From Oscillospiraceae bacterium (lineage in GTDB: Bacteria; Bacillota; Clostridia; Oscillospirales; Oscillospiraceae), in assembly GCA_024685535.1 (NCBI GenBank), contig JAIKVS010000040.1, positions 1 to 52,805 on the forward strand: a stretch of DNA of 52,805 nt, in the 5' to 3' direction. Under the pieces are notes generated by a model that was given only the letters and a program-made list of their open reading frames with translations, searched no databases and was not told where the DNA came from. Made by a program: the position numbers and the translations under genes. Below, one piece after another: positions 1-52,805 of this stretch (within the stretch, counting starts at the first letter, position 1; every line of letters starts with the position of its first letter).

Positions 1-177
1 TGCAAGATTGGCGAGTTTCTTTACCCTGTACTGCCGGTCAAGATTCTGCTCCGCATCCAACAGCCTGTCCTCCATTGCCTCTATCCTGTCTTTGCCGGTG
101 CCTTGCCTGACAGCAGCTTTTGCTCCTGCCAGATGTTTACCCCCTGTATTGCGTTTTGAAAAAATGTTTCTGTTCAT
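1..177 (-). CDS. partial hypothetical protein (C-terminus outside window)
   Basis: Open frame on minus strand from ATG at 177 to window edge (MNRNIFSKRNTGGKHLAGAKAAVRQGTGKDRIEAMEDRLLDAEQNLDRQYRVKKLANLA...), 10 nt after the stop of the YwaF-like gene; no clear SD. Confidence 0.35.
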   Translation of the reverse strand, partial: MNRNIFSKRNTGGKHLAGAKAAVRQGTGKDRIEAMEDRLLDAEQNLDRQYRVKKLANLA

Positions 178-187
178 GGGGAGATGC

Positions 188-1003
188 TTAGGATCTGCGC
201 CTGCGGGCAAGCATTGGGAGATAGAGGATTATGATCAGACAGGTCGCCATCGCTGCCCTGATCATCAGATACACTATCCACTGCCATTTTTCCGTGAGGA
301 TCAGACCGAGCGGATTGACATAGGAGGAAAAGAAGTTGATCCTGTGGCTTACTCCTACAACCTGATTTGCCATGTATATCTCACTTGAAAGCAGGGAGTT
401 AATATAAAATGTTGGCACGTCGAGAACCAGTATACCGACTACAGCCTTTTTCCAGTCACCGAAACGCAGTCCTGCCTCGTCACCGAAACCAATATAAAGG
501 CTCAGGGAGACTATCATTGAATGAAACAGGAAAAACTGCCATGCTCGGGGAGCGGAAAAGAACGCTGCGGTTGTTTCAAAATCACCAGCTATGGAAGACA
601 GGATTATACCCATCATACCGCCGATGGTACCGGAAACAAACATCAGAGCATAAAGACGCTTCTTCCACTTTTCGTCCTTTATGATAAGCGCCAGGGGCAT
701 GAAAAACAGATAGAGCGAGCATAGCTCCAGCGGCATATGCTCCATGGCGATGTAAGGAGTATATTCGCCGGTAGGTATCCATGCTATTGCCTGGCTGCCG
801 TTCTCGCTTGCTATCACCGGATCTACCATAGGCACTATCTGCGCAACCGAGAAAACTTTGATTACCTCTGAAACTATTCCGAGTATCAGGCAGACTTTAA
901 AAACATTTTTCAGAGCCGGTCTGCGTTTGAAGAGATACACGGATAAAACTGCGACAAGTACGGCAGAGATTAAAATCCATATCAGATGACCTTGAGAAAA
1001 CAC
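188..1003 (-). CDS. YwaF/TIGR02206-like integral membrane protein
   Basis: 271 aa, multiple hydrophobic helices, pattern like YwaF family membrane proteins. Confidence 0.65.
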   Translation of the reverse strand: MFSQGHLIWILISAVLVAVLSVYLFKRRPALKNVFKVCLILGIVSEVIKVFSVAQIVPMVDPVIASENGSQAIAWIPTGEYTPYIAMEHMPLELCSLYLFFMPLALIIKDEKWKKRLYALMFVSGTIGGMMGIILSSIAGDFETTAAFFSAPRAWQFFLFHSMIVSLSLYIGFGDEAGLRFGDWKKAVVGILVLDVPTFYINSLLSSEIYMANQVVGVSHRINFFSSYVNPLGLILTEKWQWIVYLMIRAAMATCLIIILYLPMLARRRRS

Positions 1004-1167
1004 TTTGATCCGCCTCTTTTCCAGCTGTTTATTGTCTGAATTAATTCTACAGTATCAGCAGTATGCGGGTCAAGAATAAATCAGAGCCTAATGATAAGAT
1101 GGTGTTGTTAATACGCTTATTCTCTGATATTATTTCTGAAAAAGATGATCTGAGGAGCTGGCTGTAT

Positions 1168-1860
1168 ATGAAAAGGTCGGAAATCAATGCGGCACTGAGG
1201 GAGATGGAGGCAATGTGCAGAAAAGAGCACTGCTATTTGCCGCCTTTCTGCTCTTTCACTCCGAATCAGTGGGAGAACATAGGCTGCGAATATGATGAGG
1301 TCCGTGACTGTATGCTGGGCTGGGATATTACTGATTACGGGCTTGGTGACTTTAATAAGGTCGGCATGTCGCTGATCACCATACGAAACGGTAACCGCAG
1401 CATTCCGGATAAATACCCGAAGGTCTATGCCGAGAAACTGCTGTATCTTAAGGAAGGACAGTACAGCCCAAATCATTTCCACTGGCACAAAACTGAAGAC
1501 ATTATAAACCGGGGAGGCGGTAACGTACTTATCAGAGTATTTAATTCTCTACCGGATGAGTCGATCGATCATGAGAAAGATGTCACTGTGCATATGGACG
1601 GCAGAACTTTCACCGTGCCCGCAGGGACACAGCTGAAGCTGACTCCGGGTGAAAGCATCCACATACAGCAGTTCCTGTACCATGATTTTGAGGTCGAACC
1701 AGGTACCGGGGCGGTTTTGCTTGGGGAAGTAAGCCAATGCAACGATGACAATACTGATAACAGGTTTGAACCTCCGGTCGGCCGTTTTCCTGCAATAGTG
1801 GAGGACGAGCCTCCTTACCGCCTGCTTTGCAACGAATATCCAAAAGCATCTAAGAAATAA
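1168..1860 (+). CDS. D-lyxose ketol-isomerase family (cupin)
   Basis: MKRSEINAALREME... start preceded by GAGGAG; metal-binding cupin motif HFHWHKTEDIINRGGG; ORF track starts at 1063 but the family start fits 1168. Confidence 0.8.
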   Translation: MKRSEINAALREMEAMCRKEHCYLPPFCSFTPNQWENIGCEYDEVRDCMLGWDITDYGLGDFNKVGMSLITIRNGNRSIPDKYPKVYAEKLLYLKEGQYSPNHFHWHKTEDIINRGGGNVLIRVFNSLPDESIDHEKDVTVHMDGRTFTVPAGTQLKLTPGESIHIQQFLYHDFEVEPGTGAVLLGEVSQCNDDNTDNRFEPPVGRFPAIVEDEPPYRLLCNEYPKASKK

Positions 1861-1890
1861 AAGAGCCTGGATCATAAGATCCAGGCTCTT
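1861..1890. terminator. bidirectional hairpin; probably the original tRNA-Pro terminator
   Basis: aagagcctggatcataagatccaggctctt, near-perfect inverted repeat directly abutting the displaced tRNA 3' fragment. Confidence 0.75.
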
Positions 1891-1935
1891 TGGTCGGAGT
1901 GCGGAGATTTGAACTCCGGGCCTCTTGGTCCCGAA
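1891..1935. repeat. attL: 45-bp direct repeat, displaced 3' part of tRNA-Pro
   Basis: tggtcggagtgcggagatttgaactccgggcctcttggtcccgaa, identical to 11427-11471. Confidence 0.95.
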
Positions 1936-2039
1936 TTAACGAAGAAGTAGTGAAAAAAGTTGAAAAACCTTGATTTACTGCCATTTTCTTGGTATTATAT
2001 AAGCGTAAAAATTACTATCTTTTAGCATCATTTAGTAAG

Positions 2040-2067
2040 TTTGTTGACACTTTTGTTGACACTTTTT
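2040..2067. repeat. Putative integrase arm-type sites, left
   Basis: TGTTGACAC repeated twice 12 bp apart (ttgttgacacttttgttgacactttttt); same motif pair near the right end. Confidence 0.65.
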
Positions 2068-2086
2068 TCAAGGAGGATACCAAGAT

Positions 2087-3571
2087 ATGGCAACGATTAA
2101 GGCTAACAAGAATAAGGACGGAGATGTCATAAGCTATAGGGTGAGAGCTTGCATCGGCAGAGATGGTTATAACAAACAGATTTGGAGAACATGCACGATT
2201 GAACGGCCTGAAGGTCTCACACCTAAGAAGGAAGAAAAGGAGGTCATAAGACTCGCTGAGGCATGGGAAGAAGAACAGAAAAAGGATTATGCTCTTTCCG
2301 GGAACTCAGAGAAGAAGGTCGATAAGAATAAAATCACCTTCAGAGAGTTTGTAAATAACAACTGGATAAAGGACCACGTTCTTGACGGAACGCACTCTCC
2401 GAGCAGCGTATATTTCTTCAAATATATGGCAGAGGACCTTATAGAATACTTTGGAGATAAAAAACTGAGAGCCATAGACGGAGAGGCCGTGAAGAGATAT
2501 ATCTCCTATCTGAACAATGAAGCAAGGACCGCAGTATATGATTATCCGGAAGTCAGCAAGGTGAGCACAAGGAAGGCCAGCTCCGGAGATGTAACCATTA
2601 CATGGCCGAAGTATAAAGACGCTATATCCTACAAGGTCACTTGCAACAGAGGAAAAGCCTCACGCTATGTCTTTAAACCTATAGGAGAAACCACCGAGCT
2701 CTCGTTTGTCGATTCTCAGGCCACTGAAGGCTCGAAATACATAGTTAAAGCAAAGGTGAAGGGTGAAGGGGAGCCGTACAAGAAAAGCACCATACAACAC
2801 CATTTTGCGACACTGCGGAATATCATGGAATATGCTCGCAGATTTCACTATATAGACTTTGACCCTTGTCAGGACCTGTCCCAAAAGGAAAAGCCTCACA
2901 GAGATAAGAAAAAGGTCGATTTTCTAGCTCCAAAGGAGGCGGTCAGATACATGGATTGCCTGAAGAATGAGGAACTGTTTTGGAGAGTGTTTCAGAATGT
3001 GCTTATTACCACTGGTCTCCGGAGAGGTGAAGCGGTCGGCCTCCAATGGGGTGACATTGATCCGGAAAAGCTGACAATTACAGTGCAGCGTAATGTGACA
3101 GTTGATAAGGATAGCGAGAGCGGCTATCACATCGGAAATACAAAGACCGGAGAGAGCAGAACTGTTCCTATCAGCGAGAGACTATATAAGATGCTCATGG
3201 CCTTGAAGGCAGACCTTGAGAACAAGTTAAGCGAGAAAGACGATGATGGTAATATAGTCACTCAGGTCAGCATCTTTCCGAATGGCTTTATCTTCAATCG
3301 AGAACTTGACCCTTATACTCCGATATATCCGTCTACTCCTACAAGATGGCAGTCTGATTTTGTCAAACGGCACAACCTTCCGAACGTATCCCCGCACGAT
3401 CTTCGACATACTGCAGCGACACTTGCCTTGGAGAGTGGAGCCGATCTGAAGCAGGTGCAGGAGCTCCTTGGCCACAAAGACCCATCAACAACAATGGCGT
3501 TCTATGCCGGTGTGACAGATGAGGCAAAGAGAAGAACAGTTGAAGGTATAGAGAGTATAATAAATGGATAA
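2087..3571 (+). CDS. int: tyrosine-type site-specific integrase with internal FN3-like insertion
   Basis: Catalytic motifs TTGLRRGEAVGLQW, HDLRHTAATLALESG, LLGHKDPSTTMAFYAG; SD caaggaggataccaag ATG; 494 aa, longer than typical because of an ~85 aa insertion at aa ~147-231. Confidence 0.95.
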   Translation: MATIKANKNKDGDVISYRVRACIGRDGYNKQIWRTCTIERPEGLTPKKEEKEVIRLAEAWEEEQKKDYALSGNSEKKVDKNKITFREFVNNNWIKDHVLDGTHSPSSVYFFKYMAEDLIEYFGDKKLRAIDGEAVKRYISYLNNEARTAVYDYPEVSKVSTRKASSGDVTITWPKYKDAISYKVTCNRGKASRYVFKPIGETTELSFVDSQATEGSKYIVKAKVKGEGEPYKKSTIQHHFATLRNIMEYARRFHYIDFDPCQDLSQKEKPHRDKKKVDFLAPKEAVRYMDCLKNEELFWRVFQNVLITTGLRRGEAVGLQWGDIDPEKLTITVQRNVTVDKDSESGYHIGNTKTGESRTVPISERLYKMLMALKADLENKLSEKDDDGNIVTQVSIFPNGFIFNRELDPYTPIYPSTPTRWQSDFVKRHNLPNVSPHDLRHTAATLALESGADLKQVQELLGHKDPSTTMAFYAGVTDEAKRRTVEGIESIING

Positions 3572-3590
3572 CTGAATATATAAAAGAAAT

Positions 3591-3621
3591 GAGCAGCACT
3601 GTAAAAGGTGCTGCTTTTTTA
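3591..3621. terminator. Rho-independent terminator after int
   Basis: AGCAGCAC tgtaaaag GTGCTGCT TTTTTT. Confidence 0.8.
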
Positions 3622-4293
3622 TTTGCTTTGTTCATTTAGTAATTCTTTGTAATAATCAAGGCCTTGTCTTATAACAGTCATTTTCATTTCCTTATATAAG
3701 AAACCGAGCTTTAAAACCTCAGTAACCTCATCGCCTAGACAAACAGAGACAAGTTTGGAGATGTTCTCTGGGCCATACCTGACAGACAATTCGACGTTGT
3801 CAGAATGAACGTATTGATCCATATATGAGAATAACGTCTTAATATAAAACTCGTCACTTTTGGGAATATTGCTAGGATCGGACAAAACGAGGTTGATAAA
3901 GTTAAGAGTCCTTGAGCTCTCTTCATAATCCGATGTAGTGATAAGATGCAGCAAGTTAACAGCAGAGTCAGACAATCCGGTGTACTTACAGATAGCCTGA
4001 ACATCTGCGCTTGGAGAAAACACATCAGACTGACCTATGAGATAGTCCAACGAACAGCCAAAGAATTCAGCTATTTTTATGAGATTTGAAGTTTTTGGAA
4101 AGGTGCTGCCATCTCTATACTGTCCAATGGCCTGATCAGATACTTCGAGATGTTTGGCTAAATCTTGACGGACTTCAAGATCCTCAGTAAGGTCCTTAAA
4201 GCGTTTTTTGAAACCATTTTTGAGTATTTCATCGGTCAGTTTGTTTCTTGATACGTGCTTATCATCAATTAACTGATTCTTTTTCTCTGACAT
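3619..4293 (-). CDS. XRE-family HTH transcriptional repressor
   Basis: DLAKHLEVSDQAIGQYRDGSTFPKTSNLIKIAEFFGCSLDYLIG HTH; start MSEKKN preceded by GGGAGG; divergent from the excisionase-like gene. Confidence 0.88.
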   Translation of the reverse strand: MSEKKNQLIDDKHVSRNKLTDEILKNGFKKRFKDLTEDLEVRQDLAKHLEVSDQAIGQYRDGSTFPKTSNLIKIAEFFGCSLDYLIGQSDVFSPSADVQAICKYTGLSDSAVNLLHLITTSDYEESSRTLNFINLVLSDPSNIPKSDEFYIKTLFSYMDQYVHSDNVELSVRYGPENISKLVSVCLGDEVTEVLKLGFLYKEMKMTVIRQGLDYYKELLNEQSK

Positions 4294-4420
4294 AACTATA
4301 GCCTCCCGCAAAGCAATGCTTTCAATATAATCATTATACAAATTATTACTTGAAAGTCAATGACATTATATGATACAAACTAATCAAGTAAAACTTTGAT
4401 ATAGGAGGTAATCAGAAGTA

Positions 4421-4621
4421 ATGCTTCAGAAGTTTGAAAATGCGGGTACATCGGTTAGTTGCCCAAAGATGATGACCATCAAGCAGGTCGCAAGCACTGG
4501 CCTTCTCCCGGAACATGCACTCCGTACCGGTGTAAAGGAAGGATGGATCCCTCACGTTAAGAGTGCTAGCAGAGTCTATATCAATTACGACAAGTTGGTC
4601 GAGAAACTGCAGCAGTGCTGA
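4421..4621 (+). CDS. excisionase-like small helix-turn-helix protein
   Basis: MTIKQVASTGLLPEHALRTGVKEGWIPHVKSASRVYINYDKLVEKL; upstream AGGAGG; next to repressor and integrase. Confidence 0.65.
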   Translation: MLQKFENAGTSVSCPKMMTIKQVASTGLLPEHALRTGVKEGWIPHVKSASRVYINYDKLVEKLQQC

Positions 4622-4633
4622 AAGCAGGAGGAG

Positions 4634-6868
4634 GTGGCGAAAGTGCCAGCTATACAGAATAATCCTTCCGAAATGGCGCTGGCAGCTCTGGCCTATTGCA
4701 AGCAAGATGGCTGCCGGCCAGCCTTGAAGATTTTTCCGGTCGGCAAAGACAAAAAACCTTTGATTGCAGACTGGCCAAACAAAGCGACATCAGACGAAAA
4801 AACAATAAAAGATTGGTGGACACGCTGGCCTGATGCAAACATCGCCATGGCCACAGCCGGCTTCGTTGTAATCGATATTGATGAACACGACCCTGCTGCA
4901 AGTGGCAGCGAGAGTCTCCATGATCTAGAACTTCAATATGGGGAGCTTCCTGATACCCCGGAGCAGATGACTCCCTCAGGCGGGAGACACATCATTTTAC
5001 AATATAAAGGAACAGACATCACTGTAGGGACCGGACTAGCTCCAGGAATCGATTGGAGAGGTAACGGCGGGTACGTTGTAATCGCTCCGAGTGTTCTCGC
5101 TGATGGCAGGTCATATGAATGGGAGGCAGGTCACGATCCGAGAGATACACCTCTTGCAGAGCTTCCTGGATGGCTGCATGATCTGATAGTAGAAAAACGA
5201 ACTGCGAGGTCATCACAAGGGCCAGCCAGGGCCGCGCCAAAGATAGAATTACCGGAAACGATTCCCAAAGGTGAACGGAATGACACGCTGTTCCGGATGG
5301 CATGTTCCCTAAGAGAGAAGAATCTGACAGAAGATGAAATGCTTGTCACTCTGAAAGAGATGAACAGGACCCGCTGCGATCCACAGCTCACTGAGAGGGA
5401 GCTCAAGCAGATTGCATCCAGCGCGGCAAAGTATGATCCTGGAGATCTTCCAAAACTCCCGCAGGATTATCGACCTCCGGATCTCTCTGACGCGGGTAAC
5501 GCTGAAGCGTTTACCAAGACTGTAAAAGGTCGGATGCTGTGGTGTGATGCACTGGGCTGGCTCTGCTGGGATGGCATGAGATTTGCACAAAATGACCATG
5601 CTGCCACTGCGCTGGCGATTGAATGGGCGCAGCGACTTTTAGATTATGCTACCGAACAATACAGGCATGAGCTTAGAACAGATCCTGACACTGGCAAAAT
5701 CGTAGTATCAGAGGCTACAAAAAAACTGCTGCAGCATGCACAGAAAACCCGCAGCGCAGTATCAATACAGAACTTTATGAATCTGTCAAAAGCCTACCTG
5801 CATATCCGAGCAGATCAACTAGACTCGCAGTGGTGGAGCCTTAATACACCGGCGGGAATCGTAGACCTCCGGACCGGCAAGACAGGACCACACGATCCGA
5901 CAGCACTGTTCACGACCATTACAAAGTGCTCACCATCTGATGAAAATATGGAGATGTGGACGACCGCCCTTGATATTGCATCTTGCCACGATTCTGCCTG
6001 GATAGATTACGACAACATGACTGAAGGGTCGATGCTGTTTGGAAAGATATTCAAAGAAGGGATCCTGATAAAGAAGGGCCCAGGGAGAAACATGAAAAGC
6101 ACTCTCACAAATGCAGCACTTCAAGTGCTAGGAGACTACGGCGGGACAATAGACAGCGCGATCTTGACCACTGACCGGCAAAATCGAGGGGCAGCACTTG
6201 CAACACTGCGCGGGAAAAGGATGGTCGTATGTGGCGAGCTTGAGGAAGGGCAAAGGTTAAGTGTTGCCACATTAAAGAAACTGGCCAGCACGGACCCGCT
6301 GACCATCGAAGCAAAGTATAAACAGCCTGAGACGATAAATCCATCGCATCACCTGATCCTATATACAAACTTCCTGCCTAGAGTGGGCAGCACTGACACC
6401 GGGACCTGGAGAAGGATTTCGGTCCTTCCATATGATGCTACGATCCCTGAAGGTGATGGAGACATTCCAAACTACGCCGATGAACTGGTTAACAAGGCGG
6501 GAGGCGCGATCCTGAAATGGCTGATAGATGGAGCTGTAAAATTCTTTCAAGCCGGCTGCCGAATAGATGCACCTGAGTGTGTTCGCCAGGCTACCGAGGA
6601 TTACCGAGCTGGAGAAGACTGGCTGCAAGGATTCATATCTGAGCGGTGCATCGTTGACAGAGATGCCAAAGAGCGGGCTGGGGTCCTTTATGACGAGTAT
6701 AAAGACTATGCTGTTTCTATTGGAGACTACTGTCGCAGGGCTACAGACTTTGTGAAGGCTATGGAGCTCGCCGGTTTCCGGTCAGTGACTGTGAACGGCA
6801 AAAAGTACTGGCTGGGGATCTCAATCAACTACGCTGAAAGTAGCTCGGCTTCTTCTCGAGTGAGCTGA
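4634..6868 (+). CDS. bifunctional DNA primase/polymerase (PrimPol) - P4/D5-family helicase
   Basis: N-terminal PrimPol motifs (VVIDIDEHD, TPSGGRHIILQ, WRGNGGYVVIAPS), PriCT-like segment, D5-type helicase (GPGRNMKST, GELEEGQ, TNFLPRVGSTDTGTWRRISVLPY). True start may be GTG 4643, 8 nt after AGGAGGAGG. Confidence 0.9.
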   Translation: MAKVPAIQNNPSEMALAALAYCKQDGCRPALKIFPVGKDKKPLIADWPNKATSDEKTIKDWWTRWPDANIAMATAGFVVIDIDEHDPAASGSESLHDLELQYGELPDTPEQMTPSGGRHIILQYKGTDITVGTGLAPGIDWRGNGGYVVIAPSVLADGRSYEWEAGHDPRDTPLAELPGWLHDLIVEKRTARSSQGPARAAPKIELPETIPKGERNDTLFRMACSLREKNLTEDEMLVTLKEMNRTRCDPQLTERELKQIASSAAKYDPGDLPKLPQDYRPPDLSDAGNAEAFTKTVKGRMLWCDALGWLCWDGMRFAQNDHAATALAIEWAQRLLDYATEQYRHELRTDPDTGKIVVSEATKKLLQHAQKTRSAVSIQNFMNLSKAYLHIRADQLDSQWWSLNTPAGIVDLRTGKTGPHDPTALFTTITKCSPSDENMEMWTTALDIASCHDSAWIDYDNMTEGSMLFGKIFKEGILIKKGPGRNMKSTLTNAALQVLGDYGGTIDSAILTTDRQNRGAALATLRGKRMVVCGELEEGQRLSVATLKKLASTDPLTIEAKYKQPETINPSHHLILYTNFLPRVGSTDTGTWRRISVLPYDATIPEGDGDIPNYADELVNKAGGAILKWLIDGAVKFFQAGCRIDAPECVRQATEDYRAGEDWLQGFISERCIVDRDAKERAGVLYDEYKDYAVSIGDYCRRATDFVKAMELAGFRSVTVNGKKYWLGISINYAESSSASSRVS

Positions 6869-6875
6869 AATAACT

Positions 6876-6972
6876 GGCAGGGTGGGACATGGTGGGGGCT
6901 AAAACCAAAACTCTCTATATATATTTTCTCTATATATACTTTTGTATTTAGCCCTAACCATCCCTAACCCTA
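6876..6972. other. Candidate replication origin: long imperfect inverted repeat around AT-rich direct repeats
   Basis: gggctaaa (6896-6903)/tttagccc (6947-6954) core; longer arms agggtgggacatggtgggggctaaa vs tttagccctaaccatccctaaccct; loop has TTCTCTATATATA-type direct repeats. Confidence 0.45.
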
Positions 6973-7006
6973 AAAAATATATAGAAATATTAAGGAGATT
7001 GAATCA

Positions 7007-7435
7007 ATGAATAGGAACTATTTGGAGCACTTGAAGACCTGCCTCGATGTACTCGAAGGAAGGGTAAGACCACAGGGAGCAATCTATGAACGTTATTATG
7101 CCTCCAGGATGGAAAATGCACCGCAGAAATGGGCAGAGAGCACGGAGACCAGTCATATATCCCTGGTACTGAAAAAGCTGCTGGAAGCAGAGGAAAACAA
7201 CTACGAACGCGCAAAGACTTCTCTTCGGGACGAACACATACTGGCAGTGGAACGGATCAAGGACGAAGCAAATATAGCTTGTACTCTAGTCAGGTCCATA
7301 CTGGGAGACGATGCCCAAAAGCGTGATTTTGCAATCGGATATATAAAAGCAGAGCTTGCTGCCTGTCCTGAGGGCACTGATAACGGCAGCGATCTCAAAG
7401 CATATGATACAGAGACCGAATATGATTGGTCATAA
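7007..7435 (+). CDS. hypothetical protein
   Basis: 142 aa ORF, SD aaggag, element operon. Confidence 0.7.
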   Translation: MNRNYLEHLKTCLDVLEGRVRPQGAIYERYYASRMENAPQKWAESTETSHISLVLKKLLEAEENNYERAKTSLRDEHILAVERIKDEANIACTLVRSILGDDAQKRDFAIGYIKAELAACPEGTDNGSDLKAYDTETEYDWS

Positions 7436-7453
7436 AGGAGGTGATCCCGCAGC

Positions 7454-7675
7454 ATGACGATACCATCGCAGACAAAGCCGCTGCACGTTGAGAAAATTGT
7501 TTTCAATGACGGCAGCAGTATAACCGGCGCTGATGCTTTTCTCTTCAATGGCTTCCTGGTTGTGGATGATGGCCGGCACGAGGCTCCGACCTGGCACAAC
7601 GTGGACACTGTTGACCGCCTGGAAGATGTGACCTATGTAGAGGCAAGGCAGCGCGTATCACTGTCAAATTGGTAA
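7454..7675 (+). CDS. hypothetical protein
   Basis: 73 aa, SD aaggaggtgatcc; phage-type small ORF. Confidence 0.65.
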   Translation: MTIPSQTKPLHVEKIVFNDGSSITGADAFLFNGFLVVDDGRHEAPTWHNVDTVDRLEDVTYVEARQRVSLSNW

Positions 7676-7687
7676 TTGGAGGACACA

Positions 7688-7882
7688 ATGGCAAAAGCAT
7701 GTAACAACTGTGAGTTTTATAATCCGGAGCTAACGAAGCAAACCATCATTTTCAATCCCGGCACCGGCTGCGAGTATATGAAACGAACAGGCCGATATGC
7801 AATTGCAGTTAAAGGAAACTGCACCGATTTCAAACCTAAAAATAACGACAAGGAGATTAAAAACAATGGCGTACACAAGTAA
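7688..7882 (+). CDS. small Cys-rich hypothetical protein (possible zinc binding)
   Basis: MAKACNNCEFYNPE...GTGCEYMKR...GNCTDFKP; SD ggagg. Confidence 0.65.
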   Translation: MAKACNNCEFYNPELTKQTIIFNPGTGCEYMKRTGRYAIAVKGNCTDFKPKNNDKEIKNNGVHK

Positions 7883-8450
7883 AACCTTAATCAAACAGAA
7901 TCTGAAGGCAGAGATGCACGATTACCGCATGGCACACGAACAGGCACAGGAAGCCTCCAAGGCTGCACGGCTCGCAGCCGGCAAAGCACCGATCTCCGGA
8001 AAGATTACCGAGGACAATCAGCGCAGATGGTTTATCAACAAAGGTACTGTGCTCAAAGATAAGGCGCTCAGAGAGCTGGACTATTGGAGAGATCAGGTAA
8101 CCCGCGCAAAAACTACAGCACCTTCCGAAGATGCACTCAGAGCTATTCAGGCCTTCAAGCTGAGATCACCCAAGACGATGACCCGCGAGGAATATCAGGC
8201 AGAAGCTCAGGAGCTGGCCGATTCCGTCAAAGATAACTATTCAGCGTATGCAACGATCTACGATATAGCGGCAGAAAATGGCGCTCACATTGCACTGCAC
8301 CCATTTGCTGAAGAGATAAAAGCTTTTGAGTCTGTTGAACACAATATCCGCAGCTACTTCAATCCGGTGATTGATGCCGGTGGCAGCGGCCCTTCTGCCG
8401 GCCGTGAAGCCCTTAACGCAATGATCCTGGATGAACTCATGGGAGAATGA
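7866..8450 (+). CDS. hypothetical, mostly helical protein
   Basis: 195 aa from ATG 7866 with SD aaggag; no family recognised with confidence. Confidence 0.7.
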   Translation: MAYTSKTLIKQNLKAEMHDYRMAHEQAQEASKAARLAAGKAPISGKITEDNQRRWFINKGTVLKDKALRELDYWRDQVTRAKTTAPSEDALRAIQAFKLRSPKTMTREEYQAEAQELADSVKDNYSAYATIYDIAAENGAHIALHPFAEEIKAFESVEHNIRSYFNPVIDAGGSGPSAGREALNAMILDELMGE

Positions 8451-8451
8451 T

Positions 8452-8709
8452 ATGGCAAGGAAGAATGTAAAATTCGAACTCAATCTCAAAGGTCTAAACG
8501 AACTGATGAAGTCACCGGCGATGAAGTCCGTAGAGATGGAAGCCGCCCAAAGCATCGTGGGCCAGCTTGGACCGGGTTATACAGTGGAGCCCCCTAAGAA
8601 TATGTCATTTGTTGCGATCACTACTGTTCATGCAAGTGATCCAAAAGCTTTTCAGGATTGTCGTGAGAATGATGTTTTGAGAAAGGCAGCAGACAGCACT
8701 AAAATATAA
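8452..8709 (+). CDS. phage head-tail connector (neck / HK97 gp10-like) protein, putative
   Basis: VKFELNLKGLNELMKSPAMKSVEMEAAQSIVGQLGPGYTVE...DPKAFQDCRENDVLRKA resembles the recalled neck-protein layout (helix - GYxV - RDN..N.LLKA). Start overlaps upstream stop (TGATATG). Confidence 0.55.
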   Translation: MARKNVKFELNLKGLNELMKSPAMKSVEMEAAQSIVGQLGPGYTVEPPKNMSFVAITTVHASDPKAFQDCRENDVLRKAADSTKI

Positions 8710-8936
8710 CAGGCTTCCTGGCTGAAGGAGTTAAGAAGGCCCTCCCTCCCTGGCTTCTCATGTTTTCGGTTGAAGGTGAAAGAGAATATTATCGGCAGAT
8801 GGATTATCAAAAAAAATATTTTATACAAATACCTTCTCCTGAGGGTGGGGAGGGACCCCCTCGGCCTCCCTTCGGCGCCCCCCTCGCGCAAGCGCCGATT
8901 TCACGCACAGATCTAAATCACCAAGGAGGTGAAACA

Positions 8937-9200
8937 GTGAGTTTAGCAACAATAGTTGAATCCAACGATAATTTGGCTATGCTGCGAGCATTGCGCAGAA
9001 AGCTTGCAGAGACCATAGACACAACAACCAGCGCGCGTGATCTCCCGGCACTATGCCGGCAGCTTCAGAGTGTTTCCGAAAGAATCACAGAGCTGGAGGC
9101 GCAGCAAAGTGATGATCCTATAGGAGAGATCCTCAAGGAACGGAGCAGGCGGCCGCTGCGAGACAGCAACAGAAAAACAATATATCAGGATAACGAATGA
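8937..9200 (+). CDS. small phage protein, terminase-small-subunit-like (tentative)
   Basis: GTG start with SD aaggaggtg; ESNDNLAMLRALRRKLAETIDTTTSARDLPALCRQLQSVSERITELEAQ resembles short proteins next to phage terminases. ORF-track N-terminal extension to 8760 not favoured. Confidence 0.5.
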   Translation: MSLATIVESNDNLAMLRALRRKLAETIDTTTSARDLPALCRQLQSVSERITELEAQQSDDPIGEILKERSRRPLRDSNRKTIYQDNE

Positions 9201-9210
9201 AGGAAATGAT

Positions 9211-9417
9211 ATGGAGATTATACGAAATTGCCCGCATTGTGGCGCTTCATGCAGCCTGGTGTTGAAGCAAAACCTTAAAGGTACAATGTATACATTTGTT
9301 CAATGTGATGGCTGCCGGGCGCAATCTCGAACTATACGGATTGTTGACTCGACCGAGGAAGCACAGGCAATGGCAATAACATTATGGAACCGGAGAGATA
9401 AACATAACGGAGATTAA
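9211..9417 (+). CDS. Lar-like restriction alleviation zinc-ribbon protein
   Basis: CPHCGA...VQCDGCRAQSRTI...EEAQAMAITLWNRR matches Lar layout (two CxxC plus terminal WNRR). Confidence 0.65.
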   Translation: MEIIRNCPHCGASCSLVLKQNLKGTMYTFVQCDGCRAQSRTIRIVDSTEEAQAMAITLWNRRDKHNGD

Positions 9418-9441
9418 AACTAATCTTTCAGGTGAGTAATC

Positions 9442-10050
9442 TTGAACGATGTTTCACAGTTAGCTTTATCCATCCAGCGAGGCCGCGATGACCTGATCCC
9501 GGAACTATGGGAGGCCGTCCGCGGCCTTGTGGGATGGTTTGCAATGAGGTTTTATCTGCTCAGGGAAGATGAATGTAACCGGCATAAGATTGAAGTCGAG
9601 GATCTTGTCCAGGAAGGTTTTTTCGCATTGCTCGACAGTATCAGGAAGTATGATCCTGAGAAGGGAGCTTTCAGCACCTTCCTTGCCTGGGATCTCCGGC
9701 ACGGCTTCCAGGCTGCCATAGGGAGAACTACTCGACAACGTGGTGACATGCTTAATAATTGCCTGTCGCTTGATGCAGAGCTGGATTCCGAAGATCCTGA
9801 CAGTGAATCGTTGATTGACTATATTTCTGATGGTGTAGACTATGCCGCTGCGGTCGAGCACAAAGTCTATCTGCAGCAGCTCCGTGAAGAGCTTGAAAAG
9901 GTGCTGGCTGCGATCCCGGCAGAACAGGCTGAAGTGATAAAGGAATCATTCTACAACGGCAGAACACTAACAGAGATTGCTGCCGCTAAAGCTCAGACGG
10001 TCGAGAACATCCGCAGAAAAAAGGAAAACGGCCTCCGTGAACTTAGGTGA
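9442..10050 (+). CDS. sigma-70 family RNA polymerase sigma factor (element-encoded)
   Basis: Region 2-like VEDLVQEGFFALLDSIRKYDPEKGAFSTFLAWDLRHGF and region 4-like AEQAEVIKESFYNGRTLTEIAAAKAQTVENIRRKKENGLREL. Confidence 0.85.
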   Translation: MNDVSQLALSIQRGRDDLIPELWEAVRGLVGWFAMRFYLLREDECNRHKIEVEDLVQEGFFALLDSIRKYDPEKGAFSTFLAWDLRHGFQAAIGRTTRQRGDMLNNCLSLDAELDSEDPDSESLIDYISDGVDYAAAVEHKVYLQQLREELEKVLAAIPAEQAEVIKESFYNGRTLTEIAAAKAQTVENIRRKKENGLRELR

Positions 10051-10159
10051 AGCAAATATATCCACGAGCTGGAGCGATTCGTTGACCTGGAAACAAACTT
10101 CTATAGGCCATCGTCAGTGAACCGCTTTAATGCTTCCCATACTTCCGTAGTCGAGGAGC

Positions 10160-10375
10160 TTGTCCTATTCCGAGAACGAAAGCGAGGTGAATACTATCGC
10201 AGTATATGTTAAAAACGGCGATCTTGATTCTGCACTTGAAGTATTCAAGAAGCAAACGTCAAAGGGCCATATAGTTGATGATTACAACGATCAGAGCTCT
10301 TTCAAGAGCGATCACCAGCGACGGCGGGATAAACAATGGCAGCGCGAAGTAAAACGGCGTAGAAAGCAAAAATAA
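10160..10375 (+). CDS. ribosomal protein bS21-like protein
   Basis: VYVKNGDLDSALEVFKKQTSKGHIVDDY..SSFKSDHQRRRDKQWQREVKRRRKQK resembles bS21 (KNE.L..ALRRFKR..SK.G....F..PS.+RK+K...A+R+.K). Start uncertain: TTG 10160 or GTG 10187. Confidence 0.65.
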   Translation: MSYSENESEVNTIAVYVKNGDLDSALEVFKKQTSKGHIVDDYNDQSSFKSDHQRRRDKQWQREVKRRRKQK

Positions 10376-10443
10376 TAGCGATTAATGGAAAGCGCCAGGA
10401 GGCCGAAAATATGCTTCCTGACGCGTGCTTTTGTTGATTCAGC

Positions 10444-10884
10444 TTAGAAATGCAGCTCTAAGCTATTATCTAATTTATCAAGATTCTCAGCAACAAGTGA
10501 TATAGCAGCATTAAGAAGTGAATAATACTTAACGGCCCAATCGGCGGCCTTATGAACGCGATCTTCGAGGCTGCCTGACCCTTCTGTTAAACTTCCGTTA
10601 AAGTCACGTTCATCAAAGCAGCTCTGCATTAAACCTACAAGCAGATCCCTGTTCAGTATGATTGCATATCTGACTTCTTTATCAATGTAATCGCTGTTGA
10701 TCCTGTCAAAGTCATTGTTTTCTACTTCGTTAATCTTTCCCATTGCATGAACACCGGCAGCATATGCCAGCTTGATGGCCTCATCCTGATCCGGAACCGC
10801 GGCAATAAGATGCAGCAGCTCATTCTGCTGAAGGGCAATCTCCTTAGGAATGTTGTTATATTCTGTCGTTTCAAGTTTTCTCAT
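10444..10884 (-). CDS. orphan hypothetical protein (possible cargo)
   Basis: 146 aa, SD aaaggaggaaagc, opposite strand to the operon, own promoter. Confidence 0.75.
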   Translation of the reverse strand: MRKLETTEYNNIPKEIALQQNELLHLIAAVPDQDEAIKLAYAAGVHAMGKINEVENNDFDRINSDYIDKEVRYAIILNRDLLVGLMQSCFDERDFNGSLTEGSGSLEDRVHKAADWAVKYYSLLNAAISLVAENLDKLDNSLELHF

Positions 10885-10921
10885 GTGCTTTCCTCCTTTT
10901 ATTTCGGCAATGCCGTTGCTT

Positions 10922-10957
10922 CATAATAACACATATACCGGTATATACTCAATATTT
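10922..10957 (-). promoter_or_regulatory. Promoter with operator palindrome in spacer
   Basis: Minus strand: TTGAGT-18-TATTAT; spacer contains perfect 14-bp palindrome ATATACCGGTATAT (10933-10946). Confidence 0.55.
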
Positions 10958-11059
10958 CACTCTGCATAAATCTCTACCGGTTGATTTGTAATGGTTGCCT
11001 AATGACCACAATGGAGCTGCTATGATAGAATAAACTATCTATCACTAGGAGGCGATCAC

Positions 11060-11287
11060 GTGGCAAGGCCAACAAAGCGAACGGCTGACGAAAAGAAAGA
11101 GCAGCAGAAGGCAGCACAAAAACGATATATTGAGAAGCTGGCTCGCGTTGAGATCACCATGCCTCCGGAACGGAAACAGCAGATTCAGGATCATGTTAAG
11201 GTAACAGGGGAGAGCATCAATCAATTCCTTAACCGAGCAGCAGAGGAAACCATTGAAAACGATATAAAAGACAAGGCCGAGGAGTGA
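11060..11287 (+). CDS. ribbon-helix-helix (Arc-like) DNA-binding protein
   Basis: ARVEITMPPERKQQIQDHVKVTGESINQFLNRAAEETIE; SD aggagg; extended -10 TGCTATGAT upstream. Confidence 0.75.
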   Translation: MARPTKRTADEKKEQQKAAQKRYIEKLARVEITMPPERKQQIQDHVKVTGESINQFLNRAAEETIENDIKDKAEE

Positions 11288-11314
11288 TTTCTCCCCGGCT
11301 TCATTTTGTCTCAA

Positions 11315-11340
11315 TTTGTTGACACTTTTTGTTGACACTC
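11315..11340. repeat. Putative integrase arm-type sites, right
   Basis: tttgttgacactttttgttgacactc: TGTTGACAC twice with 13-bp period, same motif and orientation as left end. Confidence 0.65.
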
Positions 11341-11383
11341 ACTGTTTTGCGGAAAACCACCATCTTTGAAAAGTTACAAAATG

Positions 11384-11424
11384 CAATAAAAAAGAGCCAA
11401 AACCTTGAAGTTTTGACCCTTAAA
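11384..11424 (-). terminator. Element-supplied terminator for tRNA-Pro
   Basis: Minus strand: GGGTCAAAACTTCAAGGTTTTGGCTCTTTTTT, hairpin plus T-tract just downstream of the tRNA. Confidence 0.6.
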
Positions 11425-11426
11425 AG

Positions 11427-11502
11427 TGGTCGGAGTGCGGAGATTTGAACTCCGGGCCTCTTGGTCCCGAACCAAGCGCGCTACCATCTGCGCTACACCC
11501 CG
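11427..11502 (-). tRNA. tRNA-Pro (anticodon CGG), CCA encoded; contains attR 11427-11471
   Basis: CGGGGTGTAGCGCAGATGGTAGCGCGCTTGGTTCGGGACCAAGAGGCCCGGAGTTCAAATCTCCGCACTCCGACCA folds as a cloverleaf. Confidence 0.95.
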
Positions 11503-11658
11503 TTTTTCGACAGCTTTGATATTATACTTTCTGTAAACAGTATTGTCAAGTAAAACAACTGCGTCGATCAGTATGAAAAAGCAGATAATTAACTTCTCAA
11601 GTTCGCTGCGATATGCTATACTAATTAAAATAAATTTATGGTAAGAGACAGGGTAATA

Positions 11659-12546
11659 ATGGACAGAATAATACATGCTACGGCGGCTGACGGCCTGATA
11701 AAGATGGAAGTGGTTGTTGCGCGCGATTCAGTTGAGAAGGCGCGCACAATACATGACTGTACACCTACTGCCTGTGCAGCACTTGGAAGAACTCTTTGTG
11801 CGGCCTCGCTTCTAGGCAATATGATGAAAGAGGATAACGGTACTGTGACTATCAGAATAAACGGCGGCGGACCGATCGGCAGTATCACGGCAGTTTCTGA
11901 TTCATCGGGCAATGTCAGGGGATTTGTAGATAATCCGCATACGGAGCTGCCGCTCAGGGCGGATGGAAAGCTCGATGTTGGAGCTGCGGTCGGAAAAGAC
12001 GGAACCATAACTGTTTCAAAGGATATCGGACTCAAGGAGCCTTATATCGGCTCGGTTGAGCTTGTCAGCGGTGAGATCGCGGAAGACTTTACTAATTATC
12101 TTCTTGTCAGCGAACAGGTGGCCTCAGCGTCTGCACTCGGCGTGCTGGTCGATACAGATCTTTCTGTCAGGGCGGCAGGCGGGTTCCTTGTTCAGCTGAT
12201 GCCGGGGGCAGGAGATGAGCTGATTACTAAACTTGAGGACAATATCTTTTTAATGGATGCCCTTACCACTGTTCTTGATGAGGACGGACCCGAGGAGCTT
12301 TTCAGACAGGTCCTTAAGGGTCTTGAATACCATATGGTCGGTACGGATGAAATAAGCTACAAATGCTACTGCAGCGAGGAAAGAGTCCTTGAAGCCGTCA
12401 GCTGTATCGGTAATGATGAACTGAAGCAGCTTTTCGGAGATGGAAAGACCATAGAGGTGAACTGCCAGTTCTGTGACAGGGTCTATTCCATTGGACCCGA
12501 AAAGATGAAGGAATATATCTTATCAAAAAAAGATAAGAATATATAA
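11659..12546 (+). CDS. hslO: Hsp33 redox-regulated chaperone
   Basis: C-terminal zinc motif CYCSEERV...CQFCDRVY; Hsp33 N-terminal pattern. Confidence 0.93.
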   Translation: MDRIIHATAADGLIKMEVVVARDSVEKARTIHDCTPTACAALGRTLCAASLLGNMMKEDNGTVTIRINGGGPIGSITAVSDSSGNVRGFVDNPHTELPLRADGKLDVGAAVGKDGTITVSKDIGLKEPYIGSVELVSGEIAEDFTNYLLVSEQVASASALGVLVDTDLSVRAAGGFLVQLMPGAGDELITKLEDNIFLMDALTTVLDEDGPEELFRQVLKGLEYHMVGTDEISYKCYCSEERVLEAVSCIGNDELKQLFGDGKTIEVNCQFCDRVYSIGPEKMKEYILSKKDKNI

Positions 12547-12563
12547 ATGAACAGGAGACCGAA

Positions 12564-14075
12564 ATGAACGACGAGAAAGAAAAGCGAATAATCAAAAGAA
12601 ACCTTTTAATGTTTCCGCTGGGCACCGTAGGGCGCGATATGATGTACAACCTGGTGACGAGCTATCTTCTCACCTTTGTACTTTTCACCCGGCAGCTCAA
12701 TGCGGCTCAGCTATCCGCTATTACCGGAATAATGGTTGCAGCGAGGGTGTTTGACGCATTGAATGATCCCATCATGGGCAATATCATCGAGCGTACAAGG
12801 ACCAGAATAGGCAAATTCAAACCCTGGCTCATCATAGGCATACTTACAACTGCGGTCGTTATATATGCGACCTTCAATACAAAGCTGCAGGGCTGGGGCT
12901 TCGTCGTATTCTTCGGAGTGATGTATTTCCTTTATTCTATCACCTATACGATGCACGATATATCTTACTGGGGTATGGTCCCGGCTCTGAGCTCAGATGC
13001 AGACACACGAAATAAATTCACTTCCCGCGCAACTTTGTTTGCAGGTATAGGCGGTATGCTTGCAGCTTCATTCATACCCATGCTCACCGCCGGAGACAGC
13101 GCGATCGGCGGCGATGCTGTTACAGCATATGGGATTGTTGCATTCATCATAGCGGTTCTTGGACCGGTATTTCTCGCATTTACGGTTTTCGGAGTTAAGG
13201 AGCAGCGCGACTATAACGATGATCCTGTACCCCCTGTAAGTTTCAAGAAGATATGGACAACGATCTCCGGAAACGATCAGCTCCTCTGGATAGCACTTAT
13301 CTTCCTTCTGCAGCAGATAGGAAACGGCATAGTGCTCTCCGGTATAGGCCAGACTTTCATCTATGTGGAATTCGGATACAAAGGCAGCTTCTTCACTGTG
13401 TTCCAGATGCTCGGCATGATGGTCACAGGATTCCTTATGATCTTCTACCCGACTATATCAAGGCATATGCACCGTAAGAAGCTGATGGATCTGCTTATGC
13501 TTCTTGCAGCGATCGGCTATGTAATTATGCTCATTCCTTCTCTCTTCATCCCCAAGGGAGTAATGAACGTTGCAGGATTTGATATCAAGTTCATACTGCT
13601 CACTCTTGGCTACATGCTGGCAAACTTCGGCCAGTACGGTTTCTATCTCATCATGATGATCTCAATCATGAATACAGTAGAATATAACGAACTCAGACAT
13701 GCAACGAGAGATGAAGGCATAATCTCCTCGCTGAGGCCTTTTATCACCAAGCTTGCCTCAGCGCTCACGGTGGCAATTGCAAACATTACTTATATCACAT
13801 TCGGCATACTTGATTATACTAATGGCATCGCGAAACAGGAGCAGCTGGCTAATCAAGGCATCATAACCTCCGAAGCCAAAGGTGAGGCTGTAACGCAGCT
13901 CCTCTCCGGAGTACAGGCAAATCAGTCTCTGGGCCTGCTCTTCGTTATGACTGTGGTCCCTTGTGTACTCATGTTCCTTTCATATATCCTATATAAAAAG
14001 TTCTATAAGCTTGATGAAGAGGAATACGACCGTATCTGCGGTGAACTTGAAGCCAGAACGCAGGATACCATCTGA
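12564..14075 (+). CDS. GPH family (glycoside-pentoside-hexuronide) MFS transporter
   Basis: 503 aa, 12-TM-like, NDPIMGNIIERTRTRIGKFKPW motif. Confidence 0.85.
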   Translation: MNDEKEKRIIKRNLLMFPLGTVGRDMMYNLVTSYLLTFVLFTRQLNAAQLSAITGIMVAARVFDALNDPIMGNIIERTRTRIGKFKPWLIIGILTTAVVIYATFNTKLQGWGFVVFFGVMYFLYSITYTMHDISYWGMVPALSSDADTRNKFTSRATLFAGIGGMLAASFIPMLTAGDSAIGGDAVTAYGIVAFIIAVLGPVFLAFTVFGVKEQRDYNDDPVPPVSFKKIWTTISGNDQLLWIALIFLLQQIGNGIVLSGIGQTFIYVEFGYKGSFFTVFQMLGMMVTGFLMIFYPTISRHMHRKKLMDLLMLLAAIGYVIMLIPSLFIPKGVMNVAGFDIKFILLTLGYMLANFGQYGFYLIMMISIMNTVEYNELRHATRDEGIISSLRPFITKLASALTVAIANITYITFGILDYTNGIAKQEQLANQGIITSEAKGEAVTQLLSGVQANQSLGLLFVMTVVPCVLMFLSYILYKKFYKLDEEEYDRICGELEARTQDTI

Positions 14076-14156
14076 GATCTGACACAGTAATGCTATGCTG
14101 CCGCGGCATTTTATCACCGCGGCGGCATTTTGATTCTTCTTTCGACCGGAGCAGCC

Positions 14157-15992
14157 ATGGATAAACGCCTGAAAAGAATTCTTCCCAAAGTACAGAAGCC
14201 GTCGAGATATACCGGCGGTGAATACAATCAGATAATTAAAGATAAAGACTCCGTTGACCTGAGAGTCGCCTTTTGCTTTCCGGATACATATGAGATAGGT
14301 ATGTCTAATCTTGGCATGAGCATCCTTTATCAGACGATGAACAGCCTTGATTTCGTATGGTGTGAGAGAGCTTTTGCTCCATGGGGCGATATGTATGAGG
14401 AGATGAAGAAAGAAGATATCCCTCTTTATGCCCTTGAAAGCGGAGATGAACTGAAGAAGTTCGATGTGCTGGCTTTTTCCATAGGTTATGAAATGGCATA
14501 TACAACTGTACTGGATATGCTGGACATGTCCGGGATCCCGCTGCGCAGTGAGGACAGAAAAGATCTTCTTCCGATAGTTTTCGCAGGTGGCAGCGCCTGC
14601 GTGAACGCCGAGCCTATGACGCCTTTTATAGATATATTCCTGATAGGTGAAGGCGAAGAGATGGACAACGATGTTCTCCGACTTCTCCGTAGGGCAAAGC
14701 AAGAGGGATGGAGCAAAGACCGCTTTCTTGAAGAAGCGGCGAAGATACAGGGAGTTTATGTGCCTTCTCTGTACGATGTTGAGTATAATGAAGACGGAAC
14801 TGTGCGCTCATATACCCCCCGAAGCGGCGTCCCTGCAAGAGTGCTTAAAAGGATAGTTGAGGACCTTGATGCTTCACCTTATCCGGTAAATCCTATAGTG
14901 CCTTCCACGGAAGTGGTCCATGACAGAGTGAGTCTTGAGCTTTTCCGCGGATGTGTGCGCGGATGCCGGTTCTGCCAGGCCGGTTATATCTACAGGCCGA
15001 TAAGATCCAAAAAACCTGATACGCTGATCCGCCAGGGAATAGAAGCCATACAGAACACAGGACATGAAGAGATCAGTCTTCTGTCACTCAGCACGAGCGA
15101 CTACAGACCACTTTCCGGACTTTGTGACGGACTGCTTGAATACTGCGAATCAAGAAGCGTTGGCCTTGCCCTCCCGTCTCTGAGAGCGGATAATTTCTCC
15201 GTTGAAATTATGGAAAAGATTCAAAAAGTCCGAAAGAGCGGACTTACATTCGCCGTGGAAGGCGGCAGCCAGCGCCTTCGTGACGCAATAAACAAAAACG
15301 TTACCGAGGAAGATGTGCTCAATACCTGCGCACTGGCTTTCTCTGGAGGCTGGAACACAGTAAAGCTGTATTATATGCTCGGTCTGCCGACTGAAACGGA
15401 TGAGGATATAGTCGGTATCGCAGAGATGAGTGAGAAGATACTGCACTGCTGGAGAGTAAATGCCAAAAACAAAAACAGGGGTGTTCGGATAACTGTGTCC
15501 ACCTCCTGCTTTATACCGAAACCGCACAGTCCTTTCCAGTGGGAAGCTCAAATAAGCCAGGAGGAGTATCTCAGAAGAGTTAATCTTCTGCGTTCATCCA
15601 TAAAAGCAAAAAATGTTGTCTACAATTGGCACGATGCAGAAACAAGCGTTATTGAAGCTGCACTTTCCAGAGGCGACAGACGCATGGCAGATGTCATCGA
15701 GGAAGTTTTCCACAACGGAGGAAGGCTGGATGCCTGGACCGACTATTTCCGTTATGACAGGTGGAACCGGGCATTCGAAAAATGTGGACTTGACCGTGAC
15801 TTTTATGCTTCGCGCGAGCGGCAGGTGACAGAGATCCTGCCCTGGGATGTAATCGACGTAGGAGTAAGAAAATCGCTCCTGATAAGGGAAAAGGAGAGAG
15901 CTTACCGTTCTGAGCTCTCGCCTGACTGCCGGAAAAGCTGTTCCGCATGCGGAGCCGCCGCTCTGCTGAAAGGAGCAAAGTGCGATGAATAA
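14157..15992 (+). CDS. TIGR03960-type B12-binding/radical SAM protein
   Basis: FRGCVRGCRFCQAGYIYRPIR radical SAM motif and family N-terminus. Confidence 0.9.
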   Translation: MDKRLKRILPKVQKPSRYTGGEYNQIIKDKDSVDLRVAFCFPDTYEIGMSNLGMSILYQTMNSLDFVWCERAFAPWGDMYEEMKKEDIPLYALESGDELKKFDVLAFSIGYEMAYTTVLDMLDMSGIPLRSEDRKDLLPIVFAGGSACVNAEPMTPFIDIFLIGEGEEMDNDVLRLLRRAKQEGWSKDRFLEEAAKIQGVYVPSLYDVEYNEDGTVRSYTPRSGVPARVLKRIVEDLDASPYPVNPIVPSTEVVHDRVSLELFRGCVRGCRFCQAGYIYRPIRSKKPDTLIRQGIEAIQNTGHEEISLLSLSTSDYRPLSGLCDGLLEYCESRSVGLALPSLRADNFSVEIMEKIQKVRKSGLTFAVEGGSQRLRDAINKNVTEEDVLNTCALAFSGGWNTVKLYYMLGLPTETDEDIVGIAEMSEKILHCWRVNAKNKNRGVRITVSTSCFIPKPHSPFQWEAQISQEEYLRRVNLLRSSIKAKNVVYNWHDAETSVIEAALSRGDRRMADVIEEVFHNGGRLDAWTDYFRYDRWNRAFEKCGLDRDFYASRERQVTEILPWDVIDVGVRKSLLIREKERAYRSELSPDCRKSCSACGAAALLKGAKCDE

Positions 15993-16647
15993 ACTGAGAA
16001 TGCTCTTTTCAAAAAACGGCAGAGCGGTCTATATCTCCCATCTTGATCTTATGCATACTATGCAGAGAGCAATATCCCGTGCCGGTTTTTCCCTGAAGTA
16101 TTCCGAAGGTTATAACCCGCACCCGCAGATATCCATAGCTCTGCCGCTTTCAGTTGGTATGTCGAGCTGCTGCGAAATAATGGACCTGAGGCTGAATGAG
16201 GACATATCGCCCGATGTATTTAAGCAGAGATTGAATGATGCGCTCCCCGAAGGCATACATGTGGAAGAGGTATATACTGCGGAAGAAAAGTGCTCCGGTA
16301 TAAAATGGCTCAGGGTAAAAGGCATATATGAATATGACAGCCGGGATGCAGCCATGGTGCTGCCGCAGCTGATCAGCTTTTTTGAGCGGGAAAACATTGT
16401 CGTTCAGAAAAAAACAAAACGCGGCGTTACAGATGCCGATATCCGGCCGATGATCCGGGAGATCAGCTTTGCATTTGCTGAAAAAGGCTTAATTGAAATG
16501 GAAGCTGTTATATCAGCTACGGAACCAACACTGAACCCGGAACTGATAACTGCTGCTCTGCGTGTTTTGAACCCTGATATTGCACCGGGTTTTGCCGCCT
16601 ATGAAAGGATCGGGATATACAGACAGGACATGACGGTTTTCAGATAA
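15985..16647 (+). CDS. TIGR03936/DUF2344 radical SAM-associated protein
   Basis: Start MNKLRMLFSKNGRAVYISHLDLMHTMQRAISRAGFSLKYSEGYNPHPQISIALPL; overlaps previous gene. Confidence 0.9.
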   Translation: MNKLRMLFSKNGRAVYISHLDLMHTMQRAISRAGFSLKYSEGYNPHPQISIALPLSVGMSSCCEIMDLRLNEDISPDVFKQRLNDALPEGIHVEEVYTAEEKCSGIKWLRVKGIYEYDSRDAAMVLPQLISFFERENIVVQKKTKRGVTDADIRPMIREISFAFAEKGLIEMEAVISATEPTLNPELITAALRVLNPDIAPGFAAYERIGIYRQDMTVFR

Positions 16648-16654
16648 AAAAAGC

Positions 16655-16779
16655 TTGCAATATCCTGTTACTTATGTTATATTACCAAAGCCTGTGCGGT
16701 TTATCGCACGAGAAAGGCGGTCCGCTGCCGAGGCTTTTGCCCGCCGGTAAGAACGTCTATATTGAAAGAAGGAAAGAAT
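16655..16779 (+). promoter_or_regulatory. rplS promoter and probable L19 leader RNA
   Basis: TTGCAA-17-TATATT promoter; nested hairpins GCC..GTGCGgtttatCGCAC..GGC and GGCGG...CCGCC upstream of rplS. Confidence 0.5.
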
Positions 16780-17121
16780 ATGGATCTTGTTAAAGTTCTG
16801 AGCGAGCAGTACATGAAGCCTGAACTTCCCGAGATGAACGTCGGCGACACAGTCCGTGTCCTCGTCAAGGTCGTTGAAGGAAGCCGTGAGCGTACACAGG
16901 CATTCGAAGGCACTATCATCGCAAAAAAGCACGGTGGCATCAATGAGACCATCACCGTCCGCCGCATCTCCTACGGTGTAGGCTGCGAGAAAGTTTTCCC
17001 CGTACATTCACCTTCGATAGTATCTGTCACTACGATACGCAAAGGTAAGGTTCGCAGAGCAAAGCTGTATTACCTGCGTGACAGAGTCGGTAAGAAGGCA
17101 AAGGTCAAAGAGCGCCTGTAA
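16780..17121 (+). CDS. rplS: 50S ribosomal protein L19
   Basis: [37 protein letters not shown]. Confidence 0.97.
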
Positions 17122-17133
17122 AAAAGTCTTTTG

Positions 17134-17170
17134 GCGGTATCCTTTATTTAGAGGATGCCGCATTTTTTTA
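17134..17170 (+). terminator. Rho-independent terminator
   Basis: GGCGGTATCCTttatttAGAGGATGCCGCaTTTTTTT. Confidence 0.75.
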
Positions 17171-17254
17171 TTGCCCGGAGATATGCTGCGGGTGTATAAT
17201 TAATAACCCTGTGTTTTATGGGAAGAGTCTTTGTTTTAGGAGACATGCGCAAAT

Positions 17255-17860
17255 ATGAAACGGGACAGAAAAGGAAAAAAGGAAAATCCTGAGAAGGAAA
17301 AACTGGACAAAGCTGTTAAGGAAACTGATGGCACAAAGGCAGCCAGAGATACATATGACTGGATACAGAGCCTGACTTCTGCGCTGATGTTCTGTGTTAT
17401 CGTTTTTGTGTTTTTTATCAGGCTTGTGTATGTAAACGGCAGCTCGATGTATCCCACGCTGAACAATAATGACCTGATGCTGGTATCAAGATTTCTCTAT
17501 ACTCCCGATGCCGGTGACATCGTCGTTTTTAAGAAGGACGCCTACGACGCGAACAAGGCACTTGTAAAGAGAGTGATTGCCACTGAGGGACAGGTCATAA
17601 ACATAAACTTCGAGACTGGACAGGTGTTCGTTGACGGTGTAGAGCTCAAAGAGGACTATATAAGGGATCTTACCCATAACAAACTCGATTTTATCGGTCC
17701 GCAGACTGTTCCCGAGGGCTGTGTATTCGTTATGGGCGATAACAGAAACGAATCCACTGACAGCAGGAATATTCTCATAGGCATGGTGGATGCGAGACTT
17801 ATCATAGGAAAAGTGCTGTACGTTGTCTATCCTCTTGATGAATTCCATAAAGTTCAGTAA
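17255..17860 (+). CDS. lepB: signal peptidase I
   Basis: NGSSMYPTL, DIVVFKK, ALVKRVIATEG, VMGDNRNESTDSR motifs. Confidence 0.95.
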   Translation: MKRDRKGKKENPEKEKLDKAVKETDGTKAARDTYDWIQSLTSALMFCVIVFVFFIRLVYVNGSSMYPTLNNNDLMLVSRFLYTPDAGDIVVFKKDAYDANKALVKRVIATEGQVININFETGQVFVDGVELKEDYIRDLTHNKLDFIGPQTVPEGCVFVMGDNRNESTDSRNILIGMVDARLIIGKVLYVVYPLDEFHKVQ

Positions 17861-18735
17861 TGAGCGACAGCACATATGAAAAAATGAATATCCAGTGGTT
17901 TCCCGGCCATATGGCCAAGGCGCGCAGGATGATCGAGGATAACCTTAAGCTTGTCGATGCTGTATGTGAGATCATCGACGCCAGGATCCCTGAATCGAGC
18001 CGCAATCCGGATATCGACAGGATAGCGGCAGGCAAGCCCAGAATGCTGGTTCTTAACAGGTCAGACCTGGCTGATCCCGCAATCACGGAGAGATGGACCG
18101 AACATTACAAGCGGCAAGGCTTTGCAGTTATCGAAACTGACGCAAAAAGCGGCAAAGGGATCCGCGCTTTCGGCCCCGCTGTGAGAAAGCTCCTTGAAGA
18201 GAAAATCAGGGAATTCGATGCCAAAGGGCAGAGCGGAAGAACGCTAAGAGTAATGGTGCTCGGCATACCGAATGTCGGTAAGTCCACTTTCATAAACAAG
18301 GTAGCCGGAAGAAAAGCTGCCATAGCCGGGGATAAGCCCGGGGTCACCAGAGGAAGACAGTGGATAAGCATTGGCGGAGGCCTTGAGCTTCTCGACACTC
18401 CAGGCATCCTCTGGCCTAAGTTCGACAGGCCGGAAGTGGGTGAGCTCCTCGCCATTACAAATGCCATAAAATCGGATATAATTGACAGAGAGACTCTCGC
18501 CGCTAATTTTATGCTCAGGCTGAGGGACTATTATCCTGATGCTCTCAAAATGAGATATAAGTTTTCTCCAGCACCTGAGGACAGCGGTTTTGATATGCTT
18601 GAGAAAGCAGCAGCAAAGAGAGGTTTCCTGATATCTAAGGGTGAATACGACATTGAACGAATGGCGAACACTCTATTAAATGAATACCATGAAGGAAAAC
18701 TCGGAAGACTCACTCTGGAGGTACCAGATGACTGA
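17860..18735 (+). CDS. rbgA: ribosome biogenesis GTPase YlqF/RbgA
   Basis: IQWFPGHMAKARRMI, circularly permuted GTPase motifs, GIPNVGKSTFINK. Confidence 0.96.
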   Translation: MSDSTYEKMNIQWFPGHMAKARRMIEDNLKLVDAVCEIIDARIPESSRNPDIDRIAAGKPRMLVLNRSDLADPAITERWTEHYKRQGFAVIETDAKSGKGIRAFGPAVRKLLEEKIREFDAKGQSGRTLRVMVLGIPNVGKSTFINKVAGRKAAIAGDKPGVTRGRQWISIGGGLELLDTPGILWPKFDRPEVGELLAITNAIKSDIIDRETLAANFMLRLRDYYPDALKMRYKFSPAPEDSGFDMLEKAAAKRGFLISKGEYDIERMANTLLNEYHEGKLGRLTLEVPDD

Positions 18736-19327
18736 TCTTTGGGAAATCGAGAACAGCGTATATGAGAAAACCGGAGGTCCTGTCTGCGGAGTTGATGAAG
18801 CGGGGAGAGGACCGCTTGCCGGTCCGGTCTATGCTGCAGCAGTCATCCTGCCGAAAGGGCTTATGATTCCTGGGCTTGACGATTCAAAAAAGCTTTCAGA
18901 GAAAAAGAGAGAGGAATTATTCGCTGTAATTACTGACAGCGCGTTATCATTCGGGATAGCACGTGCCGAAGTGGAAGAGATAGAGACACTGAACATCCTG
19001 AATGCAACTTTCCTTGCAATGAACAGAGCGATATCAATGCTGGATCCCGCACCGGCAGTTTCTCTGATAGACGGGAACCGCAACTCGGGTATAGATACAG
19101 AAAGCATCTGCATTATCAAAGGCGATTCAAAATGTGCAGATATTGCTGCAGCCTCGATCCTTGCCAAAGTGTCGCGTGACAGATTCATGTATGAGATGGC
19201 AGATCGCTATCCGCAGTATGGATTTGATAAGCATAAAGGCTACGGGACAATGCTCCACTATGAGAAACTCAGAGAATTCGGGCCAAGTCCGATACACAGG
19301 CTGAGCTTCCTTAAGAAAATGCACTGA
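18728..19327 (+). CDS. rnhB: ribonuclease HII
   Basis: VCGVDEAGRGPLAGPVYAAAVIL; ATGACTGA overlap with rbgA. Confidence 0.95.
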   Translation: MTDLWEIENSVYEKTGGPVCGVDEAGRGPLAGPVYAAAVILPKGLMIPGLDDSKKLSEKKREELFAVITDSALSFGIARAEVEEIETLNILNATFLAMNRAISMLDPAPAVSLIDGNRNSGIDTESICIIKGDSKCADIAAASILAKVSRDRFMYEMADRYPQYGFDKHKGYGTMLHYEKLREFGPSPIHRLSFLKKMH

Positions 19328-19686
19328 TGGAAAAGCGGGATATAGGTTACTTTGGTGAAAACATAGCGGCTGATTATCTGAAAGCTAAAGGCTACCGGAT
19401 TCTGGAAAGAAATTTCTCTTGCCGTTTTGGCGAAGCGGATATAATAGCGACAGAAAACGGATATCTTATCTTTGCCGAGATAAAACTTAGAAAGGATTCC
19501 CGTTTCGCAGAAGCCCGTGAATTCGTGGACAGAAAGAAACAGGAGAGGATAATACTTACAGCGAAGTATTATCTTATGAAGCACGGATCTGATCTGCCGG
19601 TCAGATTTGATGTTATAGAGATTTACAGCTCGGATGTCCGGAATGGAAGGCCGCGGATCGAGCACATAGAAAATGCTTTTGAATAG
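19327..19686 (+). CDS. YraN/UPF0102 family nuclease-like protein
   Basis: GYFGENIAADYLKAKGYRILERNFSCRFGEADIIATENGYLIFAEIK. Confidence 0.92.
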   Translation: MEKRDIGYFGENIAADYLKAKGYRILERNFSCRFGEADIIATENGYLIFAEIKLRKDSRFAEAREFVDRKKQERIILTAKYYLMKHGSDLPVRFDVIEIYSSDVRNGRPRIEHIENAFE

Positions 19687-19709
19687 AAAACAGAAGACCG
19701 GAGTAAGAA

Positions 19710-20399
19710 ATGGCGCTTTATGCTGTGGGGGATTTTCACCTGTCGCTGTCCGGAGAAAAACCGATGGACATCTTTGGAGACAGATGGGCGGATCATACCG
19801 GTAAAATTAAAGAATCATTCAGTATGCTGAACAGTGATGATGTCTGCGTACTGTGCGGCGATCTGAGCTGGGCAATGTCTTTGGACGGGGCTGAGGAGGA
19901 TTTCAGATTTATTAATGATCTTCCAGGGAAAAAGATCATTCTGAAGGGCAACCATGATTACTGGTGGACAACGGCTTCAAAAATGAATGCCTTTTTCAGA
20001 AAAAACAGATTTGACACGATAAGCATTCTGAACAATAATTCATTTCCTTATGGTGACAAAGCTGTTTGCGGGACCAGAGGATGGTTCTTTGAAGAGGAAA
20101 CAGGCAGCCCTCATGACAGAAAAATGATCCTGCGTGAAGCAGGAAGGCTCAGAAGATCGCTCGATTCCGCCGGTAATGCTGAGAAACTTGTTTTCCTTCA
20201 CTATCCGCCGCTGTTTCAAAGCTATATATGCCGTGAGATGACAGATCTGCTTAGAGAATATGAGGTCAGGCTTTGCTGTTACGGGCATATCCACGGCAGC
20301 AGCTGCAAAGCCGCGTTCAACGGTTGGAACGGCGGTACGGAGTATAAGCTTGTTTCGGCAGACTGGCTTGGCTTCAAACCGTTGAAAATTGCGGAATGA
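19710..20399 (+). CDS. metallophosphoesterase
   Basis: GDFHLS, CGDLSWA, LKGNHDYWW, CYGHIHG motifs. Confidence 0.88.
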   Translation: MALYAVGDFHLSLSGEKPMDIFGDRWADHTGKIKESFSMLNSDDVCVLCGDLSWAMSLDGAEEDFRFINDLPGKKIILKGNHDYWWTTASKMNAFFRKNRFDTISILNNNSFPYGDKAVCGTRGWFFEEETGSPHDRKMILREAGRLRRSLDSAGNAEKLVFLHYPPLFQSYICREMTDLLREYEVRLCCYGHIHGSSCKAAFNGWNGGTEYKLVSADWLGFKPLKIAE

Positions 20400-20484
20400 T
20401 AAACAAATATTGTTGATTTTGTCAGTTTTATCTGATAATATACTCAAGTGCGTTTTACAGACTTATTTTGGAGGAAATCATAGA

Positions 20485-21822
20485 ATGTTACTTAAGAACG
20501 TTGAAAAAAAAGAGGATAATACCGTTGTATTTCAGGTAGAGGCAGATAAGGCCGAGTTCGATAAGGCCGTAAATTCCGCTTATCTGAAGAACAAGGGGCA
20601 GATATATATCCCGGGATTTCGCAAAGGCAAAGCTCCCAGAGCAATTATAGAGGGAATGTACGGTCATGAGGTATTCTATCAGGATGCTCTCGATATCATA
20701 GCTCCCGATGCCTTTGAATTCGGAATGAAGGAAGCAGACCTAAAACTGGTGGGCGCTCCTTCAATCGTTGATTTCAACGTAACCGATGAGCATACTGCTC
20801 AGTTCAGTTTTTCCTGCGGCCTTTACCCCGAGGTCACTTTAGGCCAGTACAAGGGACTTGAAGCCGAGCGCAACGAGCTTCCCGTTACTGATGAGGACGT
20901 AGAAAGCGAACTTGACTCCATGCGCCGTAGAAACGCACGCAAGGTCAGCGTTGAGCGCGAAGCACAGATGGGCGATATTGCAAACATCGACTATGAAGGC
21001 CTCCTTGACGGCGTGCCTTTTGACGGCGGCACTGATAAAGGCCACGATCTGGAGCTTGGATCAAATTCCTTCGTCCCCGGATTTGAGGAGCAGATCGTGG
21101 GTATGAAGATCGGTGAAGAGAAAGATATCGACATTACATTCCCTAAGGATTATGTTGAAGACCTTGCAGGCAAGTCAGTGGTATTCAAGGTGAAGCTCAA
21201 CTCCCTCACAGTGAACGAGCTGCCTGAAGCTGATGATGAGTTCGCAAAGGATGTCTCTGAATTCGATACTCTCGATGAATATAAGGCTGACCTTAGAAAG
21301 ACAATAGAAAACAGACGCAAGGATCAGGCAGACAACGCCTTTAAGGCGGAGGTTGTCAGCAAGGCTGTGGATAATATGACAGTTGCGATCCCTGAGGTCA
21401 TGATCAGAGCAAAGGAAGAGGAGATGCTCAGAAATTATGCCGCGAATTTCGGTATGATGGATAGAGACATGTCCTTTGAGGATCTTTGTAAGATGATGGG
21501 CGTTGATGAGGCAACCATCAATAATTCGCTTCGTCCGGGTGCCGAGTTCCAGGTCAAATCCGACCTGTTGCTGGAAGCTGTCGTAAAAGCGGAAAACATC
21601 GAAATCACCGATGACGACAGAAAAGAGTATGTCGAGCGCGTTTCCTCCGGCATGGGAGTAACAGCCGAGCAGCTCGAGCAGTATTTCGGCGCTGAGTTCA
21701 TAGATAACGAACTGCGCAAAGAGAAAGCTACCAATATTATGGTAGAAAGTGCCGTTGTGAAAGCACCGGGTGAGGCAAAGGAAGAGCCGGTCGCTGAAGC
21801 AAAGGAAGAGGCTGCCGAATAA
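20485..21822 (+). CDS. tig: trigger factor
   Basis: YIPGFRKGKAPRAIIE, FKBP-like domain FDGGTDKGHDLELGSNSFVPGFEEQIVGM. Confidence 0.96.
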   Translation: MLLKNVEKKEDNTVVFQVEADKAEFDKAVNSAYLKNKGQIYIPGFRKGKAPRAIIEGMYGHEVFYQDALDIIAPDAFEFGMKEADLKLVGAPSIVDFNVTDEHTAQFSFSCGLYPEVTLGQYKGLEAERNELPVTDEDVESELDSMRRRNARKVSVEREAQMGDIANIDYEGLLDGVPFDGGTDKGHDLELGSNSFVPGFEEQIVGMKIGEEKDIDITFPKDYVEDLAGKSVVFKVKLNSLTVNELPEADDEFAKDVSEFDTLDEYKADLRKTIENRRKDQADNAFKAEVVSKAVDNMTVAIPEVMIRAKEEEMLRNYAANFGMMDRDMSFEDLCKMMGVDEATINNSLRPGAEFQVKSDLLLEAVVKAENIEITDDDRKEYVERVSSGMGVTAEQLEQYFGAEFIDNELRKEKATNIMVESAVVKAPGEAKEEPVAEAKEEAAE

Positions 21823-21859
21823 TCTGAGGCGCCTGCTTAATTGTTAAGGAGTTGAGAAA

Positions 21860-22441
21860 ATGAGTCTTGTCCCGTATGTAGTTGAGCAGACAAGCAGAGG
21901 CGAGCGTTCTTATGATATTTTCTCCCGCCTGCTCAATGACCGTATAATAATGCTTTCAGAGGAAGTAAACGACGTCACTGCGAGTCTGGTGGTAGCTCAG
22001 ATGCTTTATCTCGAAGCTCAGGATCCGGACAAGGATATCCAGTTTTATATCAACAGCCCCGGCGGAAGTGTTACTGCGGGTTTCGCGATATACGACACCA
22101 TGCAGTATATCAAGCCGGACGTTTCAACTATCTGTATCGGTATGGCAGCGTCCATGGGAGCCTTCCTGCTCTCCTCCGGAGCGAAAGGCAAGAGGATCGC
22201 GCTCCCGAATTCAGAAATAATGATCCATCAGCCTTCAGGAGGCAGTCAGGGCCAGTGCACTGATATCCAGATCCAGGCTGAGCAGATCCTTAAAATAAAG
22301 AACAAGCTCAACGCCATTCTTGCACAGAACACTGGGAAGGAAATATCCGAGATCGAAAGAGACTGTGAGAGAGACAACTTCATGTCTGCCGAAGAGGCGA
22401 TGGCTTACGGCCTTATTGATAAGGTCATATATAAACGCTGA
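21860..22441 (+). CDS. clpP: ATP-dependent Clp protease proteolytic subunit
   Basis: [27 protein letters not shown]. Confidence 0.98.
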
Positions 22442-22507
22442 GCGGATAGCTGATGGAGGGACATTTTGTTCCTCCATTGTTTTACTGCTGTTATATGAGG
22501 TGTAAAA

Positions 22508-23764
22508 ATGCCTAGATCTGATGACAGGAAAAGTATTAGATGTTCATTCTGCGGAAAACCGCAGGCACTTGTCAACAGGCTGATAGCCGGAAACGGCAGC
22601 TATATATGTGATGAGTGCGTCAGAATGTGCATGACAATAGTGGATGATCTGCCGGAGGAGGTGCCTTCGGATTATAGCGGAGCTCCGCTTGTTTTCGATA
22701 AGCTCCCTAAGCCGGGAATGATAAAGGCGTCCCTGGATGAATATGTGATAGGCCAGGAGTATGCAAAAAAGGTGCTTGCGGTTGCCGTCTATAACCATTA
22801 TAAGCGTATCCTTCATGCCTCCAGCGATGTTGAACTCCAGAAAAGCAATATACTCCTCATTGGCCCCACCGGAAGCGGAAAGACTCTCTTTGCACAGACG
22901 CTTGCGAAGATGCTCGATGTTCCCTTTGCCATAGCGGACGCTACCACTATAACCGAAGCCGGCTATGTTGGGGAGGATGTGGAGAATGTTATCCTGAAGC
23001 TGCTCCAGGCTGCAGACTTTGATGTTGAAAGAGCCCAGAGAGGGATCATTTATATCGATGAGATCGATAAAATAGCGAGAAAAAGCGAAAATACCTCCAT
23101 CACAAGAGATGTTTCCGGTGAGGGCGTTCAGCAGGCGCTACTGAAGCTACTGGAAGGCACTGTTGCCAATGTTCCTCCTCAGGGCGGAAGAAAACATCCG
23201 CAGCAGGAATTCATCCATGTCGATACGACGAACATTCTTTTCATATGCGGCGGTGCTTTCGACGGCCTGGATAAGATAATAGAGAAGAGAATGAATGATA
23301 AGACGATGGGTTTCGGCGCGGACATCAGGAGCAAGAGGGATAAGGAGACCAACATTTTCTCATTTATACAGCAGCATGATCTTCTGAAGTTCGGCATCAT
23401 ACCGGAACTCATAGGAAGACTGCCGGTAGTTGCAGCCCTCGATGCTTTAAGCAGAGATGATCTTGTCCGCATCCTGACTGAGCCTAAGAATGCCATAACC
23501 AGACAGTATATCAAACTCATGTCCTTCGATAATGTCGATCTCAGCTTTGAAGCCGCTGCTCTTGAAGCCGTGGCCGATAAGGCAATTGAGATGAATATCG
23601 GTGCCAGGGGACTTCGCAGTGTTATGGAGAATATTATGATGGATCTTATGTATTCGGTGCCGTCAGACCCGTCCATCGGATCCATAGTCATCAGAAAGGA
23701 TGAGAATACAGGTGAGATAGTTCCTGATATCCGCCGCAGGAACGAGACGGAGGCTTCAGCCTGA
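22508..23764 (+). CDS. clpX: ClpX ATPase subunit
   Basis: N-terminal zinc domain [28 protein letters not shown]. Confidence 0.98.
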
Positions 23765-23800
23765 CATGAATTCATACGGTGGTTTTCACAGGAGAATAAC

Positions 23801-26191
23801 ATGGAAAACGTTATAAACAATCTGTTCTCTCTGCCGCTGATACCGCTCAGAGGACTCACCATATACCCAGGAATGCTCCTTACCTTCGAAGTGGAAAGGG
23901 CTGCTTCCGTCACTGCGCTTAATAATGCAGTCAACAGCGAGCGGCTGATCTTTCTTGCTTCCCAGATAAACATCGCGGATGATGTTCCTGAGGAAAACGG
24001 GATATATCATATCGGAGTCGTTTGCAGAGTGCGCCAGCAGCTCAGAATACCCCGCGGCAGCGGCTGCCGTGTAATGGTCGAGGGACTGTATCGCGCCGTG
24101 GCAACACAGTTAGAGACCGGCAGTGACGGATACACAGCCGTTATAAGGGCTCTTCCGGATAAAAAGGAGCGTGTGGCAGCAAACAGGCTTGAAGCGCTCG
24201 TAAGGAATGCTCTTTCCCTGTTCGAGGAGTATATACATTTCAATTCCGAGATGATGCCCGAGCATATTCTGGACGTGGTGGCAAATCCTGATCCCTCACA
24301 TATTTCATATTTCATTGCTCAGAATATTCGTCTGTCAGGAGAGGACAAACAGCAGCTTCTTGAGGAACTCAGCCCCTCAAAGAGACTTATCATGCTGGGC
24401 AAAATGCTGAATAATGAGTTGAATATACTCACTATAGAAAAAGAACTGAATGAGGCTACTCAGGAGGAGATAAACAGAAATCAGCGTGAATACTTTCTCC
24501 ATGAGGAACTGAAGGTCATAAAGAGCGAACTCGGTGAAGATACGCTTGACGATACTGACGAATACCGGGAAAAGATAAATGCTCTTCCCGTCAGCGATGA
24601 GATACGGAAGAAACTGCTCAAGGAAGTAGATCATCTTTCCAAACAGCCGTTCGGATCCTCCGAGGCGTCCGTTATCAGATCTTATCTGGATATCTGCCTT
24701 GAGATACCCTGGGGGATAAAGACGGAGGAGACTATAGATATCTCGAAGGCGAGAAAGATCCTTGACAATGATCATTTCGGACTCGACAAGGTAAAGGAAA
24801 GAATAATAGAATACCTTGCCGTACGTCAGCTTTCTCCTGACGTTAAAGGCGGACTGCTCTGCCTTGTTGGCCCTCCGGGTACAGGTAAGACAAGCGTTGC
24901 CATGAGTATTGCGCGTGCCACAAACAGAAAACTCGTCAGGATAGCTCTTGGCGGCGTGCATGATGAGGCAGAGATCCGCGGACATCGCAAGACATATATA
25001 GGAGCCATGCCCGGCAGGATAATAAACGGAGTTATCCAATCCGGAAGCTGCAATCCTCTTATGGTCCTCGATGAGATAGACAAGCTCGGTTCAGATTACC
25101 GTGGTGATCCTTCTGCCGCCCTGCTGGAGGCTCTCGACGGTGAGCAGAACAGCACTTTCAGGGATAATTTCCTGGAGATACCATTCGATCTTTCAGAGAT
25201 ATTCTTCATAACCACAGCGAACACGACAGACACCATCCCCAGAGCTCTTCTCGACAGGATGGAAGTAATAGAAATGTCCAGCTACACGGATGAGGAAAAG
25301 CTTCAGATAGCCAAGAGGCACCTTGTTCCCAAACAGAGAAAAAAGCACGGCTTGAAAGGTAAAACTCTCAGGATATCCGATGAAGCACTGAGAAAGATCA
25401 TAGTCTCTTACACCAGAGAATCCGGCGTTAGGATACTTGAGCGGGAGATAGCGCATGTCTGCCGTAAAGCCGCAACCGGTATTGCGTCGGGCGAGTATGC
25501 CTCTCTCTCGGTAGTACCAGCAAAGCTTGAAAAGCTTATCGGACCGGAGAAATTTAAACAGGAAAGCCTTCTAAGAAGGGACGAAGTAGGTCTTGTGAGA
25601 GGCCTGGCATATACATCTGTAGGCGGTGAAACGCTCGATGTTGAGGTCTCAGTGGTGGATGGAAGCGGAAAGATCGAGATGACGGGCAACCTTGGCGATG
25701 TCATGAAGGAATCCGTTTCTGCCGCCGTTACCGTGATAAGAAGCAGGGCGAAGCAGTTCGGCATTGCTCCGGATTTTTATAAGACTATGGATATCCATAT
25801 ACACTTTCCTGAAGGAGCAGTCCCGAAAGACGGCCCTTCGGCGGGTATCACAGTCTGCATTGCTCTGATTTCCGCACTCTCCGGCATGAAGGTGCGGCAC
25901 GATGTCGCCATGACGGGAGAGATAACTCTGAGAGGCCGCGTGCTTCCGATCGGGGGACTTAAAGAAAAGACAATGGCTGCGCTCCGCAACGGAATAAAGA
26001 CAGTAATAATTCCTAAAGATAATCTCACAGATCTTGAAGAGATCGATCAGACTGTCAGAAGATCGCTCGAATTTATCCCGGTCTCGGTGATAGATGAAGC
26101 CGCCGAAGCATCGCTTATCCCGATCCTTGCAGAAAACGCTTTGCCGCAGGGTCAGATCCAGAAACATATTCTTGAAACTGTCAGACAGTGA
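23801..26191 (+). CDS. lon: Lon protease
   Basis: [11 protein letters not shown]; catalytic PKDGPSAGI. Confidence 0.98.
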
Positions 26192-26203
26192 CGGCGGTGC
26201 ATC

Positions 26204-26791
26204 ATGGCTTCGATCAATTTCAACAGAGCCGAATTCGTGCTGTCCGCCGCTGATAAGCGTCAGTTCATACATGACAGCCGTAGTAAGGCGGTTTTTGCCG
26301 GCAGATCGAATGTAGGGAAATCCTCGGTGATAAACAGACTGCTCAACAGGAAAAACTTTGCCAGAGTGGGATCAGAGCCGGGAAAAACAGTGCACATAAA
26401 CTATTTTCTTGCAGATGACAAGCTCTATCTCATAGACCTGCCGGGATACGGTTATGCAAAAGTTTCGGCATCTGAGAAAATGAGATGGTCCGGACTGATG
26501 GAATCCTTCTTTGCGGATGAGAAGATAGATGCAGCTGTACTTATCGTTGATGTGAGACATCTGCCCACAAAAGACGATAAGATGATGGCTGAATGGATGC
26601 AGTCTGCTGGCTTCCGTTTTGCAGTTGTTGCAAACAAGACTGATAAGATCAAAAAAAGCATGCTGGAAAACTGCATATCAGATATAAAGGGTTTCCTTGA
26701 GATTGATGATGATATACCGCTCATACCGTTTTCCGCTGAAAAGGGAGATGGCAGGGAAGCACTGATATCTTTCGTGGAATCATGTATGTGA
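26204..26791 (+). CDS. engB: ribosome biogenesis GTPase YsxC/EngB
   Basis: FAGRSNVGKSSVINRLLNRKNFARVGSEPGKTVHINYF. Confidence 0.95.
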   Translation: MASINFNRAEFVLSAADKRQFIHDSRSKAVFAGRSNVGKSSVINRLLNRKNFARVGSEPGKTVHINYFLADDKLYLIDLPGYGYAKVSASEKMRWSGLMESFFADEKIDAAVLIVDVRHLPTKDDKMMAEWMQSAGFRFAVVANKTDKIKKSMLENCISDIKGFLEIDDDIPLIPFSAEKGDGREALISFVESCM

Positions 26792-26847
26792 CAACATGCG
26801 GAGCAGGGCGAATTATTCCGTCCTGCTCTTGTTTTTTACGGGCTGTT

Positions 26848-26877
26848 TTGGTAGAATGTTAAAAACTGTGATATGAT
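26848..26877 (+). promoter_or_regulatory. promoter for scpA, apparently leaderless
   Basis: TTGGTA-18-TATGAT; -10 ends 6 nt before the ATG at 26884. Confidence 0.5.
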
Positions 26878-26883
26878 ACTGCT

Positions 26884-27678
26884 ATGGAAGATAATGTACT
26901 GAATTTTCATCTGGGATCCCTTATTAAGGGTGAGGATACAACTGAAGACTTTGACGGTCCTCTTACACTTATCCTTGAACTGCTCAGAAAGAACAAAATT
27001 GAGATCAGAGATATCAAAATAGCCGATATACTTGACCAGTATCTTGAGTATCTCGACCGTATGCAGAAAATGGATCTGGAGATCGCAAGCGAATTTGTCA
27101 GAATGGCTTCATATCTCCTTATGATCAAAACAAAGATGATGCTATTCGGAGAGAAATCAGAGATAACAGAGCTCGATGAGCTTATATCTTCGCTCGAAAA
27201 GCTGCAGGCTAAGGATTATTTCGAATCGGTAAAAGGGGTGATCCCGGAGCTCGAGGGACGGCTGAAAGAGGGACTGCTGAGTTATACAAAAGGCCCCGAA
27301 CCCTCCCGCGAAAGCAAAGCTGCAGCGGAATATGAGATCACTGAAATTGGATTGCTTTCTGCGTTGCTTTCCGTCTATCTAAGAGATAATGCCAGGCCTG
27401 AAAAGGATGTTCATATCCGTCCGCAGTATCCGAGAAGAGTGCTTTTCAGCGTAAGAGAAAAGAGCAAAAGCATTGTAAATACATTGCGGAGCGGGCCTGT
27501 CAGCCTTGGTGTTATCTTCGGGAGCTGTACCAGCAGAACGGAAATAGTTGCGGCATTTCTTTCTATTCTTGAGCTGTGCAGTTTTGGAAGCGTATCTGTT
27601 GAAGATAACGAAGGAGGCTATATCGTCTCACTGATAGATGATGATATAGATGATATACTGGAAAAAATTTCAGAGTGA
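26884..27678 (+). CDS. scpA: segregation and condensation protein A
   Basis: FDGPLTLILELLRKNKIEIRDIKIADILDQYLEYL. Confidence 0.92.
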   Translation: MEDNVLNFHLGSLIKGEDTTEDFDGPLTLILELLRKNKIEIRDIKIADILDQYLEYLDRMQKMDLEIASEFVRMASYLLMIKTKMMLFGEKSEITELDELISSLEKLQAKDYFESVKGVIPELEGRLKEGLLSYTKGPEPSRESKAAAEYEITEIGLLSALLSVYLRDNARPEKDVHIRPQYPRRVLFSVREKSKSIVNTLRSGPVSLGVIFGSCTSRTEIVAAFLSILELCSFGSVSVEDNEGGYIVSLIDDDIDDILEKISE

Positions 27679-27681
27679 TTT

Positions 27682-28284
27682 ATGGATGATTTGAAATCAG
27701 CAATTGAAGCTGTCCTGTTCGCTTCGGGCGATAGTGTTCCCGTTGGCCGTCTCTCCCTTGCATTCGGATGCGAAGAGGAAGAAATAATCTGTTCCGCCAA
27801 GGATCTGGAAGATGAACTTGCCTCTGCCGGGAGAGGTATAAGGCTTGTTTTCCTTGAAAACAGGCTACAGCTGTGTTCGGCACCTGAATTTGCCCCGCAG
27901 ATAATCAAGGCTCTTGACGAACGGAAGAAACCGACTCTTACTAAACCGGCGCTTGAAGTGCTCGCGATAGTGGCTTATTACCAGCCTGTGACAAGAGCCT
28001 ATATAGATCAGATGCGTGGAGTTGACAGTTCTTATACAGTTGGTGTACTTCTTGAGCGAGGTCTTATAGAAGTGAGCGGGAAACTCGATGCGCCTGGAAG
28101 ACCCTCTCTCTTTAAGACCACGGAGTCATTTCTCAGAAATACAGGGATCTCGTCTATAGAAGAGCTTCCCATACTGCCGGACATGACTGTAAGCGACAGT
28201 ACGGAAAAACTCAGGCAGAGAGTAGAAGAGCTGCGTTCGGCAGTAGATAAGGATCAGATAACAATCAGCGAAATATCTGTTTGA
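27682..28284 (+). CDS. scpB: segregation and condensation protein B
   Basis: TKPALEVLAIVAYYQPVTRAYIDQMRGVDSSYTVGVLLERGLIEVSGKLDAPGRPSLFKTT. Confidence 0.95.
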   Translation: MDDLKSAIEAVLFASGDSVPVGRLSLAFGCEEEEIICSAKDLEDELASAGRGIRLVFLENRLQLCSAPEFAPQIIKALDERKKPTLTKPALEVLAIVAYYQPVTRAYIDQMRGVDSSYTVGVLLERGLIEVSGKLDAPGRPSLFKTTESFLRNTGISSIEELPILPDMTVSDSTEKLRQRVEELRSAVDKDQITISEISV

Positions 28285-28305
28285 TGTATATTCCCTCGGA
28301 AAGGG

Positions 28306-29028
28306 GTGATGTGTTTGACTGCGTTGATAGTGATCGGTATCATAGCGCTTATCATTTTCCTTATAATGATGATTCCGGTTGGTGCGGACATAGGATACGC
28401 AGACGGTCAGCTCAGTCTTTCAGCCAAGGTGATGGGCATATTCCTGCAGCTTCTTCCAAAGGAAGAAGACGTGGAAAAGAAGCCGAAGAAGGAAAAAAAG
28501 CCTAAGAAAGAAAAGAAACCGAAAAAGCCGAAGAAAGAGGAAACTCCTGCCGAGGAGCCCGAAAAGGAAGAGGAAGGCAAAAAGAAGAAAGGTTTGCCGC
28601 TGGGACTTACCATAGACGACCTTCTTGACCTTGTTAAGGCGGTTTTCAAAGGCCTTGGAAAATTCCGCATATGGGTCGACAGATTTCTGCTCCATTATAT
28701 AGCTGCTGGAAAAGATCCCTATAAAACAGCCGTTACCTTTGGAAAGATCAATGCAACGCTCTGTGCATTGGCACCAATCTGCAGAAAGAAATTCAAATGC
28801 CGCGATACGGATGTATATACTGACATCAACTTTGCAGAAGAGAAGCCGTTCATTGAATTTGGACTTGGTTTCCACATTCGCATAGGCACTCTGTTTGCTG
28901 TTGCGAACGCCATCATCTTCAGAGCACTTTGGATTATCATAAGAAGCAAAACACGGCAGCTGTTTGATAAGATAAGAGGAAAGCTTGAACGCAAGCCCGA
29001 GGAAGCGCTTGCCGAAACCGAGCAATAA
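28306..29028 (+). CDS. DUF2953-type membrane protein with Lys/Glu/Pro-rich linker
   Basis: N-terminal TM, KKPKKEKKPKKEKKPKKPKKE repeat, position between scpB and gerW. Start uncertain. Confidence 0.75.
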   Translation: MMCLTALIVIGIIALIIFLIMMIPVGADIGYADGQLSLSAKVMGIFLQLLPKEEDVEKKPKKEKKPKKEKKPKKPKKEETPAEEPEKEEEGKKKKGLPLGLTIDDLLDLVKAVFKGLGKFRIWVDRFLLHYIAAGKDPYKTAVTFGKINATLCALAPICRKKFKCRDTDVYTDINFAEEKPFIEFGLGFHIRIGTLFAVANAIIFRALWIIIRSKTRQLFDKIRGKLERKPEEALAETEQ

Positions 29029-29073
29029 CAGATCAAAAATAAACTATAAACCATATGAAAGGATAATATAAAA

Positions 29074-29460
29074 ATGGAAAACATCAATCCTATCGGCGAA
29101 CTCATGAGATCTACCATGGAGAACGTAAAGAATATCCTTAAAGTTGATACAGTAGTGGGTGATCCCATAGTCACACCCGATGGTATAACACTGGTTCCCA
29201 TTTCGAAGATCAGCGTAGGCTTCGGCGGCGGCGGTGTTGAGTTCGGTAATAAAAGGTCTAATGAACAGAGACCCTACGGCGGCGGCAATGCAACAGGCGT
29301 GAAGGTGGAACCCTTCGGATTCCTTGTAATCAAGGACGGAGTCGTCAGAATGGTGAATGTTACTCCTCCTGCAAGCAATACTGTGGACAGGATAATCGAT
29401 CTTGTGCCTCAGGTGATGGACAGGGTGGACGCTTTCATTGCCAAGCAGAAGGAAAGCTGA
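29074..29460 (+). CDS. GerW/YtfJ family sporulation protein
   Basis: NPIGELMRSTMENVKNILKVDTVVGDPIVTPDGITLVPISKISVGFGGGG. Confidence 0.92.
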   Translation: MENINPIGELMRSTMENVKNILKVDTVVGDPIVTPDGITLVPISKISVGFGGGGVEFGNKRSNEQRPYGGGNATGVKVEPFGFLVIKDGVVRMVNVTPPASNTVDRIIDLVPQVMDRVDAFIAKQKES

Positions 29461-29486
29461 GGTCTCAGACATAATATATAAATCAT

Positions 29487-29522
29487 TATAAGCACTGTCA
29501 GTTGTACTGCAGTGCTTTTAAA
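29487..29522 (+). terminator. hairpin terminator
   Basis: AAGCACTGtcagttgtactgCAGTGCTTTTaaaaa. Confidence 0.6.
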
Positions 29523-29547
29523 AATTCTTGCAGTCCGGAGGTTTGAG

Positions 29548-30264
29548 ATGCCGGAAAGAATCCAGAAGTTGATCGCAGAGTACGGACTCATGTCCAGAAG
29601 AGCTGCGGAAAAGATCATTGCAGATGGCAGAGTATCTGTAAATGGCAGAATAGCATATCTGGGGGAAAAAGCAGATCTGGCGACCGATATCGTTCTTGTG
29701 GATGGAAAACCGCTGAACGGGGACAGGGAAAAGAAATATATATTGCTAAACAAGCCTCGGGGATATGTTACGACAATGAGAGATGAGAAAGGCCGGAAAA
29801 ACGTTTCAATGCTCATCGCAGATGCAGGTACAAGGATCTACCCTGTCGGAAGGCTCGACCTTAACTCCGAGGGGCTTCTGATAATGACAAATGACGGAGA
29901 TTTTGCAAACCGACTGATGCATCCGTCCAACAATATACTTAAGACATATTCAGTAACCGTAACCGGAGATGATATACCGGCTTCCGTAGAGATCCTGCGA
30001 GGACCGGTTGAGATCGATGGCACTTCTGTTAAAGCAAAAGCAGTCGAACTGAGTAATATAAGCGGAACGGAGGCCATGCTGCACATAACGATTGGAGAGG
30101 GAAAGAACAGAGAGGTCAGAAAAATGTGCGCTTTTGCCGGTCTCAAGGTACTTGGGTTGAAAAGAATAAAAGAAGGAAGTCTGGAACTGGGTGATCTTAA
30201 ATCCGGACAATGGAGATACCTGACAACGGAGGAGATCGATTCTTTCCGTATGGATGATGCCTGA
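29548..30264 (+). CDS. rRNA pseudouridine synthase, RluB family
   Basis: S4 domain start plus NKPRGYVTTMRDEKGRK and VGRLDLNSEGLLIMTNDG. Confidence 0.93.
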   Translation: MPERIQKLIAEYGLMSRRAAEKIIADGRVSVNGRIAYLGEKADLATDIVLVDGKPLNGDREKKYILLNKPRGYVTTMRDEKGRKNVSMLIADAGTRIYPVGRLDLNSEGLLIMTNDGDFANRLMHPSNNILKTYSVTVTGDDIPASVEILRGPVEIDGTSVKAKAVELSNISGTEAMLHITIGEGKNREVRKMCAFAGLKVLGLKRIKEGSLELGDLKSGQWRYLTTEEIDSFRMDDA

Positions 30265-30265
30265 T

Positions 30266-31513
30266 ATGAACAGAAATGAAACGTTTTATGACCTTGCGGT
30301 GATCGGAGCCGGACCTGCGGGAATGATGTGCGCTTATACAGCTGCTGAGCGCGGGCTGAAAGTCGCTGTCATCGATCCCAACAGATATCCGGGAAGAAAA
30401 CTCAGGATAACAGGCAAGGGCAGATGCAACCTCACAAATGATTGCGATATCAGAAAGTTTCTTGAGAATGTACCGCGCAACGGAAAATTCCTGTACAGCT
30501 GCATCAATGCGTTTCCGCCATCGGCAGTGATTTCCTTTTTTGAAGAAAAAGGGCTCCATCTGAAAACAGAAAGGGGAGCGAGAGTTTTCCCCTTGTCAGA
30601 TAATGCAAATGACGTTGCAGATACGATAGCGCGTTTATGCAGGGAGAAAGGCGTAGTTTTCATCAGAGACAGAGTGAGGAAACTGCTGATCGGTGACGGC
30701 GCGGTTTGCGGCGTTGAAACAGCGGAGAGTACCATATACAGTCCGAATGCAGCACTGTGTACCGGCGGCCTCTCATATCCGCTTACTGGATCTTCCGGCG
30801 ACGGACACAGATTTGCTGCATCAGCAGGACATACAATTACACCCTGCAGGCCATCGCTGGTGCCGCTCGAGAGCAGCGATGACTGGTGCGGCGAAATGCA
30901 GGGGTTTTCGCTCAGAAACATTTCGCTTACTGTTTATGAAAACAATAAAGCCGTCTACAGCGATTTTGGAGAGATGCTATTTACGCATTTCGGCGTTTCA
31001 GGACCGGTTATACTAAGCGCCAGCGCGCATATGAGAAATTTCGGTACTGCATGCTACAGGCTTGAGATAGACCTGAAGCCTGCACTCGATGAAAAAAAAC
31101 TCGATTCAAGGATGCTGAGAGATTTTCAGAAGTATTCCAACAGAGAGATAAAAAATGCGCTTTCAGATCTGGCGGCAAGTTCCATGATCCCGGTGCTTAT
31201 CAAGCTGTCTGGGATTCCTGAGGATACAAAGGTAAATTCGATTACAAGAGAACAGAGAGAGAAGCTGCGTGATCTTTTCAAAAGATTTCCTGTTTCGGTT
31301 TCAGGTACGAGGCCGATAGATGAGGCGATCGTCACATCAGGTGGGGTAGATGTAAAGGAGATCGATCCGCGGTCTATGAGATCAAAGCTCGTGAAGGGCT
31401 TGTATTTTGCAGGTGAGATAATAGATGTTGACGCCTATACGGGAGGCTTCAATCTGCAGATAGCCTGGGCTACCGGCCATATGGCAGGTTTGTCTGCGGG
31501 AACTGATAAATAA
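30266..31513 (+). CDS. BaiN/HI0933-type NAD(P)/FAD-dependent oxidoreductase
   Basis: VIGAGPAGMMCAYTAAERG, GRKLRITGKGRCNLTN, GLYFAGEIIDVDAYTGGFNLQIAWATG. Confidence 0.93.
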   Translation: MNRNETFYDLAVIGAGPAGMMCAYTAAERGLKVAVIDPNRYPGRKLRITGKGRCNLTNDCDIRKFLENVPRNGKFLYSCINAFPPSAVISFFEEKGLHLKTERGARVFPLSDNANDVADTIARLCREKGVVFIRDRVRKLLIGDGAVCGVETAESTIYSPNAALCTGGLSYPLTGSSGDGHRFAASAGHTITPCRPSLVPLESSDDWCGEMQGFSLRNISLTVYENNKAVYSDFGEMLFTHFGVSGPVILSASAHMRNFGTACYRLEIDLKPALDEKKLDSRMLRDFQKYSNREIKNALSDLAASSMIPVLIKLSGIPEDTKVNSITREQREKLRDLFKRFPVSVSGTRPIDEAIVTSGGVDVKEIDPRSMRSKLVKGLYFAGEIIDVDAYTGGFNLQIAWATGHMAGLSAGTDK

Positions 31514-31527
31514 CAGGAGGTGCAATT

Positions 31528-32208
31528 ATGGCTTATTATTCAATAGCGATCGACGGACCTTCGGGAGCAGGAAAGAGCTCTATGGCAAAAGCCGTCGCAA
31601 AGAAGTACAATTTCATATATGTGGATACCGGCGCGATCTACAGGACCGTAGGACTTGCTGCACACAGACGCGGCATTTCCTGCTCTGATGAGACAGAGGT
31701 GGCTAAGATCCTTCCGGAGCTCAGGATCGAGATGAAGTATGATGATAAGGGAGAGCAAAGGATGTATCTCGATGGAGAGGATGTCTCCTCAGATATTAGG
31801 CTCCCGGAGATCTCCATCTGTGCTTCGGATGTATCGGCGCTTCCTGCCGTCAGAGCTTTTCTGTTGGACATGCAGAGGGCTATGGCCAGAACGAACAGCG
31901 TTATAATGGACGGCAGGGACATTGGCACCGTGGTGTTGCCGAATGCTGATGTCAAGATATTCCTGACAGCAAGCAGTTCTGAGAGGGCGCGCAGACGGCT
32001 TCTTCAGCTGAAGGAAAAGGGAATTAATGAAGACTTTGAGAAAGTTCTTAAAGAGATCGAGTACAGAGATAAGCAAGACAGCAGCAGAGACATAGCTCCT
32101 CTGAAGCCGGCCGATGATGCGGTGATCATTGATTCCAGCGAAATAGATTTTGATGGAACTGTGGCGCTTATTTCGTCTGTCATCGAGGAAAGGCTTCATC
32201 AGAACTGA
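31528..32208 (+). CDS. cmk: cytidylate kinase
   Basis: IDGPSGAGKSSMAKAVAKKYNFIYVDTGAIYRTVGL; DGRDIGTVVLP. Confidence 0.96.
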   Translation: MAYYSIAIDGPSGAGKSSMAKAVAKKYNFIYVDTGAIYRTVGLAAHRRGISCSDETEVAKILPELRIEMKYDDKGEQRMYLDGEDVSSDIRLPEISICASDVSALPAVRAFLLDMQRAMARTNSVIMDGRDIGTVVLPNADVKIFLTASSSERARRRLLQLKEKGINEDFEKVLKEIEYRDKQDSSRDIAPLKPADDAVIIDSSEIDFDGTVALISSVIEERLHQN

Positions 32209-32209
32209 T

Positions 32210-34336
32210 ATGGTACCTTCCGGTTGTAATATACTATTGGCAGAGAGCGCAGGTTTCTGCTTTGGAGTGAAGCGCTCAGTTGAGATTGCTGAAAAGACTG
32301 TAAGTGAATACGGTCAGTGTGCAAGTTTTGGACCTCTTATCCATAATGCTGATGTGATTTCAAAGCTGGAGAAAAAAGGACTCAGAGTGCTGAATGATGT
32401 CAGCGATGTAAAAGAGGGAGAGAGGGTAATCATACGTGCCCACGGAGTGGCTCCCGAGATCTACACAGAACTGAATGATGCCGGTGCAGAGGTCATTGAT
32501 GCCACATGCCCCAAAGTGAAACTGATCCACAATATTGCCAGAAAAGCATCAGAAGACGGAGACTTCGTGATTATCATAGGGATGAAGAAGCATCCCGAAG
32601 TCGAGGCAATATCCGGATACTGCTCGGAATGCATCATTGCAGAGGATCCTTCCGAAACGGAAAAACTTCTGCGCGATGCTCTCCCTTCAATCGTGGATAA
32701 AAACATATGTGTGGTATCACAGACAACACAGACCAGAGATAATTACACCAAATGCTGTGATATGATAAAAAATATGTGTACAAACGTGAAAATATTTGAT
32801 ACAATATGTGTTGCTACGTCCACAAGGCAGGGAGAAGCGGAGAAAATCTCATCTGAGTGCGATGCTGTAATCGTAATAGGTGGAAAACACAGTGCCAACA
32901 GCATTCATCTTGCGGAGATATGCCGCAGGAATTGCGCAGATGTTCGTTTCATTGCGAACGCGGATGAACTGGATCTTACCGGTTTGAGCGGCGGGAAGAC
33001 TGTCGGTATCACGGCAGGCGCATCCACTCCTTCGTGGATAATTAAGGAGGTAATAAACAAAATGAGTGACGAGATCGTTAATGGCGAGGCCATAATCGAG
33101 GAAAAGCCCACTGCTGAGAAAGAAATGTCCTTCGACGAAATGCTGGAGGAATCTCTCAAGCCTATATATAATGGAGATAAGGTAAAAGGTATAGTTGCCG
33201 CGATAAGCGGAACTGAGGTCAGCGTTGACCTCGGAGCCAAGTATTCCGGATTTATTCCCACATCTGAATTCACCGATGCCGGCGAGAAAGTGGAGGATGT
33301 TCTTAAAGTCGGAGATGAGGTGGAAGGCGTAGTCGTCAGAGTGAACGACGTTGAAGGCACAGCACAGATCTCCAAAAAGCGCCTGGATGCAACCAAGATA
33401 TGGAGTGATCTTGAAGAGGCTGTTGAGAATGGAGAGGTTCTTGAAGGTGTTGTAACTGAGGAAAACAAGGGCGGTGTTGTTGTCAACATTAAGGGTGTCC
33501 GTGTATTTGTTCCAGCATCTCAGACCAATATCCCCAAGGATTCCGAACTTGCTCAGCTCCTGAAGCAGACAGTCAAGCTCAAGATCACCGAGGTAAACAA
33601 AGCAAGAAAGCGTGTTGTGGGTTCTATCCGCCGCGCTGTTCAGGCTGATCGCAAAGCTCTGCTCGAGAAATTCTGGGATGAGATTGAAGAAGGAAAGAGA
33701 TTCAAGGGCATCGTAAAATCTCTTACAGGTTATGGCGCTTTTGTCGATATCGGCGGAGTCGATGGCATGGTCCATGTATCTGAACTCAGCTGGGGCAGAA
33801 TCCGTCAACCTTCCGAGGTCGTTTCAGTCGGTGATGAGATAGAGGTTTATGTTATCAGCTTTGATAAAGAGAAGAGAAAAATCTCATTGGGTTACAAGGA
33901 TCCGAATGCTGATCCATGGAAGATCTTCATGAATACCTATAAGGTCGGCGATGTGGCTAAAGTCAGGATAGTCAAGCTGATGGACTTCGGCGCATTTGCA
34001 GAAGTGGTTCCAGGCGTTGACGGACTCATCCACATCTCTCAGATCGCAAACCGCCGTATCGAGAAGCCGTCCGAAGTGCTTACCGTTGGCGACGAGGTAG
34101 AGGCAAAGATCACGGCTGTCGATGAAGAGAAGCAGAAGATATCTCTCTCTATCCGCGCACTTTCCGAGCCTGCTCCGGCCGAGGCACCCGCAACCGAAGA
34201 GTCTGCAGAGGATGAGGTAGTATTTGAAATCTCCGAGTCCGGTGAGACCAGAGGCGAAGTAGAAGAAACAGAAGATGCTCCTGCGGAAGCAGCAGAGACT
34301 TCTGTGACTGAAGTGGCGGCAGAAACTGCTGAATAA
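32210..34336 (+). CDS. bifunctional IspH (HMBPP reductase) - ribosomal protein S1
   Basis: IspH: GFCFGVKRSVEIAEK, RAHGV, DATCPKV, GASTP; then four S1 repeats (GFIPTSEF, VFVPASQ, GMVHVSELSW, GLIHISQIA). Confidence 0.96.
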   Translation: MVPSGCNILLAESAGFCFGVKRSVEIAEKTVSEYGQCASFGPLIHNADVISKLEKKGLRVLNDVSDVKEGERVIIRAHGVAPEIYTELNDAGAEVIDATCPKVKLIHNIARKASEDGDFVIIIGMKKHPEVEAISGYCSECIIAEDPSETEKLLRDALPSIVDKNICVVSQTTQTRDNYTKCCDMIKNMCTNVKIFDTICVATSTRQGEAEKISSECDAVIVIGGKHSANSIHLAEICRRNCADVRFIANADELDLTGLSGGKTVGITAGASTPSWIIKEVINKMSDEIVNGEAIIEEKPTAEKEMSFDEMLEESLKPIYNGDKVKGIVAAISGTEVSVDLGAKYSGFIPTSEFTDAGEKVEDVLKVGDEVEGVVVRVNDVEGTAQISKKRLDATKIWSDLEEAVENGEVLEGVVTEENKGGVVVNIKGVRVFVPASQTNIPKDSELAQLLKQTVKLKITEVNKARKRVVGSIRRAVQADRKALLEKFWDEIEEGKRFKGIVKSLTGYGAFVDIGGVDGMVHVSELSWGRIRQPSEVVSVGDEIEVYVISFDKEKRKISLGYKDPNADPWKIFMNTYKVGDVAKVRIVKLMDFGAFAEVVPGVDGLIHISQIANRRIEKPSEVLTVGDEVEAKITAVDEEKQKISLSIRALSEPAPAEAPATEESAEDEVVFEISESGETRGEVEETEDAPAEAAETSVTEVAAETAE

Positions 34337-34349
34337 TTTTGGGATATAA

Positions 34350-34391
34350 TAAAAAAGCACCGCAAATCAAAAGATCTGCGGTGCTTTTTTT
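34350..34391. terminator. bidirectional terminator
   Basis: AAAAAAGCACCGCAaatcaaaagatcTGCGGTGCTTTTTTT between convergent genes. Confidence 0.9.
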
Positions 34392-34401
34392 ACACACGAT
34401 T

Positions 34402-34824
34402 TCAAAATTGATAAAGGTTCAGCCCGGTGCTCTCCATATCCAGTTTGCGGCCGACAATTCCGTTTATTCTCCTTACGGCCATCTCACTTGTTGCCGATAT
34501 CCTGCATTCGTTGAGATGCCCGCCTACAACGCTCATATCTTCCCGGCAGAGATTTATATGCAGATGGAGATATACTTCACCATCTTTTCTTGAAATATTG
34601 CCAAGCAGGGAAGTGATTTCCATAGGTCCGTCGAAACTGTGTTTATAATACTGACGTGACTCTACATCATACAGACCTACAACAGCATGATCCGAAGCTC
34701 CTATCGCCTCAACAGTACCTAGCATGATTTTTTCATTTTCGCATAGTTCTTTAAGCGATGTCAGCAGTTCATCACCCCGGTCGAGACGAATAATATATAT
34801 GTTTTCAAAAAGTCTGTATTCCAC
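34402..34824 (-). CDS. PPC/DUF296 domain protein
   Basis: LTSLKELCENEKIMLGTVEAIGASDHAVVGLYD...HLHINLCREDMSVVGGHLNEC. Confidence 0.88.
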   Translation of the reverse strand: MEYRLFENIYIIRLDRGDELLTSLKELCENEKIMLGTVEAIGASDHAVVGLYDVESRQYYKHSFDGPMEITSLLGNISRKDGEVYLHLHINLCREDMSVVGGHLNECRISATSEMAVRRINGIVGRKLDMESTGLNLYQF

Positions 34825-34972
34825 AATGAAATCTCCGTTTCTTTTTTTGAAATACTAACATATGTGTCATTATTTAACAATATCAGCTTCAGATCGGCGG
34901 ATCTGTCATATGTAAATAAGATATATAGTAAAAAAATATCATAATAATATATTTCAAATATTTGTAATTACC

Positions 34973-35001
34973 TTGAAAAAAGGAATACAGTATGGTAGAA
35001 T
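34973..35001 (+). promoter_or_regulatory. sigma-A-type promoter of the AbgT/M20 cluster
   Basis: TTGAAA-17-TAGAAT. Confidence 0.55.
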
Positions 35002-35093
35002 CCCAATATTATTTAGCATGATAGCTATTTAATGTATCAAAGTCCTGGATTGAATAGTTTCTGTTCAAAAGGACAAGAAAGAGAGGACAGAAT

Positions 35094-36668
35094 ATGGCAG
35101 ACATTCCCGAAAAGCCGGAAACACCGGAAGTCCCGGAAGCTCCTGTAGCTGTTAAGAAGAGCCGCCTTGACCGTATGCTCGACTCGATCGAGCGCGCCGG
35201 CAACAAACTACCCGATCCCATAACGCTCTTCTTATATCTGGCAATCATAGTTGTGCTGATTTCATGGCTGTGCAGCGCGCTGCATGTCAGTGCTATCAAC
35301 CCGGCAAACAATGAAGCGGTAACTCCCGTCAACCTCTTCTCCATATGGGGCATCCAGTATCTGTGGTCGAATGTTATCACAAACTTCTCTGGATTTGCGC
35401 CTCTGGGCATGGTACTTGTCGCGGTCATCGGTTCTACGGCAGCTGAGAAGAGCGGATTCCTTGTAGCTTTGATGGAGCGCTTCCTCGGCAAATCCAAGGG
35501 ATGGATAGTTACCATGGTGGTAATATTCCTTGGGATAAACCTCAATATCGCCGGTGATGCTGGATTTATCGTTCTCCCGCCGCTCGCGGCAATCCTTTTC
35601 ATGTCTATCGGGCGCCACCCGCTGCTAGGTATATATACAGGCTTTGCATCTGTTGCAGCAGGCTTCTGCGCTAACGTACTGCTCGGACTTTCAGATGCGC
35701 TTGCATATGGCTTTACCGAGAATGCTGCACGTATGATCGATCCGGGATACACCCAGTCGATCGCTATCAACTGGTATTTCCTGATAGTTTCGTGCATCAT
35801 CCTGACACTCGGCGGAACTCTTCTTGTTGAGAAGGTAATGGTGCCGCGTTTCCCGATATCCAAGGAAGAGCTGGCAAAACACGATTTTGATGAGAATGCT
35901 GCCATTATTACACCGGAGCAGAAGAAAGCGCTCAGAGCTGCCGGAATCGGCTTTGCGATATTCCTTGCAGTGCTTCTCGTTCTTTGCTTCACCGGTGTTC
36001 TGGCTGATGAAACCGGTTCACTTACAAACTCTGCAGCACCTTTCACAAAGGGTATAGTATGGACTGTTACTCTTGCCCTGCTGATCCCCGGTATCTGCTA
36101 TGGCGTTTCGATTGGCAAATATAAGAGCGACAAGGATGTGTGGGCTGATATTTCCCAGGGCTTCTCCGAGATGGGCAACTATGTGTTCATGTGCTTCTTT
36201 ATCTCTATATTTACGAATTTCTTCTCAGTTTCCAAGCTCGGTACCATCCTTGCGATAGCAGGCGCAAACGGACTCAAGGCCATCGGCTTCACAGGCGTTC
36301 CCCTTATGATCGGTCTTATTATAGTATCCTGCATAGTCAACATCTTCATCGGATCTGCATCTGCCAAGTGGGCTATCCTTGCTCCTGTTTTCGTCCCGAT
36401 GATGATGCTCATGGGCTACGACCCGGCTATCACTCAGGTTGTATACCGTATTGGCGACTCCATAACTAACCCGCTTTCTCCTTTGTTCACGTATATGCCT
36501 GTTGTTCTTGGTTTTGCACGCAAATATGATAAGAATGTAGGACTTGGTACTATTATAGCGAATATGCTTCCGTTCTCGGTCACGTTCATGATCCTCTGGA
36601 TTATCCAGGTGATTCTCTGGGTCGTCTTCAATATACCTCTCGGACCTGGCGGCGGCATCTATCTTTGA
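35094..36668 (+). CDS. AbgT family transporter
   Basis: LDRMLDSIERAGNKLPDPITLFLYLAI; NIAGDAGFIVLPPLAA; SASAKWAILAPVFVPMMM. Confidence 0.93.
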   Translation: MADIPEKPETPEVPEAPVAVKKSRLDRMLDSIERAGNKLPDPITLFLYLAIIVVLISWLCSALHVSAINPANNEAVTPVNLFSIWGIQYLWSNVITNFSGFAPLGMVLVAVIGSTAAEKSGFLVALMERFLGKSKGWIVTMVVIFLGINLNIAGDAGFIVLPPLAAILFMSIGRHPLLGIYTGFASVAAGFCANVLLGLSDALAYGFTENAARMIDPGYTQSIAINWYFLIVSCIILTLGGTLLVEKVMVPRFPISKEELAKHDFDENAAIITPEQKKALRAAGIGFAIFLAVLLVLCFTGVLADETGSLTNSAAPFTKGIVWTVTLALLIPGICYGVSIGKYKSDKDVWADISQGFSEMGNYVFMCFFISIFTNFFSVSKLGTILAIAGANGLKAIGFTGVPLMIGLIIVSCIVNIFIGSASAKWAILAPVFVPMMMLMGYDPAITQVVYRIGDSITNPLSPLFTYMPVVLGFARKYDKNVGLGTIIANMLPFSVTFMILWIIQVILWVVFNIPLGPGGGIYL

Positions 36669-36759
36669 TCTTCTTAGTAAGGTCAGAACATAAGCTTAAC
36701 AGAGACAGCGGCCCGGATTTGTTTAAATTCGGGCCGTCTTTGTCAGAGAGGATGCAATT

Positions 36760-37950
36760 ATGGATTATGCGGTACGTGCTCAGGAACTGAAGCAATATAT
36801 AATTGAGCAGCGTCATTTCCTGCACAGGCATGCTGAACTTTCCTATAAAGAGACTGTAACTACAAAGCATATTGCTGATGAACTCAGGTCATTCGGCATT
36901 GAAGTGATGACTTTTAATGATTATACAGGCTGTATAGGTATTATACGCGGTGAGACACCGGGTAAGACAGTGCTTTTAAGGGCGGATATCGATGCACTGC
37001 CGATTTGTGAAAACAGCGGTGTTGATTTTGAAAGTATAAATAATGGAGTTATGCATGCCTGCGGCCATGACTGCCATGCTGCAATGCTTCTCGGAGCAGC
37101 ACGTATGCTGCAGGAAAACCGCGCAGCGCTGAATGGAAATGTCAAACTTCTGTTTCAGGCTGGCGAAGAGGCATTTTACGGTGTGAGATACTATTGGGAG
37201 CAGGGGCTGGTAAATGATGTGGATGCTGCAATGGGCATGCATGTATGGCCGACTGTCCAATCCGGATATATTGCGGTTCAGGACGGGAACCTTATGGCCA
37301 GCTGCGATAATTTCCGGCTGACTGTTCACGGCCGGTCCGCCCACGGAGCCCGTCCGCACGAAAGCTGTGATGCCATAGTTGCAGCCAGCAGTATAATTCT
37401 GGGTATTCAGACTATAGTAAGCAGAATGACGTCTCCTCTTGAACCGCTGGTTGTTACCATCGGCTCTATACGTTCAGGCACTCAGTTCAATATTATATCT
37501 GATACAGCCGTGATGGAAGGGACTGTCCGGACCTATAATCCTGAAATACGTGCAAAGGTCGAACAGGAGATAAGACAGGTTATGAACAGTGCAGCCGCCA
37601 TGTCCGGCTGCACAGCAGAACTTTTTTATGATTATATAGAGCCCAGCGTATGCAACCGTGACATTGAACTGAACGATATTGCGAGAGCATCCGCTGTTAA
37701 GCTCTTTGGGGAGGATATTCTCAGACCTACACCGCAGTCGATGGGAAGTGAGGATTTCTCATTTCTTATGGAAAAGATACCTTCATCACTGTTCGTTTTT
37801 CTAGGCTGCTATGATGAAAACAGCGGCTGCATTTATCCTGTGCATAATGAGAAATTCAGGATCAATGAAGATATCCTTCCTATCGGGGCTGCTGAATATG
37901 CTCAGTTTGCCGAGGACTATCTGAAAAGTTCCGGGGGTGGATCTCTATGA
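36760..37950 (+). CDS. M20 family amidohydrolase
   Basis: MHACGHDCHAAMLLGAARML; VMEGTVRTYNPE. Confidence 0.92.
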   Translation: MDYAVRAQELKQYIIEQRHFLHRHAELSYKETVTTKHIADELRSFGIEVMTFNDYTGCIGIIRGETPGKTVLLRADIDALPICENSGVDFESINNGVMHACGHDCHAAMLLGAARMLQENRAALNGNVKLLFQAGEEAFYGVRYYWEQGLVNDVDAAMGMHVWPTVQSGYIAVQDGNLMASCDNFRLTVHGRSAHGARPHESCDAIVAASSIILGIQTIVSRMTSPLEPLVVTIGSIRSGTQFNIISDTAVMEGTVRTYNPEIRAKVEQEIRQVMNSAAAMSGCTAELFYDYIEPSVCNRDIELNDIARASAVKLFGEDILRPTPQSMGSEDFSFLMEKIPSSLFVFLGCYDENSGCIYPVHNEKFRINEDILPIGAAEYAQFAEDYLKSSGGGSL

Positions 37951-39116
37951 AAGACATTGCACAAGCGGCATTGAAAATCGAACAGCATGTAACGGAAATG
38001 AGACGTCATCTGCATATGCATCCGGAAGTAGGCTGTATGGAGACGGAGACCACGGCTTATATAAAAAAAGAACTTGCGGATATCGGAATTCCCGTCATCG
38101 CTTATGAAGATATTACCGGGTGCATCGGAATTATAAAAGGGGGAAGACCCGGAAAGACTCTGATGCTTCGTGCTGATATTGATGCTCTGCCAATTCAGGA
38201 AAACACCGGACTTCCTTACAGTTCTGTTAACGATGGAGTTATGCATGCCTGCGGTCACGACTGCCATACAGCAATGCTTCTGGGGGCGGCTCGCATACTG
38301 TGGGAAATCCGAGCAGAGCTTTGCGGTACCGTTAAACTCATATTCCAGATGGCTGAGGAGATAGGCAGGAAATCTGAAGAATACGTTAAAAGGGGAGCGC
38401 TTGAAGGCGTTGATGCGATTTTCGGCATGCATGTTTGGCCTGAAATGGTTTCAGGGACCTTCAATTTTGAACCTGGAGAAAGAATGGCCTGCTCCGACCG
38501 CTTTACTGTAAGGATCAAGGGAGTGTCAGCACATGGCTCTGCACCTCATCTTGGCAGGGATGCAGTACTTGCTGCCGCAGCTGTCGTTCAGGCACTTCAG
38601 ACGCTTACGAGTCGCGTTATGGACCCGCTTGATGCTCTGGTTGTTACTGTGGGAATGATGAACGGAGGGACTAAGCAGAATATCCTGGCTGACAGTGCGG
38701 AACTCGTAGGTACAGTCAGAACATTTAACAGCAGCTTCAGGGATTCAATGCCTGAAAGGATCAGAAACATCGCTGTTTCAACCGCCGCCGCTTATGGATG
38801 TGAAGCGGACTGTGACTATTATTTCGGACCGAGCCCGCTCATAAATGATGCGGAACTTGTCCGGATAGCAAGGGATGCAGGAGAAGAAGTCTTCGGAAGG
38901 GAGGCTTTCTGCAAGGTGGTAAAAACCATGGGAGCAGAGGATTTCAGCGTTTTCATGGAGCATGTGCCTGGAGTATATGGCTATATCGGAACAAGAAATG
39001 AAGAAAAAGGCATAACCTGTACCAACCATAATCCCGGATTTATCGTTGATGAGGATATACTTGTAAAAGGCACGGAACTATATGTCCGCTTTACAGAGAA
39101 ATATCTTAATTCTTAA
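37947..39116 (+). CDS. M20 family amidohydrolase
   Basis: MHACGHDCHTAMLLGAARIL; ATGA overlap with previous gene. Confidence 0.92.
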   Translation: MKDIAQAALKIEQHVTEMRRHLHMHPEVGCMETETTAYIKKELADIGIPVIAYEDITGCIGIIKGGRPGKTLMLRADIDALPIQENTGLPYSSVNDGVMHACGHDCHTAMLLGAARILWEIRAELCGTVKLIFQMAEEIGRKSEEYVKRGALEGVDAIFGMHVWPEMVSGTFNFEPGERMACSDRFTVRIKGVSAHGSAPHLGRDAVLAAAAVVQALQTLTSRVMDPLDALVVTVGMMNGGTKQNILADSAELVGTVRTFNSSFRDSMPERIRNIAVSTAAAYGCEADCDYYFGPSPLINDAELVRIARDAGEEVFGREAFCKVVKTMGAEDFSVFMEHVPGVYGYIGTRNEEKGITCTNHNPGFIVDEDILVKGTELYVRFTEKYLNS

Positions 39117-39154
39117 GCGTACCAGCGGTGCAGTAAAATATTGACGGAGCATGT

Positions 39155-39652
39155 ATGAAACGGATCTCATATAAGAACGACAGAGCAAAATTCTGGCTTG
39201 CAGTTACGGCAGTTTCAGCATTGATATGGGCGCTGGGAGGACTGCTTGGAGCATTAATAAAAAATGAGCAGGCATCCCCGGTCTTCGCTGTTATCTCGGG
39301 TTCTGCTTCATGCTGTATACTTGCAGGCGCGGTGCTTACGCTTGCAGAGCGTCGCGGCAGAAAGGCACCCGGCAGGAAACAGCTTATGATAGAGATAGAG
39401 CTCGAGGCGCTGATGCTGGCCCTTGTGATCCTGGCCGAAGTTATCGCAGTCAGTACGGGAAATGTCAGTTTCGGACCGCTTGCTGTCATTGGAATGCTAT
39501 GCATTATATTCTGCATATGGATAGCAGGGCCAAAGCTTTCGGAACACATAAAGTTTGATACCCCTTCGATACTGCTTATATTGCTTCTGGGAATAGCCGG
39601 TAGCTGGATGATAGCCAAGTTCGTTTCCGTTGTTGTGGAACAGTTTTCCTGA
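39155..39652 (+). CDS. hypothetical membrane protein
   Basis: 165 aa, about four or five hydrophobic segments. Confidence 0.7.
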   Translation: MKRISYKNDRAKFWLAVTAVSALIWALGGLLGALIKNEQASPVFAVISGSASCCILAGAVLTLAERRGRKAPGRKQLMIEIELEALMLALVILAEVIAVSTGNVSFGPLAVIGMLCIIFCIWIAGPKLSEHIKFDTPSILLILLLGIAGSWMIAKFVSVVVEQFS

Positions 39653-39667
39653 GGCAGGTGGTTAAAA

Positions 39668-40975
39668 ATGGATAATATAGAAAAAAGAATAATCGAGCTG
39701 ATCGATGAACATGCGCAGGAACTCCAGGCATTAGCTGAAGATATCTATACGCATGCGGAGCAGGGTTACCATGAGTTCAGAACGGCGGCGATTGCTGCCG
39801 ATTTGCTCCGCGGTCTTGGCCTTGAACCCGAGACAGGACTTGCAATAACAGGAGTGAAAGCTGTGCTGGGGAAGAATGAAGGACCTAATGTTGCCCTGAT
39901 AGGTGAACTCGACGGGCTCGCTTGCCCGGATCATCCATTTGCAAATAACGGCTTTGCTCATTCATGCGGTCATTACGCACAGATGGTATGTCTGCTCGGC
40001 GCAGCAATTGCACTTTGCGATCATGAAGTAGCATCTGCACTCGACGGAAAGGTGACTTTCTTTGCAGTGCCGGCAGAAGAATTTCAAGACAGCTCCGTAC
40101 GAAAAGAGGTACGTGAAAAACACGATGTGCATTGCGGCGGAGGAAAGTGCGAACTGATTCGCAGAGGTCAGTTCGATGATATAGACATGGCTGTTACCAC
40201 TCACTCTCATATGGTGGCTAGAGACAGTGATGCCGATATTCTGCTCGGTAACAGCGCCTGCACCGGTTTTATCGGAAAGACCGTATATATGCACGGGAGA
40301 GCCGCTCATGCCGCTGCTGCACCGCATCTCGGGGCAAACGCCCTGAATGCCGCATGCCTTGGGATGTCCGCGCTTGGAATGATAAGGGAGACCTTCAGAG
40401 AAAAGGACTGTGTAAGAGTACATCCTTATATCCGAAAAGGCGGCCAGGCGATAAATGTCGTGCCCAGTGAAGTTGAAGTGGATATGATGGTGCGCGCAAA
40501 TTCTCAGCCGGTTATCGAGGAAGTATCCGGTAAGGTCGACAGATGTTTTCGGGGGGCTGCAATGGCCATTGGCTGTACATGCGATATAGAGGATTCGCAG
40601 GGATATATGCCATGCCCGGAGATCGCACCTAATGAATTGATGTTCAGTACCGCAGCGCTTCTCGGAGATGACGTGAAAATTGCATCCATTCCTCTTGGTG
40701 AATGCAACACGGCAAGCACCGATGTAGGTGATCTCTGTTCGGTTATGCCTGTAATGAATTTCACATTCGGTGGCAGCAGGGGGGATCTTCACTCTAAGGA
40801 TTACAGGATAGAGGATCCATATGTTGCACATATACTTCCTGCGAAATTGATGGCGCTTCTGACATATCGCTTGCTTCGTGACGGGGCAAAAGGCGCAGAG
40901 GAATTCATCGGAAGCTGCAAACCGACAATGACTATTGAAGATTATAAAGCCTATTGCGGTAAAATGAGTCCATGA
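39668..40975 (+). CDS. M20 family amidohydrolase (AbgB-like)
   Basis: HSCGHYAQMVCLLGAAIAL; GRAAHAAAAPHLGANALNA; lower similarity to the other two. Confidence 0.88.
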   Translation: MDNIEKRIIELIDEHAQELQALAEDIYTHAEQGYHEFRTAAIAADLLRGLGLEPETGLAITGVKAVLGKNEGPNVALIGELDGLACPDHPFANNGFAHSCGHYAQMVCLLGAAIALCDHEVASALDGKVTFFAVPAEEFQDSSVRKEVREKHDVHCGGGKCELIRRGQFDDIDMAVTTHSHMVARDSDADILLGNSACTGFIGKTVYMHGRAAHAAAAPHLGANALNAACLGMSALGMIRETFREKDCVRVHPYIRKGGQAINVVPSEVEVDMMVRANSQPVIEEVSGKVDRCFRGAAMAIGCTCDIEDSQGYMPCPEIAPNELMFSTAALLGDDVKIASIPLGECNTASTDVGDLCSVMPVMNFTFGGSRGDLHSKDYRIEDPYVAHILPAKLMALLTYRLLRDGAKGAEEFIGSCKPTMTIEDYKAYCGKMSP

Positions 40976-41004
40976 AGAAAGCTAAGACTTAATGTATCTG
41001 ATAA

Positions 41005-41055
41005 AAACACCCTTCTGCGCATTATCATCATGCTGCATAGGAGGGTGTTTTTATG
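41005..41055. terminator. bidirectional terminator
   Basis: AAAACACCCTtctgcgc...gcataggAGGGTGTTTTT between convergent genes. Confidence 0.75.
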
Positions 41056-41087
41056 CAGTTTTACAGCTTAGGTACAAAACAGCCGGA

Positions 41088-42146
41088 TCATTTGAGCAGA
41101 TCTGTTAGTTTTTCGTCAGCACCAATTGCACCTATCTTATGAGCCAGATCTTCAAGCTCGGTCTGGAGCGCATCGGAATAATCCACGCCTGTGACTTTGC
41201 GTTCTTCAATAAGTCGAGCCTCAATCTCACCTGGCATGAATATCTCTTTCACTCCCGTGGCAGTCCTGCTGTTTTTGAGCATATCGGCATAAGCTGAAGC
41301 ATGTTCTTTAAAGCGGTCGACGTTGATAAAATGTGCGATATCAAGAAGAATAACGGCAAAGCCGGTCTCTTCAGGCTTCATGTCCTCAACGAATGGTATT
41401 TCAGCGCTTGTAAGAGCATCCGAGAGCACACCGCCGAACATATCTACAAAAACAGCAAGTCCGTAACCCTTGTGGCCGCCCATCGGGCGTACACAGTAGG
41501 CATTATTAGGATCTGAGGTAGGGTTGCCGTCATAGTCGTTGGCCCAGTCTTCAGGGATGGGCTTGTTTTCGCGGCGATATGCCTGTACTTTTCCAATGGC
41601 GACTCCGCTGGTGGAAATGTCTATAACTATTGGTCTGTTAGGGTTGGTTGTAGGGCAACCGAGGATTATGGGATTTGTTCCGATAAGCCGGTCTGCACCG
41701 CCGTACGGAGCCATGCAGGGATAGGTGTTGCTTACAACTATTCCTATTACGTTGTCTTCTGCCATGCGGTGTCCGTAATATCCTCCGCATCCGATATTTG
41801 CACTGTTACGGGCTACACCTGCAGCAACACCGTATTTTCGTGCCCTCTCGAGCACCGCGTCATAAACACGGTTTACAGCAACGATACCGGAACCGCCGCC
41901 GCAGTCAAACGCAAGTGACGCCTCAGAGTCCTTCACGCAGCGAAAATCCGGCTGAGCTACCAAAGCTCCTGCCATATACTGACGAAGATAGATACACAGA
42001 CGTGAAAGACCGTGAGAATATGTGCCGGTGAAATCAGAGTGTGTTACAACTGCTGCCAGAGAGGCGGCATCGCTCTCTGATACGTTCAGTGCTACCAGCA
42101 GCCTCTTTATAAGGGTGATCTGCTGATCATAAGATAGATGCATCAT
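41088..42146 (-). CDS. Ldh-type (malate/lactate/ureidoglycolate) oxidoreductase
   Basis: HSDFTGTYSHGLSRLCIYLRQ; GCPTTNPNRPIVIDISTSGVAIGKV; MGGHKGYGLAVFVDMF. Confidence 0.9.
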   Translation of the reverse strand: MMHLSYDQQITLIKRLLVALNVSESDAASLAAVVTHSDFTGTYSHGLSRLCIYLRQYMAGALVAQPDFRCVKDSEASLAFDCGGGSGIVAVNRVYDAVLERARKYGVAAGVARNSANIGCGGYYGHRMAEDNVIGIVVSNTYPCMAPYGGADRLIGTNPIILGCPTTNPNRPIVIDISTSGVAIGKVQAYRRENKPIPEDWANDYDGNPTSDPNNAYCVRPMGGHKGYGLAVFVDMFGGVLSDALTSAEIPFVEDMKPEETGFAVILLDIAHFINVDRFKEHASAYADMLKNSRTATGVKEIFMPGEIEARLIEERKVTGVDYSDALQTELEDLAHKIGAIGADEKLTDLLK

Positions 42147-42249
42147 ACTAGATATCCCCCAATATGAATAAGATATAAATAGTCTATCATAGGATTGTTT
42201 GTTAATCAACGAAAGAATGTGGACAAAAGCAGAACAAATCTTGATCAGA

Positions 42250-42290
42250 AACAAAAAACCTCTTCTGTCATAACAGACAAAAGAGGTTTT
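42250..42290 (-). terminator. tRNA operon terminator
   Basis: AAAACCTCTTCTGTcataACAGacaaAAGAGGTTTT. Confidence 0.75.
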
Positions 42291-42291
42291 A

Positions 42292-42376
42292 TGGTGGGGG
42301 AAGGTGGATTCGAACCACCGAAGGCATTGCCAGCAGATTTACAGTCTGTCCCCTTTGGCCACTCGGGAATTCCCCC
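42292..42376 (-). tRNA. tRNA-Tyr (GTA)
   Basis: GGGGGAATTCCCGAGTGGCCAAAGGGGACAGACTGTAAATCTGCTGGC...TTCCCCCACCA with long variable arm. Confidence 0.95.
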
Positions 42377-42386
42377 ATATATGATT

Positions 42387-42462
42387 TGGAGCTGGTGGAC
42401 GGACTCGAACCCCCGACCTGCTGATTACAAATCAGCTGCTCTACCGACTGAGCTACACCAGC
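42387..42462 (-). tRNA. tRNA-Thr (TGT)
   Basis: GCTGGTGTAGCTCAGTCGGTAGAGCAGCTGATTTGTAATCAGCAGGTCGGGGGTTCGAGTCCGTCCACCAGCTCCA. Confidence 0.95.
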
Positions 42463-42606
42463 ATCACACCAGCTCGAACATAATAACAAATGGGGCATAA
42501 TTTGTCAACATCTTTTTTGCGCTAGAGAGCAGGTATAAATGCAGTATTTGCAATATGTTGAATAGTATGCTAAAATAACCGCAATATATATTGTTTTGGA
42601 GCTGAA

Positions 42607-43455
42607 ATGAACAAAACATCAAGGTGCATTATAGCTATAACAATGGCCTTCGTGCTTCTTGCCGCGGCAGCATGCGGAAAGGAGCCGGTGGATGAACATG
42701 CAGGACAGGTCCTTGTAAATGACGGATTCAATGATGTATGGATCACTCCTGTCGAAGAAGTAAAAGTCAACCCCCTTGTGGAAGAGGACTTCGTTGTAGA
42801 AGAAGAGGGGAAAATAAAATATACAGGTGATTTCTATTCAATCAAGCTTGGAGTAGATGTTTCATACCACCAATTTGATATCGACTGGAGCAAGGTACCC
42901 GGGGCCGGAATTGAATTTGCTATGGTCCGGGTGGGATACAGAGGCTATACGGTCGGATCGATATTCCCGGATGAGTATTATCAGCAGAACCTCAAAGGCG
43001 CCAGAGAAAACGGACTCGATGTCGGAGTTTATTTCTTTTCACAGGCGATGAATGTTCAGGAAGCCATAGAAGAAGCTGAATTTACTATCGAACTTATCAA
43101 GGATTACGATATCACGCTCCCGGTTTATTTCGACTGGGAACAGGAAGCCGGTTTCCGCGTTGAAGGGCTCTCTTTTGAAACTATGAACGATTGTGCAGTC
43201 GCTTTCTGTGAGACCATAAGGAACGCAGGGTATGAACCCGGTATCTATTTCAGCAAGCAGCAGGGATATTATGCTTATGATCTCGGCAGGATAAGCGATT
43301 ATTCGTTCTGGGTCACAAATCCGGGTGATTTTCAGGATTTCTATTATGCCGGGGACATCTGGCAGTATTCCATGGATACAGCGTACATTGCAGGTATACC
43401 TACGCCTACCGACCTGAACATGATGTTCATAGAGCCGGACTATACAGTCGGGTGA
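42607..43455 (+). CDS. GH25-family lysozyme-like lipoprotein
   Basis: Signal peptide with lipobox-like LLAAAAC; LGVDVSYHQFDIDWSKV; FDWEQEAG. Confidence 0.88.
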   Translation: MNKTSRCIIAITMAFVLLAAAACGKEPVDEHAGQVLVNDGFNDVWITPVEEVKVNPLVEEDFVVEEEGKIKYTGDFYSIKLGVDVSYHQFDIDWSKVPGAGIEFAMVRVGYRGYTVGSIFPDEYYQQNLKGARENGLDVGVYFFSQAMNVQEAIEEAEFTIELIKDYDITLPVYFDWEQEAGFRVEGLSFETMNDCAVAFCETIRNAGYEPGIYFSKQQGYYAYDLGRISDYSFWVTNPGDFQDFYYAGDIWQYSMDTAYIAGIPTPTDLNMMFIEPDYTVG

Positions 43456-43502
43456 TTTCTGCTTGAATTATTGTCCTTTTAGTTATATACTCTGCTAAGC
43501 AA

Positions 43503-43588
43503 GCCGGTGTGTTGGAATGGTAGACGAGGCGGACTCAAAATCCGTTGCCAGCGATGGCGTGTGGGTTCGAGTCCCACCACCGGCACCA
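43503..43588 (+). tRNA. tRNA-Leu (CAA)
   Basis: GCCGGTGTGTTGGAATGGTAGACGAGGCGGACTCAAAATCCGTTGCC...CACCGGCACCA. Confidence 0.95.
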
Positions 43589-43594
43589 GTATAA

Positions 43595-43623
43595 AAAGAC
43601 GGTCCTTCCGGACCGTCTTTTTG
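43595..43623. terminator. terminator
   Basis: AAAAAGACGGTCCttccGGACCGTCTTTTT. Confidence 0.9.
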
Positions 43624-43654
43624 ATATTGAACATGTTTTGTTTTTAAAGATGTT

Positions 43655-44593
43655 TCATTTTTCTATGATGTTTTCCTTCAGCCAGTTGAGGATATCGTTA
43701 TAAACATCAGCTTTATTGATTTCATTGAGCATTTCATGGCGGCCATCCGGATATAGCCTGCATGTAACGTTTTTAAGACCTGCTTTGCAGAAAGCCTGGT
43801 ATGCCTTATCAACGCCTTTTCCGTATTCACCGACAGGGTCCTTGTCTCCTGACATAAAGTAAACAGGCTTGTCCCGGTTCATCTTGTCTATGTTTTTCTG
43901 ATTGATGATAAAACGAATTCCGCTCATCATGTCTCTGAAAAGGCTGTTGGTGGCAACAAAACCGCAGAGCGGGTCTGCGATGTATTTATCCACAGTGGCG
44001 GGATCACGGGAGAGCCAGTCAAACGGAGTGCGGAGATCTTTGATCTCTTTGCAGTAGGATCCGAAGGCAACATTGTTCAGCATGGTCCCGATTTTGCGGG
44101 GCCCGCCGGTCTTAGTGGCAAGATTTGCCATTGAATATCCCGCAAAAGCTACCGGTGCCGGCTGATGCCCTGTTCCGCTTATAATAGCGCCGTCGTATTT
44201 GTCTGGAAAACGGATAAGATAGGTCCTGGTGAGAAAGCTTCCCATGCTGTGACCGAACATAACATAAGGCAGGTCGGGATATTCCTTCCTGACTAAACTG
44301 CGGAGTTCTGCCATGTCGTCAACAACATACTTCCAGCCGTTTTCCTCGGCAAAGAAGCCCTGATCTTCGCTTTCAGCTATGGATTTGCCATGGCCAAGAT
44401 GATCGTTTCCTACGGCTACTATGGCGTTATCTGCCAGAAAACTCATAAAATCTCTGTATCTGTCAATGTGTTCCGCTATGCCGTGTGCTATCTGAACGAC
44501 ACATACCGCTTCCTTTTCAGGGCGGCATATGAGAGCATGGATCTTTTTGCCCGGATATGTGGAATCAAAATAAAAATCCTCAAAAGCAGGCAT
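43655..44593 (-). CDS. alpha/beta hydrolase (lysophospholipase/monoacylglycerol lipase-like)
   Basis: IAHGIAEHIDRYRDF; FGHSMGSFLTRTYL; HEMLNE. Confidence 0.88.
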   Translation of the reverse strand: MPAFEDFYFDSTYPGKKIHALICRPEKEAVCVVQIAHGIAEHIDRYRDFMSFLADNAIVAVGNDHLGHGKSIAESEDQGFFAEENGWKYVVDDMAELRSLVRKEYPDLPYVMFGHSMGSFLTRTYLIRFPDKYDGAIISGTGHQPAPVAFAGYSMANLATKTGGPRKIGTMLNNVAFGSYCKEIKDLRTPFDWLSRDPATVDKYIADPLCGFVATNSLFRDMMSGIRFIINQKNIDKMNRDKPVYFMSGDKDPVGEYGKGVDKAYQAFCKAGLKNVTCRLYPDGRHEMLNEINKADVYNDILNWLKENIIEK

Positions 44594-44627
44594 GTCGATT
44601 CTCCTTTTAATCAGTGTAAGTAAATGA

Positions 44628-45827
44628 TCAGAGTCCTACTATCTCTTTAGTATCGCGGGCGATAACGAGCTCCTCGTTGGTGGGGATAACGAATACTTTA
44701 ACTTTGGAATCGGGAGTGGAGATCATGATGTCCTCGCCACGTTTCTTGTTTGCTTCATCGTCGATCTCAACGCCCAGATAACCGAAGTATTCAGTGATGC
44801 CCTTGCGGGTGTCAGCGCTGTTTTCACCGACGCCTGCAGTGAACACTATAGCATCAACACCATTCATTGCTGCCGCATAGGAACCTGCGACCTTTGCCAC
44901 CCAGTACTGGAACATCTCCAGCGCAAGGGCGGCACGTTTGTTACCCTCAGCGGAAGCACTGTCCAGATCACGGAAGTCGGAAGAGACACCGGATATACCG
45001 AGAACGCCGGATTTCTTGTTCATGATGTTAAGCATCTCATCAATGGAGAGGCCGTACTTGTTCATAATAAACTGAAGTGCGCCGGCATCAACATCACCGC
45101 CGCGTGTGCCCATCGGTAGACCCGAGAGAGGGGTGAAACCCATGGATGTATCGACAGATTTACCATATTTTACTGCAGCTATGGAAGAGCCGTTACCCAT
45201 ATGGCAGGAGATTATCTTGAGTTCTTCGATGGGTCTGCCCATCAGTTCGGCACAGCGACCGGAAACATAGCGGTGCGAGGTGCCGTGGAAGCCGTAGCGA
45301 CGAATACCGTCATCTTTATAATATTTATAGGGCAGCGCGTACATATACGCTTTGCTCGGCATGCTCTGATGGAATGCCGTATCGAATACGGCCACCATTG
45401 GAACGTCACCCATAACTGCCTTGCAGGCATTTATACCTGTGATATTAGCGGGGTTATGCAGAGGAGCAAAGGGTGTACATTCTTCGATGGCTTTCATTAC
45501 TTCATCGGTAATGAGGACGGAAGATGCGAATTTCTCTCCGCCATGGACAACTCTGTGGCCGACTGCGTCGATCTCTTTCATGGATGCTACAACGCCGTAT
45601 TCTGCGCTGGTAAGTTTATCAATAACTGCAGAAATGGCTTCTGAGTGCGTGGGTAGGGAAATGTCCTCGTTGTAAACGGGTTTGTCACCTACAAGGGGAG
45701 TGTGCTTGAGATGACCGTCGATACCTATCCTTTCACAAAGACCCTTAGCCATGACCTTTTCAGTATCCATGTCTATGAGCTGATACTTGAGTGAAGAGCT
45801 TCCGGCATTGATGACCAATACTTTCAT
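44628..45827 (-). CDS. ackA: acetate kinase
   Basis: [39 protein letters not shown]. Confidence 0.98.
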
Positions 45828-45965
45828 AATTGATTTCCTTCCTGATATTATTGATATAAATATAATTGAATTTATGAGAATATTTTAATACAATTGATAT
45901 AAAACGCAAGAGTTTTTTGCCATTCTGAGGCCGGCACATGCCGGCGGTTGTTACGGGAGATATTG

Positions 45966-47168
45966 ATGAATGCTGTCGGTATAGTATCTGAATACAATCC
46001 TTTTCATCTGGGACATCTTTATCATCTGAAAAAGGTCAGGGAGCTCTGTTCTTGTGATGTGGTGCTTATCTGCGCTCTTTCCGGAGATTTCGTACAGAGA
46101 GGGGAGCCGGCTGTCATATCCAAATTTGCACGTGCAGAAGCAGCAGTCAGATCTGGAGCAGATTTGGCAGTTGAACTGCCGACAGTATGGTCGATGCAGT
46201 CAGCTGAGGCATACGCTGACGCTGCAGTTGGTATCCTGGGATCAATGGGCGTTGGGAGTTTAAGTTTCGGAACAGAGACTGATAATTATAATGCATTGGA
46301 AGATATAGCATCTATTCTTGCAGATGATGGATTTGAGGCGGAACTCTCTGCAGCTGTGAAAGAAAAAAACAGCCTTTCATTTCCCGCATTGAGAGAGGAA
46401 GTACTTCGTCGATTCGCAGGTGATAAGGCCTCTCTTATTAATACTCCGAACAATATACTTGCTGTGGAATATATGAAGACTGTTATCAAAAAATCATATG
46501 ATATCCGATTTTTACCGGTACAGAGAACAGGCGCAGGGCACGATGCTTTTTCATCAGGAACAGTGCGGTCTGCATCAGAGATAAGGGACAGGCTTTTGAA
46601 AGGTGAGGATATCTTAAGCTTTGTACCAGAAGAGTCATACAGGATTATCCGTGAAGAGATAAGGAAGGGAAGAGCTCCTGTATCTGCCGATTCGATTGAG
46701 CAGGCGCTGGTTTCAAGGCTGAGAGGACTTACAGTCGACGATTTTGCCGGAGTAAAGGACTGTGATAAAGAGCTTGCCTCAAGACTGACTGATGCAGTCT
46801 ACGGTAATTACACTCTTAAAGACATATACTTTACAGCTAAAACAAAAAAATATACTCTTTCGAGGATAAGAAGAGCCAGTATGTGCGCAGCCCTTGGGAT
46901 CACGAAAGAAATGCAGAATTCGGATATCCCGTATATAAGGATACTTGCGGCCGGGAAAAAAGGACAGGCATATCTTAGAGAACTGAAAAAAAATCGTCCG
47001 GATCTGCCGCTTGCAACAAAGGCGGCGGACATACTCAGAATGGGAGAAAAATGTAGGGAAGCCGTGATAAAGGATTCTGCAATACACGATATTTATGTTC
47101 TGGGGTATTCAGAGCCTAATGAAAAGGTGTGCGGTGCGGATTTCAGACGATCGCCTATTATGCTCTGA
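45966..47168 (+). CDS. tmcAL: TmcAL/YlbM-type tRNA(Met) cytidine acetate ligase
   Basis: MNAVGIVSEYNPFHLGHLYHL; LSGDFVQRGEPAVISKFARAEAAVRSGADLAVELP. Confidence 0.92.
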   Translation: MNAVGIVSEYNPFHLGHLYHLKKVRELCSCDVVLICALSGDFVQRGEPAVISKFARAEAAVRSGADLAVELPTVWSMQSAEAYADAAVGILGSMGVGSLSFGTETDNYNALEDIASILADDGFEAELSAAVKEKNSLSFPALREEVLRRFAGDKASLINTPNNILAVEYMKTVIKKSYDIRFLPVQRTGAGHDAFSSGTVRSASEIRDRLLKGEDILSFVPEESYRIIREEIRKGRAPVSADSIEQALVSRLRGLTVDDFAGVKDCDKELASRLTDAVYGNYTLKDIYFTAKTKKYTLSRIRRASMCAALGITKEMQNSDIPYIRILAAGKKGQAYLRELKKNRPDLPLATKAADILRMGEKCREAVIKDSAIHDIYVLGYSEPNEKVCGADFRRSPIML

Positions 47169-47236
47169 TTATTATGGACGATTTGCGCCTTATGTGTTAG
47201 AATTACCGGGCAAAAATTGTGTGATCAGGTGTTGAA

Positions 47237-48307
47237 ATGTTCGAAAATCTGCAGCTGCTGCAGAAGCAGTATGAAGAGATAAAAGAGAGAATGGAGCGGC
47301 CGGAAGTATATTCAGATGCTTCTGCCTATTCCTCATATGACAAAGAGATCCGTGAGATAGAACCTGTTATCATCGCTTACAGGAATTATCTCAAGGCTGA
47401 AAGCGACATGGCTGCGGCCAGGGAACTGTTTGATGATCCGGAACTGAAGGAGCTTGCAAGGGAAGACTTCAGACGTGCAGAGGAGGAATTTGCCAGACTC
47501 GAGGATGAAATTAAGATACTGCTCCTTCCCAGAGATCCGAACGATTCAAAAAATGTCATAATGGAGATAAGAAGCGGCGTTGGCGGTGAGGAAAGCGCCC
47601 TTTTCGCATCGGATTTGTTCAGAATGTATTCCATATATGCTGAGAATAAAGGATGGAAAATTGAGATCGCAAATATCAACGAGACTGAGCTCGGAGGGGT
47701 AAAGGAGATCGATTTTATTATTGAGGGTGAGGGCGCATATTCAAGGCTGAAATTCGAAGCCGGAGGCCATCGTGTCCAGCGTGTTCCCGTCACGGAATCA
47801 GGCGGCAGGATCCATACCTCTGCTGCGACAGTTGCTGTTATGCCTGAGATAGATGATGTGGATTTCAAACTCGATATGAACGACGTCAGGATAGATGTAT
47901 TTAGGTCATCAGGCGCAGGAGGACAGAAGGTTAACAAGACTTCCAGCGCCATACGGGTAACATATATCCCCACAGGCCTTGTTGTAGAGTGCCAGGATGA
48001 AAGAAGCCAGTATAAGAACAAGGACAGAGCGCTTCAGATACTCCGTTCTAAGCTCTATGAAGAGGAAGTGGCAAAGCAGAACGCTTCCGTTGCAGCTGAA
48101 AGAAGAAGCCAGATAGGATCAGGAGACCGCAGCGAAAGAGTAAGAACATATAATTACCCGCAGAACAGAGTCACAGATCATAGACTGAACGGTGATGATA
48201 AAAACTTCAACCTTTCATCAGTGATAAATGGTGAACTTGATCCTGTCATAGATGCGCTCGTAACAGCTGACAGGGCAGAAAAGCTGAGACTGCAGGCGGA
48301 GGCATAA
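47237..48307 (+). CDS. prfA: peptide chain release factor 1
   Basis: RSSGAGGQKVNKTSSAIRVTYIPTG; RSERVRTYNYPQNRVTDHR. Confidence 0.97.
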   Translation: MFENLQLLQKQYEEIKERMERPEVYSDASAYSSYDKEIREIEPVIIAYRNYLKAESDMAAARELFDDPELKELAREDFRRAEEEFARLEDEIKILLLPRDPNDSKNVIMEIRSGVGGEESALFASDLFRMYSIYAENKGWKIEIANINETELGGVKEIDFIIEGEGAYSRLKFEAGGHRVQRVPVTESGGRIHTSAATVAVMPEIDDVDFKLDMNDVRIDVFRSSGAGGQKVNKTSSAIRVTYIPTGLVVECQDERSQYKNKDRALQILRSKLYEEEVAKQNASVAAERRSQIGSGDRSERVRTYNYPQNRVTDHRLNGDDKNFNLSSVINGELDPVIDALVTADRAEKLRLQAEA

Positions 48308-49527
48308 TGTACACGAAAGTATTTGAAAACTCCATCGGCAGTGCTGCAGAGATAATAAGAAACGGTGGGCTTGTCGCAGTTCCTACTGAGACTGTCTATG
48401 GACTCGCAGCGAACGGACTTGATGCTCTGGCTGTTGAGAAGATTTATGAAGTAAAAGGTCGTCCGGCTGTTAAGCCCTTGTCACTTATGGTCAGTTCTGT
48501 TGAAGAGATAGACCGCTACTGTATAGAAGTTCCGCCTCAGGCATATGCGCTTGCAAAAAGGTTTTGGCCCGGACCTATAACTATAGTTCTGAAAGCAAAG
48601 GATCTGATCCCGGATATAGTTCTTGCAGGAGGAAGCACGGTTGGACTGAGATGCCCGGACAGTGATCTTACCTTAAGGCTTATATCCGAAGCCGGTGTAC
48701 CGCTGGCTGCTCCATCCGCCAATCCGTCAGGCTGTAAAAGTCCGGATAGCGCAAATGATGTGCTTTCATATTTTGATGGTAAGATCGATGCTGTGATAGA
48801 CGGCGGAAAATGTGATCTGGGTATAGCTTCAACACTGATAGATATGGCTTCTTCTCCCTACAGGATCCTCAGACACGGAGCTCTTTCCGAAGCGATGATA
48901 AGGGAAGCTCTTTCCGACGAACTTACAGTAATCGGTTTGACGGGCGGATCTGGAAGCGGAAAAACCACCGCTCTGAACTGCCTTGAAAAACGGGGAGCTC
49001 TAGTAATAGACTGCGATAAGCTTTATCACAGTATGCTCCGGAATGATACGCCAATGAAAAGTGCTATATCAGAAAAGTTTTCTGGGGTTTCAGATTCAGA
49101 CGGAGAGATAGACAGAAAAAAGCTGGGCAGGATAGTGTTTTCTGATCCAGATGCGCTTCTTGAACTTAACCGTATTACCCACGGCTTCATAGCCCGGAGA
49201 GTACAGACTATGCTTGAGGACTTTGCGTTCTCCGGCGGCAGATTGGCGGCTCTTGATGCCGTTGAGCTCATGTCTTCCGGAATAAGTTCCGTCTGTGATC
49301 ACACAGTCGCTGTGGTCTCTGACAGAGAAAGCCGGATCAGACGTATTATGGAGCGGGATGGCATAAGAAGAGAAGATGCTCTCAGGCGGATCGAAGCGCA
49401 GAAGAGCGATGGATACTACATTGAAAAATGTTCACATGTTCTGATAAACGATTCCTCATTGGAGGAATTTGAAAATAAATGTGATGAATTATTCGGAGGA
49501 CTTATTGATGAGCGACATGAGAAATGA
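48307..49527 (+). CDS. fusion: L-threonylcarbamoyladenylate synthase (YrdC/Sua5) - dephospho-CoA kinase (CoaE)
   Basis: N-terminus VPTETVYGLAANGLD, KPLSLMV, RCPDS, APSANPSG; C-terminus VIGLTGGSGSGKTTALNCLEKRGALVIDCDKLYHSML plus RIMERDGIRREDALRRI; one uninterrupted frame. Confidence 0.93.
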   Translation: MYTKVFENSIGSAAEIIRNGGLVAVPTETVYGLAANGLDALAVEKIYEVKGRPAVKPLSLMVSSVEEIDRYCIEVPPQAYALAKRFWPGPITIVLKAKDLIPDIVLAGGSTVGLRCPDSDLTLRLISEAGVPLAAPSANPSGCKSPDSANDVLSYFDGKIDAVIDGGKCDLGIASTLIDMASSPYRILRHGALSEAMIREALSDELTVIGLTGGSGSGKTTALNCLEKRGALVIDCDKLYHSMLRNDTPMKSAISEKFSGVSDSDGEIDRKKLGRIVFSDPDALLELNRITHGFIARRVQTMLEDFAFSGGRLAALDAVELMSSGISSVCDHTVAVVSDRESRIRRIMERDGIRREDALRRIEAQKSDGYYIEKCSHVLINDSSLEEFENKCDELFGGLIDERHEK

Positions 49528-50890
49528 ACTGTTCTACGAGCAGAAAAACGGCTATGACAGGCTTCCTCTTTCAGAGAGAGTTAAGCTCGAGGATTACTGC
49601 CGATGCTATATGGAATTCCTGAACGATTCCAGGACTGAGAGAGAAGCGGTAAAAAATGCGGTCGCTGAAGCGAAAAAACGCGGCTTTGTAGAATTCCGGC
49701 GGGGAATGGATATAAAACCCGGCATGAAGGTTTTCATGAACAACAGAGGTAAGGCCCTGATGCTTGCCGTTATAGGCAGAAAGTTCCTTTCCGAGGGCGC
49801 AGTTATTGCTGGAGCGCATATAGATTCACCGAGGCTTGATCTCAAACAGCTACCTGTAATGGAAAACGAAGAGATATGTTATTTTAAAACGCATTATTAC
49901 GGTGGCATCAAAAAGTACCAGTGGGTGACCATACCGCTTGAACTGCACGGGACTGTGGCGTTGAAAAACGGGCGTACCGTGGATGTCTGCATAGGTAGAA
50001 AAAGAGAGGAACCCAAATTTGTTATAACGGATCTGCTCCCGCATCTTGCGGCCGATCAGATGAAGAAGACAATGGCTGAAGGTATAACCGGAGAAGGCCT
50101 GAACATCGTTATAGGGAGCGTACCATATGATGATGAAGGAAAAGACCGCGTTAAACTGGCTATACTCAGCATCCTAAACGATATGTACGGTATAAACGAA
50201 GAGGACTTCCTTTCGGCAGAACTTTGCGCAGTGCCTGCTTTCGATGTATGCGAGATAGGGTTGGATCGGTCCCTTATAGGCGGATACGGGCATGATGACA
50301 GGGTTTGTGCATATGCGGAACTGAAGGCTTTGTTTGATGTTAAGGATCCGGAGAAGACTTGCGTTTGTATACTGGCTGATAAGGAGGAAACAGGATCAGA
50401 CGGTGTAAGCGGAATGCAAAGCTCTGCATTCGATGATTTCATGGAGGATCTTTGCGCAGCGCAGAGGGTTGAACTGAGGCACTGCTTTGAGAAGAGCTTC
50501 TGCATCTCTGCGGACGTCACCAATGCTTTTGATCCGAATTATCCCGAAGTCTCCGAGAAGAGGAACGAGTCAAAAATAAATTACGGCATGGGAATATGTA
50601 AGTTCACCGGCGCTCGCGGTAAAGCCGGCACCAGCGACGCCTCGGCGGAAGTTGTCGCAAAGCTTCGCAGGATATTTGATGAAAAGGAAGTTACCTGGCA
50701 GATGGCGGAATTGGGAAAAGTCGATCAGGGCGGTGGCGGAACGATAGCCAAGTATATGGCGAACAGAAACATCGACACCATCGATGCAGGCGTTCCGGTA
50801 CTGAGCATGCACGCGCCTTTCGAGACTGTATCAAAATTTGATTGCTACATGACTTACAAGGGAGTTCTGGCAGTATACACGGATCGCTGA
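49508..50890 (+). CDS. M18 family aminopeptidase
   Basis: GAHIDSPRLDLKQ; GYGHDDRVCAYAEL; DKEETGSDGVSGMQS. Confidence 0.93.
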   Translation: MSDMRNELFYEQKNGYDRLPLSERVKLEDYCRCYMEFLNDSRTEREAVKNAVAEAKKRGFVEFRRGMDIKPGMKVFMNNRGKALMLAVIGRKFLSEGAVIAGAHIDSPRLDLKQLPVMENEEICYFKTHYYGGIKKYQWVTIPLELHGTVALKNGRTVDVCIGRKREEPKFVITDLLPHLAADQMKKTMAEGITGEGLNIVIGSVPYDDEGKDRVKLAILSILNDMYGINEEDFLSAELCAVPAFDVCEIGLDRSLIGGYGHDDRVCAYAELKALFDVKDPEKTCVCILADKEETGSDGVSGMQSSAFDDFMEDLCAAQRVELRHCFEKSFCISADVTNAFDPNYPEVSEKRNESKINYGMGICKFTGARGKAGTSDASAEVVAKLRRIFDEKEVTWQMAELGKVDQGGGGTIAKYMANRNIDTIDAGVPVLSMHAPFETVSKFDCYMTYKGVLAVYTDR

Positions 50891-51007
50891 AAAGTAAACT
50901 GATTTAGTGCAATTATTTGGGCAATACCGCAATTTTTCTGCTGCAGTATTGCTTTTTATTTGCTGATTATGGTAAACTAAATTACACATCGGGTTTTGGA
51001 GTTCACT

Positions 51008-51838
51008 ATGTCGATAATCAGAGCGATCATTATCGGACTGATCCACGGATTAACAGAGATCCTTCCTGTTTCCGGCTCCGGGCATCTGTCCGTTTTATAT
51101 AATATTTTCGGTTTATCGGTGTCTGAGGGGGAGATGTTTTTCGACGTTCTTCTCCATTTTGCTACGCTTGTATCGATAGTGGTGGTCTTCTGGCAGGACC
51201 TGGCCGACATGGTGTTCGGAGTGCTGGGAATATTCAGCTTCAACATACCTGCAGAGGACAAAAGAAGATATTATCCATCCGCCAGAATGTTTCTTATGTT
51301 CCTTGTTGGTGTGATCCCTCTTCTGTTCATAATCCCGGTAAAGAAATATGTAGATCAGCTGTATTACAATACTGTTTTTGTCGGCATATGCTTCATACTG
51401 ACAGGGTTGCTCCTTTTTATCTCGGACAGATTCATCGAAGGTAAGAAAACCGGAAAGAACATGTCGGTTCTTGATGCAGTGATTGTAGGTATCTGCCAGT
51501 GCGTTGCCATCATCCCGGGTATTTCCAGAACTGGCGTTACTATCACCGCAGGCATGGCAACTGGCCTGAAAAAGGAATTTGCATATAAGTTCTCATTCCT
51601 GCTTTCTATTCCTGCTCTTTTCGGAGTGAATATAATCAACCTTATCGCCGCTGTAAAGGAAGGCATACAATGGAGCTATCTTCCCGCTTATCTGATAGGG
51701 ATGGTAGTTGCCATGGTAGTAAGTCTCGGATCTTTAGAGCTCATGAAGAGTTTTGTAAAAAACAGGCACTTCAGTGGTGTTGCATATTACTGCTGGCTGA
51801 TAGGTGCGCTTACCATCATCCTGACATTTATTTTCTGA
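51008..51838 (+). CDS. uppP: undecaprenyl-diphosphatase
   Basis: GLTEILPVSGSGHLSVLY; IIPGISRTGVTITAGMATGL. Confidence 0.96.
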   Translation: MSIIRAIIIGLIHGLTEILPVSGSGHLSVLYNIFGLSVSEGEMFFDVLLHFATLVSIVVVFWQDLADMVFGVLGIFSFNIPAEDKRRYYPSARMFLMFLVGVIPLLFIIPVKKYVDQLYYNTVFVGICFILTGLLLFISDRFIEGKKTGKNMSVLDAVIVGICQCVAIIPGISRTGVTITAGMATGLKKEFAYKFSFLLSIPALFGVNIINLIAAVKEGIQWSYLPAYLIGMVVAMVVSLGSLELMKSFVKNRHFSGVAYYCWLIGALTIILTFIF

Positions 51839-51848
51839 GGTCAATATA

Positions 51849-52805
51849 TGGCAAAAGCTTCTGCAAAAACAAAGAAAAAAACTTCAAGGAAAACAACAAC
51901 TCCAAAGAAAGCACAAGCGCCAGTTATGCCGCCCGAACCCCCGAAAGGGTTCCCTTCTAGGTCTATCGGCGCTGTTGTTTTTGTATTCCTTTTTATCTTG
52001 GCCGTCGTCAGCTATTTCAATACAGACGGAGCTGTAATTAAACATTATAGTGATATAACAAAAGGACTTATAGGGTGGGGCTTTTGGATTATGCCACCTG
52101 TATTCATTCTTGTTGCTGCTATACTAGGCACTAATAAGGACCGACCTGTAGGATTCAGAGTTTTCTGCGCATTTATGCTACCTATTTTTTTATCAGCTAT
52201 GATTAGTCTTGCTGTTTATCCCGCTGAAAAAGTATCATTTTCTAGTGGTGACGTGTTATCAGAATTGTTTTTGCAAGGACAGCAAGGTAAATGCGGGGGA
52301 GTAATATCTGGCCTCATGGCAATTCTACTAAAGAACGCCTTTAGTTCATATGCTGCTTACCCCATATTAATACTTTTGTTCGTTTTCTTCTTATGGAGAA
52401 GTCTTGCTTTCGGGATCTCAAAGAAAATGGATAAAACCGCTAGAGAAGAAAAACTCTCAATGCGCGCTGAAGCACCTAAAGAAACAATTGCTCCGGTGAC
52501 TGTTTCTGAAAAAAGGAAAAGCAATAAGCGCCAGGAACCTGTGTATATTACCGCTTCTGATCCGAAGTCATTCGATATACCGCTCGGCAGTGAAAAAATA
52601 GACCATTCAGCCGTAATAGAGGATGACGCACTGTTTCGTAAGCCTGCTGCTACGTCTGGCAAGTCTGCGACTGTAAGGCAGAAGAACTCAAAACGTGTAC
52701 CGATAAGCGTTATCGACAGAGATAAGGGCTTTGCGGCAGAACCTGAGCAGTCTCCTGAACCTGCTCAGCCTGATATTGCGGCCAAACCGGAAGTAAAGAT
52801 AAAGA
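51849..52805 (+). CDS. FtsK/SpoIIIE-type DNA translocase, N-terminal part (runs off window)
   Basis: Open frame MAKASAKTKKKTSRKTTTPKKAQAP... with several TM segments then a disordered linker; not in ORF track because it has no stop in the window. ATPase domain not visible. Confidence 0.7.

Follow-up and report, generated by a model that had tools for sequence, protein, structure and literature searches.

The DNA analysed here, a stretch of 52.8 kb (the window), carries a 9.5-kb element at positions 1891-11471. This element is probably a phage satellite that is intact and depends on a helper. It belongs to a lineage whose hallmark is the orf194 protein family, mostly in combination with a terminase small subunit (TerS). 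As judged from sequence, this previously unnamed lineage is found across 18 bacterial genomes, and each member has its own small selection of virus parts. The gene identities, the intact integrative replicon, the lineage, the recurrent TerS pairing and the lack of a complete virion are shown at this level. As in broad definitions of phage satellites, the element has its own integration and replication genes, a packaging-type gene (recognised by one profile), and no complete virion.

The element and its integration site

The element is inserted in a tRNA-Pro(CGG) gene and flanked by exact 45-bp repeats (Table 1), the sole direct repeat of at least 22 nt in the window, barring one 22-mer within a paralogous gene pair. 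A same-genus genome (G014) contains the 45-bp core only once, together with an intact tRNA-Pro gene and the same right flank as the element, and the integration site is thus free in that genome. The sequence-only reading of this DNA had described attL and attR, an integrase, a repressor and a PrimPol-helicase, all of which agrees with the repeat pair and the profile matches. All main ORFs are intact, and scans of these ORFs with Pfam, PHROGs and NCBIfam detected no genes for large terminase (TerL), portal, major capsid protein, tail, lysis, relaxase or type IV secretion (T4SS), as had been claimed. The term "capsid-less" is correct for the element in the window but not for the lineage, as the relative L084 has a capsid gene. 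The view that the genes downstream of the PrimPol form a single tightly spaced operon-like block had to be abandoned, as there are gaps of 138 nt after the PrimPol gene, about 227 nt before the TerS-like gene and 109 nt before the bS21 gene.

Table 1. Features of the element and its target gene (positions in the window)
Feature	Position	Strand	Evidence or remark
attL	1891..1935		45-bp exact match to tRNA-Pro 3' end
Tyrosine integrase, 494 aa	2087..3571	+	PF00589 4.3e-27
HTH_3 repressor	3619..4341	-	PF01381 1.3e-6; RstR-like NF041951 1.1e-10; divergent from replication block
orf66, putative excisionase or small DNA-binding protein	4421..4621	+	weak phrog_6401 0.033
PrimPol-D5 primase/helicase, 744 aa	4634..6868	+	PF09250 9e-37; PF08706 (D5_N), PF19263 (DUF5906), PF08708 (PriCT_1)
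Candidate replication origin	6869..7006	+	tandem 15-mers, doubled CCCTAACC, long imperfect hairpin
ORF, 142 aa	7007..7435	+	no significant family match
ORF, 73 aa	7454..7675	+	no significant match
ORF, cysteine-containing, ~68 aa, start uncertain	7676..7882	+	no match
orf194, family marker of the lineage	7866..8450	+	upstream of neck gene; predicted all-helical
Neck-like head-tail connector, 85 aa	8452..8709 (ORF from 8431)	+	phrog_387 5.8e-7
TerS-like protein, 87 aa	8937..9200 (ORF from 8760)	+	phrog_1459 2.3e-11
Lar-like restriction-alleviation zinc-ribbon protein	9211..9417	+	PF14354 9.4e-10; TIGR03655 above cut-off
Sigma-70 family factor, 202 aa, regions 2 and 4	9442..10050	+	PF04542 8.3e-12; PF04545 8e-7; TIGR02937 1.8e-21
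bS21-like protein	10160..10375	+	PF01165 1.6e-7; TIGR00030 7.5e-9; both above curated cut-offs
ORF, 146 aa	10444..10884	-	no family matched
Small RHH-type protein, 75 aa	11060..11287	+	weak NF041551 and MobA (0.022) matches
attR	11427..11471		45-bp exact repeat inside tRNA-Pro gene
tRNA-Pro(CGG)	11427..11502	-	integration target; attR copy is its 3' end

Integration, regulation and replication

The integrase has an insertion of about 78 aa (residues ~150-227) that is missing from integrases with 63-65% identity (alignment A5). With respect to the proposed repressor/excisionase switch, the repressor is clear from its HTH_3 domain, whereas orf66 is a putative excisionase on the basis of its weak profile match and its recurrence near repressors, with homologues that open the replication block in L041, L048, L072, L076, L079, L081 and L140. 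The PrimPol-D5 protein scored 178 bits with TIGR01613 (cut-off 108.7). The segment that follows its gene (DNA folding z = -3.2) may be the replication origin, which would then be placed after the primase as in phage-inducible chromosomal islands (PICIs). A genus-wide PrimPol survey mostly yielded distant D5 helicases, with informative cases only in G046, G096 and G073, and a PrimPol scan of genome contigs gave distant matches only. The closest PrimPol is encoded in the faecal record MT839419. This record may originate from a VLP study (PMC8361208) but, its accession being unconfirmed there, we set it aside as evidence for packaging.

Neck-like and TerS-like genes

The neck-like protein, which probably starts at 8452 rather than 8431, had been recognised from sequence before and is now supported independently of its profile match, as tblastn matched 56 phage records with 42% identity and a best E-value of 4e-6 (2.3 Gb searched), and a same-genus prophage has a homologue (35% identical) that sits between its head-closure and tail-terminator genes. 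The start of the TerS-like protein is probably the GTG at 8937 downstream of AAGGAGG, which results in 87 aa instead of 146 aa. The earlier assignment of this protein as TerS-like is in line with phrog_1459, the sole profile behind this putative identity of a protein of only about 87 aa, and tblastn against phages gave no match. A single-sequence AlphaFold model of the neck-like protein was too poor for use (pLDDT 53-54).

orf194 family

A leave-one-out HMM of the orf194 family recognised the protein with an E-value of 3.3e-10 as the single match among 584 ORFs of the window, and beyond the window the profile gave strong matches in 17 genomes, all in the class of the window and from several families. 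No annotated homologue was found, and the comparison with the scaffold protein of the nearest phage (L083:6122-6697) gave an hhalign probability of 0.4% and no sequence similarity. The single-sequence AlphaFold model was all helix, with a pLDDT of 53 too poor for use. In L084, an orf194 homologue ends 31 bp upstream of a major capsid gene of the SU10 type, in the place of a scaffold gene. This capsid gene matches PF17236 (1.6e-49) and phrog_1328 (1.3e-38), and its product shares 65% identity with the major capsid protein of a gut phage. Based on this position in one relative, we propose that orf194 may be a scaffold-like virion-assembly protein.

Several candidates were discarded. A PDB profile search (alignment A3) returned only designed TIM barrels without a passing stretch and syntaxin coils, which we deemed spurious. 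L050, which is the end of a prophage, gave no match with the family HMM, and the 225-aa protein of L024, which resembles orf194 by eye, was likewise unsupported by the HMM.

A lineage of compact elements, probably not a decayed prophage

We propose to define the lineage by an orf194-family protein and a TerS-type gene in an integrase-primase element with no complete virion module, and all of these were found in the window. A TerS-type gene is present in the same element in 15 of the 18 genomes with a strong orf194 match, the window included, and the TerS genes belong to three families, namely the phrog_2538/HTH type, the GP3_package/phrog_606 type, and phrog_1459, the type of the window. L072 and L074, both in tRNA-Pro(GGG), have integrases with 63-65% identity, orf66, a TerS-like gene and orf194, so that the same gene order does occur at tRNA-Pro elsewhere, which was the check suggested by the sequence-only reading. 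Nine relatives are bounded by repeats (5.7-12.9 kb, eight of them at tRNA genes) and have a similar compact plan. None of the nine has a complete virion module, and some hold one virion part: L049 has a TerL gene (PF04466 4e-31) in addition to TerS, and L138 a tape measure gene (phrog_58 1.3e-51). Of the unbounded loci, L084 has a capsid and a tape measure gene, and L140 a tape measure and a tail chaperone gene. A relative with a complete structural module, the counter-test for a satellite, was not seen among the orf194-bearing neighbourhoods examined.

It was in principle conceivable that a temperate phage had lost its structural and lysis genes, leaving an integration-replication block and two late-gene remnants, and the single neck-like and the single TerS-like gene are indeed of phage type. 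However, decay is expected to leave random remnants, whereas orf194 is paired with TerS genes recurrently and with three different families of them. The intact main ORFs and the absence of a full module in all nine bounded relatives likewise argue against decay, the backbone was seen here solely in small bounded forms, and three different orf194 queries each failed to match any of 50,697 phage records. We therefore regard a degraded prophage as improbable, and the preference for a satellite that the sequence-only reading had expressed is well supported by the intact ORFs, the bounded compact relatives and the recurrent pairing.

Lar, sigma factor and bS21

The Lar-like, sigma-70 and bS21-like genes, all named before from sequence, were each matched by Pfam and NCBIfam profiles. 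The sigma factor recurs in four replicons of the element's kind. The bS21-like protein is distinct from the bS21 of the host (G000:C121:6070-6228) and has no counterpart in any of the relatives examined, being found in the element of the window only. Homologues of the RHH-type protein are present in L046, L076 and L081.

Other explanations

An integrative mobilizable element or an integrated cryptic plasmid, which would use a conjugative helper and a cryptic oriT and carry the phage-like genes as cargo or for defence, is also an unlikely explanation. PrimPol-D5 relatives do occur in plasmids, mostly typed as non-mobilizable, and in L024 a PrimPol relative and a sigma factor lie on a contig of 7.59 kb whose ends overlap by 55 bp and which is probably a circular plasmid-like molecule; MobA matches the RHH-type protein very weakly. 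However, relaxase, coupling protein and T4SS genes were not seen in the element or among the Pfam families listed for its relatives, the element matched no relaxase family (integrative mobilizable elements have a relaxase and/or an oriT), and mobilization leaves the recurrent TerS, TerL, capsid, tape-measure and neck genes unexplained.

An anti-phage island of the same anatomy, in which the neck-like and TerS-like proteins and orf194 would mainly be decoys that poison the assembly of helper or foreign phages, with spread being secondary, is very improbable despite the assembly inhibitors Tai (PMC11364771) and Rta (PMC12987554) on record from satellites and prophages, as no PADLOC defence model matched save the generic HTH of the repressor, and the integration-replication block is intact. 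Such a role is compatible with a satellite and not exclusive of it.

Comparison with known systems

PICIs have a divergent regulatory gene pair with a master repressor, a pri/rep module with ori behind it, att sites that are unique to them and that prophages never use, and a size of about 15 kb, and their induction, packaging and interference all depend on a helper phage (PMC6092414). Like the PICIs/SaPIs of Gram-positive bacteria, the element is att-bounded, with an integrase, a repressor (3619-4341, minus strand) divergent from the small regulator orf66 (from 4421, plus strand), a primase-helicase replication block with a candidate origin behind it, a TerS-type gene downstream, and no lysis genes. 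Unlike these, its integrase (plus strand) is oriented opposite to the repressor, it targets tRNA-Pro, is 9.5 kb in size, has a head-tail neck gene, a sigma factor and bS21, and carries orf194 where CpmB/Rcm-type genes are expected.

With P4-like satellites, the element shares the P4-family primase C-terminal domain (TIGR01613) and tRNA integration, and the size-redirecting scaffold protein Sid offers an analogy for orf194. In contrast to P4, the scans with Pfam, PHROGs and NCBIfam found no Sid, Psu or Delta families, and the element has a PrimPol-type N-terminus and a TerS-like gene. The PLE of Vibrio cholerae encodes a tape measure protein (TMP) and a tail chaperone (TAC) and forms chimeric tails (PMC12987554). 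L084, L138 and L140 have a tape measure gene and L140 a tail chaperone gene without other tail genes, and the element of the window has one connector gene. This likeness is one of gene content; the hosts differ, and the element of the window has neither TMP nor TAC. cf-PICIs encode their own capsid, portal, connectors, TerS and TerL. The window's element lacks capsid, portal and TerL; L049 has TerL and TerS and L084 a capsid gene as cf-PICIs do, but no lineage member examined has a complete head and packaging set.

In phages that encode bS21, the gene lies near assembly genes, and a role in late-stage translation has been proposed (PMC9723584, PMC6375957). The bS21 gene of the element also lies near assembly genes; however, the known cases are autonomous phages, whereas here it is a 9.5-kb element and one lineage member only.

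How the proposed satellite could work

We infer dependence on a helper, packaging and every interference step of the satellite as follows. A helper phage would relieve the repressor, and integrase and orf66 would excise the element from tRNA-Pro; PrimPol-D5 would then copy it from the candidate origin directly behind its own gene. The TerS-like protein could bring the TerL of the helper onto satellite DNA, while the scaffold-like orf194 and the neck-like protein may join or redirect assembly of the helper head and the head-tail junction, resulting in partly chimeric virions. Both the recruitment by TerS and decoys in the form of helical scaffolds have precedents (PMC6092414, PMC12409344), as have satellite tape measures within chimeric tails (PMC12987554). 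Lar may shield the DNA upon entry, sigma-70 may set the timing of late transcription, be it in the satellite, in the helper or in both, and bS21 may skew late translation; the satellite could in this way redirect transcription and translation of its helper. With regard to the helper itself, the host MAG is 81% complete (254 contigs) and contains no PF04860 portal, its single phrog_2 TerL match is fragmentary and lies at the end of a contig, and no helper was found. Two other genomes, G099 and G120, each combine an orf194-type element with a Phage_portal match elsewhere in the genome.

In a more tentative extension, which is possible though rather doubtful, the lineage would spread via chimeric virions from a mix-and-match kit, in which TerS and orf194 are constant while the exchangeable parts are a neck, a capsid, a TerL or a tape measure together with its tail chaperone, and some members, including that of the window, would reprogram late expression at two levels with their own sigma factor and their own bS21.

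Satellites described in the cited literature are mostly from staphylococci, streptococci, enterobacteria, vibrios and actinobacteria. The combination of orf194 and TerS marks, at the sequence level, a lineage from a class of bacteria for which that literature describes no satellites. Within this one lineage the single virion parts differ from member to member, so that comparisons between members make it possible to test which component of the virion has to be replaced by a satellite. If functional, a satellite-borne sigma factor or bS21 would represent a new level of helper control.

Boundaries and gene content of the element

The element is flanked by an exact 45-bp direct repeat, the right-hand copy of which forms the 3' end of a tRNA-Pro(CGG) gene; the 52.8-kb window contains no other such repeat except one 22-mer within a paralogous gene pair. 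In the stretch read from a genome of the same genus (G014), the 45-bp core is single and tRNA-Pro is intact with the same right-hand genes, and we therefore regard this site as free of any element. Two other genes lie there between the tRNA-Pro site and the gene homologous to the left-hand one of the window.

Features of the element and of related loci
Feature or locus	Genome	Positions (strand)	Size	tRNA gene	Bounds
Element	window	1891-11471		tRNA-Pro(CGG)	45-bp repeat
Left repeat copy	window	1891-1935	45 bp
Integrase insertion	window	2534-2767	~78 aa
orf66	window	4421-4621 (+)
Repeat-rich hairpin region	window	6869-7006
orf194	window	7866-8450 (+)
Right repeat copy	window	11427-11471	45 bp
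tRNA-Pro(CGG)	window	11427-11502 (-)
L049	G120	6283-15870	9.5 kb	tRNA-Met	repeat-bounded
L072			7.7 kb	tRNA-Pro	repeat-bounded
L074			5.7 kb	tRNA-Pro	repeat-bounded
L075			7.0 kb	tRNA-Met	repeat-bounded
L078			8.4 kb	tRNA-Gln	repeat-bounded
L079			9.1 kb	tRNA-Thr	repeat-bounded
L081			8.6 kb	tRNA-Thr	repeat-bounded
L136			6.3 kb	tRNA-Thr	repeat-bounded
L138	G605	2078-14996	12.9 kb	no tRNA	shorter 20-bp repeat
L084	G384:C70	1-9330
L140	G999	1526-10674
L024	G096:C72	1-7644	7.6 kb
orf194 homologue with LysM-like stretch, L079		8765-9808
orf194 homologue with LysM-like stretch, L081		8951-10027
orf194 homologue with LysM-like stretch, L082		2273-3316
TerL fragment, L089	G000:C219	1-1409

At the sequence level, the assignments of integrase, repressor, PrimPol-D5, Lar, sigma-70, and bS21 are firm, as is that of the neck-like gene as a homology. 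The neck-like gene matched phrog_387 (5.8e-7) and, in tblastn, 56 phage records, mostly streptococcal and lactococcal, and its homologue in a same-genus prophage (L090) lies between head-closure and tail-terminator genes, roles that were read from gene order. The terminase small (TerS)-like gene, with a likely product of just 87 aa, was assigned from phrog_1459 as the sole match (2.3e-11). These two are the virion-type genes carried by the window element. Family profile scans detected no terminase large (TerL), portal, capsid, lysis, or relaxase family in the element, and PADLOC no defence family except the HTH of the repressor.

The integrase has an insertion that is missing from integrases 63-65% identical to it, looks like a small beta-domain, and gave a weak match (0.0015, no passing stretch) to staphylococcal surface protein G. 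Directly after PrimPol lies a candidate replication origin with tandem 15-mers and a doubled CCCTAACC; its long hairpin is imperfect (DNA folding z -3.2).

A lineage marked by orf194

The ORF upstream of the neck-like gene, orf194, matched no family. A profile that started from weak matches in three genomes hit 15 of 401 genomes of the bacterial family at E <= 0.01 (three of them weakly), and searches of the order and class, whose draws overlap, added G745, G732, G539, G498, G605, and G999; the proteins of G539 and G498 are of a second paralogue type, as found in L049. Without the window member, the profile recovered the window orf194 at 3.3e-10 as the sole match among 584 window ORFs, and searches of 50,697 phage records with three different members of the family found nothing. 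The homologues in L079, L081, and L082 have a C-terminal LysM-like stretch (PF01476 at 1e-4 in L079).

Nine relatives are repeat-bounded, eight of them with one repeat copy inside a tRNA gene, and L137, with a 27-bp repeat, is similar to L136. Most relatives share a plan of repressor, small orf66-like or HTH gene, primase/helicase, TerS-type gene, and then orf194. Counting the window, 18 genomes have a strong match to orf194, and in 15 of them a TerS-type gene lies inside the element (phrog_2538/HTH in nine, GP3_package/phrog_606 in five, phrog_1459 in the window); it was not found in G338, G439, and G732, the last at a contig end. The best 25 of the 40 Pfam families matched by 87 ORFs of 13 relatives include integrases, HTHs, replication proteins, and GP3 packaging proteins, with a single TerL, a single SU10 capsid, and no portal or lysis family; the other 15 families are single weaker matches. 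Judged by gene content, the element is an intact integrative replicon of a defined lineage with a recurrent TerS-orf194 pairing, and its virion gene set is too incomplete for autonomy.

Virion parts in individual relatives

The satellite-like element L084 encodes, in order, a D5 helicase, orf194, an SU10-type major capsid protein, a tape measure protein (TMP), TerS, and an integrase. The capsid protein shares 65% identity with its counterpart in gut phage MT835537, and the TMP has 892 aa versus 995 aa in this phage; portal, TerL, and other tail or virion genes were not found in L084, the left end of which is a contig end. Between its repeats, L138 carries TerS, orf194, a 703-aa TMP, and a 305-aa sigma factor (phrog_351 1.4e-38). 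In L140, with neither a recognised integrase nor an att pair, we found TerS, a homologue of a tail chaperone (46%, 1e-32; so called for its position ahead of the TMP), a TMP split over two overlapping frames, and orf194. The att-bounded L049 contains PrimPol, TerS, TerL (Terminase_3), two orf194-family paralogues, and an integrase with a broken reading frame; portal and capsid were not found in it.

PLE satellites of Vibrio use their own TMP for chimeric tails; according to the same study, no satellite TMP had been reported before, and tmp genes are predicted in unrelated satellites (PMC12987554). By analogy, the virion parts of the orf194 lineage fit this principle, and the TMP and tail-chaperone pair of PLE is paralleled in L140.

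Sigma factor, bS21, and possible wider kin

Four elements (window, L138, L023, and L024) combine a sigma factor with a PrimPol or D5 replicon; L023 among them is bounded and lies in tRNA-Met. Such recurrence does not prove a function. L138 is the second case of sigma and orf194 together, and also another TMP case. Among the elements read, the bS21-like gene occurs in the window element only, and its product differs from the host's own bS21, encoded elsewhere in the genome; phage bS21 has been linked to late expression (PMC9723584).

The L024 contig, which has a 55-bp terminal overlap and is probably circular, carries a PrimPol-D5 relative (42%), an RHH-like gene, and the sigma factor; no integrase was seen on its 7.6 kb, and it is possibly an extrachromosomal cousin of the element. 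The closest PrimPol (48%) is on a 4.3-kb faecal 'Bacteriophage sp.' record (L046, MT839419.1) that may be VLP-derived and also has an RHH homologue and an integrase fragment.

Possible helper and proposed mode of action

In the host MAG (81% complete, 254 contigs), PF04860 portals were absent, and apart from one TerL fragment at a contig end, nothing found there pointed to another phage or to an element with TerL. Portal genes outside the orf194 element are present in G099, G120, and G433. A helper would not need to be resident in the host.

In the cycle that we propose, a helper phage would make the particles, and element DNA would be packaged. The protein encoded by orf194 may act as a scaffold, because its gene is directly ahead of the capsid gene in L084 and by analogy to CpmB and Rcm, which are helical decoys (PMC12409344). 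The neck-like protein could substitute for a neck component, and sigma and bS21 would have roles in the satellite cycle.

The window element departs from PICI in two features, namely the direction of int relative to the repressor and the absence of structural genes (a neck-like gene is present), and the genes that define P4-like, cf-PICI, and PLE satellites are missing from it, so that we file it under none of these four types. Its mode of action is most likely that of a PICI, with packaging of the TerS type.
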